Source: Candidatus Bathyarchaeota archaeon (GTDB lineage Archaea > Thermoproteota > Bathyarchaeia > TCS64). Taken from it: a stretch of DNA of 64,000 bases. The first letter of the stretch is position 1. Every line of letters starts with the position of its first letter. The stretch is from positions 64,117 to 128,116 of the forward strand of contig JAGTQU010000001.1 of NCBI GenBank assembly GCA_018396695.1, read 5' to 3'. Made by a program: the position numbers and the translations under genes. A model generated the notes under the pieces. That model did no database searches, was not told where the DNA came from, and saw nothing but the letters and a program-made list of their open reading frames with translations. Shown here in pieces: positions 1 through 64,000 of this stretch.

Positions 1-555
1 TATCGCCTTGATCGTGGAGTACGTGACGAGTTTACCGACTTGAAGAGAGAGCCTGTATAGGTGGCTTATATGGTTAACGTCAGAGATCACATGAGTCTTT
101 TCGGCGTCAAGACCGCAAGCTATCAGATCTAAAGTGTTCTCATACATGTAACCCGTAGTATCCTCTAGAGTTAGATTATCGTGTATGAGAAACTTCTCGT
201 CATCCGTCATTTGAAAGTATAGGTGAGCGTTGAAAGCATCCTGAAGATACTTAGTAAAAAACCATGGAAGTAGATGACCCAAGTGGACTGGTCCTGAAGG
301 CCCCCGACCCGTATAGAGCCCAACAGGTTTTTCTGCTTCATACATGTCCAGCCACCAGTCTAAGTCACGGTGGGAGAAAAATATCTGCCTCTTCAGCTGG
401 ATGTGCAGATAACCTGCATGTTTCTTCAGCCTTTTTAAAAGCTCCTCAGTAATAGGTTGTGTGCCGAATTGTTCTATGAGCTTTCCATAGTCTACCTCCC
501 CAGAGACCCTCCAAGGGGTAACAACCATCTCTTCTTTTAAATCTCTGCCACTCAA
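1..555 (-). CDS. trpS: Tryptophanyl-tRNA synthetase, N-terminal part (runs off the window)
   Basis: This gene is not in the ORF track because it is cut by the window edge; I translated the minus strand by hand. The protein reads VTPWRVSGEVDYGKLIEQFG, then TGRGPSGPVHLGHLLPW, the class I HIGH-type ATP motif in archaeal/eukaryotic TrpRS context, then MTDDEKF. It charges tRNA-Trp in the cytosol. About 185 residues are present; the rest, including KMSKS, lies outside. Two starts are possible: TTG at 555, preceded at 8 nt by AAGGAAGG, or ATG at 528. Archaeal homologues have only a few residues before the VTPW motif, so either fits. The TTG start lies just after the stop of the small upstream ORF, as in an operon. 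Confidence 0.9.
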   Translation of the reverse strand, partial: MSGRDLKEEMVVTPWRVSGEVDYGKLIEQFGTQPITEELLKRLKKHAGYLHIQLKRQIFFSHRDLDWWLDMYEAEKPVGLYTGRGPSGPVHLGHLLPWFFTKYLQDAFNAHLYFQMTDDEKFLIHDNLTLEDTTGYMYENTLDLIACGLDAEKTHVISDVNHISHLYRLSLQVGKLVTYSTIKAI

Positions 556-557
556 CT

Positions 558-776
558 CTATAACCTTCCTTTTAATGATATGGCTTCTTCATAATCAACT
601 CGAGTTAAAATCTCCGCCAATGTCAAAGTATTTGAATCTAAGTTTCGATAAAGGGTTTCAACCTCATTAAAGAATTTTGAGTTTTTTCCTAGGCTTCGCT
701 TTACTCCTTTGGTAGTATCTTTCTCCAGTCCAGCTCTAACACCATCCTTAAGCCTATAAATCGGGATTAAATTCAA
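558..776 (-). CDS. Small hypothetical ORF upstream of trpS
   Basis: A 72-residue minus-strand ORF with a TTG start ends 2 nt before the TTG of trpS, and its last codons form the purine-rich stretch that could serve as the trpS ribosome-binding site. The protein is charged and probably helical, with no motif I recognise. A TATA-like stretch (TTTATATAC, about 785-793) lies so close upstream that transcription might begin inside the ORF. It may be a real short gene co-transcribed with trpS or just leader sequence. Confidence 0.35.
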   Translation of the reverse strand: MNLIPIYRLKDGVRAGLEKDTTKGVKRSLGKNSKFFNEVETLYRNLDSNTLTLAEILTRVDYEEAISLKGRL

Positions 777-1085
777 CTATGTCGTATATAAATCAATTCA
801 TTAAACTTCTAAAAAATAGCTTCTATAATCTTGGTTTTAGGAATGAAGCTTTAGACCATTACAGTCTGAGGCGAACATACGGTTTAGATTTGATCTTATC
901 CACTTTACTGTATAAAGTCTCGAAAAATAGGTTTCGAAATGGTCTCATTAACTTATTTACTGAAACGAAGGCTTAGATAAGAAAATACTCTCGACTAGCA
1001 TAAAAACGCTCTAAAGCCGCCTAAAAATTTTCAAGAGAAGCTTACTAATTAACATGAAACGGTATTTATTCTATGGGGTGGTGTC
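777..1085. other. AT-rich intergenic region between trpS side and fdhD
   Basis: About 310 nt between divergent genes. It holds an unconvincing 65-residue plus-strand ORF (779-976) with no ribosome-binding site and a low-complexity K/N/L/F-rich product. The minus-strand TATA-like element at about 785-793 and the AT-rich stretch near 1025-1075 (for fdhD) are the only signals I see. Confidence 0.4.
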
Positions 1086-1880
1086 TTGATGATGACTGAA
1101 AAGAGGAACATAGTCGAAGTCAGTTTTAAGCCGGAGCCTTTCGAGTCTAGAATTGAGGAGGAAGTTGCCCTCGACGAGCCTGTATGTATCTTCGTTAATG
1201 GGGAGTATCATGCAACTCTTATAACGACGCCTGATCAGAAAAGGGAGCTGGCACTTGGTTATCTCTTAACTAGCGGAGTCATCACCAGTATCCAAGACGT
1301 GAAATCGATCAGCTTCAGAGGGAAAGATGTTTTCGTGGAACTATGGAAAACTGTGGATCTTAGAGAAGCTTCAATCAACATGATGAATCTCATCGTTACC
1401 TCCTGCGGCTCGAGGATAGCAGAACCAGCTTTTAAACTTCTTAAAATTGAAAGTAGGTTGACTGTAGATGCTGAGGTTCTTCTAAAAATGTTTTCCGAGG
1501 TGAATAAGAGCAGCCGTATACATTTGAGAACAGGAGGCACTCATTCAGCGTTGTTGTGTTCAGGAGTAGGTGAGATCCAGGCGTTCGCCGAGGATGTTGG
1601 AAGGCATAATGCTGTTGACAAAGTGATAGGTTCAATGTTAATAGCGGGAAAATGTTTGAGAGATTGCATGCTAGTAACTTCAGGTAGACTCTCAGGGGAG
1701 ATTGTTCAGAAGGCGGTTAAAGGAGGAATACCTATAGTAGCTTCTTTGACAGTCCCCCTCGCATCAGGGATAAAAATGGCAGAATCAGCTAGAATAACTT
1801 TAATATCCTTATCAAAGGGGAGACTGAAGATATACACTAATCCTGAGAGAATAAGGATTCCAAAAACTGAGAGAAACTAG
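1086..1880 (+). CDS. fdhD: FdhD, sulfurtransferase for formate dehydrogenase maturation
   Basis: FdhD family proteins pass sulfur from a cysteine desulfurase to the Mo/W-bis-MGD cofactor of formate dehydrogenase. The 264-residue length is normal. A conserved loop with a likely sulfur-carrying cysteine is present (VTSCGSR, Cys near residue 106), as are the family signatures EDVGRHNAVDKVIG (about 168-181) and TSGRLSGEIVQKA. Only one Cys occurs in the loop, where the E. coli protein has a CxxC-type motif. The track starts at TTG 1086; two ATGs follow at once (1089, 1092), and GGGGTGGTG just upstream is the ribosome-binding site, so ATG 1089 or 1092 is at least as likely. No formate dehydrogenase gene lies nearby; the neighbour is a tungsten-type AOR. 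Confidence 0.93.
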   Translation: MMMTEKRNIVEVSFKPEPFESRIEEEVALDEPVCIFVNGEYHATLITTPDQKRELALGYLLTSGVITSIQDVKSISFRGKDVFVELWKTVDLREASINMMNLIVTSCGSRIAEPAFKLLKIESRLTVDAEVLLKMFSEVNKSSRIHLRTGGTHSALLCSGVGEIQAFAEDVGRHNAVDKVIGSMLIAGKCLRDCMLVTSGRLSGEIVQKAVKGGIPIVASLTVPLASGIKMAESARITLISLSKGRLKIYTNPERIRIPKTERN

Positions 1881-1898
1881 CTAGTGAAATACCTATTC

Positions 1899-2387
1899 TT
1901 ATAGTTTAAGTAAGAAAAGTTCAGAAAACCTCTTCGATTTAGCTCTTTTCGTTTGCAGGTCCAATTTATCTTTAGGAACATAGCTTATAGCCTGAGGCTC
2001 ACAATATTTGACGCATTCTGGATCACCATTGCAGAGATCACATTTGAACGCTACATTCGTAACTGGATCTAAGCTAACTCCTCCAATGGGACAAGCCACA
2101 GTACAAACTCTACACCCAACACAAGCCTCCTCGTTAATGATCATTGCTCCAGTATTCGGATCCTTCGATATCGCGTTTAAAGGACAAGCATCCATGCATA
2201 GTGGAGTACTACATTGCTGGCAAACCATGGGAACATAGTTATGGAATTCACCTCGCTTTTCAAATCTTATGACTTTTATTCTAGACCTTGAAGGATAGAC
2301 TCTACCAGTCTTCTTAAGAGAACAGGCCACTTCGCAAGTTCTACAGCCTACACACTTCTCGATGTCTACCTGAATCACTTTTTCCAA
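1899..2387 (-). CDS. 4Fe-4S ferredoxin-type electron transfer subunit paired with AOR
   Basis: A 162-residue iron-sulfur protein of the HycB/DMSO-reductase B-subunit type. Four cysteine groups are visible: CVGCRTCEVAC (about 12-22), CQQCSTPLCMDACP (about 57-70), CVGCRVCTVACP (about 89-100) and CDLCNGDPECVKYC (about 116-129), enough for four [4Fe-4S] clusters. It starts 3 nt after the AOR stop codon in the same operon, so it very likely accepts electrons from the AOR and passes them on. ORFs with this arrangement are common partners of archaeal tungsten oxidoreductases. Cytosolic: no signal peptide or membrane segment. Confidence 0.9.
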   Translation of the reverse strand: MEKVIQVDIEKCVGCRTCEVACSLKKTGRVYPSRSRIKVIRFEKRGEFHNYVPMVCQQCSTPLCMDACPLNAISKDPNTGAMIINEEACVGCRVCTVACPIGGVSLDPVTNVAFKCDLCNGDPECVKYCEPQAISYVPKDKLDLQTKRAKSKRFSELFLLKL

Positions 2388-2390
2388 ATC

Positions 2391-4385
2391 TTACTCCTCC
2401 TCTATTTCGCCACCTAGCTTTCCCATTTTTCCTAGCTGTTCTGCAACATCTCTCATATCAAGCTTCTCAAGAGTACTTCCTTTAGGCAACCCTGAAGATA
2501 CCGCCCATCCTCTCAGCAAATAATACTCGTCCTTCATCCTCTCGAATCTTTCTTTGTCAAGTTTCCTTCCTGCCAATGGGCCGTCAGGTATAGGGACTTT
2601 GAAAAAGAATTCAGGAATAGTATCCTTCTCCCTGCATTTTCCATCCCTGACGACTATGGCTCTCTCAAGGTTGCAGATCCTTTCCCCGTATTTGAAGAGA
2701 CCAGCTTCATCTATCTCGATCCCAGTTGCTGCAGTGAACCGTTCCGCTGCGAAATTGTAAGACATATCTCCAATCTGAGACCCTGGCGCACCAACCCTTG
2801 ATGGACGGATCATAGTTGTGCAATAGCCTAGAGAGTCAGTTACAGCTGCGCCATTCATCTCGTAGATTAAGGCTGCCGGTTTTCCCTCATATTCTGTAGC
2901 TATGATCGCCTTTTCCGTGCCGAACATTTTCTTCGACCATGCAAGTGCCGCCGCCTTCTCTTCAGGAGGAAGTCCTTTGTATCCCTCTCGAGCAGGCTTA
3001 TCCCAGATAACTACGTGATAAGTTGTAGCCCTAAGGCTGTTCCCTCTCTCCGAGATAGCCTCGCCAAGAGCTGTGCCTGGCTCCGCGCGGAATTCGAAGG
3101 TTCTCATAGTCAAGCCTTGATTGTGAATAAGCGTATCAGCAATATCTGACCCAAGATTCCTCGCGAAGAGTAAGGGGCCGTCAGCGAGTTTGTCTCCGAA
3201 ACCTTCCCTATAAGCTATTTTTCGAATGGTTTCGAAAAGGGCTTGAGTGCTTCCTCTCTTAAAGGGTATGCCGTCGAGATCTGCTGAAGAGATCTTCCTC
3301 TCATTGTAAAGATGCATAAGCCATGAGACTATTGTAGCAACCTCTTTGTTATCCATACCGAGGTCGGTCATCATTCTGGTGGCTTTGAATGAAGCTTTCA
3401 GATCGGTCATCCACAGTTTCCATGGCCAGTATGTCGGGTAGCACCTCCAGATGCAAGCCCCGATCTCTGGAACGTTAAATAGGGGTTGACAGGGGAAAGG
3501 GCAACCAAAGCAACCGATATCCTTCTCGAAGTATTCTCCCAGAGCATTCTCCTCGTAAGCCTTCTTGATATCAGGTCGTTCTCGCCAAGCATGTCCTTCA
3601 TAATCGCCGACGACTCCGGCGTCTCCTACAAGAAAACCTTGTAGGTAAGCATCCATTCCTTTATTTCTAGGAATGCTGACATTAAGCTTCTTCGCCTCTC
3701 TAACTTTTTCGACGAGTATTCTATTCAGCTCGAGAACCTTCTCTGGGTCGTAGACGTTTACCGATTTTGTGCCACGCACCGCGACGGATTTCAACTTTTT
3801 ATAGCCCATAACAGCCCCTAGAGGCGTCCCGCTTCTGTACCCATGTTCAACGGTCGCTTGGACGGCAAGATTTTCGCCAGCAGGGCCTATGCTGGCAACC
3901 TGTATATCTTCGTCTCCGACATCCTCCTTTATCATAGACTCAGTTTCGAAGGTCCCTCTCCCCCAAATGTCACGAGCATCTCTTATTTCTACATCATCGT
4001 TGTAGACGTAGAGGTAAACGGGTTTCCCCGCCCTTCCTTTCACAACTATGTGATCGTATCCAGCAAATTTTAGTTCAGGAGCCCATAATCCTCCCATTCC
4101 GACGTTTCCATAAGAGTAAGATTCAGTCTTTGAAGGTGAAACCGTTGTCACTTCCATTCTAGAGGCGCCTATGAGTCCTGTTCCGGCTAACGCTCCGGCG
4201 CCGAAGATTAGTGGAGTTTCCTCATCATATGGGCTTTGATTTGGTTTAGAGTGATTCCAGAATAACCATGCGTTGATGCCTCTTCCTCCTAGATAGCGCC
4301 TAGCTTCATCGCTTAACGTTTCTGTTGAGACTTTCCCTTTCGATAAGTCCACGTTAAGAATCTTACCAGCCCAACCATAGATCAA
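2391..4385 (-). CDS. aor: Aldehyde ferredoxin oxidoreductase family, tungsten-pterin enzyme
   Basis: At 664 residues this matches the AOR/FOR/GAPOR family, which oxidises aldehydes to acids with ferredoxin as acceptor, using a W-bis-pterin and one [4Fe-4S] cluster. The N-terminus MIYGWAGKILNVDLSKG and the YLGGRGIN segment are typical. Cluster ligands are GCFGCPFPC (about 291-298) plus a distal Cys in LGYCTT (about 521). The start is TTG at 4385, preceded by GAAGGGAA, and places the conserved N-terminus correctly. The ferredoxin-type gene follows 3 nt downstream. The substrate cannot be told from sequence. The gene diverges from the CCG-domain protein at 4499, which might share its electron pathway (inference). 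Confidence 0.93.
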   Translation of the reverse strand: MIYGWAGKILNVDLSKGKVSTETLSDEARRYLGGRGINAWLFWNHSKPNQSPYDEETPLIFGAGALAGTGLIGASRMEVTTVSPSKTESYSYGNVGMGGLWAPELKFAGYDHIVVKGRAGKPVYLYVYNDDVEIRDARDIWGRGTFETESMIKEDVGDEDIQVASIGPAGENLAVQATVEHGYRSGTPLGAVMGYKKLKSVAVRGTKSVNVYDPEKVLELNRILVEKVREAKKLNVSIPRNKGMDAYLQGFLVGDAGVVGDYEGHAWRERPDIKKAYEENALGEYFEKDIGCFGCPFPCQPLFNVPEIGACIWRCYPTYWPWKLWMTDLKASFKATRMMTDLGMDNKEVATIVSWLMHLYNERKISSADLDGIPFKRGSTQALFETIRKIAYREGFGDKLADGPLLFARNLGSDIADTLIHNQGLTMRTFEFRAEPGTALGEAISERGNSLRATTYHVVIWDKPAREGYKGLPPEEKAAALAWSKKMFGTEKAIIATEYEGKPAALIYEMNGAAVTDSLGYCTTMIRPSRVGAPGSQIGDMSYNFAAERFTAATGIEIDEAGLFKYGERICNLERAIVVRDGKCREKDTIPEFFFKVPIPDGPLAGRKLDKERFERMKDEYYLLRGWAVSSGLPKGSTLEKLDMRDVAEQLGKMGKLGGEIEEE

Positions 4386-4498
4386 TGAAGTTCCCTTCTA
4401 ATCTTTAGTCTTTCATGTTTTTTATACTTTCGATAGCGTTTGCTATTGGATTAGGATCATCGAGATGTGAGTGAAACTTAATATCCTTTTAATGGGAG

Positions 4499-6034
4499 AT
4501 GATAAAAGAGTCTCCTTTGACAAAAAATGGATCTAAAGACTTGATTGAAAACCTCATCAAAATTTTTGGAAGAGAGAATGTTCTAACAGAGCTTGAAGAT
4601 CTCTATGTTTACTCACATTGGGGAGCTTTCGCATCTAAGAAAAGAAGATTACCTGTAGCCGTCGTAAGATTGAGGTCTTTTGGAGAAGAAGAAAAACTAG
4701 AAGAGTTGATTGGAGACTCAGGCTTTAAGATCCTTAGACTTGATCAAACTATTAGTTACCTGAGGGAATCTGATGCTTCTTACATCATAGTTGATTATAG
4801 GAAACGTCAAAATCCGGATCATCTCGCAATAAAGGTTCGTTCAAGAAGCAGGGAGGAAGAGGACAAGAAAAGTAGGCTCAGAGGTGCATCATCTGTATAC
4901 AAAAGATTTGTCGAGAATTTGAAAAATGTAGCTGGCTATCGGTTGGATGAGAATGTTGATGCTGAGGATGGATTCTGTGTTGTGCATAGACCTCCTTATG
5001 ACTCCGAGACCTTCTCCGCTAAAGGTCGGTTAACGCTTTTAAGAGGGATTTTTAAAGGAGACCTTAAACCGACTTCAAGACTAGTTGAATCAATCTTTAC
5101 ATGTACCGCCTGTGGTCAATGCTATGATCAAGGAACTAGCGAAGGGTTCGAGATTAATAATGCGATCATCCAAGCTAGAAGAGAGATCAAAAAATTTAGT
5201 GCAGCTCCAAAGCAGTCTTTAACTCTTTTGAAAAATATTCAGGGACTCCAGAACCCCTTCGGAATGCCAACAGAAGATAGGGATCTCTGGTTCGAAGAGT
5301 CGGTTGAAGAGCATCCCTACAAAGGTAATAGCATCCTCTATTGGGCTGGCTGTTCAACGGCATACAGGCTCCCAAATATCGTTGAATCAATGGTCAAGGT
5401 GATGGAGGAAGCCGAGGTTGATTTCGGATTGCTTGGTAAGGATGAGGGATGCTGCGGGCTAATCCTGTACTTATTAGGATTCTGGGATGAAGCCGAGGAA
5501 AATGCGCGAAGGATTGTAAACAAACTGAACAGTCTTAAAGTCAGAGAAGTCGTGACGAGTTGTGCTGGATGCTTCTACATGTTCAGCAGAGTCTTCAAAA
5601 ATCTAGATGTAGATTTTCGCTTCAATATTAGACACTCCTCACAGATAATAGAATCTCTCATCTTGAAAGGGTTTCTCCATCTTGAAACGTTGAAAGGTAG
5701 CTACGTCTGGCACGACCCATGCGATTTAGGAAGGCATAGCGGAGTGTATGAGCCTCCCCGTCGAGTTCTAAAGTCGATATCGGACCTAGTGTTGAAGGAG
5801 CAGACTCTTAATAAGCAACATACCCTGTGCTGCGGAGCGGGTGGAGGGCTCTGGATGTATAATAGTGGATTGGCTGAGAGCATAGCTCAACTTAAGATCG
5901 AGGAAGCGATCAATAGATTGAAGGTTGATGGGTTGGTAACAGGTTGTCCAAATTGTATATTAAGCTTGAGGAATGTCGCAGGCTCAAAACTACCAGTTCT
6001 AGATATTTCAGAATTGGTGGCTATGATCCTCTGA
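4499..6034 (+). CDS. HdrD/GlpC-like iron-sulfur protein with two CCG domains
   Basis: A 511-residue cytosolic redox protein. Residues 1 to about 150 resemble no domain I can name. A single CxxCxxC group (CTACGQC, about 201-207) stands where GlpC/HdrD/LutA relatives carry two ferredoxin-type clusters; the first cluster is degenerate, with one Cys near GFCVVHRPP. Two cysteine-rich CCG domains follow: GCSTAYRL, DEGCCG and TSCAGC (about 284-362), then HDPCDLGRHSG, LCCGAGGG and TGCPNC (about 405-486). CCG domains bind noncubane [4Fe-4S] clusters or serve as quinone/disulfide reductase subunits. The gene diverges from aor. Physiological partner unknown; a lactate- or glycerol-type dehydrogenase subunit or an Hdr-like electron carrier are both possible. 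Confidence 0.8.
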   Translation: MIKESPLTKNGSKDLIENLIKIFGRENVLTELEDLYVYSHWGAFASKKRRLPVAVVRLRSFGEEEKLEELIGDSGFKILRLDQTISYLRESDASYIIVDYRKRQNPDHLAIKVRSRSREEEDKKSRLRGASSVYKRFVENLKNVAGYRLDENVDAEDGFCVVHRPPYDSETFSAKGRLTLLRGIFKGDLKPTSRLVESIFTCTACGQCYDQGTSEGFEINNAIIQARREIKKFSAAPKQSLTLLKNIQGLQNPFGMPTEDRDLWFEESVEEHPYKGNSILYWAGCSTAYRLPNIVESMVKVMEEAEVDFGLLGKDEGCCGLILYLLGFWDEAEENARRIVNKLNSLKVREVVTSCAGCFYMFSRVFKNLDVDFRFNIRHSSQIIESLILKGFLHLETLKGSYVWHDPCDLGRHSGVYEPPRRVLKSISDLVLKEQTLNKQHTLCCGAGGGLWMYNSGLAESIAQLKIEEAINRLKVDGLVTGCPNCILSLRNVAGSKLPVLDISELVAMIL

Positions 6035-6132
6035 GATGTTTCCATCTGTTTTCCACTCGGCTTGTGGTAGCAAAGATTCATTAAATTTATAACTAGCTGA
6101 ACTCAATTAAAAACGACTCATCGGGTGTTCCC

Positions 6133-7350
6133 ATGGTCTATGACTTCTTAACTCTGGATGATGTAGATGTATATGGGAAGACCGTCTTCCTACGCGTCGA
6201 CATTAACTCCCCATTGGATCCAAGTTCGAAAAGAATACTAGACGATTCGCGGATAAAGGCTGCTGTGGAGACCTTGAAAAGCCTCAAGGAGGCTAAGGTA
6301 GTTTTAGGGGCGCACCAGAGCCGTCCTGGAAGATATGATTTTACCTCTCTTGAGCTTCACACTAGAGTCCTCCAAATGTATCATAATAGTAAGATAACTT
6401 TCGTTGACGATGTGATAGGTGAGAAAGCTCAGTCAGCCATCAAGTCTCTGAAAGTTGGAGAGGTCCTTGTTTTAGATAATCTTCGAAAGATTGACGAAGA
6501 GAATGAGAGTAAGCCTCCTGAAGAACTCGTTAAAACCAGTTTAGTGAGAACCTTAGCTCCATTTTTCGATCTGATGGTTAATGATGCCTTCGCCGCGGGG
6601 CATCGTAGTCAGCCTAGTCTAGTTGGCTTCGGAGAACTGATGCCAATGGTGGCTGGTAGACTTATGCAGAGAGAGCTTGAAGCCTTGAATAGAGTGACTG
6701 AAAATCCTGAAAGACCTAACATATTTGTTCTAGGTGGTGTCAAGATCGAAGATAGGTTGCCAGTGATGAGACGCGTCCTCAAAGATGGAATAGCAGATAA
6801 GATACTCTTAGGCGGGGCTATTCACGAAGTATTCCAAATAGCGCGAGGGTTTATGCAGAAGAGACTCAACACATTGAAAGATGAGGAGAAGGCTCATCTA
6901 GAGGAAGCGAAAAAATTGCTTGAAACATATGATGAAAAGATAGAGCTGCCAGTTGATGTAGCTTTAGATGTAAAGGGTGAGAGAGTTGAAATCAGCATCG
7001 AAAAAATCACAGATGAAACGGATATCTACGACATAGGCTTGAACACTATTGCCCGATACTGCGACCAAGTAAAGAATGCTGGAACAATAGTAGCCGAAGG
7101 TCCTCTAGGCATGTTTGAGCGAAGAGGGTTCGACTCCGGGACTAAGGAGCTTCTCAGAGCCATGGCATATTCGAATGGGTTTACACTCGTTGGAGGAGGG
7201 CATCTCGGAAGCATGGCTTCGATGATGGATCTTGAGAGTAGAATGAGGCACGTCAGCACCGGAGGGGGAGCAATGCTTACACTACTCGCGGGAGAGAGTA
7301 TGCCAGTCATAGAAGCCCTAGAACGATCCAAACGGAAATACTGCTACTAA
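6133..7350 (+). CDS. pgk: Phosphoglycerate kinase
   Basis: Interconverts 1,3-bisphosphoglycerate and 3-phosphoglycerate with ADP/ATP in glycolysis and gluconeogenesis. The 405-residue length and archaeal PGK signatures agree: VFLRVDINSPLD (about 19-30), HQSRPG, VLDNLRK, NDAFAAGHRSQPS, EGPLGMFE and the C-terminal HVSTGGGAML. ATG 6133 follows GGGTGTTCCC, a weak ribosome-binding site. The gene stands alone, followed 43 nt later by tRNA-Pro. Confidence 0.97.
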   Translation: MVYDFLTLDDVDVYGKTVFLRVDINSPLDPSSKRILDDSRIKAAVETLKSLKEAKVVLGAHQSRPGRYDFTSLELHTRVLQMYHNSKITFVDDVIGEKAQSAIKSLKVGEVLVLDNLRKIDEENESKPPEELVKTSLVRTLAPFFDLMVNDAFAAGHRSQPSLVGFGELMPMVAGRLMQRELEALNRVTENPERPNIFVLGGVKIEDRLPVMRRVLKDGIADKILLGGAIHEVFQIARGFMQKRLNTLKDEEKAHLEEAKKLLETYDEKIELPVDVALDVKGERVEISIEKITDETDIYDIGLNTIARYCDQVKNAGTIVAEGPLGMFERRGFDSGTKELLRAMAYSNGFTLVGGGHLGSMASMMDLESRMRHVSTGGGAMLTLLAGESMPVIEALERSKRKYCY

Positions 7351-7393
7351 TCTGATAAAGTTTAAAGAAATGATCTTGATACTTCACTCAAGA

Positions 7394-7472
7394 GGGGCCG
7401 TGGTCCAGCTTGGTCTAAGATGCGCGGCTTGGGCCCGCGAGGTCCCCGGTTCAAATCCGGGCGGCCCCACCA
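7394..7472 (+). tRNA. tRNA-Pro (anticodon UGG)
   Basis: Acceptor arms GGGGCCG and CGGCCCC pair fully. The anticodon stem CGCGG/CCGCG encloses the loop CTTGGGC, with anticodon TGG. The T arm is CCCGG-TTCAAAT-CCGGG. The 3' CCA is encoded (ACCA at 7469-7472). No intron is present. The D stem includes a G-U pair and one mismatch, which archaeal tRNAs tolerate. Confidence 0.95.
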
Positions 7473-7535
7473 GTATGATGCATACATTATTAATCCTATC
7501 TCTTATTTTTTAGAAGAGATTTAATCCAGTTTAAC

Positions 7536-7545
7536 CATAAATATT
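7536..7545 (+). promoter_or_regulatory. TATA-like box of tRNA-Cys
   Basis: CATAAATATT lies about 30-39 nt before the mature 5' end of tRNA-Cys, the usual place for an archaeal TATA box when a short 5' leader is trimmed. A T-rich run downstream of tRNA-Pro (about 7500-7512) may end the previous transcript. Confidence 0.5.
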
Positions 7546-7574
7546 ATTTTCTCCGATTGTATTTAGTTATTGAA

Positions 7575-7647
7575 GCCGGGTTGGCTGAGAGGTTTAGGCG
7601 GCTGCCTGCAGAGCAGCTTTATGGGGGTTCGAATCCCTCACCCGGCT
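7575..7647 (+). tRNA. tRNA-Cys (anticodon GCA)
   Basis: Acceptor GCCGGGT pairs with ACCCGGC. The anticodon stem GCTGC/GCAGC encloses CTGCAGA, anticodon GCA. The T arm is GGGGG-TTCGAAT-CCCTC. The discriminator base is T (U73), the hallmark of tRNA-Cys. CCA is not encoded, unlike the neighbouring tRNA-Pro. The ORF in the track at 7570-7761 runs through this gene and is spurious. Confidence 0.95.
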
Positions 7648-7909
7648 CTCGATAGTAGTTTGCTTAATAGTATTTTTTCTTCTATTGGAATCTATAGCGA
7701 GGATTTGGATATTCTGCCGTATTTTGGCATCAAACTTAAATGCAAGATCCTTTATTGTTGAGGCGGTTATGAAAAATAGTAGATGCGTTTAGATCTCGAA
7801 TTCTCGGTTTGAGATGTATCTTTTCATAATCTCTCCTCAATAAACTCTTTTAGAGGATTCCAGAATATTTTCATCCGATTAGATTTTAAATTCTACCACG
7901 TCAACAAGT

Positions 7910-9088
7910 GTGAAGAGTCTGATGGATAAGAAGGCAAAAAACGAGAATACCTGCGTCCTATGTGGTGACTCCAGTAGATACATCTCTAAAACTCTCGGAG
8001 TATGCGCTGAATGTGTGAGAAAAGGAGGTAAAACTGCTCTTAATCTTATAAGAGAGGTTCATGCGGCTGTAAGAAGAGCTCTTAATCTCCCCCCTCAACC
8101 TCCGAGGAGTCGGTCAGGCATATCTTGCAATATTTGTTCTAATCGTTGCAGCATCGGTGAGGGGGAGAAAGGCTACTGTGGTCTGAGATGGAATGACGGG
8201 AAGATCGTATCCAGAATCAGCAGTTCTGAAGGACTCCTATACGCTTATCTGGATCCTCACATCACTAATTGTTGTTCTTCATGGTTCTGTCCTGGAGGAA
8301 CTGGCTCAGGCTATCCTATGTTCGCGAAGACATGTGGACCTGAATATGGGTTCCATAATCTTTCAGTCTTCTTATATGGGTGCAATTTTGACTGCCTATT
8401 TTGTCAGAATCCCAGCCACAAAGTGTTCGAGGATAAGCCCGTAAAGAGCATTGAAAGTTTTGTAAGACTAGTTAAGGGTGACCCTAAGATCACTTGTATC
8501 TGCTTCTTTGGCGGGTCTCCTGAACCTCAGTTGCCTTTCGTCATCGAAGCTTCGAGGGCTACTCTTGAAAGTGTAGAAGGTAGAGTGCTCAGGATCTGTT
8601 TTGAGTGGAACGGGTGTGGTAGCGAAGATTTGGTTCAGAAAGCTGCAGAACTGTCTTTCGAGAGTGGTGGAAACCTGAAATTCGACTTGAAATGTTTCAA
8701 CCCGTTTCTCAGTCTTGCCCTCTCAGGGGTAAATAATAGCGCGGCTTACAGAAACTTTGAGAACATTGCGAAGATATATAAAGAGTCTCGTCAGGGTCTG
8801 CCTCTAATTACGGCTACAACACTTCTCGTTCCAGGCTATGTGGATGCTAAAGAGGTTGACAGCATTACAAGGTTTATCTCAAAGCTAGATCCAACGATAC
8901 CTTACGGGTTACTTGTGTTCTATCCAGCTTTTATGATGCGTGATCTACCTGTCACATCTATCAGACAGGTTATCGATTGTTATAAAGTAGCTAAACAACA
9001 CCTCGATAAGGTTCACGTGGGGAATCTTCACCTTTTAGGTATAAGGAATATGGATTATTTTGAAAAGATCATGAAATCTCAATTTTAA
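7910..9088 (+). CDS. Radical SAM protein, PflA-like, with N-terminal zinc-ribbon-like cysteines
   Basis: The radical SAM motif CNFDCLFC lies at about residues 163-170, after the lead FLYGC typical of pyruvate formate-lyase activating enzyme-like proteins. Upstream are two cysteine clusters: CVLCGDSS with CAEC (about 15-40), likely a zinc ribbon, and CNICSNRCSIGEGEKGYCG (about 74-92), which recalls the extra cysteines of AmmeMemoRadiSam-type enzymes. The substrate is unknown, and no obvious glycyl-radical enzyme is adjacent. Track start is GTG 7910; ATG 7922 in frame is an alternative and loses no conserved sequence. Confidence 0.85.
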   Translation: MKSLMDKKAKNENTCVLCGDSSRYISKTLGVCAECVRKGGKTALNLIREVHAAVRRALNLPPQPPRSRSGISCNICSNRCSIGEGEKGYCGLRWNDGKIVSRISSSEGLLYAYLDPHITNCCSSWFCPGGTGSGYPMFAKTCGPEYGFHNLSVFLYGCNFDCLFCQNPSHKVFEDKPVKSIESFVRLVKGDPKITCICFFGGSPEPQLPFVIEASRATLESVEGRVLRICFEWNGCGSEDLVQKAAELSFESGGNLKFDLKCFNPFLSLALSGVNNSAAYRNFENIAKIYKESRQGLPLITATTLLVPGYVDAKEVDSITRFISKLDPTIPYGLLVFYPAFMMRDLPVTSIRQVIDCYKVAKQHLDKVHVGNLHLLGIRNMDYFEKIMKSQF

Positions 9089-9194
9089 CTCGTGAATGAA
9101 GAGACTGTTGAGAGCATTCCTCTCTTATAAGGAATCGTTTTAAGAAACCTAATACTTTTCAAATCTTGAAAAACTTGTTTGAGGGAAAAGGCTG

Positions 9195-9893
9195 TTGGCT
9201 AAAATTATAGGTATCCTCGGAGGGATGGGTCCTGAGGCGACTGCAGAACTTTTCTTAAGAATAATCAGAGCAACACCTGCTGAGAAAGATCAGGACCATT
9301 TGAGAATAATCATCGATAATAACCCTCAGATTCCTGATAGGACAACCGCGATAATGAATATGGGTCCTAGTCCACTTCCAGAGCTGATCTCTACAGGACT
9401 AAACCTTGAACGCGCAGGTGTCGACTTTATAATAATTCCCTGTAATACTGCTCATTACTACTATGACTCGCTTATAAAGGAACTCCATGTTCCAGTCTTA
9501 AACATGCTCAGACTCACTGCCGAGAAAGTTAGTAGACTTTATCCCGGGGCAGATAATTTAGGCTTACTGGCGACTGATGGCACCATAATGAGTGGGATAT
9601 ACTCGATGGAAATGAAGAAATTTGGGCTAAACATTTTGGCTCCTGCAGGAAAAGCTCAGAAGAAAGTTATGGAGGCCATATATCGACACATTAAAATCGG
9701 AAACCTTGCAGAAGGCAGAAGGATCATCCTGAATATAGGAGAGAAATTGATTGACGAGGGAGCTGATCTACTAATCTGTGGATGCACGGAGGTCTCACTT
9801 GTGTTGAAGGAGGGAGACTTACAGAGACCTGTAATAGACCCGCTGCAAATACTAGCTGAAACAGCGGTCGAGATGGCTCGGAGACCTGATTAA
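9195..9893 (+). CDS. Aspartate/glutamate racemase family protein
   Basis: At 232 residues this fits the PLP-independent Asp/Glu racemase family, which uses two cysteines as acid/base. Both are present: PCNTAH (about 83-88) and GCTEVS (about 197). The N-terminal IGILGGMGPEAT is typical of aspartate racemase. It would make D-aspartate or act on a related amino acid; the substrate is not certain. The start is TTG 9195, with GAGGGAAAAGG about 5-14 nt upstream. Confidence 0.9.
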   Translation: MAKIIGILGGMGPEATAELFLRIIRATPAEKDQDHLRIIIDNNPQIPDRTTAIMNMGPSPLPELISTGLNLERAGVDFIIIPCNTAHYYYDSLIKELHVPVLNMLRLTAEKVSRLYPGADNLGLLATDGTIMSGIYSMEMKKFGLNILAPAGKAQKKVMEAIYRHIKIGNLAEGRRIILNIGEKLIDEGADLLICGCTEVSLVLKEGDLQRPVIDPLQILAETAVEMARRPD

Positions 9894-10053
9894 AATTTGC
9901 TTATAAAATTTCTAATCATTCAGCTTGGGTCTTAAGGTTTAAGACCTGTTTTGTGATCATAGTAAGTGTTAATGGAATCAATAGTTAAAAAAGGTTATTT
10001 CATTTTCCAAATATTTGAGTATTCTTCTACTTAGACTATTAATGAAGGTTAGA

Positions 10054-11196
10054 TTATGAGAGCTGTCTCCACTCCTTCAACCTCTCTATGAATACATCGA
10101 TATCGTTTTTAGTATTATAGAAATGGGGGGAGACCCGTATATGACCTCCATGGGCTTCTCTCCCCGTAACCTTCACGTTATGATTAATCAACCAACCGCT
10201 GAATTCTTTGGCTTTACCTTCGTAGAAACTGACGATAGGAGACTTCGTCCCTTCAGGTGTATACATTTGTATTTCCATCTCCTTAAGCTCGTTCCACAGG
10301 TAGGAAGATAATTCAATATCCCTCTTCTCCACTATTCTAGGATCCAGCTTATTCAAATATTCAAGAGATTTTTCAAGCCCATATACTCCCTCGAAGTGGA
10401 TCGTACCATACTCAAACTTCTCAGCTGTATCTGTATCCTTTGGAGGCTTCTCAGCTCTATCTCCTTCCCATATCTGGTTTTTCCATCCGATCCTGTCAGG
10501 GATGAGGTCTCTGATGTTTTCCTCCTTCACGTAGAGGAATGCTAGCCCAGCTGGACCTATGAGAAACTTATAGGGGGCTGCAGAAACGAAGTCGACATCA
10601 TCCCTTTTATAATCTGAGCATATTGCTCCAACTGCCTGTGTCGAATCTACAAGTAGCTTCCCACCATGCTCATGGGTGACTTCAGCAACTTCCTTGAGGT
10701 TGACTCTGTAACCATTCACATATGATACTTGGCTAACTTGAACTAGCTTGGTATTATCATCTATTTTCTCCTCCAACTCATCCATGTCTATTCGACCGTT
10801 ACAGATACCGACTGGACGGGCTTCCACTCCATACTTTCTCAAGGTCGCAGTGTAGAGGGGATTATGCTCCCAATTTGGAAACACCACATTATCTCCTTTA
10901 TTCCACTTTAAACCATTCACGACAATATTCAAACCTGAACCAGTGCAGCTTGTGAAAGCCACTTCGCTTGAGCGTACTCCGATGAAAGAAGCGATATCCC
11001 TTTTCACTTTATTCGCTTTATCAAGCCATTCTTCTAGGATAGTCTTCGATTCTGAAACTTTAAATCTCATCCACTGATCAAGGAACTCCTCGTAACCTAA
11101 ACGAACTTGTCGAGGATATAATCCTACAAAAGACGTGTCCAAGTAAGTCCATTTTTCAAGGGCAGGAAAATCCTGCCTAATCTTTTCTACATTCAA
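10054..11196 (-). CDS. Class V aminotransferase-fold PLP enzyme (cysteine desulfurase-like)
   Basis: A 380-residue fold-type I PLP enzyme. The cofactor-binding elements are visible: a phosphate-binding region FTSCTGSGLN (about 81-90), the aspartate region LLVDSTQAVGA (about 184-194) and the Schiff-base lysine in SAAPYKFLIGPAG (about 214). The family includes cysteine desulfurases, isopenicillin epimerases and selenocysteine lyases. No clear catalytic-loop Cys of the SufS/IscS type stands out near the C-terminus, so desulfurase activity is doubtful. No operon partner is adjacent. Confidence 0.85.
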   Translation of the reverse strand: MNVEKIRQDFPALEKWTYLDTSFVGLYPRQVRLGYEEFLDQWMRFKVSESKTILEEWLDKANKVKRDIASFIGVRSSEVAFTSCTGSGLNIVVNGLKWNKGDNVVFPNWEHNPLYTATLRKYGVEARPVGICNGRIDMDELEEKIDDNTKLVQVSQVSYVNGYRVNLKEVAEVTHEHGGKLLVDSTQAVGAICSDYKRDDVDFVSAAPYKFLIGPAGLAFLYVKEENIRDLIPDRIGWKNQIWEGDRAEKPPKDTDTAEKFEYGTIHFEGVYGLEKSLEYLNKLDPRIVEKRDIELSSYLWNELKEMEIQMYTPEGTKSPIVSFYEGKAKEFSGWLINHNVKVTGREAHGGHIRVSPHFYNTKNDIDVFIERLKEWRQLS

Positions 11197-11407
11197 ATCT
11201 TGTCTCCACGATAAGTCTCTGCTTATAATATAAATATTCGGAGGCTAGAGGTTATGATCTATAAAAGAAATATAAACCCCATTCTCGGGCATTATAGCTT
11301 CGCAGATAGATTAGTCGAACCATTAATGGAATGCTAAAATCAAAAAGATCGCTATGCTAAAGAAAATATCAAATAATTCAGAGTACTCACATTTTTAAGG
11401 GCTATTT

Positions 11408-11896
11408 ATGCTTCTGGTGGCAAAATTAGATAGTCAAAGTCAGGCTAGAATCGAAGGATTCATTAAATGTCCGAATCACACTGTTTTTCAAAAGATTACG
11501 TTCTTAATAGATACAGGTTGTTCTCAGACATGCCTATTACCAGACGACGTGGTTAGACTGGGCATAGACTATGAACACCTTCCGATGATTACTAAAACTA
11601 TCGTAACGGCGAATGGCCCCGTATCTTTGAGGCTGCTGAGCAATGTTGAGGTCGACCTGCCTGTGCTTGGAGGTCTCCTTGATAGGAAGAAGGTCCTAGT
11701 AAAGATTCCCATAAGTCAACTCGCCTTGCTTCCACCAGGGAAAAACTATACGCCGTTGCCTCCTCACATGGTTTTCAGTCTTTTAGGTATGGATATTCTA
11801 CAATTCTTCCCGAGATGGGTCTTCAAGAAGGAAGAGTTAGTCATGGACTTCGGTGCGAATGAGTTGGAATCTTTAATACAGAGCCTAAAAATTTAA
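11408..11896 (+). CDS. Retropepsin-like aspartic protease domain protein
   Basis: A 162-residue protein with a hydrophobic-hydrophobic-DTG signature (FLIDTGCSQTCLLP, about 36-49), a Gly-containing second half (FSLLGMDILQFFP, about 123-136) and no membrane segment. This is the single-domain, homodimeric arrangement of clan AA proteases. Retropepsin-like genes occur outside retroelements in bacteria and archaea, and no reverse transcriptase or transposon is nearby. The substrate is unknown. ATG 11408 has no strong ribosome-binding site. Confidence 0.8.
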   Translation: MLLVAKLDSQSQARIEGFIKCPNHTVFQKITFLIDTGCSQTCLLPDDVVRLGIDYEHLPMITKTIVTANGPVSLRLLSNVEVDLPVLGGLLDRKKVLVKIPISQLALLPPGKNYTPLPPHMVFSLLGMDILQFFPRWVFKKEELVMDFGANELESLIQSLKI

Positions 11897-12065
11897 GATT
11901 TTTGTCGATGCTTGACTCGATAGAAGAAATGTTATGAGGCAATATTAATCGAATGCTAAATTTAGGAAGACTTCAATTTTATGATATAAAAAGAAACTTG
12001 CAGGGTTTTCAAGAAGATTTCTCGGAGACGCAAGATTAATAAGCCTTAGCAGAAGAGAAAGAGGG

Positions 12066-12278
12066 ATGCCCAACGATTCGTCAAAACCTAGTTTAGCAAC
12101 CCTTCACGAAGAGAGAAATAGACTCTTCCTCTATGCAAAACAGTTCTTCTTTGAATACCTAGTTGCAACGGATACAAGAGATTTAGAAGAGACCCATCAG
12201 CTTATGAGGATGATTAAAGAAAACTCCCAGAAAATAGAAGACGTCGAATTCAGAATTAAGCTTCTAAGCGGGAAGTAA
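12066..12278 (+). CDS. Small helical hypothetical protein
   Basis: A 70-residue, probably two-helix protein (EETHQLMRMIKENSQKIEDV) with no family I recognise. Its ATG is preceded by AAAGAGGG, a good ribosome-binding site, which favours a real gene. Its 3' end overlaps the convergent YdjM-like gene by 23 nt. Confidence 0.6.
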   Translation: MPNDSSKPSLATLHEERNRLFLYAKQFFFEYLVATDTRDLEETHQLMRMIKENSQKIEDVEFRIKLLSGK

Positions 12279-12708
12279 CCTCTGAGGGGCATTTAGCTAG
12301 TTCGACTTCCCTCCATTTCAAAAGAACCATTACTGAGGCAAGCGTGATTTCAAAGACTAGTTCTAGGACTAAGGAGTTTGGGATAAAATCTGCTCTAAAC
12401 CAGGCATTAGAGAGCGGCCATAACAGTTTGCAGCCGTATGAGGTCAGATAATCTCCGATAATAGAGTGTGATAGAAGAGAGGCTAAGAGCGTCCAGCCCC
12501 TACTGTAAACTGAAATGATTGGCACTAAGATAAATAGTGCAAGAAGGATGCTATGTGTAGGACCCCTATGCTCTATGGTTAGAATAAGATCTAGATCTGG
12601 AGCAAGGGAAAATATTAAAATTAATAGAAAGTTAGTTTTTTCTCCCGTGTATTTACTTATTAAATAGCTGAGAAGATAAGCTAAAGAAACGTGTCCTAAA
12701 GGATACAT
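12256..12708 (-). CDS. YdjM-like (DUF457) membrane-bound metal-dependent hydrolase
   Basis: A 150-residue membrane protein with about four hydrophobic segments. Polar motifs typical of the LexA-binding, inner membrane-associated hydrolase family sit at the membrane edge: GHVSLAY (about 5-11), LAPDLDLIL (about 35-43), HRGPTHSILL (about 47-56) and LLSHSIIGDYLT (about 78-89). The conserved His and Asp would bind a metal. The substrate is unknown. Confidence 0.75.
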   Translation of the reverse strand: MYPLGHVSLAYLLSYLISKYTGEKTNFLLILIFSLAPDLDLILTIEHRGPTHSILLALFILVPIISVYSRGWTLLASLLSHSIIGDYLTSYGCKLLWPLSNAWFRADFIPNSLVLELVFEITLASVMVLLKWREVELAKCPSEVTSRLEA

Positions 12709-12804
12709 GGATTTGATCCTTAAGATTATTCTATTAATGTTTATTGAAATTGTATGCCGTAATCCCTTGACTCAATATGATAGAAAAAGATGTGTTGAGT
12801 GGGT

Positions 12805-13617
12805 TCACAAGATTTTCTTCAGGAAATTGCGAACGATCTCCTCGAACTCGACTGGTTTATCTTGGGGAACCATATGGGAGGCTCCTTCAATCGTAGAAAC
12901 CTCTAACCTTGGCATGATGCTGCGCATCCTGTCCACCGTGGCGGGGGATACGAGGGTGCTTTCTTTTCCTAGAATCAACAGGGTGGGGATTTTAATCTTC
13001 TCTAGGTAAGGCCAAAGGTCGATGAAAGGGCCGCTTCTAATAACGTCTCCGTAGAGTTTCAGCCTGAGTCTCCCGTTTTCATCCCTTGTGAAAGCATATT
13101 TCAATCGATTTTCAACATACTTGTCTGAGAGATTAGGGTATCTGAGTTTTAGATATTTTCTAGCATCTTCCTCATCATCAAAGAACTCCGGTGGTGGTGG
13201 AGGAGGCGTATATTTTCTGCTCGGATCCATAGGCGCGATGTCTACTAGTACCAGCCCCTTAAACTCTTCAGTATATTCTGCTGTAAGCACCATACCTATT
13301 CTGCCACCGACGCTATGCCCTATCAGAACGTTCGGGAAAAATCCGAGTTGTCTATACCCTTCACGGATGGTCTCTGCATGTTCCACTAGACCTACAGGTT
13401 CTTTCGGCTTCTCTGATTCTCCATGGTCTAGTATGTCGAAAGCTAGAATCTGATAATCCTTTTTAAGCGAATTAGAAAACTCATCGAAACTGTGAGCATC
13501 CATCCCCATGCTGTGCAGTAAAACGAGCTTCTCACCTGAACCTCCATAGATTAGATAGTGGAGCCGGAACCCTTTGCTCTTTAAAAATCCTTCTCTCGGG
13601 GTCGTCTTCAAATTCAT
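12805..13617 (-). CDS. Alpha/beta hydrolase
   Basis: A 270-residue alpha/beta hydrolase-fold protein. The nucleophile elbow GHSVGG (about 99-104), an oxyanion region LLHSMGMD, FDILDHGES and the C-terminal catalytic His in GASHMVPQDKP (about 246) are all present. A proline run (PPPPPP, about 138-143) marks the start of the cap domain. It could be an esterase, lactonase or C-C hydrolase; sequence alone does not decide. It stands alone on the minus strand. Confidence 0.88.
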   Translation of the reverse strand: MNLKTTPREGFLKSKGFRLHYLIYGGSGEKLVLLHSMGMDAHSFDEFSNSLKKDYQILAFDILDHGESEKPKEPVGLVEHAETIREGYRQLGFFPNVLIGHSVGGRIGMVLTAEYTEEFKGLVLVDIAPMDPSRKYTPPPPPPEFFDDEEDARKYLKLRYPNLSDKYVENRLKYAFTRDENGRLRLKLYGDVIRSGPFIDLWPYLEKIKIPTLLILGKESTLVSPATVDRMRSIMPRLEVSTIEGASHMVPQDKPVEFEEIVRNFLKKIL

Positions 13618-13766
13618 CGATTAATAATAATCATCTGACTAATTTTAAATTTAACATCTAAACTATCTTCAAGCTTCGTGTTAAGAGGTTGAAAACATGA
13701 GGCTTTATTCTCGAAATCTTTTTGCATTTTTAAGCTTCTCTTACGAAGAAAAAATCTCAAATTAGA

Positions 13767-14294
13767 TTATTTTTTTTGTTTATTTTTATAGCATTCTCTC
13801 GTCCATTCGATGATCTTCATAGCTTCATCTACATCTTCCCACCGCTGAACCTTAGTGGTTTTTCCTTCTGCCCGCTTATAGTTGTCGAAAAAGTAGGTTA
13901 ACTCTCTGATAACAGATTGAGGAATATCTCTCAGCGACCTTATGTGCCCGTAGAAGGGATCTGAAGTGGATACCGTTAATATTTTATCATCCATGATCCC
14001 TTCATCGAGCATCTTAATATTTCCAACAGGTCTCGCTAATACTACGCATCCTGTGAAAGTAGGCTCGTCTATGAGGAGGACCGCGTCTAATGGGTCCCCA
14101 TCATCGTCGAGGGTTTGAGGGATGAAGCCATAATCGCATGGGAAGTATGTGTATAACACTCTATTCAACTGGAAAACACCCTTCTTAATATCATACTCGT
14201 ATTTGTTTCTGCCCCCTCTCGTCATCTCGATGACGACATAAACCTCTCGGGGAGGGTTTGGTCCCGAGGGGATGGACGTCCAATAATCAATCAT
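13767..14294 (-). CDS. ppa: Inorganic pyrophosphatase (family I)
   Basis: Hydrolyses pyrophosphate to phosphate and so drives nucleotide-dependent biosynthesis. The family I active-site signature DDDGDPLDAVLL (about 63-74) and the upstream YPFCDYGFIP-like segment (TYFPCDYGFIPQT) are intact. The 175-residue length is normal. The C-terminus is lysine-rich. ATG 14294 follows a purine-rich stretch. Confidence 0.96.
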   Translation of the reverse strand: MIDYWTSIPSGPNPPREVYVVIEMTRGGRNKYEYDIKKGVFQLNRVLYTYFPCDYGFIPQTLDDDGDPLDAVLLIDEPTFTGCVVLARPVGNIKMLDEGIMDDKILTVSTSDPFYGHIRSLRDIPQSVIRELTYFFDNYKRAEGKTTKVQRWEDVDEAMKIIEWTRECYKNKQKK

Positions 14295-14368
14295 TCCTCT
14301 TCGGTGATGCCTAATACATAGCTTATTATTAAACTAGACTAGGAAAATCTATTTGATCAACAGCGTGG

Positions 14369-14602
14369 TTAGATGTTTTCCATCTTCGATAAGAGCTCTC
14401 TCCATGTCTCAATTGTTTTCTCTGCTTCTTTAGGATCCAGTGTTTGAATTACGAACCCTGTGTGGACGATGACGTAGGTTCCTGGCTTTATCGAGCCTTC
14501 TTCCATTAAGTCTAACATTGCTTCTCTCTTTAAACCACCGAAGTCGACGATGGCTTTTCTCCCCTCAACAGACTTGACGACTCCAGGTATTGCTAAGCAC
14601 AT
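14369..14602 (-). CDS. hypC: HypC/HupF hydrogenase maturation chaperone
   Basis: HypC carries the Fe(CN)2CO unit with HypD and guards the [NiFe]-hydrogenase large subunit. The family starts MCLAIPG, with Cys2 essential after Met removal. The track ORF begins three codons earlier (MCKMCLAIPG at 14611); I place the start at the second ATG (14602) because it gives the canonical N-terminus. No other hyp gene or hydrogenase is in the window, so its targets lie elsewhere. Confidence 0.9.
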   Translation of the reverse strand: MCLAIPGVVKSVEGRKAIVDFGGLKREAMLDLMEEGSIKPGTYVIVHTGFVIQTLDPKEAEKTIETWRELLSKMENI

Positions 14603-14772
14603 CTTGCACATTAGATTCTAAAGAGGCTTTAAAATCTTCCTATTAACCCAAGACATGAAAAGGGTTATTCTTTAATTCAAGGTTAATAGTTGATTCTAAG
14701 ACTTTACTGGAATCAAATACTTTAAATCTCGGTTCATCTCTTTTTCCAAATCTAATTTAGAGGGTTCACTTT

Positions 14773-15954
14773 ATGGAGGGTAAAGAAAAGATATTTTTAG
14801 CGGTCTTTGCTGCGAACTTCGTCTCGACATTTGGAGAGACTATTCCCCAACCCTTCCAACCCTTATTCCTAACTAGTCTTGGATTATCGGCGGCTGTTGT
14901 CGGGCTTTTCTACAATGTAAAGAACATCGTTCAAACAATTATCCGGACACCTGTTGGGGTCCTAAGCGATAAGCTAGGAAGGAGGAGGCTCATGTCGTTT
15001 GGCTTAATCTTGTTGGCAATATCCCCTCTCATAATGGCCCTATCTCATGATCCAGTTCTACCTCTACTAGCAATGCTCCTTGGAGGACTAGGCGTTTCTA
15101 TCTATTATCCTCCATCCGAAGCCTACGCTTCTAGTCTTTATCCTCCTGAGAAAATTGGAGAAGCCATGGGGCGCTTCCACTTGGGGTGGGCGATTAGTGC
15201 TATTATTGGTCCTTTTGTTGGCGGGTTCTTAACATTGGTATTTCCCTCTTTTAGGCAAATCTACTTTGTCGCTTCTGCTGTGACTTTATTAAGTGTTGGC
15301 ATTATTCTTCTCTTCACGAGAGAAGAAATAGATACTATGAGAGTTTCTCACGAGTTTGGTAACGCTATAAGGAGTTTACCCGCAACTATGATTATTTTGC
15401 TTAAGAACAAGAAGGTTCTTATCTCTTCGATTGTTGTCTTCATCCATTCTTTTACCAATTGGTGGATCCCAGCTTTCTTCCCCCTCTTCGCAAGTGGGAT
15501 AGGGTTCGAAGTGACTATGATAGGCATAGCCCTAACAGTAAACTCTCTTCTAATGGGGTTAGCCTTGCCGATCATGGGCAAAGTTTCGGATAAGATCGGG
15601 CGCTTGAAGCCAATAATAGCAGGTTTATCTCTCAGCTTAGTAGGCTTCGCATTCATACCATTCTTTAAAGGTGCCCTATCGATCATATTTTTAATGGCGA
15701 TTATAGGTTTTGGTGCAGCATTAGTTTTCCCAGTCTCCCAAGCACTAATGCTTGAAGCTATACCTGAAGGAGAGAAGGGGGCTGGAACTGGGCTTTGGGG
15801 GACTTCAATGTCTCTCGGAGGAGCCCTTGGAATCTTCACTATGAGTGCTTTATCTTCGTTTGCATCTCTCGATTGGATATTCTTTTTTTCCGCAATATTT
15901 ACATGTATTAGCCTCATCGTTTTAGCCTTGTTAAAAAGCTATTTTACAGCTTAA
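14773..15954 (+). CDS. Major facilitator superfamily transporter
   Basis: A 393-residue membrane protein with about 12 hydrophobic segments in two halves. The conserved loop between helices 2 and 3 reads GVLSDKLGRRRLM (about 59-71), with a weaker repeat GKVSDKIGRLKP in the second half, as in MFS carriers. The substrate is not predictable. ATG 14773 follows TTAGAGGGTTCAC, a fair ribosome-binding site. It converges on the hydantoinase genes. Confidence 0.9.
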   Translation: MEGKEKIFLAVFAANFVSTFGETIPQPFQPLFLTSLGLSAAVVGLFYNVKNIVQTIIRTPVGVLSDKLGRRRLMSFGLILLAISPLIMALSHDPVLPLLAMLLGGLGVSIYYPPSEAYASSLYPPEKIGEAMGRFHLGWAISAIIGPFVGGFLTLVFPSFRQIYFVASAVTLLSVGIILLFTREEIDTMRVSHEFGNAIRSLPATMIILLKNKKVLISSIVVFIHSFTNWWIPAFFPLFASGIGFEVTMIGIALTVNSLLMGLALPIMGKVSDKIGRLKPIIAGLSLSLVGFAFIPFFKGALSIIFLMAIIGFGAALVFPVSQALMLEAIPEGEKGAGTGLWGTSMSLGGALGIFTMSALSSFASLDWIFFFSAIFTCISLIVLALLKSYFTA

Positions 15955-15997
15955 GCAGAAACGATCATAGTTCATACTAAAAAGGTGTTTCACGAGT

Positions 15998-17731
15998 TCA
16001 ATCTCCGCGCATTTTGGACCTTAATCTCTCTGTTTCTTCAAGATTCAACTCCATTGTTAACGGGTTTATAACTACTCCATAGACTCTCTCAGCTGATCCA
16101 ATCGTCACAAAACCGTTCTTAACATCTTTTAGAACGTATTCAGGCCTCCTTTTTAGCGGGCTTCCATATCCACCGCCACCTGGGGTATGAATGAGTAGCG
16201 TCTCTCCTTTATAGACCCTCAGAGTGCATTTCGAAGGAAGCTTCACCATACTCCCATCGGCTCGTCGCAGCATATACTCGCCTGCCGCCCCAGGCGAGCC
16301 TCCATTCAAACCCCAAGGCCTGATCTTGTTCCTTTCTGCTAAGATTGAAACTGTTGCAGTTGGGGATAGCAGAGTCCAGCTTCTCACGATCCCGCATCCT
16401 CCCCTCCACTCTCCAGCCCCTCCACTATCTGGTCGAAGACTATATGATTCGAATCTAATCGGATAGTATGCTTCAATAGCTTCAATAGGCGTGTTCATAG
16501 TATTCGTCATGTTGACATGGACTCCGTCGACGCCATCAGATCCAGGTCTTCCACCACTACCGCCCCCGATAGTTTCATAAAATGTCCAGGGGGTTCCGTC
16601 CTCTCTCAATCCTCCTAGACTTACATTATTCATCGTTCCTTGTCCTGCTGCAGGTATCCTTTCAGGGATTATCTGAGAGAATGCTTTTAAAAGCACGTCA
16701 ACATTCCTCTGGCTCGTCTCAACATTTCCTCCTGCGACAGGGGCTGGTCTCTCAGGGTTCAGTAAACATCTTTTAGGTATGTTGAGGATGATCGGTCTGA
16801 AGCAGCCGTCATTTATCGGTATGTTAGGGTCCGTCACCGACACGAGGGTGAAATATATGCCCGCGATCGTGACACCTAGCGGAGCATTTACTGGTCCATT
16901 AACCTGTTTTGAGGTCCCCTCATAATCAAATATAATATTTCCCTCTTTGATTGCGATCTCCACCTTTATCTCAACAGGGTTTTCCTCATTTCCAGTATCC
17001 TCGAGAAAATCGCTGGCGGTATAGGTTCCTTCAGGCATTTTCTCTAACTCCGCTCTCACTCGTCGTTCAGAATAGTCCATCACAGCATTCATAGCGTCTT
17101 GGACTGTCTCAAGACCATAGTTCTCTATCAACTCTATCAAACGTGCTATGCCTAGATTGTTAGCCGCGATCTGGGCTCTGAGATCACCCATTTGAACCTC
17201 AGGGGTTCTAACGTTAACCTTGATGAAATTTGAAAGCTCCTCGTCTATTTCGCCTTCTTTGACAAACTTGACGGGGGGTATGATTAACCCTTCCTGGTAG
17301 AGCTCTGTTGAGTCTCCTGCGATGCTTCCAGGCGTTTTCCCTCCAATATCCGTGTGATGAGCCTTATTTGCTACGTATCCGACGATATCACTCTTGTAAA
17401 AAACAGGGGCTACAAGGGTTAGGTCTGGAAGATGTGTGCCGCTTATATACGGATCATTGAAGAGGAGCATATCTCCCTCTTCTAGGTCTCCTCTATAGCG
17501 TAGCCCCTCCCTTACAGCGAAAGTCATTGAACCAAGATGGACTGGTATGTGCTCAGCTTGAGCGATTAGCCTTCTACCACTATCGAATATCGCACAACTA
17601 TGATCCATCCTCTCTTTAATATTCGGAGAGTATGCCGACTTTTTCAGCGCAATTCCCATCTCTTCAGCGGCGTAGATGAGTGCTCCCTTAATGACTTCAA
17701 TGGTAGTTAGATCTCTTTTCAGCGCGTTCAC
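15998..17731 (-). CDS. hyuB: HyuB: hydantoinase/oxoprolinase B-type subunit
   Basis: At 577 residues it matches the beta subunit of N-methylhydantoinase, 5-oxoprolinase and acetone carboxylase-type enzymes. Recognisable segments are HIPVHLGSM, NDPYISGTHLPDLTLV, the glycine-rich GGGSGGRPGSDGVDGVHVNMTN and the end HTPGGGGYG. It overlaps hyuA by 4 nt (ATGA), so the two are co-translated. The pair probably opens a cyclic amide such as hydantoin or 5-oxoproline, or carboxylates a ketone, with ATP; the substrate remains open. Confidence 0.93.
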   Translation of the reverse strand: MNALKRDLTTIEVIKGALIYAAEEMGIALKKSAYSPNIKERMDHSCAIFDSGRRLIAQAEHIPVHLGSMTFAVREGLRYRGDLEEGDMLLFNDPYISGTHLPDLTLVAPVFYKSDIVGYVANKAHHTDIGGKTPGSIAGDSTELYQEGLIIPPVKFVKEGEIDEELSNFIKVNVRTPEVQMGDLRAQIAANNLGIARLIELIENYGLETVQDAMNAVMDYSERRVRAELEKMPEGTYTASDFLEDTGNEENPVEIKVEIAIKEGNIIFDYEGTSKQVNGPVNAPLGVTIAGIYFTLVSVTDPNIPINDGCFRPIILNIPKRCLLNPERPAPVAGGNVETSQRNVDVLLKAFSQIIPERIPAAGQGTMNNVSLGGLREDGTPWTFYETIGGGSGGRPGSDGVDGVHVNMTNTMNTPIEAIEAYYPIRFESYSLRPDSGGAGEWRGGCGIVRSWTLLSPTATVSILAERNKIRPWGLNGGSPGAAGEYMLRRADGSMVKLPSKCTLRVYKGETLLIHTPGGGGYGSPLKRRPEYVLKDVKNGFVTIGSAERVYGVVINPLTMELNLEETERLRSKMRGD

Positions 17732-19800
17732 CTCTTCAGAATTATGTTGTCATACGCATCGATCACTGCACTCCAATCTGGATATATAACTGAAGTTGAA
17801 TCGTATTGTTCGACTATGGCTGGTCCATTAATCTCGCATCCTGTAGTAAGTTGACCCCTTTCATAGATAGGAGTCTCCACCCACGATTCTAAGCCCTCGA
17901 AGAAGACTCTCCTCTCCTCTTTTTTCTGCGTCCGCCTCTTGGTAAGTTTCTTTCTCAGGAGAGGCTTAGGTATCTCTCCTATAGCTCTTACTCTTATAGA
18001 GACTATCTCTACTTTTTCCGACTTCATGGAATACCCATAAACATCTCTATGCTTGCTGTGAAAGTCAGCAATCGCTGAGTCAAGTGCATCAGAGCTGAAG
18101 GGTTTTTGCGCATCAACCGTTAACTCGTAGGATTGTCCAAGATATCTGAGATCAATCATCCTCAGGAATCGCATCCGATCTGGTTCAATGCCTTCACTGG
18201 AGAGGGTCATTCTCCCCTCCTCCTCCATCTTTAGGAAAGAGTTTTCAATTAAGTCTATCTCCAACTCGTCAACGGTTTTCATAATCCCTTTCACAAAGTC
18301 GTGGAAAAAGTCAGAGGCTAGTAATCCGAGAGCTGAGAACATTCCAGGGTTAGGCGGGATAACGATTTTTTTTATCCGAAGCTCTTCAGCGAGGGCGCAG
18401 GCGTGCATAGGACCGGCTCCTCCGAAGACTATTAAAGTGAATCTTCTAGGATCGAATCCTCTTTCAACTGAGACTATCCTAAGAATCTTAGCCATCATAG
18501 AATTCGCTATCCGTATGACGCTTTCAGCCGCATCCTCCACGCTTACGCTCAGCTTCTCCCCGAGACTCTCGAAAGCTAGCCTCGAATAATCTGGAAATAT
18601 TTGCATCTTGCCTCCTAAGAGCACTCTTTGATTCAATCTTCCAAGTATTAGGTTAGCGTCTGTGATCGTAGGTTGAGTGTTTCCATGACCATAGCAAGCT
18701 GGTCCTGGATATGCTCCGGCGCTTAAAGGACCGACTTTTAGAACCCCGGCCTCATCGACTGATGCTATTGTTCCTCCCCCTGCACTACACTCCGCAAGGT
18801 CGATGAAAGGTAGGCGTACAGGGTATCCGCTCCCTTTTACAAGTCTACCCATGTGTACTTTCCCAGCGACCTCGTAGTCAGAGACGATCTCAGGTTTAAG
18901 TTTACATATAGTCCCAGCCTTCGCAGTCGTCCCACCCATGTCAAAGCTGATGATACTCTCTTCGCCTATGAGCCCTCCCAGCCAAGCTGAAGCGATAACT
19001 CCTGCAGCTGGGCCAGACTCAACGATCGATGATGGTTTACGGGATGCGACTTCAGCGGTGGCGAGTCCACCATTCGACTGCATAACGAAAAGAGGTGCTT
19101 CAAGCCCTATTTCTTTAAGGCTTGAACACAACCGTGAAAGGTAAGAGTCGATGATAGGCATTAAAACAGCGTTAACAATCGCCGTGCTAAACCTCTCGTA
19201 CTCACGGTACTCGTTGGAGATGTTGCTTGAAGCTGAGACATAGAACTTCTCAAATCTATTCGCCACCCGTCCAGACGCCTCTATTTCATGTTTCTGGTTG
19301 GCGTACGAGTTTAGAAAACCGATGGCAACGCTGACAACCCCTTCTTTTTGAATGTCCTCTAAGATCTCGTCAAGTTCTTTTAGATTTAGAGGGGTTAAGA
19401 CTCGCCCCATGTGATCTATCCTCTCTTCAACCTCATATCTGTGTCTCCGCTCGACAAGCTGAGGCGGTCGTTTAAAGAATAGGTTATAGACTTCGGCGCG
19501 CCTCTGCCTCCCGATTTCTAATAGATCCCTAAAGCCTCGAGTGGTGATGAATGCTGTTTTTTTAAGCTCAAGATCTATTTGACCAAAAAGCGCGTTCGTC
19601 CCTATCGTTGTGGCATGTACTATCATTCGTACAGGCTTATCATTATTGCTTTCAAGAAACGTTTTAAGAGCCTTTAACACTCCATCGCTCGGGTCTCTTG
19701 GAACGGAGGGTATCTTAAGGTTAAAATACTTCCCGATCGACTCGTCGAAAGCTACGAGATCGGTGAAAGTGCCACCAACATCTATGCCTATCCTGATCAA
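17728..19800 (-). CDS. hyuA: HyuA: ATP-dependent hydantoinase/oxoprolinase A-type subunit
   Basis: A 690-residue HyuA protein. The N-terminus IGIDVGGTFTDLVAFD is the first phosphate-binding loop of the actin-like ATPase fold. The second lies at SFDMGGTTAKAG (about 284-295), and FGGAGPMHAC comes later (about 456-465). It supplies ATP-driven substrate activation for HyuB, its partner directly downstream. No dedicated regulator or carbamoylase adjoins; the convergent MFS gene could be a transporter for the substrate, but that is only a guess from position. Confidence 0.94.
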   Translation of the reverse strand: MIRIGIDVGGTFTDLVAFDESIGKYFNLKIPSVPRDPSDGVLKALKTFLESNNDKPVRMIVHATTIGTNALFGQIDLELKKTAFITTRGFRDLLEIGRQRRAEVYNLFFKRPPQLVERRHRYEVEERIDHMGRVLTPLNLKELDEILEDIQKEGVVSVAIGFLNSYANQKHEIEASGRVANRFEKFYVSASSNISNEYREYERFSTAIVNAVLMPIIDSYLSRLCSSLKEIGLEAPLFVMQSNGGLATAEVASRKPSSIVESGPAAGVIASAWLGGLIGEESIISFDMGGTTAKAGTICKLKPEIVSDYEVAGKVHMGRLVKGSGYPVRLPFIDLAECSAGGGTIASVDEAGVLKVGPLSAGAYPGPACYGHGNTQPTITDANLILGRLNQRVLLGGKMQIFPDYSRLAFESLGEKLSVSVEDAAESVIRIANSMMAKILRIVSVERGFDPRRFTLIVFGGAGPMHACALAEELRIKKIVIPPNPGMFSALGLLASDFFHDFVKGIMKTVDELEIDLIENSFLKMEEEGRMTLSSEGIEPDRMRFLRMIDLRYLGQSYELTVDAQKPFSSDALDSAIADFHSKHRDVYGYSMKSEKVEIVSIRVRAIGEIPKPLLRKKLTKRRTQKKEERRVFFEGLESWVETPIYERGQLTTGCEINGPAIVEQYDSTSVIYPDWSAVIDAYDNIILKR

Positions 19801-19853
19801 CTGAAACTCCTATAAGACAAACCTGAGAGTATAGTTAAAATGATTCTCCTCTT

Positions 19854-20303
19854 CTAGGACAGAGTTATATTATGAGCCTTCAAATCTGAATAGATCCTAT
19901 CTATAAACCTCCTTGTCCAAGGCATGATGCTAATAGAGTCTAGGTTATCCAGTGAGACCCACATCGCTTCTTGGGCATCCGTACAAGCCTTCAACTCTCC
20001 TCCTAAGAATTTACATAGGAACTCGAATAGCACGTAATGGAACCTGATCTTCCCTGACTCATCTCTTGTAATGGAGTCAAGTACTTTGAGCAGTTTGATC
20101 GGCTGGATCTCGATACCTGTTTCTTCCTTTACCTCCCTACACACAGCCTCTTCTATGGTTTCCCCCAACTCTACTACTCCTCCAGGTAACCCCCACACCC
20201 CCTTTGAAGGCTCATGCTCGCGTTTTACGAGTAGAATAGCCTCTTCCCTCACTATGATGGCCGCTACTCCAGGGATCGGCAAACTAGGGTACTCTCTATT
20301 CAT
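19854..20303 (-). CDS. Nudix hydrolase
   Basis: A 149-residue Nudix protein with a full box GGVVELGETIEEAVCREVKEE-TGI (about 41-64). It hydrolyses nucleoside diphosphates linked to another group, with ADP-ribose or oxidised nucleotides the common substrates. It lies 22 nt downstream of korC on the same strand and may be co-transcribed with the kor operon. Confidence 0.9.
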   Translation of the reverse strand: MNREYPSLPIPGVAAIIVREEAILLVKREHEPSKGVWGLPGGVVELGETIEEAVCREVKEETGIEIQPIKLLKVLDSITRDESGKIRFHYVLFEFLCKFLGGELKACTDAQEAMWVSLDNLDSISIMPWTRRFIDRIYSDLKAHNITLS

Positions 20304-20325
20304 TACTAATGCCTTTAGAACAAGT

Positions 20326-20859
20326 TTAGACTATGGAATACCCAGCTCTTACGGCTTTAATATTAATCTCTTGTAACGCTGGTCGGATTAGTTTTTTAAC
20401 GGTTTCTTCAAGTTTTTCAGGGTTTAACAGACCAATCTTCCTAATCAACGCCCCTAAGAAGACCATATTAGCGACGATTGGATTCCCCAGTGCAACTGCT
20501 GTTTCATTAGCTGGTATCTCGACCATGTATACATCCTTCCTGAAATCTTTATCAGTTAATTCAGATAAAAGTTGTTTTTCAACTAGGATTAACGCCCCCT
20601 TTCTAGCCCTTCCAATGAAGCTTCTGTATGCTGGCATAGACATTGCTATGATAACGTTCGCCTCATGGATTTCAAGGTCATAGATTTCCTCATCTGCCAC
20701 AATTACCTCCGACCTTGCGCTACCCCCCCTTGCCTCAGCACCGTAACTTCTAGTAGTAACAACTTCGTATCCTTCTCTGAAAAATGCTTCAGAGAGGAAT
20801 TCTCCAGCCGAGAGGACTCCTTGTCCACCTGTTCCAGAGATTATAATCCTAAACTCCAT
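20326..20859 (-). CDS. korC: 2-oxoacid:ferredoxin oxidoreductase gamma subunit
   Basis: The gamma subunit of a four-subunit 2-oxoacid:ferredoxin oxidoreductase. The N-terminal FRIIISGTGGQGVLSAGEFL and the TRSYGAEARGGSARSEVIV segment are diagnostic. The track ORF begins at GTG 20871; I prefer ATG 20859 (MEFRIIISG), which sits about 7 nt after a GGTGAG ribosome-binding site and gives the usual N-terminus. It overlaps the end of korB by 11 nt, suggesting translational coupling. Confidence 0.93.
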   Translation of the reverse strand: MEFRIIISGTGGQGVLSAGEFLSEAFFREGYEVVTTRSYGAEARGGSARSEVIVADEEIYDLEIHEANVIIAMSMPAYRSFIGRARKGALILVEKQLLSELTDKDFRKDVYMVEIPANETAVALGNPIVANMVFLGALIRKIGLLNPEKLEETVKKLIRPALQEINIKAVRAGYSIV

Positions 20860-21892
20860 AACGGTTCTCACCTACCCTCTCAATTATATTGTGTAGCGTC
20901 TTCACAAATTCAGGACGTTCACATTTTACGAAAACGCCTAACTCGATTTTTCCTTCAAGAGGGTCAGCAACTTTCTCTACGTCATCCAAATCCTTGAGGC
21001 TCCTCTTTACTTCTTCAACCCGCTCTGTATTGATCTTTATTATTCGTCCGAAAGCCATGTGATCAACGATTTTTAATTTGGGATGGAATCCAGATAGTTT
21101 TGTTTCAACGGATTTAAACACCGCTTCGGGAGTTTTCTTTGGAATCGCATAAAGATAATTGTTCTTCAAAGGTTGACCTCGTATATAAGTACTCTCCAGA
21201 AACATCTCGAGTATACGTTGAGGGGCCTCGGACGACGTTCCGCTTAAGCCGAACATTCTCCTCTGCTGCGTAGGACACTGGCTAAGGACTTCAATGAATG
21301 AGAACCCCTCATTCTGTAAAGCCTCTTTAATACTCTTCGTCAGCTCAATGACATGATATGTACTCCAGCGAGCCACATATGTTGCTCCTGCAGATGCAAC
21401 TAGGCTTGTTAAGTTGAAGGGGTTCTCAGGATTACCATATGGCGTAGTAGTAGTTAATCCTCCATAAAGCGTAGTCGGGGCTGTCTGTCCCCCCGTCATT
21501 CCATAATTCATATTATTCACAAGGATGGTCGTTATCTCAACGTTTCTGCGTGCAGCGTGTATTAGATGGTTTCCGCCTATCCCTGCCCCATCTCCATCTC
21601 CCGTAAACACCACAGTCTTTAGATTACGATTGTAAACCTTAGCCCCTGTAGCGAATGCAAGCGCCCTACCATGAGTGGTGTGAAGAGAGTCTCCAGAGAA
21701 ATAAGGGTTAGGAATCCAGGCTGAACATCCTATACCAGAGACACAAAGGACTCTTTCCTGGGGTATACTAAGATCATCTAAAGCCCTTACAAATGCGTTG
21801 AGTATAACACCGTTTCCACATCCTGGACAGAATCTAGTCGGTAGATGTCTAACAAATTTTTCTCTATAGTATCTCAGATTTTTAACAGTCAC
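20849..21892 (-). CDS. korB: 2-oxoacid:ferredoxin oxidoreductase beta subunit, with C-terminal extension
   Basis: The thiamine pyrophosphate-binding subunit. RFCPGCGNGVI (about 16-26) opens the fold, and the TPP/Mg signature is FTGDGDGAGIGGNHLIHAARRN ending in NNMNYGMTGGQ. The core resembles KorB of 2-oxoglutarate oxidoreductase. Residues from about 250 to 347 form an extra C-terminal domain (including MAFGRIIKINTERVEEVKRS) that the usual KorB of roughly 280-290 residues lacks. It overlaps korA by 4 nt (ATGA). Confidence 0.93.
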   Translation of the reverse strand: MTVKNLRYYREKFVRHLPTRFCPGCGNGVILNAFVRALDDLSIPQERVLCVSGIGCSAWIPNPYFSGDSLHTTHGRALAFATGAKVYNRNLKTVVFTGDGDGAGIGGNHLIHAARRNVEITTILVNNMNYGMTGGQTAPTTLYGGLTTTTPYGNPENPFNLTSLVASAGATYVARWSTYHVIELTKSIKEALQNEGFSFIEVLSQCPTQQRRMFGLSGTSSEAPQRILEMFLESTYIRGQPLKNNYLYAIPKKTPEAVFKSVETKLSGFHPKLKIVDHMAFGRIIKINTERVEEVKRSLKDLDDVEKVADPLEGKIELGVFVKCERPEFVKTLHNIIERVGENRYGV

Positions 21893-23019
21893 TGATAAGC
21901 CTCCATTATTGCTTTGTAGATTTCGTCAACTGAATGGAGTACCCCTCCAATCTTTGGAAGAGAGAGGACTTCAGAGCAGCCTCTTGAAGCCCTCTCAACC
22001 TCTCTGAGGATTTTTCCCGAGTTCATCTCCACAACTATCAGCTTCTCAGCCGCCTCAGCTAATCTGCGGATCTCCCTGTCAGGAAATGGCCAAAGAGTTC
22101 GCAATCTGAATAATCCTGCCTCTAAACCCCCTTTCCTCGCTTTCTTCACTGCCCCGAAGCTTGGCCTAGCAGTCGCGCCATATGAGATGACGACTATCTT
22201 TGGGTCTTCTAAGTAGTAGCCCACTGAGTCTGAGATCTCTGATTCGGCTTTCAATATTTTTTCTCTTATCCTTTTTACTAGCATCGCATGATATTTCGGA
22301 GACTCGTCTCTGAACCCGCTTTCTCTATGGGTTGAACCAGTGACAATAAGCCGATACCCTTCGCCAAAGAGTGGCATCTCAGGAACTCTACTCGGGTCAT
22401 CCGTTCCAAAGGGCATAGCTTCTCTACTTGAGCATCTTCTCCGATCCACAATCTCAACTTGTTCAGGTATAACTAGCTTTTCCATGATATGCCCTATTAC
22501 TCCATCCGCCATGAGTAAGACTGGGGTTCTAAATTTTTCAGCGAGATTGAATGCCCTTATCGTGAGGTCAAACATCTCTTGAACCGACCATGGGACCAAG
22601 GCTACTACTTCATAGTCGCCGTGCGCCCCATACTTGGCTTGATAAACATCCATTTGCGAAGGCATTGTAGCCTGACCTGTGGATGGCCCACTCCTCTGAA
22701 CGTCCACTACGACGCATGGTGTCTCAGTCATATGTGCATAGCTTATGCCCTCCTGCATTAGGCTGAAGCCCGGTCCTGAGGTTGCAGTCATGGCTTTAGC
22801 GCCAGCCCAAGACGCGCCTAAAACGGCACTTATGGAGGCGATCTCATCCTCCATTTGCAGGTAGAATCCTCCGACCTTTGGTAGTTCAATGGACATGTGA
22901 TGGGAGATCTCGTTGGCAGGAGTTATTGGATACCCTGCGAAGAAACGGCATCCCGCTCTGATGGCACCTTCCGCACATGCCACGTTACCCAAAACTAAAT
23001 GTTTTCCAGCTTTAAGCAT
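21889..23019 (-). CDS. korA: 2-oxoacid:ferredoxin oxidoreductase alpha subunit
   Basis: The alpha subunit. It begins with GNVACAEGAIRAGCRFFAGYPITPANEI (about 11-38), followed by QMEDEIASISAVLGAS and TSGPGFSLMQEG. These match KorA rather than pyruvate oxidoreductase, so 2-oxoglutarate is the likeliest substrate, giving succinyl-CoA and reduced ferredoxin; a branched-chain oxoacid cannot be excluded. Starts 2 nt after korD stops. Confidence 0.93.
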   Translation of the reverse strand: MLKAGKHLVLGNVACAEGAIRAGCRFFAGYPITPANEISHHMSIELPKVGGFYLQMEDEIASISAVLGASWAGAKAMTATSGPGFSLMQEGISYAHMTETPCVVVDVQRSGPSTGQATMPSQMDVYQAKYGAHGDYEVVALVPWSVQEMFDLTIRAFNLAEKFRTPVLLMADGVIGHIMEKLVIPEQVEIVDRRRCSSREAMPFGTDDPSRVPEMPLFGEGYRLIVTGSTHRESGFRDESPKYHAMLVKRIREKILKAESEISDSVGYYLEDPKIVVISYGATARPSFGAVKKARKGGLEAGLFRLRTLWPFPDREIRRLAEAAEKLIVVEMNSGKILREVERASRGCSEVLSLPKIGGVLHSVDEIYKAIMEAYQ

Positions 23020-23020
23020 A

Positions 23021-23257
23021 CTATTCCTCCACCGTTATACTAAATTCTGGGCAATATCGTTCACACATTCTGCAACCTAAGCATTCTCCGTTTAGGATCG
23101 GTAGAGTTCCGCCTAATAGCGTTCTTTTATTAGACTCTTTAAGGACTTTTCCCCCGAGTTTGTTGCAGATGTAGACGCACAGAGCACATCCTTTGCATAA
23201 CGATTCATCGATTAAGACCTTGAATTTCATCTTCCTACTTGGATTAGATATTGACAC
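23021..23257 (-). CDS. korD: Ferredoxin-type delta subunit of the 2-oxoacid oxidoreductase
   Basis: A 78-residue protein with two [4Fe-4S] motifs, CKGCALCVYIC (about 21-31) and CLGCRMCERYCP (about 59-70). It is the first gene of the korDABC operon and takes electrons from the catalytic subunits to free ferredoxin. The GTG start has AAGGAG about 9 nt upstream; an internal ATG (codon 10) also has a nearby AGGAAG, so the exact start is open. Confidence 0.92.
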   Translation of the reverse strand: MSISNPSRKMKFKVLIDESLCKGCALCVYICNKLGGKVLKESNKRTLLGGTLPILNGECLGCRMCERYCPEFSITVEE

Positions 23258-23364
23258 TCCTTTACTCTCCTTGAGATCATCTCTTCTTTAATACGAAGAC
23301 GTCTTTAATTTAAGCCTAACAATCTGTTAGATGTTTTAAGGTTAACACAATTATCATAGAGTTT

Positions 23365-24318
23365 CTATCTTTTCCTCATCTTATCGATAACCATTTTAGC
23401 TACGGAAGAGTCTTGGATCGCTAATCCTACACTCTTGAAAACTGTGAGCTTATCCCCATTCGTTCTACCTTTCTTAATGCCTAGTAGAATCTCACCAAGC
23501 TCTGCATATATGTGGTCTCTTGTTATCTTTCCTTCTCTAATTGGGATTAGAAGGTCCCCCGCCTCATCTAGCACAGCTTCTCGGCTATCGACGACTACCT
23601 TAGCGTCTTTGATTATCTCGCTATCGAGTTCTCTATGGTCAGGATAGAAGCTTCCAATTGCGTTAATGTGAACATCTTTGCTCAACCAATTTCTCCTAAC
23701 AACTGGAGTCTTTGACGTTGTAGCCGTCGCAATGATATCCGCATTCTCAACGGCCTCCTCACAATTTTCCGAAATATGGATATCTATGCCAAGCGTGCCT
23801 TCTAATTCTCTAGCGAAACACTCAATACGTTCCCGAGAGATGTCGAAGGCGTTAATCTTTTCAAGATTGAAAACCTCCGCCATAGCCCAAGCCTGCATTC
23901 TTCCTTGTACGCCACACCCGACCACTGCAGCAATCTTCGGGCTTCTAGGTGCTAAGCACCTAGAAGCGACCCCTGTGACGGCTCCTGTTCTAAGCGCTGT
24001 TAAGTATGTGGCATCCATCAGAGCCTCCATCACACCTGTCTCAGGGTCATTAACCACTATCCAAGCGGCTGTGGTTGGATATCCTCTTTTCCGGTTCTTA
24101 GGATATATTGAAATGATCTTTGTTGCGAGCGCGCCTGATTCTTCCAAGTAGGATGGCATGAGGGAAAGGCTGCCTCCAAATCTTTCAAGCATTATAGTCG
24201 AACGTGGAGGCATCTTTACAAAACCCTTAGCATATTCACGGAAGGCTTTCTCTACAATGTCAATAGCTTCGCGCATCGAAACATGCTTTTCAATATCCTC
24301 ATCGGAGATTATCAGCAT
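23365..24318 (-). CDS. Ornithine cyclodeaminase/mu-crystallin family NAD(P) oxidoreductase
   Basis: A 317-residue protein with the family's Rossmann motif VVGCGVQGRMQAWAM (about 132-146), the N-terminal KMPPRS catalytic-region motif (about 35-40) and VFKSVGLAIQD near the end. The family contains ornithine cyclodeaminase, alanine dehydrogenase and delta1-pyrroline-2-carboxylate reductase. The upstream neighbour, 90 nt away on the same strand, is a proline racemase-family gene. That pairing suggests pyrroline-2-carboxylate reduction to proline (inference from context). Confidence 0.88.
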   Translation of the reverse strand: MLIISDEDIEKHVSMREAIDIVEKAFREYAKGFVKMPPRSTIMLERFGGSLSLMPSYLEESGALATKIISIYPKNRKRGYPTTAAWIVVNDPETGVMEALMDATYLTALRTGAVTGVASRCLAPRSPKIAAVVGCGVQGRMQAWAMAEVFNLEKINAFDISRERIECFARELEGTLGIDIHISENCEEAVENADIIATATTSKTPVVRRNWLSKDVHINAIGSFYPDHRELDSEIIKDAKVVVDSREAVLDEAGDLLIPIREGKITRDHIYAELGEILLGIKKGRTNGDKLTVFKSVGLAIQDSSVAKMVIDKMRKR

Positions 24319-24408
24319 CTTCGATCAAAAATAGCTTCTTCTTCGTTAATAAAACATATTCTAATCCTTAGACGCTTTATCTTAGAAAAAGAAATAGAGT
24401 TTTAGGCT

Positions 24409-25410
24409 TTAGAAGAGGAATCCACCTTTAAGCGGGTCTTTCGGGTCGATAACTATCTGATTGAAGGCGACAATATACGCTGTAGCTGAAACCTCTGGAA
24501 GTATCCCTCGATACTTTCCGATATTGAATTCTTTTAGGATTCTGCCTCGATGAAGTGTACTTATGGTACTCTCCGCCACGAATTCGCCGCCTAACTTTAA
24601 TTCACCCTTCGCGTAAAGCGCAGCCATCCGGGCATTTGTACATGTGCCTGCAGGCGATCTACATGACTGTTTTGGACCGAATACATTCCAGTGGCGGGTA
24701 TGGGCTTCCTTTACAGATGGTTTAGTGTAGAAGGTTACAAGATCGAGAGTATTAAGCTGAGGATATTCTGGATGATCCATCCTATGCTTTTCAGCCAGTA
24801 TATTCCTTATCCTCCATCCTAGAGTGATCCATTCCTCTTTATTCTCGAGGGTGGGTACAAGATTTATTGTTGAAGGGTCTATGAAGGCGTACCAGAGACC
24901 TCCATAGGCTATATCGGCTTTTATAGTCCCGAGTTCCGGGATCTCCTCTTTAATAGCTCCTGTATAGAATGATGGAACACCCTGCATCGCAATAGATTTG
25001 GCTTCCCCATCCTCAACTAAAACCTTCGTCTTGACAAGCCCAGCGACGGTATCTAGAGTTATCTCGGTTACAGGTTCTTTTACCTCGATCATTCCAGTAT
25101 TCACAAGGACAGCCGAAACGCTGTATGTGCTGTCTCCGCACGCGCTGAAGTATCCATCAGTCCAGAGATAAATGACGCCTACGTCAGCTTCAGGCACGGT
25201 AGGTTCCGTCAAGACTGCTCCCAGGAGACCTGCCGAACCTCGTGGTTCCTTAAGAAGCGCAGGTCTTAGATAATCATAATGTTTCTGGAAGTAAGTTTGC
25301 TTCTCCTGCATCGTTGATCCTTTAAGTTTAGGTATTCCTCCAACGACTACTCTAGTAGCTTCTCCCGAAGAGTGAGTATCAATACAAGTAACAGTTCTCT
25401 CAAACCTCAA
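24409..25410 (-). CDS. Proline racemase/trans-3-hydroxyproline dehydratase family protein
   Basis: A 333-residue protein of the PF05544 family. The N-terminal CIDTHSSGEATRVVVGG is typical. The first catalytic Cys is present in FSACGDSTYSVS (about 92). The second catalytic position, Cys in racemases (SPCGTG) or Thr in trans-3-hydroxy-L-proline dehydratases (SPTG), is Ala here: CRSPAGTCTNARMA (about 254-267). So it should not be called a proline racemase; dehydratase or a new activity is possible. The ornithine cyclodeaminase-family neighbour could reduce a pyrroline product. Confidence 0.85.
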   Translation of the reverse strand: MRFERTVTCIDTHSSGEATRVVVGGIPKLKGSTMQEKQTYFQKHYDYLRPALLKEPRGSAGLLGAVLTEPTVPEADVGVIYLWTDGYFSACGDSTYSVSAVLVNTGMIEVKEPVTEITLDTVAGLVKTKVLVEDGEAKSIAMQGVPSFYTGAIKEEIPELGTIKADIAYGGLWYAFIDPSTINLVPTLENKEEWITLGWRIRNILAEKHRMDHPEYPQLNTLDLVTFYTKPSVKEAHTRHWNVFGPKQSCRSPAGTCTNARMAALYAKGELKLGGEFVAESTISTLHRGRILKEFNIGKYRGILPEVSATAYIVAFNQIVIDPKDPLKGGFLF

Positions 25411-25455
25411 CTATAGTCCCCAAATAAAGGTCTATTTGAATTAGCTATAAACCTT

Positions 25456-25650
25456 TTATGATCTATTTTTTGACTTCCTAATCTTTCTAAAGTATATCAA
25501 TATAGAAAACAAAGCAGGGAGATGAATTATAAAAAACTCGAAAAAGAGGTCTAGAAAAGAGAAGAAGAATCTCTGGGTCACGAATATGATTAGGGAGACA
25601 ACTATAAGGATCCATGAAGTAATCCTCCAAGATTCAGCTTCAGAAGACAT
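25456..25650 (-). CDS. Small two-helix membrane protein
   Basis: A 64-residue ORF with two hydrophobic segments (about 11-24 and 28-53) and a basic C-terminus (RKIRKSKNRS). No family recognised. It lies 46 nt downstream of rpoK on the same strand and may be co-transcribed with it. ATG start. Confidence 0.5.
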   Translation of the reverse strand: MSSEAESWRITSWILIVVSLIIFVTQRFFFSFLDLFFEFFIIHLPALFSILIYFRKIRKSKNRS

Positions 25651-25696
25651 TAGCCCAGCTTCTAATTCCTCTAAGACTCTTACAGCCTTTCCTGCC

Positions 25697-25942
25697 CTAC
25701 TTCTTCAGATCAAATAGAGAGATGTCTTGGTAAGTTCCATCTGGGAGCCTTCTACGGATTGTCATAGGAAGCACGTTCTCTTCAAGCTCCTTTAAAGCGA
25801 TATCGATCGGATCAGTCACTTCTTCAGGAAGCTCGACAAGTATCGGAGCGCCTAAGGATATTTGAAGCGCCCTGGCCCCCACTATCCGCGCCTTCTCAAA
25901 TCGGGTCAGTTTTGGAGGGCCTATTCTTATCTCTTTTGTCAA
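25697..25942 (-). CDS. rpoK: DNA-directed RNA polymerase subunit K (Rpb6/omega)
   Basis: The archaeal counterpart of eukaryotic Rpb6 and bacterial omega, needed for polymerase assembly. The core [20 protein letters not shown] and the basic patch [12 protein letters not shown] are diagnostic. The 81-residue length includes a short C-terminal tail. The start is TTG 25942. It lies 26 nt downstream of the thermosome gene on the same strand. Confidence 0.95.
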
Positions 25943-25968
25943 TATTGAACCATCTTTTCATAGATTTG

Positions 25969-27606
25969 TTACATTGGGGGCATCTCGCCGCCTCCACCTG
26001 CAGGCGGTTTTGGAGGCGACGATTTAGCTGCAGCTATGATATCATCGATCTTTAATATCATCGTCGCAGCTTCAGTAGCGGATTTTATTATCTGAGTTTT
26101 AACTTGCGATGGTTCATAAATGTTCAAGTTCCACATATCTTCAAGTTTACCGTTTAATGGATCGACCCCAAACCATTTCTGCCCGTTTTCATGTTTTGAT
26201 TGTAACTCTGAGAGCGCATCAATCGGATCCATACCTGCGTTCTCGGCCAGTATAGTGGGTATGGCTAGTAAAGCCTCTGAAAACGCTTCGATGGCTAATC
26301 TCTGCCTGCCTGCCAACGATTCAGAGTATCTCTTTAATCTTCTAGCTACTTCGACCTCGGGGGCTCCTCCTCCAGCTAGTATTTTTGGCTCCTCCACAAC
26401 GTCTTTTACGACACTTAAAGCATCGTGGATCGACCTTTCCGCCTCATCTGTTATCCTCTCTGTTCCGCCCCGTATCAGAATGGATACGGCTTTAGGATTC
26501 TTACAACCTTCGACGAAAATCATTTTATCATCACCTATCTTTCGTTCCTCTACGAGTTCACAGTGCCCAAGATCGCTTTCTGAAAGCTCGTCGAGGCTCG
26601 TAGCTACCTTACCGCCCGTAGCTTTCGCTAGAGCCTCAATGTCACTCTTCTTGAGCCTTCGGGCAGCCATGATTTCATGTCTTGCTAGGAAGTGTTGAGC
26701 CATGTCGTCTATCCCTTTCTGACAGAATAGAACATTAGCCCCTGTTTTCTTTACCTTCTCCACCATATCGCGGAGCATCTCCTCTTCTTGGTCTAGGTAA
26801 GCCTGCATCTCGTCAGGGCTCTCGATGTGTATCTTAGAATCGAACTCGGTCTTCTCTATCTCCATTGAAGTGTTCAAGATCGCGATCTTAGCATTCCTAA
26901 CCATTTTTGGCATATCTGCATGAACGACTTCTTTATCGATTACTAATCCCTTAACAAGTTTTGTGTTTAAGAGGGCCCCGCCTGTCTTTTTCTCGATTTT
27001 AACCATATCGAGATCTACTTTGTATTTTCCCACCTCTTTTTCAGCTACTTGTAATATTGCATCCACTACAAGATCAGAGAGGTAGTCAGATACGCCTGCC
27101 GTGATTTTGCTTGCCATAGACGTTTTAGCTATCTTTTTGAGAATCTCTCTATTATCAGAATCAACCTTGACTGCGATCTCTTCAACATATTTTAAAGCCA
27201 GGTCTTTAGCCTCTCTATACCCGTCGATGATGATTGTTGGATGGATCTTTTTATCTATCAGCTCCTCCGCTTTTGATAAGAGTTCTCCTGTGAGGACCAC
27301 TGCACTCGTCGTACCATCTCCTACTTCATCGTCCTGTGTTTTAGCTACCTCAACCATCATTTTAGCTGCTGGATGCTGCACATCCATCTCTTTTAGCATG
27401 GTTGCGCCATCATTTGTAATGGTTACGTCTCCAAAGGAGTCAACAAGCATCTTATCCATACCCTTCGGGCCAAGCGATGTCTTCAAAATTTCATAGATCG
27501 CTTTAGCAGCCATTATATTTACGCTTCTAGCCTCACTCCCCCGGCTGCGTTCAGTGTCCTTCTTAAGGATCAGGATTGGCTGACCTGAAAGCTCAGGTGC
27601 ACTCAT
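25969..27606 (-). CDS. ths: Thermosome (group II chaperonin) subunit
   Basis: A 545-residue chaperonin subunit that folds proteins in an ATP-driven double ring in the cytosol. It has the [11 protein letters not shown] segment (about 47-57), [14 protein letters not shown] with the ATP-binding GDGTT motif (about 91-104), and [13 protein letters not shown]. It ends with the flexible GGGGEMPPM tail. Its upstream gene is divergent; rpoK follows downstream. Confidence 0.97.
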
Positions 27607-27738
27607 TTCTAGAACATCACCTCGAAACTATAGACGAAACCAGACAATTCTCTTATAAAAATTTTCTTTTTATTTTACTCTGTTAGTTAAATACTCCCTG
27701 TTAAAAATATGTTTCACCTCAGCTCAGAATCGTGAAAA

Positions 27739-27747
27739 GTTTTATTT
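27739..27747 (+). promoter_or_regulatory. TATA-like box for a leaderless transcript
   Basis: GTTTTATTT, centred about 28 nt before ATG 27771 of the hotdog thioesterase gene, with purine-rich GAAAA before it as a possible BRE. The spacing puts transcription start at the ATG. This argues against the GTG start (27732) of the track ORF, which lies upstream of the box. Confidence 0.5.
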
Positions 27748-27770
27748 CACCGCACGTCTTTTCGACTAGT

Positions 27771-28160
27771 ATGGAATCTAAAACTCATAAACTTGCAAAT
27801 CCTAGCCTTCTAGGTAAGCCCATTAAGATTATTGAAGGGTTTGAGGCCGTTGTCGAGCTTCAAGCATCTGATGAGATGAAAGTCGATGAACAGGGACTGG
27901 TCCATGGAGGCTTCACCTTCGGATTAGCAGATTACGCTGCAATGCTCGCTGTTAACCATCCATACGTTGTTCTAGGAGAGTCTCATGCTCGTTTTTTAGC
28001 TCCTGTACGAGTAGGAGAACTCATGAAGGCTAATGCCCGAGTTTCTAAAACAGAGGGGAGAAAGATCGTCGTTTCAGTTGATGTCTACGCTAACGATAAA
28101 TGTGTTCTAAAAGCCGATATGATTTGTTTTAAATTAGAAAGACATGTACTCTCAAATTAG
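27771..28160 (+). CDS. PaaI-like hotdog-fold thioesterase
   Basis: A roughly 129-residue hotdog protein. The motif GLVHGGFTFGLADYAAM has the HGG of the PaaI/thioesterase superfamily, and the C-terminal half has the expected beta strands. The family cleaves acyl-CoA thioesters; this substrate is unknown. The track ORF starts at GTG 27732, but I choose ATG 27771 because a TATA-like box sits about 28 nt before it. Confidence 0.82.
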   Translation: MESKTHKLANPSLLGKPIKIIEGFEAVVELQASDEMKVDEQGLVHGGFTFGLADYAAMLAVNHPYVVLGESHARFLAPVRVGELMKANARVSKTEGRKIVVSVDVYANDKCVLKADMICFKLERHVLSN

Positions 28161-28191
28161 TTCTTTATGTGTAACTAAAGCTAAGTTTTAA

Positions 28192-28203
28192 ATATTCGAA
28201 TAT
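28192..28203. promoter_or_regulatory. 12-bp palindrome overlapping the promoter of the BlaI-like regulator
   Basis: ATATTCGAATAT is a perfect palindrome. It directly overlaps the 3' end of a TATA-like run (GTTTTAAATA, about 28185-28194) and lies 28 nt before the regulator's ATG. A dimeric winged-helix repressor bound here would block TBP or TFB, so autoregulation is likely. This is inferred from position and symmetry. Confidence 0.5.
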
Positions 28204-28231
28204 AACGCAATATACGGAAACAGGTGAAAAA

Positions 28232-28651
28232 ATGACAATCGTGATAGATTCCAGCAAACAAGGTCTGGAGAAGATCCTGAGAGATTACCAGATAGAGTCG
28301 CTGAGAGTAGTTTGGGAGAATGCCAGCAGGGGAGTAACCTCTAGGGAGGTTTACGCCAACGTTAATAAGGTTCTAGAAAATTTGAAGACGATTTCAAGGG
28401 CTTCTATAATCAACTTTCTAAACGATATGTGCGACGAGGGTGTTCTTGCATACGAGGAAGAGACTTGTAAAGGTGGAATGAGGCGGAAATACTTTCCTAA
28501 ACTAGACGAAGAGGGCTTCAAAAAATATGTTGCTAAAACAGTTTTCCAAAGCCTGCTCAAAGACTTTCCAGAACAAACATTAGAAGCCTTAGGAGAAGTA
28601 CTCTCCGCAAATCAAAACCTAGCAGCTAAACTCCAGAAATATATCAAGTAG
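28232..28651 (+). CDS. BlaI/MecI-like winged-helix transcriptional regulator
   Basis: A 139-residue DNA-binding protein. Residues 15-90 fit a BlaI/penicillinase-repressor winged helix: RVVWEN, SREVYANV, TISRASIINFLNDMCDEGVL as recognition helix region, then a wing with YEEETCKGGMRRKYFP. Residues 95-139 form a helical dimerisation tail. ATG 28232 is preceded by AGGTGAAAAA, a good ribosome-binding site. A palindrome lies in its promoter. Its other targets are unknown. Confidence 0.75.
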   Translation: MTIVIDSSKQGLEKILRDYQIESLRVVWENASRGVTSREVYANVNKVLENLKTISRASIINFLNDMCDEGVLAYEEETCKGGMRRKYFPKLDEEGFKKYVAKTVFQSLLKDFPEQTLEALGEVLSANQNLAAKLQKYIK

Positions 28652-28767
28652 AATCAGAACCTATTAGTTAAATACTCTCTAATTTTTGGTATGCATATCT
28701 TTTTAAACTAAACAATTTAATGTTGAGATTATATTTGAATAAGAATGAGGCATCTAAGGGATAAGGC

Positions 28768-29049
28768 TTGAGCTCGCGTAGAGCAACTGTTATGAGAGTT
28801 TACGACTCGACAACATTGATCATACGACCGAATACTGCTATAAAGCTCTATGGAATCGAGCCTTTAAAGAGAGGGAGTGAGATCGAAGAGAAGGCTAAAT
28901 TAAGGCTCGAGGAGCTCACACTCGGCAAGAAAATCGAGTTCCAGACTATTGAATGGGATCGCCTAGGCAGAAGTATAGCAATCGTTAAAGTTGACGGTTT
29001 TAATCTCAACGAATATTTGAAAAAGTTTATCGAAGACCAAAAAATTTAG
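28768..29049 (+). CDS. SNase-like domain protein, paralogue 1, lacking canonical catalytic residues
   Basis: A 93-residue protein that is one staphylococcal nuclease-like OB fold. VMRVYDSTTLIIR aligns with the DGDT strand, IKLYGIEPLKRGSEIEEKAKLRL with the RLxGID region, and DRLGRSIAIVKVDGFNLNEYL with the YGR-ADG-VNE region. In nuclease terms the first metal Asp (DGDT) is Thr, and the Arg before GID is Lys. Only the LGR arginine remains, so catalysis is unlikely. A nucleic-acid or protein-binding role is possible. A paralogue follows 69 nt downstream. Confidence 0.65.
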   Translation: MSSRRATVMRVYDSTTLIIRPNTAIKLYGIEPLKRGSEIEEKAKLRLEELTLGKKIEFQTIEWDRLGRSIAIVKVDGFNLNEYLKKFIEDQKI

Positions 29050-29118
29050 AATACGGTTTCCTAGAATATTTCAGAAAAGTTAATATATTATATGTTTAGC
29101 TCTCACTGAAGATCAGAA

Positions 29119-29394
29119 ATGGTGATGAAGCAGGCTACTGTGGTCGAGATACTTGACGCGATATCTTTCAGACTAAGAACTGACGCTATTATCGTTTTAG
29201 ATGGAGTGACGCCTCCAGCCAAGGGATCGGAGGTAGAAAAAAAGGCTAGAGAGAAACTTGCAGAGCTTGTTCTCAAAAAGAAGGTCTCTTATGAGACTAC
29301 ACAGTTTGACGAGTTCGGGAGAACCAGAGCCAAAGTCCAGGTCGATGGGATAGATATCAATAAGAATATGGCTGATTACTTAAAAAGTCTATAA
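29119..29394 (+). CDS. SNase-like domain protein, paralogue 2, lacking canonical catalytic residues
   Basis: A 91-residue paralogue of the preceding gene. The two share the pattern ATVxxxxD, GSEVEKKAREKL and FGRTRAKVQVDGIDINKNM. The DGDT region reads DAIS and the RLxGID region reads IIVLDGVTP, so both metal-binding Asp and the catalytic Arg are absent; the FGR arginine is kept. The pair arose by tandem duplication and then diverged. Track start is ATG 29119; the adjacent second ATG (29125) is also possible. Confidence 0.65.
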   Translation: MVMKQATVVEILDAISFRLRTDAIIVLDGVTPPAKGSEVEKKAREKLAELVLKKKVSYETTQFDEFGRTRAKVQVDGIDINKNMADYLKSL

Positions 29395-29501
29395 TTTTTT
29401 CGTTTTTTATCCTTTTCCTCAAAACATAAGGGTATTATATATTTTTTATAATTTTATTGAAACTCTTAAATCTTCTTAAGTCAATTCTTATGAGGGTCTA
29501 A

Positions 29502-30428
29502 ATGTCCGTTGCATTTCATGGTGCCCATTACTGTTGGATGAATGGAGATGTTGTAGAGACTGAGAGGGCCCAAGTCTCTGCTATGGAGCCAATCTACTTA
29601 GGCATCTTCGAAGGGATAAAAGCATACGTCGGTAAGAATATCCTATCTAAAGGGAAACTCAACATTTTCCAGTGGAAGCCCCATATAGATAGACTTTGGA
29701 GGAGCGCGGCTGTAAACGGATTAGAGATACCATATACTAAGGATGAACTTCTCGAAGCTACTAAAAAAACGATAAAAATGAACGAATTCGACACGAATGT
29801 CTATATTCAGCCAAGAGTCTGGCCTAGGGCTGGAGAGGAAGATAAGGTTCATGTAGTTATTCCGGTATGGAAGTTTAACACTATTTTAGGTAAAGGTAAT
29901 CCCGAGTTTGGCAAGATTAGGCGGTTCATGGTCAGCAGTTGGAGGAGAGTTTCAAGCGATGCTCTCCCCCCTCAAGCGAAGTCCTGGGCTAACTATCAAA
30001 ACTCATCTTTAGCTACAAAAGAGGCTAAAAGGTGTGGATATGATGGTGCACTATTCTTAGACAGCAGAGGCTTCGTTTCAGAGGGAACCGGGGCTTGTTT
30101 AATGACTGTGCGGAATGGTAAAGTTATCACGTCACCTGTCTCTGCTTCGATTCTGGAGTCCGTTACAAGGAATACCTTCTTAGAGTTCATCCCTGAGGAT
30201 CTTAAGATACCTGTCGAAGTAAGAGACTTGACACGTGTCGAGCTATATGCCTCAGATGAGGCGTTCTTATGTGGGACGGGGGGCGAGGTTACACCCATTA
30301 CAAGCGTAGATGATATTAAACTAGGAGACGAGTATCCTGGTCCTATAACAAAGAAAATAGCAGACTACTATTCTGATCTGTTAGCAGGGAATGTTAAAAA
30401 GAGGGCTTCATGGCTCACGCCAGTTTAA
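29502..30428 (+). CDS. ilvE: Branched-chain amino acid aminotransferase
   Basis: A 308-residue fold-type IV PLP enzyme that transfers the amino group between Leu/Ile/Val and 2-oxoglutarate. Signature segments are FEGIKAY, the Schiff-base lysine in QAKSWANYQNSSLATKEA, GYDGALFLD, SEGTGACLMTV and AFLCGTGGEVTPI. ATG 29502 is preceded by GAGGG about 7 nt away, and a TATA-like AT run lies at about 29436-29450. It converges on rpl10. Confidence 0.94.
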   Translation: MSVAFHGAHYCWMNGDVVETERAQVSAMEPIYLGIFEGIKAYVGKNILSKGKLNIFQWKPHIDRLWRSAAVNGLEIPYTKDELLEATKKTIKMNEFDTNVYIQPRVWPRAGEEDKVHVVIPVWKFNTILGKGNPEFGKIRRFMVSSWRRVSSDALPPQAKSWANYQNSSLATKEAKRCGYDGALFLDSRGFVSEGTGACLMTVRNGKVITSPVSASILESVTRNTFLEFIPEDLKIPVEVRDLTRVELYASDEAFLCGTGGEVTPITSVDDIKLGDEYPGPITKKIADYYSDLLAGNVKKRASWLTPV

Positions 30429-30454
30429 CCCATTTCTTTTTAATTATTAAAGGG

Positions 30455-31303
30455 TCATTTCTGTTTCTGTGCTACAAGTCTCTCCAGCGTTTTGGCTTGA
30501 GTTGCAGTAATCGATATGAAATCAGTAACGTTTTGAGGTGTAATATACTCTGATAGGATAGATATTTTTCTAGCATTTTCGTTAGCTAACTTAACCAGTA
30601 TAGGGCTCGTTTCTCGGGTTAGATAGGAAGATGAGATAGCGACGTTATATGCTTCGAAGATAGCTTTCTTCAGCTCTCCCTTGTATGTGTCTAGTGAATA
30701 GATTAGCTCATCTTTCATGATAACCCTTCCCCTATCGTACGCTGCTTTTATAGAGAGCCCCATCTCTGAGGCTTTTATGCCTAAACGTGTAAGTATGTCT
30801 GCCAAATCTTCAGATATTTTTTCACCCGCAGATGCAACCTTCGCATCCTGGTTCACCCATATATTTCCACCTTCGATCCTCGTCTTTATTCCGAGGGCAC
30901 CAAATTTCCCGATTATAGGTCCTGGAGAGAGTCCCGTATTCCCTGCAGGTATTATCAAATCGTTTAATGCTAGATCACCCGGCTTCGCGAATACTTTGAC
31001 CTTGTTTCGATTAAGCTCGCTGGCTATCTTGAACGGGTTTCCATTAGAGAATATGAAAATCGTTGAACCTTTGATTTGAGACAAGAATTGATCTGCGTTT
31101 TCAAAGCCCACCTTCTCCATAGCTATCTTAATAAGAGTATTCTTGATGCATTTTATAGTTATTTTTCCTCTCAACTGCTTTCTTAATCCTTGAAGCATTA
31201 CACTTTCCATTTTGAATAAATCTGCAGCGAAGACTACATCATATTCATTAAGAAGCTTAATCGCCGCATCAACAGTGGTTTGCTTCTCTATGCTTTTAGT
31301 CAT
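30455..31303 (-). CDS. rpl10: Ribosomal protein L10 (P0) without the usual acidic C-terminal tail
   Basis: L10/P0 anchors L12 dimers to the 23S rRNA GTPase centre. The 282-residue protein shows the L10 core (KNTLIKIAMEK, GPIIGKFGALGIKTRIEGG). Archaeal homologues usually carry a charged tail ending in a motif like the one on L12; here the protein stops at LVAQKQK, and no tail is encoded in any frame just downstream. L12 itself keeps that tail at another locus (38672). Lies 13 nt after rpl1. Confidence 0.92.
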   Translation of the reverse strand: MTKSIEKQTTVDAAIKLLNEYDVVFAADLFKMESVMLQGLRKQLRGKITIKCIKNTLIKIAMEKVGFENADQFLSQIKGSTIFIFSNGNPFKIASELNRNKVKVFAKPGDLALNDLIIPAGNTGLSPGPIIGKFGALGIKTRIEGGNIWVNQDAKVASAGEKISEDLADILTRLGIKASEMGLSIKAAYDRGRVIMKDELIYSLDTYKGELKKAIFEAYNVAISSSYLTRETSPILVKLANENARKISILSEYITPQNVTDFISITATQAKTLERLVAQKQK

Positions 31304-31316
31304 CCTCCCCTCTCCT

Positions 31317-31961
31317 TCAAATAAGCTTTACAGCTTCCCCCATCGTCAATTTTATATAAACAGATTTAATGTTCCCTGCTCCTCTTTTCAATGTTCGAGT
31401 TAGGTTAGATAACACCGACTCGATATTTTCAGCGATCTCTTCGTCTTCCATGCTCTCTACACCGACTAGACATTGAATAAGAGGCTTATCCCTACTTCTC
31501 AACACTACGACCTTTTTCTCCCTTTCCAAAATCTCGTCAATTGGGGCTTGAGGTGGAACCGGAACAGGCATTTTTCCCTTCGGTCCTAGAAATGGACCAA
31601 CAACTCTGCTTACAGTTGGCATTAGAGGAGCTTCAGATATGAATACCTCGTATTCTTTCAATCGTTTTTTAACTTCTTTCCTATCCTTTGACAGGGCTTC
31701 TAACTCAAGCGGCTCGATCACCCCGTCGACGCCAGCTCTCCTAGCTCTTAAGGCGAGGTCACCCGAAGCGAAGATGAGAACACTCCGTTTTCCAACACCT
31801 TTAGGGAGTTCAACTCGGAGATTTACCCTGTTTTCAGGCCTCTTCATGTCGACTTCTCGAAGATTTATTATGAGCTCCACAGACTGGTTGAAATCCCTTT
31901 TCTTCGATTTTTCTCGAGCCTTTGAAAGAGCGTCAAGAATCTGTTTTCGAGAGGTCGACAT
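31317..31961 (-). CDS. rpl1: Ribosomal protein L1
   Basis: L1 forms the mobile L1 stalk of the large subunit near the E site. The 214-residue length and segments VLIFASGDLALRARRAG, PFLGPKGKMPVP and GAGNIKSVYIKLTMG are characteristic. In the operon it sits between rpl11 (43 nt upstream) and rpl10 (13 nt downstream). L1 often represses its own operon by binding an mRNA mimic of its rRNA site; I did not find a convincing mimic by eye. Confidence 0.95.
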   Translation of the reverse strand: MSTSRKQILDALSKAREKSKKRDFNQSVELIINLREVDMKRPENRVNLRVELPKGVGKRSVLIFASGDLALRARRAGVDGVIEPLELEALSKDRKEVKKRLKEYEVFISEAPLMPTVSRVVGPFLGPKGKMPVPVPPQAPIDEILEREKKVVVLRSRDKPLIQCLVGVESMEDEEIAENIESVLSNLTRTLKRGAGNIKSVYIKLTMGEAVKLI

Positions 31962-32004
31962 TTTCTAAACTCCTTTCTCCTCGAGAACAATGGAATATAA
32001 AATT

Positions 32005-32493
32005 TTAGGATAAATTAGATAAGGCTTCATCATATACACCTGATTTTATTAATTTTTGAAACTCTTTAGCGGGCTTCCCTTCGACAGTGACCCCCATGCT
32101 TACGAGGGTTCCCAAAATCTCGTTGATGGCGGCTTTATATGATGCTGCGAGCATATCTTCCCTTTTTTTCTTGGCTATCTCAACTAATTGCTCAAAAGCT
32201 AGGTTCCCTACAGAATTCGTGTTAGGTGTTGCAGAACCCTTCTGTATGCCAAGGGCCTGTGTGACGAGTGCATAAGTTGATAACATTCCAACTTTAACTT
32301 CAAATTCTTTAGTGTCTGTGTCTAATATCACTTCGACGGGGACTTTGGTTCCTTTATATGAGGCAGTAAGCTCATTTATCTTGTTGACAACACCCATTAT
32401 GTTGACCCCAAGGGGGCCGATAGCAGGGCCTATTGGTGGGCCTCCCGTAGCCTCTCCTCCGCTAACTATGAAGTTGAAGTTTTTCTTAACCAC
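32005..32493 (-). CDS. rpl11: Ribosomal protein L11
   Basis: A component of the GTPase-associated centre at the L12 stalk base. FIVSGGEATGGPPIGPAIGPLGVN is the L11 N-terminal signature, and the C-terminal half (GSATPNTNSVGNLAF, then KAAINEILGTLVSMGVTVEG) matches the rRNA-binding domain. GTG start at 32493, 4 nt after the spt5 stop. Confidence 0.96.
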   Translation of the reverse strand: MVKKNFNFIVSGGEATGGPPIGPAIGPLGVNIMGVVNKINELTASYKGTKVPVEVILDTDTKEFEVKVGMLSTYALVTQALGIQKGSATPNTNSVGNLAFEQLVEIAKKKREDMLAASYKAAINEILGTLVSMGVTVEGKPAKEFQKLIKSGVYDEALSNLS

Positions 32494-32497
32494 GAGC

Positions 32498-32971
32498 CTA
32501 CTCTCCTTTTTTCAATTCCCGGACGTAATCTGCGTTTACTGTGATTGGAAGAGTATAAGCTGCCTCTAAAATCTCTATAGTTATCTCATTCTTAGATTCG
32601 TCCACTCTGATCACTTTAGCCTGCATTCCCTTAAACGGTCCTGCGATGACCTCGACATCAGTTCCGACCTGAAGGCTCGTAATAACTGGCTTCGTCTCTA
32701 GGTATTTGTCTATCTCTGAGATGTCGAGTACTCCTTGAACCCGCTCCCTCGTGTGTTTGACCCCCCTTATCAAATCGTCAACATAGTGAGGAGTATATGC
32801 TTCTATTATTATATAGCCTCTCAACTCGTATGGTGCTAGTATAGCCTTTACAGGTATTTTCTCCACCTTAGCTCTATCTGCGAGCATCTGGGCTACGTTA
32901 CGCTCCTGGCCTACGGTAATCTTCACCGCATAGAGGGATGTCTTCACTTTCTCTTCGGACAATAAACACAC
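32498..32971 (-). CDS. spt5: Transcription elongation factor Spt5 (NusG-like)
   Basis: Clamps RNA polymerase for processive elongation together with Spt4. The NGN domain is residues 8 to about 90 (SLYAVKITVGQERNVA, RGYIIIEA), and a KOW domain follows (GTDVEVIAGPFKGMQAKVIRV, about 103-123). The ORF starts at GTG 32971; TTG at codon 4 (32962) is an equally good start. In most archaea spt5 directly follows secE; here a flavoprotein gene intervenes. Confidence 0.95.
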   Translation of the reverse strand: MCLLSEEKVKTSLYAVKITVGQERNVAQMLADRAKVEKIPVKAILAPYELRGYIIIEAYTPHYVDDLIRGVKHTRERVQGVLDISEIDKYLETKPVITSLQVGTDVEVIAGPFKGMQAKVIRVDESKNEITIEILEAAYTLPITVNADYVRELKKGE

Positions 32972-33207
32972 GTCCGGTGTTAACGTAAAAGAAAACTGAC
33001 GAACATATTAATATTTCTGAAGCCTGCTTCAATAACTTTAAATGGGAAAAGCCGTCCCCACGCCTCTATACTCAATGTGAATGCAGCGGTCAAAATATTT
33101 ATTTTTGAACTCTCTATGGTGCCTATTTCTTTCGCTTCTAAAAATTGAGGCATCAAGGCGAAGAAGAGAGTTTAGAGAGCCTCGAAAGACTTCTAGCCAG
33201 TAAATCC

Positions 33208-33873
33208 TTAGAGGATCCGAGAAGGGGTATTTTCGGCTGTCTTGTCCATCTCTCTCGTGAGGAATGGCCTCAGCACGTTTTCGATCTCGCTTGGATGTTT
33301 GATGACGATGATGCCCTCCATAGCCTGGAGCAGCTCCGAGTTTCTCACGTCTAGACTCCTCACCTTAGCCCTGACTCTCTCGCCTTGAACCATTGCGTTA
33401 GATTGTCCGATGCATTCATCTCCATTCCTACTATACGGAAAGGTTGTCTCGACAATCCCCTCTCGCAGATCTGTTGGAAGGATGACGATGGGAACAGATC
33501 CCCTCTGTGCCTCAGCCACGGCGTTCGTCACCAATGTGTCGGCTATGCCGTGGACTATCTTTGCGACTGTGTTGGCCGTTGCTGGAGATACGAGGAGAAA
33601 CCGATATATGCCCCGGAAGAACCTTCCGGCCTTGAAGGCGCTCGCCCCCTGATCCCCGTCGGTGAAGATCTCCTGGTAATATCCTCCCGGAGAGATCTCC
33701 CTTAGGGCATTCCAGAGCCCGTAGGCTTTGACAACCTCGACCCCAGCCCTTGTCAGGAAGGTTGTCACTGACACGTTCCCGGACCTTGAGATGTTCCGGA
33801 CCATATCGAAGGTCTCCTTAAGGTAATGTCCCGCCCCTGTGATACCCCAAGCAGCCTTCACTTTCATCTTCAA
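33208..33873 (-). CDS. afpA: Archaeoflavoprotein (AfpA/DmrB-like flavoprotein)
   Basis: A 221-residue protein of the flavoprotein (PF02441) family that includes archaeoflavoprotein and dihydromethanopterin reductase. AAWGITGAGHYLKET (about 8-22), YRFLLVSPATANTVAKIVHGIADTLVTNA (about 91-119) and VPIVILPTD are diagnostic of FMN binding. It probably transfers electrons from ferredoxin. The composition is more GC-rich than the flanking ribosomal genes (two 60-nt lines count 55-57 percent, against about 47-48 percent in rpl10). It separates secE from spt5. TTG 33873 or ATG 33867 could start it. Confidence 0.85.
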   Translation of the reverse strand: MKMKVKAAWGITGAGHYLKETFDMVRNISRSGNVSVTTFLTRAGVEVVKAYGLWNALREISPGGYYQEIFTDGDQGASAFKAGRFFRGIYRFLLVSPATANTVAKIVHGIADTLVTNAVAEAQRGSVPIVILPTDLREGIVETTFPYSRNGDECIGQSNAMVQGERVRAKVRSLDVRNSELLQAMEGIIVIKHPSEIENVLRPFLTREMDKTAENTPSRIL

Positions 33874-34020
33874 TGCCCCTAGATAATCTGCATCAAATAT
33901 CCTCTATCTAGATCTATCTTTTCAATAGGGATATTATTATTTTGGGCGTTGGCTCATAACGGGCTTTACGTAGATTGTAGCAATATTCTTTCGAAAGGGT
34001 TTATCCTGTTTTAGTGGTTT

Positions 34021-34197
34021 TTAGGCGCCTTGGCCCTGTAGAACAACAGATACGATTCTGATAAGATATCCCACTCCTCCAAGGATGACTGTTCCGAAGA
34101 AGCATATCTTCGCACTCAGCCAGAAGGTCTTCCAGTCTGGCTTAGAGATCGTTTTTAGTAGTCTAGCCACCGAGCTGAAGAAACTTGGGAGTCTCAT
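34021..34197 (-). CDS. secE: SecE/Sec61-gamma preprotein translocase subunit
   Basis: A 58-residue protein translocase subunit: RLLKTISKPDWKTFWLSAK is the amphipathic surface helix, and FGTVILGGVGYLIRIVSVVL is the single membrane span. The track ORF runs to 34290, but its first 31 residues are unlike SecE; I place the start at ATG 34197 (MRLPSFFSSV). It lies 34 nt after ftsY, in the usual archaeal order ftsY-secE. Confidence 0.9.
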   Translation of the reverse strand: MRLPSFFSSVARLLKTISKPDWKTFWLSAKICFFGTVILGGVGYLIRIVSVVLQGQGA

Positions 34198-34231
34198 GCG
34201 GTATGTGAATGATTGAAGGTAGTTAAATTGT

Positions 34232-35143
34232 TTACTGTCCAGAGATGAGTTTCTCGGAGAACCATTCTGGATCGAACTTATGAAGATCATCGTAGCTTTG
34301 ACCTATACCTATATAGATTATCGGTTTTCCTGTTACAAAGGGGATGCTAAGGCTTGAGCCTCCCTTGACATCCGCATCCACCTTCGTTAATATAGATGCG
34401 TCGAATCCGAGGGCGCTACTAAAGGTTTCAGCTTGTTGGACTGCATCATTCCCGATTAAAGCATCGACAACCATGATAGTTAATTCTGGCTGAATAACTC
34501 TCTTGATTTTCTTGAGCTCGTCCATTAGGTTCCTGTTAGTTTGCATCCTCCCTGCAGTGTCGACTAAGACAACATCAATCCCTCGAGCTTCGGCGTGTCT
34601 GACAGCGTCGTAGGCTACCGCTGCCGGATCGGCTCCATAGTCGTGTTTAATAACCCGTATCCCCAGCCTTTTCGCATGTTCCTCGATCTGTTCTATCGCT
34701 CCTGCTCTGTATGTATCCGCTGACGCCAATACTACTCCGAAACCGTTCTTCAACATGAGCCTCGCAACCTTGGCTATGGTCGTCGTCTTCCCTGTCCCAT
34801 TTATTCCGACAAACATTATAACTAGCGGTTTTCTCAAAGTCTTATGCAGGGCTGCAAGTTTAAGAATATCAATATCTGTCTCAGCCGTCATTATAGACTT
34901 TATAGATTCTTTAAGAGTGTCGCGTACAAGGGAGGTTTTATTTTCGAATCTGGGATGAGGCTTGTTTATTAGATTCTCCTTTATTTTTTCGCAAATCTTC
35001 TCTGCAACATCTACGGCAACGTCGTTCGCTATTAACTGAAGCTTGAATTCGTCTAAGATTGATTCTAAGTCTTTTGTGCTAAATTCACTTTTCGATATCT
35101 TCTCAACTACGTTTTTTATACCTTGCTTGAGCCTCTCAAACAC
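34232..35143 (-). CDS. ftsY: Signal recognition particle receptor FtsY
   Basis: The SRP receptor GTPase at the membrane. A helical N domain (1 to about 90) is followed by the G domain: GINGTGKTTTIAKVA (P-loop, about 113-127), DTYRAGAIEQI, DTAGRMQTN (about 195) and TKVDADVKGG. The 303-residue length shows no long acidic A domain. It overlaps pfdA by 8 nt at its start. Confidence 0.96.
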   Translation of the reverse strand: MFERLKQGIKNVVEKISKSEFSTKDLESILDEFKLQLIANDVAVDVAEKICEKIKENLINKPHPRFENKTSLVRDTLKESIKSIMTAETDIDILKLAALHKTLRKPLVIMFVGINGTGKTTTIAKVARLMLKNGFGVVLASADTYRAGAIEQIEEHAKRLGIRVIKHDYGADPAAVAYDAVRHAEARGIDVVLVDTAGRMQTNRNLMDELKKIKRVIQPELTIMVVDALIGNDAVQQAETFSSALGFDASILTKVDADVKGGSSLSIPFVTGKPIIYIGIGQSYDDLHKFDPEWFSEKLISGQ

Positions 35144-35579
35144 TTGGAGCTTCTCCTTTCAACTCCTTTCCAAGCTTATTTATTCCTTCTTGGTGGATCT
35201 GCATCTGGAGAGTTATTTGCTCGAGTTGCTGCTGGATCGCTTGGAATGATTTATCAACTTCTTTCAGCCTCTCCGTAATATTTTCGATGGCTTTATCTAT
35301 ATCCATGTCTACGGAGACGCTCGCGCCTATTCCTACTATAACTTTGTCTAGAGCCCCCAACTTGGCGTTCACAAAAGTGTTCCCACCTACAGGTACCAGA
35401 ATGTTAGCTCCTAGCTGTGTTTCCTTCAAGGATCTTAGGGAAGATTCGGCTACTTGGAGTTCCGTGATCGTGGACTGAATAAGTTCATACCTTTGTTGAA
35501 GTAGTTGAGCTGTCCCTTGCATAAGCTGATATTCTAGAATCAACCGCCTCAACTGTTCTTCTCTTTTGGGGGCAGCCAT
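35136..35579 (-). CDS. pfdA: Prefoldin alpha subunit
   Basis: A 147-residue alpha prefoldin with two coiled-coil arms (about 6-55 and 95-138) joined by the conserved beta-hairpin region ILVPVGGNTFVNAKLGALDKVIVGIGA. It hands unfolded proteins to the thermosome encoded 8 kb away. ATG 35579 follows GGTGATTAAAA, a clear ribosome-binding site. Confidence 0.95.
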   Translation of the reverse strand: MAAPKREEQLRRLILEYQLMQGTAQLLQQRYELIQSTITELQVAESSLRSLKETQLGANILVPVGGNTFVNAKLGALDKVIVGIGASVSVDMDIDKAIENITERLKEVDKSFQAIQQQLEQITLQMQIHQEGINKLGKELKGEAPSV

Positions 35580-35581
35580 TT

Positions 35582-35788
35582 TTAATCACCAGGCTCTGAG
35601 ACTTCTTCTATACCAAAAATTTTTATATCAAACCTTTTAGCCTTATGTCGGCTCCCAATATCTGCGTACATTTTTTCTAACGCATGTTCCCTTTTTTCAG
35701 CCTCGATTATTTTAGTGAACTTGATCGGTTCGAGGAGGTTCGATTTTCTGATCTCTCCGCTTATCTTAAACGTCTTAGCCCCGGACAT
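35582..35788 (-). CDS. rpl18a: Ribosomal protein L18a (LX/L20e)
   Basis: A 68-residue archaeal LX protein: FKISGEIRKSN, FTKIIEAEKREHALEKMYADIGSRHKAKR and IKIFGIEEV are typical. In many archaea the initiation factor gene aif6 lies between rpl31e and this gene; here only 2 nt separate them, so aif6 is absent from the site. Confidence 0.93.
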   Translation of the reverse strand: MSGAKTFKISGEIRKSNLLEPIKFTKIIEAEKREHALEKMYADIGSRHKAKRFDIKIFGIEEVSEPGD

Positions 35789-35790
35789 AG

Positions 35791-36078
35791 CTAATCCCCT
35801 CCACCTTTTTCCTCTTCTTCAGCGAGTGATACTCTGACTACTCCTTCATCATTCTTCGAGACCTTAACTCTAATTCTGCGCGGAGGTTTTTCGATCCCTC
35901 TCCTCCAAATCAATTCATTTACTTTAGGGTCGATCACTATCGACTCTGGTTTCATATGCCTCTCAACGAAAGCCTTCAATATGGAGATCGCTTTCTCGGC
36001 TCTTCTATATTTTGGAGCTATCCAAGCCCTTTCAAGAGGGATGGTGTATATGCGTTCCAGCTCTCCTGTTTTTGACAT
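35791..36078 (-). CDS. rpl31e: Ribosomal protein L31e
   Basis: A 95-residue large-subunit protein. IYTIPLERAWIAPKYRRAEKAI (about 10-31) and INELIWRRGIEKPPRRIRVKV-like sequence (VNELIWRRGIEKPPRRIRV) are diagnostic. Ends in an acidic-glycine tail. Follows rpl39e by 13 nt in the same operon. Confidence 0.95.
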   Translation of the reverse strand: MSKTGELERIYTIPLERAWIAPKYRRAEKAISILKAFVERHMKPESIVIDPKVNELIWRRGIEKPPRRIRVKVSKNDEGVVRVSLAEEEEKGGGD

Positions 36079-36091
36079 CTCTAATTCTCTC

Positions 36092-36250
36092 CTAAAGTCT
36101 TAGCTTCCTCGATCTCCAATTTTTTCTACTCGTCGGGCTGAATCTCACCTTTCCCTTCGTTCGAGCTATCACCCACGAAGGGACACCTCTCTTCTGTTTA
36201 CCTGCCTTCGCAAGTAGAAGTTTGAAAGCATGAGTTTTATTCCTAGCCAT
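36092..36250 (-). CDS. rpl39e: Ribosomal protein L39e
   Basis: Too short for the ORF track; found by translating the gap. The 52-residue protein MARNKTHAFKLLLAKAGKQK continues with RGVPSWVIARTKGKVRF and ends NWRSRKLRL, matching L39e (basic, WVI, NWRR). L39e lines the peptide exit tunnel. It lies 1 nt after the PDCD5 gene's stop and 13 nt before rpl31e. Confidence 0.93.
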   Translation of the reverse strand: MARNKTHAFKLLLAKAGKQKRGVPSWVIARTKGKVRFSPTSRKNWRSRKLRL

Positions 36251-36251
36251 C

Positions 36252-36590
36252 TCATCTTCTCCTTATCCTAATCTCTCTCTGCTCTTCGCTTGCTTGAATC
36301 TGAATGAGCAGTTTTTTAAGAACCTCATCGGTTATTGGAATACGTAGTCTACCTGTTTGAACTATCTGGATCAATTGTAACTCTAATTGTTCAGCGAATT
36401 CGGGTCTAACCATCTTAATATTTGTGAGTCTCTGCCTAGCCTCGTGTGTGAGGATCTTTCTTAACAAGGTCTGCTTTTGAATCTCAGCTTCTTGCTTAGC
36501 GGCTCGTAAAGCCTCCTGCTGCTCCTGCTGTGCTTGGAGTTCAAGGAGGCGTCTCTCCCTGAGCTTTCTAAGCTCCTCATCCGAAGCCAT
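36252..36590 (-). CDS. PDCD5-like DNA-binding protein
   Basis: The archaeal homologue of human PDCD5 (MTH1615 family), a helical nucleic-acid-binding protein of uncertain role. [21 protein letters not shown] is the N-terminal long helix, and [25 protein letters not shown] the core. The track ORF starts at GTG 36599 just after the rps19e stop; I prefer ATG 36590, which has GTGATTAAA before it as ribosome-binding site, as in pfdA. Confidence 0.9.
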
Positions 36591-36599
36591 TTTAATCAC

Positions 36600-37055
36600 T
36601 TAATACATCTTTAATTGAGGTATCTCTCTTTCAAGTTCACGCTTTATCTGGGCTGATATCGCATCGAGCAGGCTGCGACCTTTAGGACTGATGACTCTGC
36701 CTTTCCCCTCTACTTTTATCACTAGACCCGCAGCCTCTAGTTGCTGGGATATATGTCTAATGATAGCTCCGCCTGCCTTACGGAAGTGGGCTGGGGCGCA
36801 CCCTTTACGTTTTCGACCACCGTACAGCTTCCTTAGTCTAGAGACTCCTACCGGTCCTCGAAGGTAGAGTTTTCTAAGCAATGAGGCACCTCTAACATAC
36901 CACCAGTCAGGATCTTGTGGAGACCTCTCTACATGAACCCCTGTTTTGGAATAGATAGCCCAATCTGGGGGCGAGACCTCTCGAATATTCTTCTTTATGT
37001 ATTCTGAGAGCCTCTTTAAGAGCTCCTCGGCAGGCACATCATATACTGTTGGCAT
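36600..37055 (-). CDS. rps19e: Ribosomal protein S19e
   Basis: A 151-residue small-subunit protein, winged-helix-like. VYDVPAEELLKRLSEYIK, WYVRGASLLRKLYLRGPVGVSRLRKLYGGRK and GRVISPKGRSLLD are diagnostic. It is the first gene of the long minus-strand translation/secretion cluster; an ATATATAT TATA-like run at about 37101-37112 may be its promoter. Confidence 0.95.
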   Translation of the reverse strand: MPTVYDVPAEELLKRLSEYIKKNIREVSPPDWAIYSKTGVHVERSPQDPDWWYVRGASLLRKLYLRGPVGVSRLRKLYGGRKRKGCAPAHFRKAGGAIIRHISQQLEAAGLVIKVEGKGRVISPKGRSLLDAISAQIKRELEREIPQLKMY

Positions 37056-37338
37056 CTCTTAATCCATTCCCTACATTATAGGAATTGGCAAGGGTTCTTA
37101 CATATATATCTAATTGTCCCTCGCTAGTTCAGCAGAGTAACCTCAACGAGAAGATAAAAATGTTTTCACTATATTGTTGATTAGAAACGACTTCGCAAGT
37201 TTTGTTCGCCATTAGAAATTAATTTTCATTTTTTAAACACGGATTTAGATAAATACTCGTATGTTATTTTTTCTATGAAAAGTCTGTTTGGGTGAATTAA
37301 GAATCAGGGAAAACTTGGGAAATAGATTGTAGCCCGAA

Positions 37339-38121
37339 CTAAAAAGGGTTAGCCAGGTTTTCTCGATTTATTTTATTTAGGGTTTCGCTGCATCCTGTTT
37401 GCAGAAACTGGATGTCTGAGCCTATTCCTACGAACCTGAAACCTTTCTCTATTAATTCGTTTAGATGCTCTATATTTCTACCAAAGGCTATGCCAGGTGC
37501 TACGCCTGAAGCTTTACATGCTTCTAGAACCTTATCCTCTGCCTTAACCACCTCTGGATGGTAAGGTTGACCTCTATACCCCATAGACATTGACAGATCC
37601 ATTGGTCCAATGAAAGTGGCATCAATCCCTTCAACAGTTAAAATATCCTCGATATTATCCACTGCTTTTTTAGTCTCGATCTGTACGATAACGAGAATCT
37701 CCTCGTTTACTGTTTTAATATACTCCTCAGTAGTTATCCTCCAAGCTGAAGCTGCTCTTCCAGGTGCGCATCCTCTTAAACCTTCGGGCGGGTATTTACA
37801 GTAGGTTACAGCGTTCTTAGCCTCTTCTTTCGAGTTGATCCATGGGATAACAATCCCAAAAGCCCCTGTATCTAAGGCTTGCTTGATCGCGTTAATATCG
37901 TTCCAGACTACTCTTACGAGAGGGAGGGCTCCTAAATCGCTAACCGAGTGGACTAGTCTATCCACAGTTTCGAAGCTAGGAGGGCCATGCTCCGTATCGT
38001 AGAGTATCCAGTCTAATCCAGATTTGGCGAGAATCCTTGAAACATCTTCATTCAGAATAGATATCCAGGAACCTACGGCTACTTTTCCCTCTTTTAACCT
38101 TTGTTTAACATGGTTTCTCAA
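37339..38121 (-). CDS. HpcH/HpaI aldolase family protein
   Basis: A 260-residue class II (metal-dependent) aldolase-type TIM barrel. VGSWISILNEDVSRILAKSGLDWILYDTEHGP (about 16-47), the VQIETKKAVDNIEDI metal Glu region (about 146-160) and ATFIGPMDLSMSMG match the 2-keto-3-deoxyglucarate/4-hydroxy-2-oxo acid aldolase family. Substrate unknown. ATG 38121 start. No sugar-acid pathway gene is adjacent. Confidence 0.88.
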   Translation of the reverse strand: MRNHVKQRLKEGKVAVGSWISILNEDVSRILAKSGLDWILYDTEHGPPSFETVDRLVHSVSDLGALPLVRVVWNDINAIKQALDTGAFGIVIPWINSKEEAKNAVTYCKYPPEGLRGCAPGRAASAWRITTEEYIKTVNEEILVIVQIETKKAVDNIEDILTVEGIDATFIGPMDLSMSMGYRGQPYHPEVVKAEDKVLEACKASGVAPGIAFGRNIEHLNELIEKGFRFVGIGSDIQFLQTGCSETLNKINRENLANPF

Positions 38122-38220
38122 AATTCACACCTCTTTAGAAGTGTATCAACATTTAATTATCTTTTTTCTCATCCGCGTTAAGCAGTAAACAAGTATTTTT
38201 CAATATTTCGTCTACAATAA

Positions 38221-38511
38221 TCAAACTTCTTTAGCGTAAAGTTCAATGTATCCGCATACTTTACAGCGGAAACCTGATATAGTCAATTGCTTGGTTTCCT
38301 CTCTTTTAATGAATAGACCTTTTCTCTCTCCTGTACTCTCGACCCAAATGGGTTTCTCAGAAGCCTCATAACTCATGGAGGGTATGCCGCCCATATAGCC
38401 TCCGATGCTGAAAGGATATGCTAATTGGTTGTTATGAACGGTGGGGGTTTTGAGTTCTCCGTTAACCATTTTTCCGCCGCATTTTGGGCAGGGGATCTCA
38501 GGCTTGGACAT
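38221..38511 (-). CDS. Zinc-ribbon hypothetical protein
   Basis: A 96-residue protein with two knuckles, CPKCGGKM (about 8-15) and CKVCGYIELYA (about 83-93), which probably form one zinc ribbon with a long insert between them. The pattern resembles short archaeal and bacterial zinc-ribbon proteins with FRCxxCGYIE near the end. Function unknown. Confidence 0.7.
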   Translation of the reverse strand: MSKPEIPCPKCGGKMVNGELKTPTVHNNQLAYPFSIGGYMGGIPSMSYEASEKPIWVESTGERKGLFIKREETKQLTISGFRCKVCGYIELYAKEV

Positions 38512-38671
38512 CGTCTTATTATTCTGTTAACGATGAACTTAAACCTAATTCCAGCATCAAATCCGAGTTTTTCGTCTATTTATACTATATTAGGATAGGA
38601 AAGAATAAAAGTCGGTTTTTAACCATCTACTTAACGGTTCGAAGATTAATCTGTTGAGAGAGGTGAAAAGA

Positions 38672-38977
38672 TTGCAATATATGTATGCTGCACTGCTGCT
38701 TCATAGCGCTGGGAAAGAGATTACAGAGAGCAACATTGAAGGAATCCTAAATGCTGCTGGGATAAAGCCTGACGAGATCAGGGTTAAAGCACTAGTAGCG
38801 GCCCTATCTGAAATAAACATAGATGAAGCCTTGAAAACACAGATATATGCTCCAGCTCAAGGTGCGGCTCCCTCAGCTATACCTGCGGTAGAGGAGAAGA
38901 AAGCTGAAGAGAAGCCTAAAGTAGAGGAAGAGAAGAAGGAAGAAGATCTCCAAGGATTAAGTGCATTATTCGGTTAA
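38672..38977 (+). CDS. rpl12: Ribosomal protein L12 (P1)
   Basis: The 101-residue stalk protein that recruits translation GTPases. It reads [20 protein letters not shown], with an alanine/proline hinge and the acidic tail [16 protein letters not shown]. The track ORF starts at TTG 38654, but the canonical N-terminus needs TTG 38672, which has GAGAGGTGAAAAG just upstream. It is followed 54 nt later by alaS, but is 7 kb away from rpl10 and on the other strand. Confidence 0.95.
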
Positions 38978-39031
38978 ACATAAGAATTCATATATGTCTC
39001 TACCCCTCCATTTCTAGGGAGTCTGTTCAAT

Positions 39032-41764
39032 TTGGAGGTTCCTCCTGAAGAGTTCAAGCTACCTTTTTTCAAAGAGAATGGCTTCGAGAGAAAGTTCTGC
39101 CCGCACTGCAAAAACTATTATTGGACTCAGGATCACAGGCGAGAGAATTGCGGGGACTCCCCCTGCGTTCCCTACTCGTTCATTGGTAACTCTCCAATGA
39201 ATAGGCGTTATACTGTCAAGGAGATGAGAGAGAAGTTTCTATCCTTCTTTGAGCTTAGAGGTCACAAAAGGATCGCACCCTATCCTGTTATAGCCAGGTG
39301 GCGCGATGATCTGATGGTTACCATCGCAAGCATAGTTGACTTTCAACCCTACGTTACTGAAGGAATTCTGCCCCCTCCAGCCAACCCGCTTGTGATAAGC
39401 CAGCCCTGCTTAAGGTTCGAAGATATCGATTTAGTCGGCAAGACTGCTGGAAGACACCTCACAATATTCGAGATGGGAGGGCATCACGCTTTCAATTACA
39501 AAGACGAGCCTCAAATATATTGGAAAGACGAGACAGTGCGTTACCATCATGAATTATTAACCCGAGACTTAGGTGTTCCCTCAGAGGCCGTGACATATAA
39601 AGAGGGGTTATGGTCCGGGGGGGGTAACGCCGGGTTCGATCTGGAAGGGTGTGTGAACGGGTTAGAGATATCTACTCTTGTTTTCATGATGTTTCGAATC
39701 GCAGGAGCCAAATTCGAACCGATGCCTATCCAAGTCGTTGACACAGGATACGGGATCGAGAGATGGACATGGCTCAGCCAGGGTTCTCCTAGCGCGTTTC
39801 ACGCGATTTACGGTAATCTGCTCTCCGAAGCCTTAGAATGGGTAAACCTGGAAACACTTGATGAAGAGACGATGGTGAAGATCACACATTATTTAAAACC
39901 TCAATCTCTGGGAGCTAGAAACCTCAAACACCTCTCTGAGATAACAAAAATAGACGGACCCCTTCTATCAAGTTACTTGGAATCCTTAGAGAGCGTTTAT
40001 GCGGCCTTAGATCACACGAAAAGCCTCGTCTTCATACTTTCGGAGGGGGTGATCCCTTCAAACGTGCGTGAAGGATATCTTGCAAGACTCCTATATAGAA
40101 GGGCTTTCAGACTCATGCGACGAGGCGGCGTCGAGGACAAGCTCCATGAGCTAATCGAAGGCCAGATCAGACTATGGGGGAACGATTTTCCACAATTAGT
40201 GAAGATGAAAGACGAGATTATGGAATCTGTTGAGGCTGAGGGTGGAAAGTATCGAGAGACTTTGAGACGTGGGTCTGAGATGGTTAAGCGGATGGTTAAA
40301 TCCAAGAAAGGCGGCTTAACAAAAGACCATCTAATTGACTTCTATGACTCGCACGGTCTAACCCCTGAGGATGTTAAAGAAGCGGCTCATGAGATTGGAG
40401 TCGAGGTCCCTGTTCCAGAGGATTTTTACACCTTAGTCGCCCGACGCCATATGAACATCGAGAGGCAAGTGATAGATGAGGAGATGGCTAATCTATCCAA
40501 TAAAGTCGAGACTATGGAGCGTACAGAGACGTTGTTCTACAGCGATCCTTATCTTATCGAGTTCGAGGACAAGGTAGTCTCCGTAATAGATGATGAGTAC
40601 GTCATTCTAAAAGCGACGGCTTTCTTCGCCGAAGCAGGAGGGCAGATCTCAGATAGGGGATGGATAATCAAGAATCTTGAAAAGTTTCCTGTGACCGATG
40701 TTAAAGCCGTCAACGGGGTTATTCTTCATAAGGTGGAGAAGGCTGGAAAGCTTAAGCCTGGAGACCGGGTGAAGGGATTAGTGGATTGGGTGAGGCGTAC
40801 AGCTTTAATGCGGTCTCATACGGCCACGCATATAATTCTTGGAGCCGCTAGAAGAGTGGTGGGAGAACACGCCTGGCAGGCTGGTGCACAGAAAGGTGTC
40901 GAGAGGAGCAGGCTGGATATAAACCATTTTCGCAGATTATCAATTGAGCAGATAGAGTCGATTGAGCGTCTCGCTAACCAAATCGTAATGGAGGGTAGAG
41001 CTGTAACTTGCAAGTTCATGCCCAGGAATGAGGCTGAGGCGGAATATGGGTTCCGTCTCTATCAAGGGGGAGTTGTGCCGGGAAGGGAGATTAGGGTAGT
41101 GAATATTGCAGATTGGGATGTAGAAGCATGTGGAGGTACTCATGTCAGAAACACTTCTGAAATAGGGTTGATTAAAATCACCGATACTGAACGTGTTCAA
41201 GATGGTGTTGAAAGGATAATCTTCGCAGTTGGACCTTATGCCTTCGATGAGGTGCAGAAGAGGGATAGGATTCTAGGTAAAACTGCGGAAATCCTTGGAG
41301 TTCAGAGGGATCACATAACTAAGGCTGTTCAAGAGATGGTTAACGAGGTCAAATCTACACGCCAGAAACTCACAGTTGCGATGCGTCGTCTCGCTAGGCT
41401 TGATGCTGAAGCTTTATTGAATAGATCAAAGAAGATGAATGATCTAAATATCATAATATGTGTTTTAGAGGAAGAGTCCAATTTTCTCATAGAAATCGTA
41501 AACGAGTTGGTCAAGCAGACCGACAAAGTAGTTGCGGTTTTGGGATCAAAGATCGAGCCTAAAGTGATAGTCAAATCTGGCGAGGAGGCAGTATCCGAAG
41601 GGATTCACGCTGGTAGACTTGCAAGTGAAGTGGCTGAGCTAATCGGCGGAAGAGGAGGCGGGGATCATCGATTTGGACAAGCTGGTGGAGGAGACCCTAA
41701 GAAGCTAGAGAAGGAAACAGAACGCGTATTAATGATTATCCAATCTATGCTCAAGGATCCGTAA
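39032..41764 (+). CDS. alaS: Alanyl-tRNA synthetase
   Basis: A 910-residue archaeal-type AlaRS. It begins with a zinc-binding-like region (CPHCKNYYWTQDHR, CGDSPC). The class II catalytic core contains GHKRIAPYPVIARWRDDLM. The editing domain has the zinc ligands SHTATHIILGA (HxxxH, about 589-599) and EACGGTHVRNTS (CxxxH). The C-terminal region has the oligomerisation domain with GGRGGGDHRFGQAGG. TTG start at 39032. The L12-alaS order is also seen in other archaea. Confidence 0.96.
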   Translation: MEVPPEEFKLPFFKENGFERKFCPHCKNYYWTQDHRRENCGDSPCVPYSFIGNSPMNRRYTVKEMREKFLSFFELRGHKRIAPYPVIARWRDDLMVTIASIVDFQPYVTEGILPPPANPLVISQPCLRFEDIDLVGKTAGRHLTIFEMGGHHAFNYKDEPQIYWKDETVRYHHELLTRDLGVPSEAVTYKEGLWSGGGNAGFDLEGCVNGLEISTLVFMMFRIAGAKFEPMPIQVVDTGYGIERWTWLSQGSPSAFHAIYGNLLSEALEWVNLETLDEETMVKITHYLKPQSLGARNLKHLSEITKIDGPLLSSYLESLESVYAALDHTKSLVFILSEGVIPSNVREGYLARLLYRRAFRLMRRGGVEDKLHELIEGQIRLWGNDFPQLVKMKDEIMESVEAEGGKYRETLRRGSEMVKRMVKSKKGGLTKDHLIDFYDSHGLTPEDVKEAAHEIGVEVPVPEDFYTLVARRHMNIERQVIDEEMANLSNKVETMERTETLFYSDPYLIEFEDKVVSVIDDEYVILKATAFFAEAGGQISDRGWIIKNLEKFPVTDVKAVNGVILHKVEKAGKLKPGDRVKGLVDWVRRTALMRSHTATHIILGAARRVVGEHAWQAGAQKGVERSRLDINHFRRLSIEQIESIERLANQIVMEGRAVTCKFMPRNEAEAEYGFRLYQGGVVPGREIRVVNIADWDVEACGGTHVRNTSEIGLIKITDTERVQDGVERIIFAVGPYAFDEVQKRDRILGKTAEILGVQRDHITKAVQEMVNEVKSTRQKLTVAMRRLARLDAEALLNRSKKMNDLNIIICVLEEESNFLIEIVNELVKQTDKVVAVLGSKIEPKVIVKSGEEAVSEGIHAGRLASEVAELIGGRGGGDHRFGQAGGGDPKKLEKETERVLMIIQSMLKDP

Positions 41765-41825
41765 GGATTTTTACGCATAACCTTTATTCTCTAAACGGTC
41801 TATAGGCTTAGGATGAGTTGATGAC

Positions 41826-44741
41826 ATGGTAAACTGGAAGGAGATCGAAGAGAAGTGGCAGACAAAGTGGAGAGAATCAAAGATCTTTGAAACCGATCCG
41901 GATTCCTCGAAGCCGAAATATTATCTCACTGTAGCCTACCCATACCCTAACTCGCCGCAGCATATAGGTCATGGTAGAACATATACGCTGACAGACGTCC
42001 ACGCCAGATATATGCGGATGCAGGGGTATAACGTGCTCTTCCCCATGGCGTGGCATTTCACTGGAACCCCGGTGATAGCTATGGTTGAAAGGCTGAAGAA
42101 AGGAGACGAAGAGCTCTTAGACACTTTTCTGAACATCTATAAGATCCCTAGAGAGAATTTATCCAGACTTGAAACACCGATTGACATGGCCAGATACTTC
42201 GCTGAAGAGATTAAGAATGGGATGCAGAGAATTGGGTTCAGCATCGACTGGAGGCGCGAGTTCACAACGGTCGATGCATATTATAGCAAGTTCATCGAAT
42301 GGCAGTTCGAGAAGCTGAGGCAGAGAGGCTACATTACCCAAGGGAGCCATCCTGTTGGATGGTGTCCAAACTGCGGAAACCCTGTAGGACAACACGATAC
42401 AGTTGGCGACGTTGAGCCCGAGATCGAGGAGTTCACAGTTATAAAATTCAAGTGTGCAGAAGATATTCTTCCCACCGCGACTCTACGACCTGAAACAGTC
42501 TTCGGGGTAACTAACATCTGGCTTAATCCAGACTCAACTTACGTGAAGGCTTCGGTGGATGGTGAATCTTGGGTCGTTAGCGAAGCTGCAGTCGAGAAGC
42601 TGAAGTTTCTGGAGAGAACGGTTGAGGTTAAAGAAAAGTTTCCAGGGATGAAGCTGATTGGAAAGAAAGCAACCAACCCAGTTAATAATATGGAAATACC
42701 GATTCTTCCCGCCGATTTCGTTGATCCTAACGATGCTACAGGCGTTGTCATGTCCGTTCCGGCTCATGCTCCATACGATCTCATCGCTCTAGATGAAATC
42801 TTAAATCTCTCCAAAAGCGAGCTCGAGAAAAGAGGAATCTGGCCGATTGACAAGAAGAGTTTGGAGCCAATCCCGGTGATCGAGCTTCCCGGATACGGCG
42901 TAGTTCCAGCTCGCCATGTCGTTTCGAAGCTGAAGATAACAAGGCAGAGTGATCCGATTCTGAAGAAGGCTACTCAAGAAGTCTACAGTCAGGAGTTCAG
43001 GAACGGTAGGATGCTTGGCAACACTGGAGCATACGCGGGGCTACCCGTTGAGAAGGCGAAGGGCATTGTAAAAGAGGATTTAATCTCTGAGGGTAAGGCA
43101 ACGGTCATTCATGAGCTGATCGAGCCGGTTGAATGCCGCTGCGGAGGAGAAGTCGTAGTCAAGATATTTAAAAACCAATGGTTTATCGACTACGGAAATA
43201 AGTCTTGGAAGAAGATGGCCCATGAAGCCCTCGACAAGATGGAAATCATCCCTAGAGAGTTGAGGCAGGAGTATGAGTACGTTATCGACTGGTTGAAGGC
43301 TAAAGCTTGCGCACGTAAGGCAGGTATAGGGACAAAGCTTCCTTGGGAGTCTGATTGGATAATCGAAGCCTTATCTGATTCAACCATCTATATGGCTTAC
43401 TACACCGTGTGTAGAAAACTGAAAGAGTTGAAGCCTAGCCTAGAGTCTCTGGGTTTAGAGTTCTGGGACTATGTATTTCTAGGGGAAGGAGACATCCAAT
43501 CAGTAGCGTCGTCGACTGGAATATCTGTGAAAGATTTAGAGGAGCTTCGGGAAGAGTTCAAGTATTTCTACCCGCTTGATTGTAGGCATTCAGGTAGGGA
43601 TCTAATCCCCAACCATCTGACCTTTATGATCTTCAACCATGTGGGGATCTTTCCGAGTAGTTTGTGGCCTAGGGGGATAGCCGTAAACGGGAGTGTTCTG
43701 ATGGAGGGTCAGAAGATGAGTAAGTCACTCAACAATATTATCCCTTTGATCAGCGCCATTGAGCGCTATGGAGCCGATCCCTTAAGATTATCCCTCATGA
43801 TAACTGCCGAGCCCATCAAAGACGCTGATTTCAGCGAGGATATCGCAAAAACGATGTGCGAAAACCTTGAAAAGTACTATTCTAAGGCTATTGAAATTCT
43901 TAAAACGACGAGCGGTTACGTCGGAGAGTTTAGTGAGATAGATAGATGGATGCTGAGCCGCTTACAGTGGCATATTAAAGAGGCTACCGAGGCTATGGCT
44001 GAGCTGAAAGTCAGGAAGGCGATCCACGCCATATTTTACAATCTAAACCAGGATTTGGACTGGTATATGCGAAGGGTTGAGCCTCAGAAGAAAGATGAGT
44101 CGAGACGGAGAGTTATAGACGGTCTGCTGAGAAGAGTGTTGAACGTTCAAGTGAGGATGCTGGCCCCCTTTACTCCCCACATATGCGAAGAACTTTGGGA
44201 AGCGATGGGGGGGGAAGGCTCCGTATCCTTCGCAGAGTGGCCGAAAGTTGACGAGAAGCTCATACGACTTGATGTGGAGGAGATGGAATCGACTGTGAAG
44301 CTCGTCTTAGCTGATCTCGAGAACATAGTTAAGGCGACTAGCATGAAGCCTTCGCACATAATCTTCTATGTTGCGACTGGATGGAAATGGAAGGTTTACC
44401 TGAAGGCGCTTACACTGGCATCTAAAGATAGCTTAGACGTGGGAAGCCTAATTAAAGAATGCTTTAAAGACGATGAATTGAAGACAAAGGTTAAAGAGAT
44501 CCCGGCGTTTGCTAGAGATGTTGCTGAGGATGTAAAGAAGATGCCGGAAGAAACATTAAAGCTGAGGCTTTCCATCGGGGCTGTTAACGAGTTTAAACTG
44601 CTTCAAGACGCGGCTGGGTTCTTGGGTAGAGAATTCCAGTGCGAAGTAACAGTCTATGACGAAGCTGATCCATGGATTAGAGACCCGAAGAATAGGGCGG
44701 AGAGGGCGAAGCCCTATAAACCAGCGATCTATGTTGAGTGA
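41826..44741 (+). CDS. leuS: Leucyl-tRNA synthetase
   Basis: A 971-residue class I synthetase of the archaeal type. HIGH appears as SPQHIGHGRTYT (about 42), and KMSKS as GQKMSKSLNN (about 632). Between them lies the editing domain CP1 (TGVVMSVPAHAPYD). It charges tRNA-Leu in the cytosol. ATG 41826 start, 61 nt after alaS. Confidence 0.96.
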   Translation: MVNWKEIEEKWQTKWRESKIFETDPDSSKPKYYLTVAYPYPNSPQHIGHGRTYTLTDVHARYMRMQGYNVLFPMAWHFTGTPVIAMVERLKKGDEELLDTFLNIYKIPRENLSRLETPIDMARYFAEEIKNGMQRIGFSIDWRREFTTVDAYYSKFIEWQFEKLRQRGYITQGSHPVGWCPNCGNPVGQHDTVGDVEPEIEEFTVIKFKCAEDILPTATLRPETVFGVTNIWLNPDSTYVKASVDGESWVVSEAAVEKLKFLERTVEVKEKFPGMKLIGKKATNPVNNMEIPILPADFVDPNDATGVVMSVPAHAPYDLIALDEILNLSKSELEKRGIWPIDKKSLEPIPVIELPGYGVVPARHVVSKLKITRQSDPILKKATQEVYSQEFRNGRMLGNTGAYAGLPVEKAKGIVKEDLISEGKATVIHELIEPVECRCGGEVVVKIFKNQWFIDYGNKSWKKMAHEALDKMEIIPRELRQEYEYVIDWLKAKACARKAGIGTKLPWESDWIIEALSDSTIYMAYYTVCRKLKELKPSLESLGLEFWDYVFLGEGDIQSVASSTGISVKDLEELREEFKYFYPLDCRHSGRDLIPNHLTFMIFNHVGIFPSSLWPRGIAVNGSVLMEGQKMSKSLNNIIPLISAIERYGADPLRLSLMITAEPIKDADFSEDIAKTMCENLEKYYSKAIEILKTTSGYVGEFSEIDRWMLSRLQWHIKEATEAMAELKVRKAIHAIFYNLNQDLDWYMRRVEPQKKDESRRRVIDGLLRRVLNVQVRMLAPFTPHICEELWEAMGGEGSVSFAEWPKVDEKLIRLDVEEMESTVKLVLADLENIVKATSMKPSHIIFYVATGWKWKVYLKALTLASKDSLDVGSLIKECFKDDELKTKVKEIPAFARDVAEDVKKMPEETLKLRLSIGAVNEFKLLQDAAGFLGREFQCEVTVYDEADPWIRDPKNRAERAKPYKPAIYVE

Positions 44742-44924
44742 ATGGAGAATCATGTATTCATAAATATCAACAGGATACCATTTATAGACACATATTTGTC
44801 TTGGAAAATCTCCTTTTTGTTTATCCTTTTTTTAATCAAGTTTACAAATTCATATAATTTATAAAAGATGTTTGAGCTAATATGAGCAAAGCCCGAAGGA
44901 AGGATTTAGAAGAGGTATATGTAG

Positions 44925-45884
44925 TTGGGTTCGTTAACGGATATTGAGACTCTTAATGTCAACTTGCCTTTAGATGTCCCGATGCCAATTTTTGATGAGA
45001 TGCTGAGGATTCTCAAGGTTATTTCGAATCCTGACGGGCTAGCTATTTTTCTATATACGAAGAATGGCTTACCGAGCGCTAATAAAATAATTAGAGATTT
45101 AGGTTTAACTAAGAAAAGATACTATTCAAGATTAAAAGAGCTTATCGATGTAGGTCTCATAGAAAAATCCAGCGGAGTCTACCAGTATACCCTCCTCGGA
45201 GAGGCCGTCTCTAAGCTGGGAATCGCGCTTGGACAGATATTAGAGAACAAAGACCGATTGAGGCTGATAGATGAGATTAATAAAAACAAGGCGCTCTCCG
45301 CATTTGAAATAGATCAAATTAGAGAAGTGATAATTCAGCAGTCAAGCACATTGCAAAGCGCATTAAACCTTATTTTGGATAGCAAAAGTCTTAAGAAAAT
45401 TGAAGTCTTCTCAAACTATGAGGTAGGAATTAACATATTAATAAACAACATCAACTCTTCTAAAGAAAGAGTCTTTCTCGCTTCAAAATACTTTGACACG
45501 AGGGTCATAGAATCTACTATTAAAGCGTATAAACGGGGGGTCGACTTCAGGGTAATCATGGCTTCTGAAAACCTAACAAAGAAGATAGAAATGCTAAAGC
45601 TTTTACTTTCGCCGAAGCTGATCATGGAGTTAATGGAATTCGCTAATAATGGGGCTAATAAAAGTGTACGTGAATATAACATCAACTATAGCTATTGTAT
45701 TATAGACAATAATGCATGCTTCTTCGAGTTTCCGCCCTTCGAAGACAAATTTACGATAGGCTTTTTCGTCATTGACGCGAAAATAAACCAGCAGTTTTCA
45801 GAACTATTCCTATATCAATGGGAGGAAGCGGAAGCTAAGGAGATGCCTAACTTCTTCAAAAAATTGAGTAAACTAAATATTTAG
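44925..45884 (+). CDS. Winged-helix regulator with a C-terminal sensor-like domain
   Basis: A 319-residue protein. Residues about 20-95 form a winged helix (SANKIIRDLGLTKKRYYSRLKELIDVGLIEKSSGVYQYTLLGEAV). The remainder (IEVFSNYEVGINILINNI, RVFLASKYFDTRVIESTI, VDFRVIM) resembles the sensor/PLD-like half of archaeal regulators of the DUF1724/FilR type, but no HKD motif is visible. Binding site and ligand unknown. TTG 44925; a TATA-like run (AATTTATAAAAG) lies about 60 nt upstream. Overlaps the convergent ubiA gene by 12 nt. Confidence 0.7.
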   Translation: MGSLTDIETLNVNLPLDVPMPIFDEMLRILKVISNPDGLAIFLYTKNGLPSANKIIRDLGLTKKRYYSRLKELIDVGLIEKSSGVYQYTLLGEAVSKLGIALGQILENKDRLRLIDEINKNKALSAFEIDQIREVIIQQSSTLQSALNLILDSKSLKKIEVFSNYEVGINILINNINSSKERVFLASKYFDTRVIESTIKAYKRGVDFRVIMASENLTKKIEMLKLLLSPKLIMELMEFANNGANKSVREYNINYSYCIIDNNACFFEFPPFEDKFTIGFFVIDAKINQQFSELFLYQWEEAEAKEMPNFFKKLSKLNI

Positions 45885-46784
45885 AAATCCTAAGAAAATT
45901 GAAAACTGGAGTGCCATATATAGCGGTATTATCTTTCTATTTATTAAAGACGCAAGAAAAACTGGCTCATCCCATTTTCTCAGCAGAGGATGTACGACAT
46001 AAATTAGGCTTCCAATTATGATGAAGACGAGCATCATAACGGCAAGGTTGAAGCCCAAGTTTAAATAGCCTATAAGATTAGCTGCGCCAATCGCCACTAA
46101 AACCCCAATTGTAAACCTAACAGTCATCTGTGGACCCCAAACCACAGGTATGGTTCTGACCCCCGAGACTTTGTCCCCTCTAATATCTCTTAGATCAACC
46201 AGCGGGTTTACACCTAGAATGAAGATTACGTTGAGAATCGCTAGGTATAATACGTGAAGATTTACCCAGCCCACCGTCAGGCTTCCGGTGAAGTTTTCAA
46301 TAACTACGCCCGCAGCAACCACAAGTTGCTTGATGATGAACCTTTTTTTAAGTCGGAAAGGTTCTGTAGAGTAGATTATCCCCAACATCATTGCGAATAG
46401 CTGAATCAGGAAAACATTCATGTTTATCAAATATGATGCGATGATGCCGAGGGTTCCAGAAAAAACGGCAAACTTGATCATCAAGCTTTTTGATACTAGT
46501 CCACTACCTAAGGGTCGTCCTGCGGGCGTGGGGTTCCCAAGCTCCCTGTTCTTAATATCCTCTTCCAAATCGACTAAATCATTATAGAAGTATACGAAGT
46601 ATCCTACAAAAGTGACTGCGATTATTAGTTTAAAAGTTTCAACAATGTTTAGGATACCATTGGATGCGATTAATAGACCCATTAATGCTGGCCACGTATA
46701 TATGAAGACGACTTCTTTTCTTGATTTCACACATTTGGCGAAATATACTATAAGCTTTTTTACAGTAATCTCGCCTCCGACCAT
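45873..46784 (-). CDS. ubiA: UbiA family prenyltransferase
   Basis: A 303-residue integral membrane prenyltransferase with about eight or nine hydrophobic segments. The two Asp-rich Mg-prenyl-diphosphate sites are NDLVDLEEDIKN (about 68-79) and DLRDIRGDKVSGVRT (about 196-210). The family makes archaeal ether lipids (DGGGP synthase) or prenylated quinones; which one is not certain. ATG 46784 has GGTGACGAG upstream, and an ATATATATAAAA run at about 46838-46850 suits its promoter. Confidence 0.88.
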   Translation of the reverse strand: MVGGEITVKKLIVYFAKCVKSRKEVVFIYTWPALMGLLIASNGILNIVETFKLIIAVTFVGYFVYFYNDLVDLEEDIKNRELGNPTPAGRPLGSGLVSKSLMIKFAVFSGTLGIIASYLINMNVFLIQLFAMMLGIIYSTEPFRLKKRFIIKQLVVAAGVVIENFTGSLTVGWVNLHVLYLAILNVIFILGVNPLVDLRDIRGDKVSGVRTIPVVWGPQMTVRFTIGVLVAIGAANLIGYLNLGFNLAVMMLVFIIIGSLIYVVHPLLRKWDEPVFLASLINRKIIPLYMALQFSIFLGFLNI

Positions 46785-47051
46785 CTCGTCACCTAAATTA
46801 GAATCGAATCGGCGAGACTATTATTAATACATATTTTATATATATATTTATCGTTTACATAAATAGTTTACTATATAAAAAATCCCTGTTTTCTTAAAAA
46901 AATTGTTTTTTAAGGAGTTCTGAGGCTTTTAAATCATTTGATATGGTGCAATAAATTCTGATATAAATACTGCTTAATATCAAGTATGATTGTCTCATAA
47001 TTCATAATCTTTAAATATAATATGAAGACAAAACTGATTTCGAAGCTCGAT

Positions 47052-47351
47052 ATGTCTCGTCGAAGATCTCAGCTCGAGATTTATCTTGATGTGCTCTGGC
47101 TGATAAAGAATGGTACGAATAAACCTACTAGGATAATGTATGGTGCGAATCTTTCATGGAAGCCTCTCCAACGTGTCTTGAATTCAATGATCGATCAAGG
47201 GCTCATCGTAGAAGTCGACGCTCGTAGCAAGAAGGATAAGAGAACAACCGTATGCTACGAGACTACACAGAAAGGGGAGAACGTAATCAGATACTTCAAC
47301 AAAGCGAAAGATCTCATAGAAATAGAAGAAGTCTCGAAGATTAGGTGGTAG
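47052..47351 (+). CDS. Archaeal winged-helix regulator (HTH_45-like)
   Basis: A roughly 99-residue winged-helix DNA-binding protein: RRSQLEIYLDVLWLIKNGTNKPTRIMYGANLSWKPLQRVLNSMIDQGLI and a basic wing (KKDKRTTVCYETTQKG), matching the short archaeal HTH_45 family. The track starts at ATG 47022, but a TTTAAATA box at about 47010-47017 lies only 5-12 nt before it; starting at ATG 47052 (MSRRRSQLE) gives proper promoter spacing. The broken gene at 53511 is the same family. Confidence 0.75.
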   Translation: MSRRRSQLEIYLDVLWLIKNGTNKPTRIMYGANLSWKPLQRVLNSMIDQGLIVEVDARSKKDKRTTVCYETTQKGENVIRYFNKAKDLIEIEEVSKIRW

Positions 47352-47382
47352 AATTTCAACTATCTTAGGAATGGTTGAGAAG

Positions 47383-47979
47383 CTAAACCTTAATCATGCC
47401 TCTAATAATATTCTTCTTATCGGTTTTTAATTGGAAGCTTAACCAGCTTCGCGACTCATCATCATCGATATCGTAACTCACTTTATAGACTGAGCTGCCC
47501 TCCGGGAGCTTCACCTCCAATCCCTTCAAAGAGACTTCTAATCCGCATTTAAGCCTTCCACGTAGGATCGTTGGAACCGTCTCAGCTCTACCTATATTTA
47601 ATTCTTCGAGTGCGATCCTCTGATCCTTTTCCTTGAAACGTAGTTCAAGCTCTGGTATATCCTCATTATAAGAGTAAAGGACCCCGTCTTTAAGAACTGA
47701 TACATTAAACTTTTTCTCGTCGACGTCGAAGGCGACCAAGCTTGCGCCTAGACTCTTCTCTCTAAACTCTCCCCAGTTTTTAATCACCGCTGATATCATA
47801 AGTTTCGGCGCCTCTATCCTCGCAGCCGGTATCTCTGTTTTCGCAGGAGAGGGGCGGGTAGACTCCGTTTTCGTCACGACGTTCTCCAGTCTAGCTACTA
47901 AATCGTCAAGGTTTTTCTCATGTTCTCTTAGAACATTAATTATGAGATCGATGACGTCTACCTTATCTTCGTATCCCAT
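47383..47979 (-). CDS. Hypothetical protein with N-terminal coiled coil
   Basis: A 198-residue protein I do not recognise. Residues 1-40 look like a coiled coil (HEKNLDDLVARLENVV), then a Pro/Ser/Thr/Glu linker, then about 140 residues of alternating beta strands (KLMISAVIKNWGEFREKSLG, FNVSVLKDGVLYSYNED). The track ORF starts at TTG 47991, but GGGAG lies 6 nt before an internal ATG (47979), which I choose. It lies between a regulator gene and the methyltransferase pseudogene. Confidence 0.6.
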   Translation of the reverse strand: MGYEDKVDVIDLIINVLREHEKNLDDLVARLENVVTKTESTRPSPAKTEIPAARIEAPKLMISAVIKNWGEFREKSLGASLVAFDVDEKKFNVSVLKDGVLYSYNEDIPELELRFKEKDQRIALEELNIGRAETVPTILRGRLKCGLEVSLKGLEVKLPEGSSVYKVSYDIDDDESRSWLSFQLKTDKKNIIRGMIKV

Positions 47980-48149
47980 CTCGTCTCCCAACTATTCTTT
48001 GCATATATTTAATTAGCCAGTCTTTTTTAAATACAGTCGCATTAAAGCATCAGAAGAGAGTTTAGAATTCGATTTAAGACTCAGTAAAACTGAGGTATAT
48101 GCGATTTTGAGTGCTGATTTTTTAGCAACCTCAACGTTATCGTTCATTC

Positions 48150-48901
48150 GTGTTGAAAGACCTTGAAGAGTTCAACAAAATAGCAGGAGAGTATGATAAG
48201 GGAAGGGGTGCTGAGAATGTTAAACTAAATAGAGGAGAAGACTAGGTTGAGAAGCCTAGGCGAAGGGTCGCTAATCCTAGACTTAGGCTGCGGCACCGGA
48301 ATCTACACCCTCGCCTTAAGTTTGTTCACAGACGGTCTCGTATGCGGACTGGATCCAGCTCTAGGGATGCTCAAACAAGCATTAGAGAAATCTAAAAATG
48401 TTTTATGGGCCTGTTCAGTTGCTGAATCAATGCCTATACGCTCAAACGTTTTCCACTGCATCTTCGCATCACAAGTTTGGCACCATATATAAGATAAACG
48501 AAAGGCTGCAGAAGAGTGTTTCAGAGTTCTAAAGGAATCCTCCAGTCTAATAGTTCGGACAATATCCCATGAACAGCTTAAAACAAAAACGGTGTTTAAG
48601 TATTTTCCAGAGATCCTTGAAAACCAGTTCAGAGTCTACCCTTCTAAAGAAGATTTTCGGAAATACTTCGAAGGGGCGGGCTTCACATCTGTCGAAGAAT
48701 ATGAGTATAACTTTGAGAGGTATCAGGATCCCTTACAACTGATCGAGGCTGCGGAGGGGAAACTGTTGTCAATGTTTAGACCGATAAGTGAAGAAGGGCT
48801 TGAAAGAGGCGTAAGCCGCATTAAAGAGATATGGGATGGAGCACCCGAATCAGCCCTTAAGGGATGATGAGACGATCACTCTAATCGTAGCGAGAAAATA
48901 A
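48150..48901 (+). pseudogene. Broken SAM-dependent methyltransferase
   Basis: The remains of a class I methyltransferase. The N-terminal part (LKDLEEFNKIAGEYDKGRG, frame of 48150) shifts at about 48225-48231 into the frame with LILDLGCGTGIYTL, the SAM-binding motif. An in-frame TAA at 48490 splits WHHI from DKRKAAEECFRVLK. A third shift near 48865 joins PESALKG to DETITLIVARK, a usual methyltransferase end, at TAA 48899. The track shows it as two short ORFs (48247-48492 and 48592-48867). Sequencing error could explain one lesion, but three argue for a dead gene. Confidence 0.85.
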
Positions 48902-48966
48902 AGCTACTTCGAATAAGCTCTCACATACTCTCCAAAAAACCTAAGAGTAAGCTCGAAGGATACTAA

Positions 48967-50370
48967 TTGAAAAAATCGGTGGATAATCTGTCCCGCAATA
49001 GTGTCCAGAGAGAAAAAGAATCGGCTGCAAAGTCAGGTATCGTTGGAGGGGCTATACTAACGACTGTGGAGCTGCTCGGAGGCTTAGTTTCTGGAAGCCT
49101 AGGGCTGCTTTCAAGCGCTTTAAACACTTTGATGGATTTTACAGCCTCTCTAATAGCATTCTTCGCAGTTAGAAAGAGCAGTAAACCACCTGACGGAGGG
49201 CATCAATATGGTCATCTCAAAATCGAAAGCTTTGCAGCTGTTTTTGAAATAGTTCTTCTATACATCGTCTGTACCTGGATAATCTTCACGGCAACGGTTA
49301 AAATAACGACTGGAGAGGCGAGGATAGAAAACCTGCTCGTTGGAATAGGTGCCAACATGGTTTCGATAATCGTCGACGCGTTTGCTTACATTAAATTTAA
49401 AACCGCTTCGAAAGATCATGGAAGTGAAGCGCTTGGAGCAGGGGCTCTCCACTTTCTAAATGATCTCCTAATCGCTTTCATAGTGATAGCCGGCTTAATC
49501 TTATACAACTTCGGGTTATGGTATGCAGATTCTTTAGCCGCAATAGGCGTCGTAGGCTTAATAACCTATTTTAGCCTAGATGTGTTAAAAAGTTCTATAG
49601 GAGTGTTGCTAGATGCCGCTCCAAGAGATGTAGCTGAAACACTACGTTATAAGATTCTTAGAATAGAAGGAGTTAAAGGGTGTCACAATCTTCGTGTAAG
49701 AAAAGCAGGGAACAAATATTTTGTAGATGCTCATGTTGAGGTTGAAGGTCATCTCCCCCTCTCAAGAGCCCACGGAATAGCTGAAGCGATCGAATCTCAA
49801 ATCAGTGAAATCTTCCCTGGGTCTGACATTATAATCCATACTGAACCATCCCCGAAAATTGAATCGATTCCGATCATAAGGAATGCTGCGTCAGAGTTTC
49901 CAGAGATAAACGATATACATGAAATCACTTTAACAGATATGGGTGAAGGGGTCTTCCTGTCGTACCATCTAGAGATGGATTCGAACATAAATCTAGAGGC
50001 TGCTCACGAGATTGCCCACAAGCTTGAGAGCCGCTTGAACACGCTGTTTAAAAAACCGATTATTGTAGTCAGCCATCTTGAACCTGTTCTTAATATTTCG
50101 AATAAAAAAGTTGTAAATGAAGATGAAGCGAAGAAACTTAAGCTAAGGATTATTGAAATCGCTGAGGAGTATCCCGAGATTAAATCAATTCACGACATCG
50201 ACGCGCTAAGCCTAGGGAGGTCAGTCTGCATAACCATGCACTGTACAGTGGACGGGGCTATGAACCTGGACGAGGCACATACAGTCTCCACAAAGCTTGA
50301 AGAGAAGATAAAATCAATGGACGACCGTGTAAGCCACGTAATAATCCATTGCGAGCCTGAAGAGGCTTAG
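48967..50370 (+). CDS. Cation diffusion facilitator with three C-terminal domains
   Basis: A 467-residue metal/proton antiporter of the CDF family. The membrane part (about 20-215) has six segments. The metal-site positions are N..D in SSALNTLMDFTAS (where HxxxD is usual) and HFLND in segment 5. The C-terminal cytosolic domain, normally one ferredoxin-like unit, occurs three times: VEGVKG-to-IIHTEPSP, then INDIHEITLTDMGEG-to-SHLEP and IKSIHDIDALSLGRS-to-IIHCEP, each about 70-90 residues with EAHxIAxxLE. TTG start at 48967. Confidence 0.88.
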   Translation: MKKSVDNLSRNSVQREKESAAKSGIVGGAILTTVELLGGLVSGSLGLLSSALNTLMDFTASLIAFFAVRKSSKPPDGGHQYGHLKIESFAAVFEIVLLYIVCTWIIFTATVKITTGEARIENLLVGIGANMVSIIVDAFAYIKFKTASKDHGSEALGAGALHFLNDLLIAFIVIAGLILYNFGLWYADSLAAIGVVGLITYFSLDVLKSSIGVLLDAAPRDVAETLRYKILRIEGVKGCHNLRVRKAGNKYFVDAHVEVEGHLPLSRAHGIAEAIESQISEIFPGSDIIIHTEPSPKIESIPIIRNAASEFPEINDIHEITLTDMGEGVFLSYHLEMDSNINLEAAHEIAHKLESRLNTLFKKPIIVVSHLEPVLNISNKKVVNEDEAKKLKLRIIEIAEEYPEIKSIHDIDALSLGRSVCITMHCTVDGAMNLDEAHTVSTKLEEKIKSMDDRVSHVIIHCEPEEA

Positions 50371-50398
50371 AAGCATGTAACTAAGAGAATTATAAAGT

Positions 50399-51736
50399 AT
50401 GCTGGATGGTTTCTCTTTGAGCGAGGCTTCAAGATTCTCAAACTACGGTGAGTCTCTAACTTGGCTGTATAATTTTCGCAGAATACTACCTAAAAGAGAT
50501 CTGAACGGTATTAAACATCTTTTAGCGATTCTCGAGAACCCGCAAGAAGAATTCGAGTCAATTCACATCACTGGGACCAATGGCAAAGGGTCTACAGTTG
50601 CAATGATCGCATCAATCCTTAAAGCTGAGGGGTTCAAGGTAGGTATGTTTACTTCACCTCACCTGTCGAGATTTACTGAGCGTATAGTGATTGACGAATC
50701 CGAGATCTTGGAAACTGATGTTTTAAGTCTTCTTGAATCCATTAGAGATGTGGTGGATAGCATTCAGCCTATCGGAAAAGAAATTGGGTTCTTCGATATA
50801 GTGACAGCCTTAGCTTTCAAATATTTCGCGGAGAAGAAAGTCGATGTAGCTGTAATAGAGGCTGGAATGGGAGGCAGGCTTGACGCCACAAACGTGGTTA
50901 ATCCTCTCGCCTCCATCATAACTAACGTCAGTCTAGAACACACAGATATTCTGGGGAAAACGGTTTTCGAGATCGCGCGGGAGAAGGCGGGAATAATAAA
51001 AAAAGACGGGGTGTTAATCACCGCTACGGATGACGATGCAGTCTACTCTTTCTTTAAAGAAGTTTGCAGAAGGATGAAATCAAGGATTTACCGAGTAGGC
51101 TTCGACATTAAATATTCAAGACTTGACTCAAGCCTTGATGGGCAGAGGTTCACTGTTGAAGGGTTAAAAGAAGTTTATGAAGAGCTTTTCACCCCCTTGC
51201 TAGGCTACCATCAGATAAAGAACGCTTCTACGGCCATAGGCGCCGTTGAATCCCTCTCCTTTAAAGGTCTAAACATATCCAGAAAGGCTATATATGAAGG
51301 ACTCGCAAACAGCAGGTGGCCGGGTAGATTAGAGATCATGCACAGGAAACCCCTCATCATATTGGATTGTGCTAAAGATCCTGAAGCAATCCGGTCTTTG
51401 AAAGAAACGCTCCTTAACGATTTCGTTTTTTCGAAAATGATAGCCGTCATCAGCATATCCTCGGATAAAGATATTTCCTCAATGATCAGATATTTTTCCG
51501 AAGTTGTTGATTACTTCATCATTACTGCACATAAAGTGATGGGGAGGGCGGCTGAACCTTCAATAATCGCTCGAGAAGTAGAGAAATATCGTATACCATA
51601 CGAGCTTGCGCATGATGTGAAGGATGCTATTCAGAAGGCGTTATCTTTAGCTAAAGATGATGAAGTAATCTGCGTAACAGGGTCTGTCTTCATCGTTGGA
51701 GAGGCTAGAGACCTTCTGAAACAGGTTTTATCCTAG
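50399..51736 (+). CDS. folC: Folylpolyglutamate synthase/dihydrofolate synthase (Mur ligase family)
   Basis: A 445-residue Mur-ligase-type enzyme that adds glutamate to folate or dihydropteroate with ATP. The FolC signature is ITGTNGKGSTVAMIASIL (P-loop, about 58-75), then TSPHLSRFTERI and IEAGMGGRLDATNVV. The C-terminal domain has RWPGRLEIM and CVTGSVFIVGEA. ATG 50399 overlaps no neighbour; the CDF gene ends 28 nt upstream, so co-transcription is possible. Its presence hints at tetrahydrofolate-type cofactors. Confidence 0.93.
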   Translation: MLDGFSLSEASRFSNYGESLTWLYNFRRILPKRDLNGIKHLLAILENPQEEFESIHITGTNGKGSTVAMIASILKAEGFKVGMFTSPHLSRFTERIVIDESEILETDVLSLLESIRDVVDSIQPIGKEIGFFDIVTALAFKYFAEKKVDVAVIEAGMGGRLDATNVVNPLASIITNVSLEHTDILGKTVFEIAREKAGIIKKDGVLITATDDDAVYSFFKEVCRRMKSRIYRVGFDIKYSRLDSSLDGQRFTVEGLKEVYEELFTPLLGYHQIKNASTAIGAVESLSFKGLNISRKAIYEGLANSRWPGRLEIMHRKPLIILDCAKDPEAIRSLKETLLNDFVFSKMIAVISISSDKDISSMIRYFSEVVDYFIITAHKVMGRAAEPSIIAREVEKYRIPYELAHDVKDAIQKALSLAKDDEVICVTGSVFIVGEARDLLKQVLS

Positions 51737-51905
51737 GTTGATTATTTGATCTTGATAACCTTGGCTTAATAATTAGAAATTCAATAATGGTTAGGAGTCG
51801 AATATTGAAAGTTTAATCAGATTTGATAGTGAAACCGTAATATAGTTAATTCTACACTTTTCTTAGAAAGATCGGGATTTAAAAATCGTCTGAGGTCGGC
51901 TCTCA

Positions 51906-52652
51906 TTGGATAGGAAAGTTGGATGCTGCGGAACCGCAGGTATGAGCCTTAAATCTTTTAGTGAAATCTTCAAACTCGTTGAGATTCAGAGCACTTTCTA
52001 TCGGTTGCCTAGGATTGGAACAGCTAAAAAATGGAGGGGGACCGTGCCCGAAGACTTTGAGTTCACTCTGAAAGCCTTTCAAGGGATTACTCATCCGAAG
52101 TCTTCGCCTACTTGGAGAAGGTCCGGAGTCAAGCTCCCAGATTCGGATGAGGTTGGGAATATGGTGTTATCCGAATTTACTAAAGATTCATGGAACAAAA
52201 CTATGGAAATTGCATCAGAGCTTAAATCCAAATTTGTGGTTGTCCAGCTTCCTCCAAGCTTCGAGTTCAGCTATTTGAATCTTCGACGCCTTGAAACGTT
52301 CTTTGAGTCTGTGGAGGCGCGATGCACTCCTTTAGTAGAGTTTAGACACGCCTCTTGGATTAGTGAGCTTCGTCGAATAGCCCCAATTTTGAATGACTTG
52401 GATGTTTTCATCGTCACTGACCCTCTGAAAGGCATACTCGTGGATCAGCGGAAGAACTATCTCAGGCTGCACGGCATGAACGGTTTCACTAATTATAAAC
52501 ACAAGTATTCAGAGGAGGAGCTGATGAGGCTGGAACAATTTACACGAGGTTTAGGAGCTTATATTTTGTTCAACAACGTCTTCATGAAGGAGGACGCGTT
52601 AAGATTCATCGAACTATTGAGAACTCAGCGACTAAATATTTCGAATCTATGA
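51906..52652 (+). CDS. DUF72/YecE family protein
   Basis: A 248-residue TIM-barrel-like protein of the DUF72 family. GCCGTAGMSLKSF (about 6-18), VEIQSTFYRLP (about 26-36), FEFTLKAFQGITHPK and VEFRHASWI are the conserved segments, and YLRLHGMNGF lies near the end. Its function is not known. TTG 51906 has GAGGTCGG about 8 nt upstream. Confidence 0.9.
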   Translation: MDRKVGCCGTAGMSLKSFSEIFKLVEIQSTFYRLPRIGTAKKWRGTVPEDFEFTLKAFQGITHPKSSPTWRRSGVKLPDSDEVGNMVLSEFTKDSWNKTMEIASELKSKFVVVQLPPSFEFSYLNLRRLETFFESVEARCTPLVEFRHASWISELRRIAPILNDLDVFIVTDPLKGILVDQRKNYLRLHGMNGFTNYKHKYSEEELMRLEQFTRGLGAYILFNNVFMKEDALRFIELLRTQRLNISNL

Positions 52653-52679
52653 GATAGTCTTCATACATGGTTTGAAGAG

Positions 52680-53330
52680 TTAACGAAGTCTGGTTTTCTC
52701 AACGAGTTCTTTAACCTTCTCCCTAGCACCCTCCATAACGTCTTTTCCATGAGTGTATAACAGGAACTTGAAATCATAGTCTAGGAGCCTTTTTATCTCC
52801 TCCATCGCCATCTTCACGTCCAGGCAATACTTCTCAGGCGGCGGAATTAGATTTCCTTCATCGTCAGAGAAGACTGTGTCCCCCGCAATCATAGCTTTGA
52901 GTCTAGAAAGATAGTAGCAAGAGTTTCCTTCGGAGTGTCCAGGCACGTGGACAACTCTGATTCCGCCGCAGAAGCCTAAGAGAGTCCCATCCTCTAAACC
53001 CTCAACCTTAACATCCGTCGCCTTCTCTATGAGGGGTGCTTCAAGCCTGTGAGATTTCACAGGCGCATCAGTCAACTCTTTAAGCTTAGCAAGATTCGCG
53101 ATATGGTCTCTGTGCTTATGGGTTATCAGAATAAGCTTTACGTCGCTCCAATCTTTACCAATAGATTTTAATTCTGAGTATATTTTATCTAAAGCACTAG
53201 GATTCATCCCTGTATCGATTATCACAACGCCCTCGGGGCAATTCAAAACCCATGACTCTAAAGAGTGGTCCCCCTTCTCAGAGAGGTCTATACTGTGTAA
53301 TCCTTCAAGAACTTCAACCATTCTTAACAA
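52680..53330 (-). CDS. Metallo-beta-lactamase-fold hydrolase
   Basis: A 216-residue MBL-fold protein. The metal motif is LITHKHRDHIANL (HxHxDH, about 69-81), with VHVPGHSEGNSCYYL (His, about 119) and the Asp region MIAGDTVFSD. It may act as a glyoxalase-like, lactonase or nucleotide hydrolase; none can be chosen from sequence. The ATG at 53330 or the next in-frame ATG (53321) could be used. Confidence 0.88.
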   Translation of the reverse strand: MLRMVEVLEGLHSIDLSEKGDHSLESWVLNCPEGVVIIDTGMNPSALDKIYSELKSIGKDWSDVKLILITHKHRDHIANLAKLKELTDAPVKSHRLEAPLIEKATDVKVEGLEDGTLLGFCGGIRVVHVPGHSEGNSCYYLSRLKAMIAGDTVFSDDEGNLIPPPEKYCLDVKMAMEEIKRLLDYDFKFLLYTHGKDVMEGAREKVKELVEKTRLR

Positions 53331-53510
53331 CCTCCTATTTCATCACCTATCATCTAAGAATAATATTACTGTATCTAAGCTCTACGATTATAATCCTGAA
53401 TACCGACTCGCTATCGACGCTGTCACGTCTTGTAATCTCACAGGTTATAAGCCTTAAATTGCTGGATAAGCTAAAGATTAATTGTTACCCCTTAAATCAG
53501 AATTGGCACG

Positions 53511-53752
53511 TTGTATAGAAAAGGAAGCGTAGGCATAACACGTATCTCGTACGGGGCTAACCTCTCTTTAACATAGCCAGAGAGGCCTTAAGATTCCTCG
53601 TAGCCCGTGGGCTTATCAAAGAAGAAGAATACGGAGGTATCAGGGGGTATATATTAACTCCGCGTGGAGGAGAACTCCTTCAAGCACTAAGAACTGTGAA
53701 CAAATACATCTCAGACGAGGAATCAGAAAAAGGTTCTAGTGCTCGATCATGA
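53511..53752 (+). pseudogene. Frameshifted winged-helix (HTH_45-like) regulator remnant
   Basis: Not in the track. Frame from 53511 reads RKGSVGITRISYGANLSLT, then meets TAG 53574; a shift of frame at about 53573-53576 continues AREALRFLVARGLIKEEEYG and GIRGYILTPRGGELLQALRT to TGA 53750. Together they make the HTH_45-like pattern of 47052 (GITRISYGANLS parallels PTRIMYGANLS). The normal N-terminal helix is missing or degraded. It ends 5 nt from tRNA(CAU). Confidence 0.75.
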
Positions 53753-53757
53753 ATGAA

Positions 53758-53834
53758 TGGTGGGCCCGGAGGGATTCGAACCCTTGACCCACAGGTTATG
53801 AGCCTGTTGCTCTACCAAGCTGAGCTACGGGCCC
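53758..53834 (-). tRNA. tRNA with CAU anticodon (tRNA-Met, elongator, or tRNA-Ile2)
   Basis: Minus-strand acceptor GGGCCCG pairs with CGGGCCC. The anticodon stem ACAGG/CCTGT encloses loop CTCATAA, anticodon CAT. The T arm is AGGG-TTCGAAT-CCCT. The CCA end is encoded. The three G-C pairs above the loop that mark initiator tRNA are absent, so it is an elongator Met or the AUA-reading Ile tRNA; sequence alone cannot separate these with certainty. No intron. Confidence 0.93.
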
Positions 53835-54033
53835 CAGTATGTTCATATTAAAATATCCAGTTTAAAAAATTCTTCTATTCTAGGCGAGGTGATCTGTCAA
53901 ATTACCTTGTTTTCAAACATTCTCATCCTTTTTTGGTTCCGATGTAAAGGGTTCTCAGTGATAGCTGACATAAAATCGCTGAAATATTGTGTAGAGTAAA
54001 AGGAATAGGAGACTATGATTGCCTTCGGTGAAT

Positions 54034-54696
54034 CTACAATAATAGGGGAAGCGGACTTTTCAGCTTGTTGATTATCTCTCTCCTCTCCTTCAAGGCATCT
54101 GATCTTTCAATGTCTTTCCTATATGCTTTCGCATACTCTGCCCAGTTTCTTAGGAGGGTTTGATATTCCCTCCTTATTCTCCTCAGATTCCTAAGCCTCT
54201 CGCTCAGCATGTCTATGGCATAGTCGAGGCTTTTCTTGTAGTTGATTCTTGACCTTAGGCTCATCTGCTCCAGTAACGAAACTAAGAGTTCGTCAGCGAA
54301 ATAGTCTTCGAAGAAATTTGCTTCTTTTCTCCTGAGATCATAATAGTAAGCCGACCAGAGAAGACAGTGGATTAATTCATGCAAAAGCGTCCTCTTCACA
54401 GTCCTCCAATCGTCTTTCTTGCGCAAATAAATGTTTGCCTTAGTGGGCTCCGCCGGATCCATGTCTCCAAGGTTGTCGCCTCTTCTCCGTTTATACAAGA
54501 GTATGGTGAGCGAGTCGGCTTGTCTCGGAAACTCGACCCTACAGAGCTTCCAAATTTTTTCAAGGATATCAGACCCCTCGTTGTTCCACATTTTCTGAAA
54601 ACTACCGCGTTTATTCTCCAGCCAATCTCGTGTTGCTACGGATTCTCTTCTCCTGCCTACTTTGAATATGACCTCAGGATAACGTGTTTCACTCAT
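54034..54696 (-). CDS. HELIH-motif metallopeptidase-like protein
   Basis: A roughly 220-residue protein with a zinc-peptidase motif HELIHCLLW (about 125-133 in the track ORF) in a helix, preceded by an Ile-rich strand region, like SprT/zincin-type proteins. A second Glu or His ligand may lie in EANFFEDYFADEL. The C-terminal 90 residues are basic and probably coiled-coil (RLRNLRRIRREYQTLLRNW). The ORF extends to 54741, but ATG 54696 (MSETRYPEV) gives the shorter start. It lies between tRNA(CAU) and cas6, on the opposite strand from cas6. Confidence 0.65.
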   Translation of the reverse strand: MSETRYPEVIFKVGRRRESVATRDWLENKRGSFQKMWNNEGSDILEKIWKLCRVEFPRQADSLTILLYKRRRGDNLGDMDPAEPTKANIYLRKKDDWRTVKRTLLHELIHCLLWSAYYYDLRRKEANFFEDYFADELLVSLLEQMSLRSRINYKKSLDYAIDMLSERLRNLRRIRREYQTLLRNWAEYAKAYRKDIERSDALKERREIINKLKSPLPLLL

Positions 54697-54961
54697 GTCG
54701 AATACTCTCCAACCAATGGGCCTGGAAAACATGCCAAACACAGCATAATAAATCGCTCACACAAGTTTTCGTTTTATGCTTTTTTATTATGTGCTTCGCT
54801 CTCATCCGAGATATTCCATAAAGTCCGTTTAAACTTGTTTCGAAATCTACTCAGAAACTATTACGTTTAATAATACATTTCATTAACTCTAATGGCTTAA
54901 CCAAATATATGAGTAATAAGACCTAAAAACTGGTTGACCTTTCTTCCGTGAAAGTCATCAT

Positions 54962-54970
54962 AATTTAAAT
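54962..54970 (+). promoter_or_regulatory. TATA-like box of the cas6 operon
   Basis: AATTTAAAT centred about 23 nt before the cas6 ATG. No ribosome-binding site precedes that ATG, so the effector transcript is likely leaderless or nearly so. The same region has no repeat resembling a CRISPR unit. Confidence 0.45.
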
Positions 54971-54988
54971 TGATATTTTCAGTGTTTA

Positions 54989-55813
54989 ATGTTAAGGTTA
55001 GTGGCTGAGATGCCTTCTGAGCTACTTATCGAGCTTGTCGGAGAAAAAGAGGTTTCTCTACCAAGGTTTACAGGTTACATCTCTAGGGCTCTGTTTTTAC
55101 ACATGATGCGAGCTGTGGATCCAGGAGAGGCGGCTGAGCTTCACGAGTCTGATGTTATGAAGCCTTATAGTGTCACGCAGCTCATGTTTAAAGCTAGGCT
55201 GAGGTCTCCTTCAGGATATGTTCTAGATCCATCCTACCCTTGCAGGGTCGGTTTCAGATTCCTGTCGGATAAGCAGTTTCAAAAGTTTATGAGCTTCTTT
55301 TCGAAGAAGAATGCGGTTTTGATTTCGGAGGTTAGATTCAAGATAGCTTCGATGATCTTAAAGTCGATTGAATATGAAGAGCTTCTGAAGAGTGAACCTG
55401 TAAAGAATTTTAGACTAATCTTCAGAACTCCTACATATCTCTCAAGCATGGGTTCAAGATATGAGTCTCTCTTCCCCGAACCTTTGCAGATTTTTTCCAA
55501 CTTGATGAGGATCTGGGACTCGTTCTCCGATTCAAGGGTTTTCGGTGAGGAAGGTTTAGAGGCTTATAAGTATTGGATTAAGAATCATATGGGAGTGTCG
55601 GCATATGTGTTGAGGACTGGGCTAGCGGAGATGGGGAAGAAAAAGGCGATTGGCTTCACTGGCTGGGTTGAATACGAGATGGATGAACAGGAGGAGTGGA
55701 ATAAGGTTACCCTAGCTTTAGCTAAGTTTGCTGAATACAGCAACATAGGAGGAAACAGAACAGGAGGATTCGGAGAAGTAAGATTTTATTCGAGTTCAAT
55801 TGAAAAAAGATAG
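54989..55813 (+). CDS. cas6: Cas6 CRISPR RNA endoribonuclease
   Basis: A 274-residue RAMP protein that cuts pre-crRNA within repeats. It has two ferredoxin-like halves and the C-terminal glycine-rich loop YSNIGGNRTGGFGEVRF (about 250-266), the Cas6 hallmark. The GYISRALFLHMMR segment near residue 30 is compatible with the catalytic His region (H at about 35), not proven. It is the first gene of the effector block; its 3' end overlaps cas3 by 14 nt. Its composition is host-like, not as AT-rich as the following genes. Confidence 0.9.
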   Translation: MLRLVAEMPSELLIELVGEKEVSLPRFTGYISRALFLHMMRAVDPGEAAELHESDVMKPYSVTQLMFKARLRSPSGYVLDPSYPCRVGFRFLSDKQFQKFMSFFSKKNAVLISEVRFKIASMILKSIEYEELLKSEPVKNFRLIFRTPTYLSSMGSRYESLFPEPLQIFSNLMRIWDSFSDSRVFGEEGLEAYKYWIKNHMGVSAYVLRTGLAEMGKKKAIGFTGWVEYEMDEQEEWNKVTLALAKFAEYSNIGGNRTGGFGEVRFYSSSIEKR

Positions 55814-58031
55814 AACAATGAATATAAAAGAAATTTTTAAAGCTTTCAGTCAAGAGCCCTATAAACATCAGCTTGAAGCCTCTGAAATTCTTCTAAAAGG
55901 TAAGCCTGTAGTAATTCGAGCTCCGTGTGGCTCGGGAAAGACAGAGGCCTGCGTTTTTCCCTTTCTGCTAGGTCGAGGAGAATATTTACCTCGAAGATTG
56001 ATCTACTCATTGCCAACGAGATCACTTGTTGAAGATATAGCTAGTAGACTCGAAGATCGGCTCAAGAAATTAAATTTTAATGTAAGTTTATCACGTCAAC
56101 ATGGAGCAGACTCAAAAGATCCTTTTTTTAGAGAAAACATAATCATTACAACGATTGATCAAACAGTTGGTGCATATTATAGTACGCCTCTTAGTCTTCC
56201 TACGTATTTAGGAAATATTCCTTCTGGAGCAGCAGTATCTTCTCTTCTATGTTTTGACGAGGTTCATACATATGATCACGAACTGGGACTTAAAACGATG
56301 ATTATTCTTGTTGAGAGAGCTTTGAAACTTGAGCTTCCTTTTGTGGTGATGTCCGCAACACTTCCAGATTCTTTCCTTGAATGGTTTAAGGAAAACGGAG
56401 TCTCAATTCTCAGGGCAGACGATGAAAATATTCCTACTAGAAAAGAAAGAAATGTAATCTTAAAATGGCATGATCATCGACTTACGGTAGAAGATATAGT
56501 AGAGGCTTTTCAAAATTATAAAAAAGTTATCGTAGTTTGCAATACTGTTGTTAAGGCACAGGAAATTTACTCAGATTTAAATGATGATAAAGTACATCTA
56601 CTTCACTCGAGATTCACTGCTGAAGATCGAAAGAAAAACGAGAAGAATGTGATAGATGCCTTTAAAAACAATGACTCAGCTTATTTGATAACTACGCAAG
56701 TTTGCGAAGTCGGCCTAGATATATCTTGTGACTTAATGTTAACAGAGTTGGCTCCTCCTGACGCATTGATACAACGCATTGGTCGATGTGCACGTAAGGG
56801 TGGTAAAGGAAAAGTATACGTTTATGATGTAGAGTACGCGGCGCCATACTCAGATGGCTCAATAGAACAAAGTAGAAAATATGTTTCAAATGAATTAAAT
56901 GGAAAAACTGTCGATTGGAAACAAGAACTTGAATTTGTAAATCAACTCTTGGGGCCTGAATTCCAAGAGATAATGAAGGATGAGGGGGGTCGAAGAAAAA
57001 TACTTAGTAATCTTGGAGATGCGGCGTTCAAAGGAGATAAGCGCAAAATTGAGGAAAATGTCCGAGATATTTTATCGGTAAATATTACAATTCATGAAAA
57101 TCCATGTTCACTTGAAAAGGTTCTTTGGCTTATGCCATGGATCAATGTTGACGTTAGAGTTCTAAAAAAGGCGATGAAAGATTTCAACTTAAATATTTTT
57201 AGAGTAGATTACATATATGATGAAAGAAAGGGATCATCTTATGATTGTCATGAAATAAATGACCCTTATCATTTATATCCATTCGAAAATTATATTCTTT
57301 CTCCTATCAATGTTAGATATGACTCTAATAGAGGGCTTATATTCGGAGAAGAAGGTGAAAATCTGGAACCCCAAATAAGAAAAGAGAAAGATACACGAGG
57401 GGATGTAAAATATTTTAAAGAGACGTGGTTTGATCATGTTAGGAAATCTCTAAGCGCATTCGATAAGATAAAAAAAGAGGAATTACCCTTAAACACATTT
57501 TCAAATTTGTTGAAGTATGATTCAAAAAGCAGTGAGGGAATCTTAGCTCTATCAGTGGCATTACATGATTTAGGGAAATTAAATAAAATGTGGCAAAAAT
57601 CAGTAGGGATAGAAAATAATTCAGAAGTACCTCTAGCACATATTGAAGATATATATATTGGTCATAGACCCGGGCATGCTGTTGTTTCAGGATATGCGTC
57701 TTTACCTCTTTTTAAAAAATTGATTGGAAAAGAATTTGCATATAACGCAATAGCTTTAGCCATCAGCCATCATCATCATGCTAGAAGTGAGAATTTAGAG
57801 AGATATGAAATAGGATGGAAAGAACTCGTTAGGCGCATTTTAGACGATGTGGCCTCTAAATATGGCCTCGATATTAACTCCGAAGACATAATTTGGTCGC
57901 AAAGACCATCGATACTCCCATATCGTTTCCCGTCAGTTGAAAATACGAAATCGTACACGATTTATGCAATTGCTTCACGGCTAATTCGTCTATCCGATAG
58001 GGAATCATTCGGCATGGACAAAAAGCTTTAA
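55800..58031 (+). CDS. cas3: Cas3 with helicase first and HD nuclease last
   Basis: A 743-residue Cas3. The SF2 helicase occupies the first 400 residues or so: Walker A APCGSGKTEA (about 40-49), CFDEVHTYDHE (DEVH, about 152), MSATLPD (about 182) and QRIGRCARKG (motif VI, about 324-333). The HD nuclease follows: FDHVRKSL (about 545), ALHDLGK (about 586), HRPGHAVV (about 621) and SHHHHARS (about 656). This order is the reverse of common HD-helicase Cas3. It degrades target DNA after Cascade binding. Start TTG 55800 overlaps cas6; ATG 55818 is an alternative. Confidence 0.93.
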   Translation: MKKDRTMNIKEIFKAFSQEPYKHQLEASEILLKGKPVVIRAPCGSGKTEACVFPFLLGRGEYLPRRLIYSLPTRSLVEDIASRLEDRLKKLNFNVSLSRQHGADSKDPFFRENIIITTIDQTVGAYYSTPLSLPTYLGNIPSGAAVSSLLCFDEVHTYDHELGLKTMIILVERALKLELPFVVMSATLPDSFLEWFKENGVSILRADDENIPTRKERNVILKWHDHRLTVEDIVEAFQNYKKVIVVCNTVVKAQEIYSDLNDDKVHLLHSRFTAEDRKKNEKNVIDAFKNNDSAYLITTQVCEVGLDISCDLMLTELAPPDALIQRIGRCARKGGKGKVYVYDVEYAAPYSDGSIEQSRKYVSNELNGKTVDWKQELEFVNQLLGPEFQEIMKDEGGRRKILSNLGDAAFKGDKRKIEENVRDILSVNITIHENPCSLEKVLWLMPWINVDVRVLKKAMKDFNLNIFRVDYIYDERKGSSYDCHEINDPYHLYPFENYILSPINVRYDSNRGLIFGEEGENLEPQIRKEKDTRGDVKYFKETWFDHVRKSLSAFDKIKKEELPLNTFSNLLKYDSKSSEGILALSVALHDLGKLNKMWQKSVGIENNSEVPLAHIEDIYIGHRPGHAVVSGYASLPLFKKLIGKEFAYNAIALAISHHHHARSENLERYEIGWKELVRRILDDVASKYGLDINSEDIIWSQRPSILPYRFPSVENTKSYTIYAIASRLIRLSDRESFGMDKKL

Positions 58032-58066
58032 GCCTTTTCTAAAGGAATAATTAATGGTTAACAAGC

Positions 58067-59113
58067 TTGACCCAAAAACTTTTTCTGAATAAAACAGGGC
58101 TTGAGCTATTTGACATTTTTAGGGCCTTTGGCTTAGGTTTTGCGATAAGAGGAATCTCATATGAGGATATAGAGGTCGTTATAACTGATATAAATTATGC
58201 TTATATTTTGGATATCGAAGGTGAAATACTTAACGCTCCAGATCCCCAACTTTTTATAGAAGCTGAACCAGAATGGAAAAATGTTTTTAGCACATTTCGG
58301 GACAGGAAAGACGCAAAATCAAGACCTCCTAAAGAAGATGTAGAAAATATCATAAAAAATGAATTTGAAAACATAATATCCCTCCATAGAGATATTGCAT
58401 TTATACCTAATATTGGAAAAAATGTGAAAGAAGGGAAAACCTTATATCAATCGCTCGATATTTCAGGCGCCAAAGGTTTTAGAGAAGAGAAAAAAGGAAA
58501 TGTATACCATGAAGGTACTCAAGTAAAAGTTGATAAATATTCTTGGGCAATCGGATGTTTGGGAGCGGCGATAACTGGTACTTGGAGGGAGGGTAATGAT
58601 TTCAAAATCACTATCGTTCCAAATCCGTATAATATTTCAATTGGCTCCCATCGCCAAATTCTTGAAGAAATGGGGCAAGAAAAATTATGCAATATCTCGT
58701 TCTCAACAACACTAGCTCATTTCGCAGTAAGACTCGCTGAAAAAATAGCCCTAAGAAAATATTCCTATGACATGACCTATGACTCGGTTGTTTTCAACTT
58801 GGAGAAAAAAACTAGTCAACAAAATAAACCTGGGGGAGGAGGAAAGCTCGGTCTAGGATTTCTTAGTGCATTGATAGACGAGGACTTTGGAACAGAAGCA
58901 CTAAAAAAATTTGACCAAATATTTCGCTCGGGTTTTGTTAAAGGTGCAAAACAGAGTCTGGCTCTTGCGCTTACTGATTTCTTAATACATCCCACATTGG
59001 ATAATTTTCGTAGATACGAGGACTTAAATATTCGAGGTAATATAAATGAACATGTCCTTCTTTGGGACAGACGCGAATTGGAGGCAATAATGAAGCATGT
59101 CCAAATTGTATGA
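58067..59113 (+). CDS. Probable Cas8a-like large subunit
   Basis: A 348-residue protein between cas3 and the small subunit, where the effector's large subunit belongs. I recognise no strong motif; GTWREGNDFKITIVPNPYN and a glycine-rich loop (KPGGGGKLGLGF, about 255-266) are conspicuous. Its assignment as Cas8a rests on position, size and the type I-A companions. It could be a divergent Cas8a1 (Csx13/MTH1090-like) or Cas8a2 (Csa4). TTG 58067; its end overlaps the next gene by 17 nt. Confidence 0.65.
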   Translation: MTQKLFLNKTGLELFDIFRAFGLGFAIRGISYEDIEVVITDINYAYILDIEGEILNAPDPQLFIEAEPEWKNVFSTFRDRKDAKSRPPKEDVENIIKNEFENIISLHRDIAFIPNIGKNVKEGKTLYQSLDISGAKGFREEKKGNVYHEGTQVKVDKYSWAIGCLGAAITGTWREGNDFKITIVPNPYNISIGSHRQILEEMGQEKLCNISFSTTLAHFAVRLAEKIALRKYSYDMTYDSVVFNLEKKTSQQNKPGGGGKLGLGFLSALIDEDFGTEALKKFDQIFRSGFVKGAKQSLALALTDFLIHPTLDNFRRYEDLNIRGNINEHVLLWDRRELEAIMKHVQIV

Positions 59114-59444
59114 GCTGTTTTCCGACCCTTCTGTTGAGAGCTTTGGTCGAGCATTAAGATACGCCATTATGAAAAAAGAATTTGGAGGGTGCGAAGATTA
59201 TGCGTCGCTTATCGAGCTTGAATACGTAGAGACTGTAGAAGAATTTGTTGAATCCTTAAAAAAATTTTTGAGAAGATATGATGCGTGTTCGAGAAGATAT
59301 GAAAGAGAAAGAGGAAGAGCTTCTTTTAAGCCAAATGAGAATGATCTAATCAATTTAATAAGGCTAACAGAAACATACGGAGTTCGAAATGTAAGTTCTT
59401 CTCTAATTGCTCATGCTTTAGTAAAAGCATCAAAGGAGGAATAA
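59097..59444 (+). CDS. Probable Cascade small subunit (Csa5/Cas11-like)
   Basis: A 115-residue, predicted mostly helical protein with a basic middle (SRRYERERGRASFK). It lies between cas8 and cas7, overlapping cas8 by 17 nt and ending 2 nt before cas7. Those are the size and place of the Csa5/Cas11 small subunit that lines the crRNA-DNA groove. Sequence homology is not clear by eye. Confidence 0.6.
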   Translation: MSKLYELFSDPSVESFGRALRYAIMKKEFGGCEDYASLIELEYVETVEEFVESLKKFLRRYDACSRRYERERGRASFKPNENDLINLIRLTETYGVRNVSSSLIAHALVKASKEE

Positions 59445-59446
59445 AA

Positions 59447-60331
59447 ATGAATGAGCAAATTTATGAAATAGGTATAGCGGCCCGAATAAAAATGAATGCC
59501 CATTCTTTGAATAACGAGGGCACAACGGGAAACGTAACCGAACCACGCACCGTGGTGTTAGCTGATGGAAGAAAGACCGATGGAATAAGTGGAGAAATGT
59601 TAAAACATATACATGCGGCCTATCTTTTCCATTTGGCAAAAGAGGAAAAAGAGAACTCTCTTTGTGAGTCATGTAAATCATTTAACCCTATGAAAGCGGA
59701 TGGAAACTCAAAGCTCAAAGGAAAAAGCGTAGTCGATGCTTTAAATGAAGCTCTTTCATGTGAATTATGCGATATTCATGGATTTCTAGTTCAAGAACCA
59801 ACTTTAAGTAGGAAATCAACAGTAGAGTTTGGTTGGGCTCTCGCTTTACCTGAGCAATTCCATAGAGATATTCACGTGCACACGAGAGTAGCTCCTGGTG
59901 AAAAAACGAGAGAAAAAGGCGTTTCAGAACAAATGATCTACAATCGCCCCACCCGATCCGGCGTTTATGCATTTATTTCGGTATTTCAGCCTTGGCGTAT
60001 AGGTCTTAATGAGGTCAATTATACATATAAGATTAATGATCCAATAAGAAAAAAGAGATACGATCTCGCAATAGACTCCTATAAATCAATGTTTACCCGT
60101 ATTGAAGGGGCGATGACAACAACAAGGATGCCACACATAGAAGACATTGAAGGAGTAATGATTAAGACAGATGATGCTCAACCAGTTCCTCTGATAAGCC
60201 CTCTAAAAGAAGATTATATAAAAGAAATCGAAAAGATTTCTCAAAGTGTTCAGAAATTCACTTCATTATCGGAATTGCTCAAAGCACTTGACAACCTCAA
60301 ACAGACATCACCCTATAAGTTAGGGGCGTAG
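59447..60331 (+). CDS. cas7: Cas7 (Csa2/DevR) backbone subunit
   Basis: A 294-residue RAMP that forms the crRNA backbone of Cascade. IYEIGIAARIKMNAHSLNNEG (about 5-25) and the DevR/Csa2 segments FGWALALPEQ, FISVFQPWRIGL and TRIEGAMTTTRMPHIEDIEG are typical. Unusually, two CxxC pairs, SLCESC (about 71) and SCELCD (about 104), flank an insert and may bind zinc. ATG 59447 follows AAAGGAGGAATAAAA, the best ribosome-binding site in the locus. Confidence 0.9.
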   Translation: MNEQIYEIGIAARIKMNAHSLNNEGTTGNVTEPRTVVLADGRKTDGISGEMLKHIHAAYLFHLAKEEKENSLCESCKSFNPMKADGNSKLKGKSVVDALNEALSCELCDIHGFLVQEPTLSRKSTVEFGWALALPEQFHRDIHVHTRVAPGEKTREKGVSEQMIYNRPTRSGVYAFISVFQPWRIGLNEVNYTYKINDPIRKKRYDLAIDSYKSMFTRIEGAMTTTRMPHIEDIEGVMIKTDDAQPVPLISPLKEDYIKEIEKISQSVQKFTSLSELLKALDNLKQTSPYKLGA

Positions 60332-60337
60332 TAGGTC

Positions 60338-61009
60338 ATGCCCTGGATTGGAGCAGAGTATAATTTCGCAAGCACATTTTCATATAGACTCCCTGATTTT
60401 TCATCCAGCTATGCACTATCGGCCCCTATTCCAAGCCCCTCAACTATAAAACTTGCTCTTGTATCCGGGATTATTTCTAGAAAAGGAAACATTGAAAGAG
60501 GCAAGCAGCTATTCGAACAAATCCGAACAGTAAAAGTGACCACCGAGCTTCCAGATCGGATAGCAACCTTTAAATGTTTTATTAAACGCCTTAAAAAGAA
60601 AAGACAAGGAAAAGGATTTGAACCAACATTTGGAATAAGAGAATATATTATCTATAATGGTCCTCTTCGTATTTTTCTTAATGTATCCAACCAAGTTATG
60701 GATGATGTTAAAGATGCTCTAAAAGCTGTCTCATACCTAGGTACATCTGACTCTCTTTGCACATGCACTGAATTTAACATCAGAGAACCCTTATGGAACA
60801 AATGTCCCCAACTCTATGACTCAGAACATGGCAAAGAAGGAATACTTTTCATGTTAACAGAATTTACAAACGAAGTTGCCTTCGAAAATGTTAACCCATA
60901 TTCAGAGGTCAGAATGATCAAGGGGAAACATATCGTGACCAAGCCTTACCTATTTCCTATCCATATTATGACCAAAGAGAGCAACTATGTAATATATGAG
61001 ACTAACTAA
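60338..61009 (+). CDS. cas5: Cas5 (type I-A) subunit
   Basis: A 223-residue RAMP that caps the crRNA 5' handle. FSYRLPDFSSSYALSAPIPSPSTIKLALVSGI (about 15-46) is the Cas5 N-terminal region; the segment FGIREYIIYNGPLRIFL and the internal glycine residues fit the fold. It is the last gene of the plus-strand effector block and ends 19 nt from the convergent cas4. Confidence 0.85.
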   Translation: MPWIGAEYNFASTFSYRLPDFSSSYALSAPIPSPSTIKLALVSGIISRKGNIERGKQLFEQIRTVKVTTELPDRIATFKCFIKRLKKKRQGKGFEPTFGIREYIIYNGPLRIFLNVSNQVMDDVKDALKAVSYLGTSDSLCTCTEFNIREPLWNKCPQLYDSEHGKEGILFMLTEFTNEVAFENVNPYSEVRMIKGKHIVTKPYLFPIHIMTKESNYVIYETN

Positions 61010-61028
61010 GAACATATATTTTTAGATT

Positions 61029-61640
61029 TTAACCGATGCAGTATTTCTTTACTTCGCAGTATCCGCATTTCTCATGGGAAACAGCAGGCGGGGTAGCCTC
61101 CCTGGCTATCATGCTCCGTATCCTCTCGATATCTCTAAGTACCCCTTGCTTATCCTCGTAAGAAACCTCCAAAACTCTGGTCTCCATCTGTTTAGAGAAA
61201 TATATCACGCCTCGCGTGACTTTCCTCCCGTACCTCTGCTCTAGGAGAAGTGCATAGGCGTACAGTTGTTTCAGATACTGCCTCTGAATTAGTACCTCAT
61301 CCGTATATTTCGTATCAACAGGGATCAGCTCCCCGTTCTTTAACCTCAAAGCGACATCTAGCTTACCCCTCAACCCAATCTCTCGGGCTTCTAGTTGAAG
61401 ATCCTGTATTACTTCCTCAACTTCCTCTATTGGAAACCCATAAATACTTTTCCTCTCCAGCATCCTTCTCTTTTCTTTCTCATGAACCTCTTCTCCATAC
61501 TCCATCTTCCTCCTTATAGAGGCTGGGACTCCCATAACGCGAAGAAAATAGACCTTCCTCGGACAATAATAGTATTGTACGATGTCGAATACTGTAACTT
61601 CACCATCTAAGATAGAACCCTTCATAATTTCTAAGTTCAC
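61029..61640 (-). CDS. cas4: Cas4 exonuclease for spacer processing
   Basis: A 203-residue PD-(D/E)XK nuclease with a [4Fe-4S] cluster. The first Cys is in YYYCPRKVYFL (about 26), and the other three are in KCGYCEVKKYC (about 192-202). The nuclease core includes LRGKLDVALRL and IPVDTKY. It trims prespacers and selects PAM with Cas1-Cas2. The GTG start at 61640 overlaps cas1 by 41 nt; ATG 61625 is also possible. Confidence 0.93.
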   Translation of the reverse strand: MNLEIMKGSILDGEVTVFDIVQYYYCPRKVYFLRVMGVPASIRRKMEYGEEVHEKEKRRMLERKSIYGFPIEEVEEVIQDLQLEAREIGLRGKLDVALRLKNGELIPVDTKYTDEVLIQRQYLKQLYAYALLLEQRYGRKVTRGVIYFSKQMETRVLEVSYEDKQGVLRDIERIRSMIAREATPPAVSHEKCGYCEVKKYCIG

Positions 61641-62634
61641 CTCTCAAAAAGCTAGCTACGTCCCTCGCCTGAATTAGAATCATGTCTGTCCATCTTCTTT
61701 GTTCATCTTTATACCTTACATATCTCTCGAAACGCTCCAAAACTGCTTTCAGAAGTAGTTTACGTGTTTGGTCTCCCATCTTACAGATCCCTTCTTCAAT
61801 TGAAAAGTCAGAAATTTTAATTTCGCCTTTAGCCACTAGCCCTATAACCGTCTTATCTATAAGCTGCTGCCTGAACTCTTCCATCAGATCAAGAACCATA
61901 CTCGGCCTGCCAGGGCGATCGACATGTAGAAAACCTCCATAAGGATCAAGCCCAGCATAGTGAACGCCACGCCAAACTTCTCCTTCGAGAAGTGCGTAAC
62001 CATAATTTAAAAGAGCGTTCACAGGATCTCCAGCGTAACGCCCTGACCTGCAGTTAAAATTAAATTCCTCTGGGATTATTTCATTTATTGCTTCCCAGTA
62101 GTATGTAGACGAGAATCCTTCCAATCCCATGAGTAAATTCCTTATCTGATCGATAGGCTTGACTTCAATAGACTCTACCTTCTCAATCTGATTCGATATC
62201 GCTTCTCTCTTCTCGATCAGTTTGTCGGCGACTTCAGGGGAAGTATCCCTCCTACTTTTCGCAAGAGTGCCTAAAGTCGCATACTGGTTTCTCATCTTAG
62301 CGACAATAAACTGTTTTGCAAGGAATCCGCTCCTTTCTTCCCTATACGCGTAATATTGCTCTCTTCGAGTTTGAACCGTCCTCAAATCCCTAGAAGCAAG
62401 TCGGGCCGTAACCTCACCTTTCCAATTAATAATTATTAAATCAACACCACAAGAGCCTAAAAGCTCCATGGCATCAAAACTGATGCTTCCACTACCTGAA
62501 ATAACGACTTGACGCAGATCCTCCACTTTTGTTTGATGAAGCGTCTTCCCTTTTTCTCTTACGACGATTCTTTCACCGTGTTTCCCTACAAACTTCCCAA
62601 AACCATCAACGACGAGTCGTTTCATCAGAGTCAC
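61600..62634 (-). CDS. cas1: Cas1 integrase
   Basis: A 344-residue spacer integrase. The catalytic residues are in place: Glu in LMGLEGFSSTYYWEAI (about 180), His in GGFLHVDRPGRPSM (about 247) and LDLMEEFR (about 261). The N-terminal beta domain MKRLVVDGFGKFVGKHG and the KPIDQIRNLL region are normal. GTG 62634 or ATG 62625 (MKRLVV) could be the start; the latter gives the canonical N-terminus. Confidence 0.96.
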   Translation of the reverse strand: MTLMKRLVVDGFGKFVGKHGERIVVREKGKTLHQTKVEDLRQVVISGSGSISFDAMELLGSCGVDLIIINWKGEVTARLASRDLRTVQTRREQYYAYREERSGFLAKQFIVAKMRNQYATLGTLAKSRRDTSPEVADKLIEKREAISNQIEKVESIEVKPIDQIRNLLMGLEGFSSTYYWEAINEIIPEEFNFNCRSGRYAGDPVNALLNYGYALLEGEVWRGVHYAGLDPYGGFLHVDRPGRPSMVLDLMEEFRQQLIDKTVIGLVAKGEIKISDFSIEEGICKMGDQTRKLLLKAVLERFERYVRYKDEQRRWTDMILIQARDVASFLRGELRNYEGFYLRW

Positions 62635-62646
62635 AGCCCAATATAA

Positions 62647-63549
62647 CTATTGATTCAAATTTTCCTCAACTCTACATTCCAAACGATACATACAATCTTC
62701 AGAACATATATTAGGAAATCCAGGGTCTAGCTTCTGTGAAACGATCTTTAGCTTTTCGTCTCTCTCCTCAACCCACCAGCTGCGGAGATCATCATTTATA
62801 AAGAAAAGATCTTTATCAATTATCAAATTGTCATCTTTAAATCTGATATAGACAGTACACCCGACATCCACAGGAACTTCATAAACGCTTTCGATGACGA
62901 GTGAATATCCTGTTGGGTATAACCTATACCAATCAAGACTCTCATCGCTTACTTTAATGTCAAAGACTATATCCCTTAAATAGTCAAAACAATCGATCTT
63001 CAATAGCCCAGATAATCCTAGAAGTTCTCCAGTAATTCGATGCTCAATCAGAAAAGGTAACGCAGTTGCAATTATGTCTCGTTTCGATGCATAAGGCTGT
63101 CTACTTGATAAATCTCTTAATCTACTTTCACAATATGCCCATGTAAGCTGCCAAACATTTCTTGAACGTTCCTTGATTATCGGATCAATATTCACAACTC
63201 CTTTAGAAGTAATAACACTAGAATACCATGATTCAAAGCTCGTGAATTGTCCTTCTATGAAGGTATTAAAAGCAGTTCTTACTGTTTCATGTATTGCCGA
63301 TCCTTGGATCACTTTTTTTGAAGGAACTCCCTTAGCACCTTTAACGATATTAACAAAAACATCCCTTCTCGTTGGGCAATATTGGGAACAGACAGAATAC
63401 ATAGGTATCTTAGTATCGTCATAATAAGGCTTCAATGGAGATTTATACCAATTCCAACCTCTTAGTTCTTCAGAAACACCAACTTTCCTAGCTTTCGGCA
63501 GAATTTGATTGAGAAGCTTTTTCTGATCGATATCGGACAAGAAAAACAA
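62647..63549 (-). CDS. csa1: Csa1, type I-A Cas4-family nuclease
   Basis: A 300-residue Csa1 protein, a Cas4-like nuclease specific to type I-A adaptation modules. RGWNWYKSPLKPYYDD (about 29-44), CSQYCPTRRDVFVNIVKG (about 54-71) and GSAIHETVRTAF (about 83-94) are characteristic. The C-terminal cluster cysteines are CSEDCMYRLEC (about 283-293). TTG 63549 has GAGGAGATC about 4 nt upstream. It is visibly more AT-rich than cas1 (one 60-nt line counts 33 percent GC). Confidence 0.92.
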   Translation of the reverse strand: MFFLSDIDQKKLLNQILPKARKVGVSEELRGWNWYKSPLKPYYDDTKIPMYSVCSQYCPTRRDVFVNIVKGAKGVPSKKVIQGSAIHETVRTAFNTFIEGQFTSFESWYSSVITSKGVVNIDPIIKERSRNVWQLTWAYCESRLRDLSSRQPYASKRDIIATALPFLIEHRITGELLGLSGLLKIDCFDYLRDIVFDIKVSDESLDWYRLYPTGYSLVIESVYEVPVDVGCTVYIRFKDDNLIIDKDLFFINDDLRSWWVEERDEKLKIVSQKLDPGFPNICSEDCMYRLECRVEENLNQ

Positions 63550-63559
63550 ATTGATCTCC

Positions 63560-63844
63560 TCAATTTACTATCTTTACTTCATCTTCATTTATTTCTCTCT
63601 TATTCTCTGAGATAATATTACATAATCTTATACACTTATCACAAATAGGTATGATATAGATGCTGTCTCTATCACTACTCAAATATTTTTCAACCTCCTT
63701 CGACAGAACAAACCGATCATGAGGATTGATTTCCCCTAGGAATCCGCTATATTGGATGTGATTCAAACCATAATCTAATAAATACTCCATAAGGTCATTC
63801 CGTTTTTTGTCATTAGAAATATCGTAGATAACTAGAGTTTTCAT
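63560..63844 (-). CDS. cas2: Cas2
   Basis: A 94-residue ferredoxin-like protein that forms the integration complex core with Cas1. The N-terminal VIYDISNDKKRNDLMEYLLDYGL contains the conserved Asp of the Cas2 family. ATG 63844 has no strong ribosome-binding site. It is the first gene of the adaptation operon (cas2-csa1-cas1-cas4), and a dyad operator lies 69 nt upstream. Confidence 0.93.
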   Translation of the reverse strand: MKTLVIYDISNDKKRNDLMEYLLDYGLNHIQYSGFLGEINPHDRFVLSKEVEKYLSSDRDSIYIIPICDKCIRLCNIISENKREINEDEVKIVN

Positions 63845-63912
63845 AAGAGGTACATATGAAACTAGAATACCTAGTTAATATTATTTTTATTGGTAACTTG
63901 AGTATACAAAAC

Positions 63913-63955
63913 GTGAAGATCTTTATATACCCCTTCCCGAAAAACAGATCTTCAC
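63913..63955. promoter_or_regulatory. Perfect 10-bp dyad enclosing a TATA box upstream of cas2
   Basis: GTGAAGATCT (63913-63922) and AGATCTTCAC (63946-63955) are perfect inverted copies separated by 23 nt. The spacer contains TTTATATAC (63922-63930), readable as a TATA box on either strand (GTATATAAA on minus). Reading minus, it could start transcription about 55 nt before cas2; reading plus, it could serve a CRISPR leader beyond the edge. A repressor such as a Csa3-type protein could bind here, but no csa3 gene is in the window. Confidence 0.6.
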
Positions 63956-64000
63956 AAGTAGTCATAGATATAAGCATAAAGGAATAATTATTTATAGCCA

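Follow-up and report, generated by a model that had tools for sequence, protein, structure and literature searches.

An inverted repeat enclosing a TATA box beside cas2 in a Bathyarchaeota genome is very probably an element of a type I-A CRISPR leader

What does a perfect inverted repeat wrapped around a TATA box do at the outer edge of an archaeal CRISPR-Cas locus? The window analysed here is the whole 64,000-nucleotide stretch G000:C87:64117-128116 of a Candidatus Bathyarchaeota archaeon genome, and close to its right end it carries the dyad GTGAAGATCT-N23-AGATCTTCAC at 63913-63955, with perfect 10-bp arms and a 23-nt spacer containing TTATATAC, exactly as a first-pass annotation had described it. 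The left arm (GTGAAGATCT, 63913-63922, plus strand) stands directly upstream of a TATA box (TTTATATA, 63922-63929, plus strand) whose first T, placed at 63922 or 63923 depending on the alignment, precedes the axis by about 12 bp, and the right arm (AGATCTTCAC) follows at 63946-63955 on the same strand. Given the archaeal TATA-to-start distance in PMC4333418, transcription is predicted to start near 63952, about 26 bp past the TATA centre and inside the right arm. The first-pass annotation had proposed that a dimeric repressor, perhaps of the Csa3 type, could block TBP here and control spacer acquisition or, alternatively, the leader of a CRISPR array beginning just past the window.

The dyad region does adjoin cas2 (63560-63844, minus strand; PF09827, 9.5e-19), and a complete type I-A locus, csa1 included, lies to its left. 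Besides cas2, the minus strand holds csa1 (62647-63549; PF06023, 4e-76), cas1 (61600-62634; PF01867) and cas4 (61029-61640; PF01930), and the plus strand holds the interference genes cas6, cas3, cas8a, cas11a, cas7 and cas5 (54989-61009; Pfam, NCBIfam and PADLOC matches). An array leader would be expected in the strip from cas2 to the contig end. Arrays are common break points in assemblies, and this contig ends 24 bases past the window, at C87:128140, with the final bases ...TTTTATCCCGTTTC. Rightward extension, which the first-pass annotation had suggested as a way to look for repeats and csa3, reached the contig end, a repeat-like GTTTC (64020-64024) 64 bp past the dyad; no Csa3 over cut-off was found in the genome. 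The putative leader between dyad and array covers 63956-64000 and runs on to 64019 beyond the window (plus strand), followed by the GTTTC at which the contig ends and matching the 64-65 bp seen in relatives; taking GTTTC as the repeat start, the dyad axis falls at -86 and the TATA start at -98.

Taken alone, the dyad is at chance level for 64 kb, with three independent perfect 10-bp inverted repeats (gap 3-40 nt) in the window against a dinucleotide-shuffled mean of 3.2. The full dyad frame has one match only in the window (0 expected), and the dyad matters because the same 43-bp frame recurs at a type III locus and in the leaders of four relatives. Searching the whole genome for the frame with up to three mismatches revealed C87 itself, a copy at C30:70-112 (one mismatch) and a site on C26 (two mismatches), the last of which lies inside coding sequence with no array and was set aside as chance. 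The C30 copy keeps the 23-nt spacing and TATA position of C87 and sits near a contig end beside a type III cas operon encoding Cas10 together with Csm3-like and Csx10-like proteins. The first 8 kb of C30 showed neither cas1 nor cas2, and the genome has just two cas2 genes, one on C83 and one on C87. Read towards their contig ends, C30 gives CGTGAAGATCTTTAAATAC...TTGATCTTCACA and, after 65 bp, a terminal GTTT, and C87 gives CGTGAAGATCTTTATATAC...CAGATCTTCACA and, after 64 bp, GTTTC. The arms plus TATA are identical at 26 of 28 positions, whereas elsewhere the two leaders are near random (remaining spacer 4/15, downstream 23/64, upstream 7/30).

Two other contigs of this genome bear on its CRISPR content. 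C53 carries an array end with a 37-nt repeat starting GTTTC and is joined to neither C87 nor C30; this array may plausibly belong to their leaders, but its repeat matches the clade's repeats (26-28 of 37 positions identical) no better than it matches an unrelated 37-nt repeat. C83 (L041) holds a further CRISPR-Cas system (Cas6b, cas1, cas2, cas4, a TM1802-type large subunit, Cas7, Cas5 and Cas3) with its own repeat and with its leader off the contig. The C30 type III operon (L040:232-4586, minus strand) has no adaptation genes nearby and leader arms the same as those of the type I-A leader, which suggests that it uses the I-A adaptation module in trans.

Relatives with assembled arrays gave the frame its context. 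In the form GTGAA-N33-TTCAC, it is present in six distinct leaders (C87 and C30 of the window genome, G054, L082, G259 and G302), in each of which 64-65 bp separate it from the first repeat or the repeat-like contig end. The leader of Candidatus Hecatella orcuttiae JdFR-11 (G054, Bathyarchaeia) carries GTGAAC-N31-GTTCAC with a TATA box at the same offset, 65 bp before the first of at least 60 repeats. In Nitrososphaeria archaeon QQ_bin.110111 (L082) the frame precedes each of two arrays that face opposite ways, in both cases 64 bp from the first repeat, and the two leaders are near-identical copies. The G259 (GTGAAGATCT...GATCTTCAC, 65 bp to the repeat) and G302 (GTGAAGTTC...AACTTCAC, 64 bp) leaders come from another host family (f30) outside the window's class. 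The left arm GTGAAGATCT is repeated at C30 and G259 and is shortened in G054, L082 and G302. An exact scan with the consensus frame across one genome per GTDB species returned five records, of which the two archaeal ones are both leaders and the three bacterial ones had no array in the sequence examined; across 257 genomes of the class, all three exact matches are leaders of these loci. Bacterial and viral pattern matches (L079-L081, L280), which show no array, were taken as chance.

The dyad faces the array in every relative, with cas2 behind it or not: the leader follows cas4 in G054 and in one L082 leader, and a type III gene at C30. This recurrence before arrays, together with the GTTTC contig end, makes the window dyad, very probably, a CRISPR leader element that points away from cas2 rather than a cas2 operator. 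The operator of cas2 or other adaptation genes envisaged by the first-pass annotation finds no support, since the dyad follows arrays, not cas2, and was not found at the cas-gene promoters searched; its leader alternative is right as far as the element's place in an array leader goes. Conservation in relatives that keep cas2, on which the annotation had let its idea depend, is found in the close Cas1 clade. Separately from its leader dyad, G054 has a perfect palindrome, TGGTGATCT-C-AGATCACCA (L019:1461-1479), just upstream of cas2, which is a possible cas2 operator.

To place these leaders among others, we collected the neighbourhoods of Csa1 (PF06023) in 397 genomes of the phylum, detected arrays by script and oriented them by the 3' end of the repeat; chimaeras were built by joining left and right halves taken from different leaders. 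Counting as strong those dyads that scored at least 8 with an axis 82-92 bp before the repeat, an axis window set after about nine leaders in the sample had been seen, we found them in 15 of 86 non-redundant leaders (leaders below 60% identity can still be related) versus 0 of 69 trailers, 0.8% of dinucleotide shuffles and 1.3% of chimaeras. Most of the sampled Csa1-associated leaders are without a strong dyad. A chance inverted repeat, which the roughly three perfect 10-bp dyads per shuffled window would readily supply, is refuted by these comparisons and by the dyad's return, equally far from the repeat, in the second leader of the genome and in relatives, and we leave it next to no probability.

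Native leaders exceed chimaeras more than 10-fold at score 8, so the arms change together between lineages, their letters differing yet remaining complementary (GTGAAGATCT, TTTCGATTATC, TTCGCTGC, CTTCGTG, GCTACCC, CCGCCTGC). Among the 29 dyads scoring at least 7, the axis lies at -85 to -89 in 25 and at -76 to -79, about one helical turn closer to the repeat, in the other four; a TATA box is enclosed in 18 of the 29 and starts 12 bp before the axis in 17 of those 18. The window dyad fits this leader class in its complementary arms, its axis within -85 to -89 and its TATA start 12 bp before the axis. In two leaders, L213 and L172, the axis stays at -87/-88, no TATA box is recognisable inside the dyad, and a TATA-like sequence lies near -50. 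Sulfolobales-type leaders (L178, L182, L188 and L192, about -75 to -124) have a CATGCGA(C/A)C ... G(G/T)TCGCATG dyad centred near -100, likewise with no TATA box inside, and a further TTGCG/ATGCG copy near -200. From these TATA-less dyads, position relative to the repeat seems the more conserved property. The cas promoters in the loci searched had no dyads, which were confined to leaders, and the pattern of a second arm class, B (CGATTA), was not found in viral contigs.

Two further readings carry little weight. The arms might be an extended core promoter, that is, favourable BRE and start-site sequence around the TATA box with incidental complementarity, and they do occupy the expected BRE place on the left and the predicted start site on the right; the joint change of the arms between lineages, with the excess over chimaeras, and arm letters that vary far beyond any BRE consensus make this distinctly improbable. 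Still more improbable is a hairpin, attenuator or terminator at the RNA level. A transcript from upstream that ran across both arms could let them pair, but a leader transcript beginning at the predicted start, within the right arm, would not include the left arm, the 23-33 nt loops would be large, and the dyad region has no Rfam match.

Which protein, then, might read the arms? In the Cas1 tree, arm class A (GTGAA) forms one clade with SH-aLRT 100 that spans host families f1, f7 and f30 plus L082, and class B needs two changes. The window Cas1, whose clade follows the leader arm type, shares 57-60% identity with other A-arm Cas1 proteins and 36-39% with B-arm ones. The gene order of the window, cas2-csa1-cas1-cas4, is also that of A-arm loci (L055:12679-15454, L082:1262-4041), and several other type I-A loci of the class have csa1-cas1-cas2, then cas4.

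Regulators are distributed differently. No Csa3 (TIGR01884) passed the curated cut-off in the window genome, whose assembly is 96% complete; the genome does encode an HTH-CARF protein (CARF_m5) at the C30 locus. Among the A-arm loci, L082 has an HTH-CARF protein, G054 and G302 have Csa3, and G259 has no strong match to either within about 60 kb; among B-arm genomes, G051 has HTH-CARF, and G172, G148 and G132 have no full-length HTH-CARF. Arm type thus follows the Cas1 clade across hosts and not Csa3 or HTH-CARF. The HTH-CARF family (N-terminal HTH, C-terminal CARF_m5-like domain) has roughly 14 long homologues in 257 genomes of the class, and its members lie beside the type III operon at C30 (L040:4986-5696, plus strand) and beside the array in L082 (5978-6694, minus strand).

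This distribution weighs on the main competitor, an operator for array transcription, in which a dimeric winged-helix regulator (Csa3, HTH-CARF or another) would bind the arms and repress or gate the pre-crRNA promoter, covering the BRE on one side and the predicted start on the other and perhaps answering cyclic oligoadenylate. Consistent with it, the arms bracket the TATA box at a fixed 12-bp offset, CARF-HTH proteins are at or near many dyad loci (Csa3 at L055, L062, L172, L199, L210, L213 and L228; HTH-CARF at C30, L082, L113, L115, L119 and L121), and Csa3a binds type I-A leaders in Sulfolobales (PMC9456107, PMC8699464). Against it, the same A arms occur with HTH-CARF, with Csa3 or with neither strongly, B arms occur in genomes without full-length HTH-CARF (e.g., G172, G148), no dyad was found at the cas promoters searched, unlike the Csa3a palindrome, a fixed distance to the repeat would be unneeded, and the dyads of L213 and L172 persist with no TATA box recognisable between their arms. 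We regard such an operator as possible but doubtful. Csa3 in particular, the regulator type named by the first-pass annotation, finds no backing here: none is over cut-off in the genome, the dyad differs from the Csa3a palindrome of the literature, and the arms sort with neither Csa3 nor HTH-CARF. A dimeric reader of some kind is likely, and repression of transcription through the dyad is possible.

The reading we favour, to which we give about an even chance, is that the dyad is a docking or orientation site for the adaptation machinery that also brackets a promoter. As a conserved anchor element of type I-A CRISPR leaders, it would be bound at both arms by a two-fold symmetric protein or assembly with lineage-specific reading. 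Its fixed distance to the first repeat, with the axis at about -86 or, in some lineages, roughly a helical turn nearer, suggests that it docks or orients Cas1-Cas2 with Csa1/Cas4, or a co-inherited factor, and thereby directs new spacers to the leader-repeat junction. Published work on adaptation in Sulfolobus fits this reading (PMC9456107, PMC5815122, PMC4390879). With a TATA box between the arms in the window lineage, a protein bound to them would also compete with the pre-crRNA promoter or position it, and the exact 12-bp TATA-to-axis lock likewise speaks for some part in transcription. Counting against docking, the window's assembly lacks the array itself and strong dyads are missing from most sampled leaders. 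Co-inheritance of leader, repeat and cas1 means that Cas1 tracking may reflect linkage rather than recognition, and the choice between docking site and operator therefore rests on circumstantial evidence. A more specific version, which we consider a long shot, has TBP (with TFB) bend the leader at the TATA box so that the arms meet and are read as one symmetric site by the Cas1-Cas2 integrase complex, which is thereby placed on the first repeat; the dyad-framed TATA box would be an archaeal counterpart of bacterial IHF sites. Transcription of the array and acquisition of spacers would in that case be rivals for one bent stretch of DNA.

Neither Csa3a palindromes nor inverted repeats in leaders are new as kinds of element. 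The closest is the Csa3a leader-distal motif, or CAPPa, of Sulfolobales type I-A systems, likewise a symmetric element in I-A leaders roughly 100 bp before the repeat (PMC9456107, PMC8699464, PMC4333418), and adaptation in S. islandicus I-A falls when it is mutated (PMC9456107). CAPPa measures 18 bp, a compact TCCCN8GGGA palindrome placed 12 bp upstream of BRE/TATA at acquisition genes (PMC9456107, PMC8699464, PMC4333418), whereas the dyads here span 43-51 bp, enclose the TATA box in the window lineage, have other arm sequences and were found at leaders only; TCCCN8GGGA is absent from the window dyad sequence. CAPPa is also found at acquisition-gene promoters (PMC8699464), and the window frame matches two leaders plus one coding sequence genome-wide. 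Bacterial type I-F leaders, as described in PMC12259127, have inverted-repeat motifs contacted by Cas2 during integration, by Cas1-2/3 with IHF bending, a likeness of motif kind (inverted repeat linked to the integrase) rather than a demonstrated relation of sequence; unlike type I-F, no IHF-like bender has been identified for these archaea.

Sulfolobales CCN-type I-A leaders have conserved motifs, and Cas1, repeats and leaders co-evolve there, according to the available text of PMC4390879. The CATGCGACC...GGTCGCATG dyads near -100 probably fall among those motifs; that text, where it treats CCN-type leaders, describes no symmetry, TATA enclosure or fixed frame outside Sulfolobales. It also reports that a locus E leader lacking 25 bp upstream of -46 inserts spacers at internal repeats. 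In S. solfataricus, integration in vitro requires no less than 400 bp of leader (PMC5815122), so that the dyad alone would fall short there. The accessible literature showed no frame that encloses a TATA box between complementary, lineage-specific arms at a fixed distance; other leader-motif surveys may list parts of such a frame.

Integration in S. solfataricus requires unidentified host factors (PMC5815122). An element that keeps its geometry while its letters change with the Cas1 clade offers natural arm-swap and spacing variants for asking how archaeal type I-A systems find the leader-repeat junction, and also provides a marker for leaders and array orientation in fragmented archaeal assemblies.
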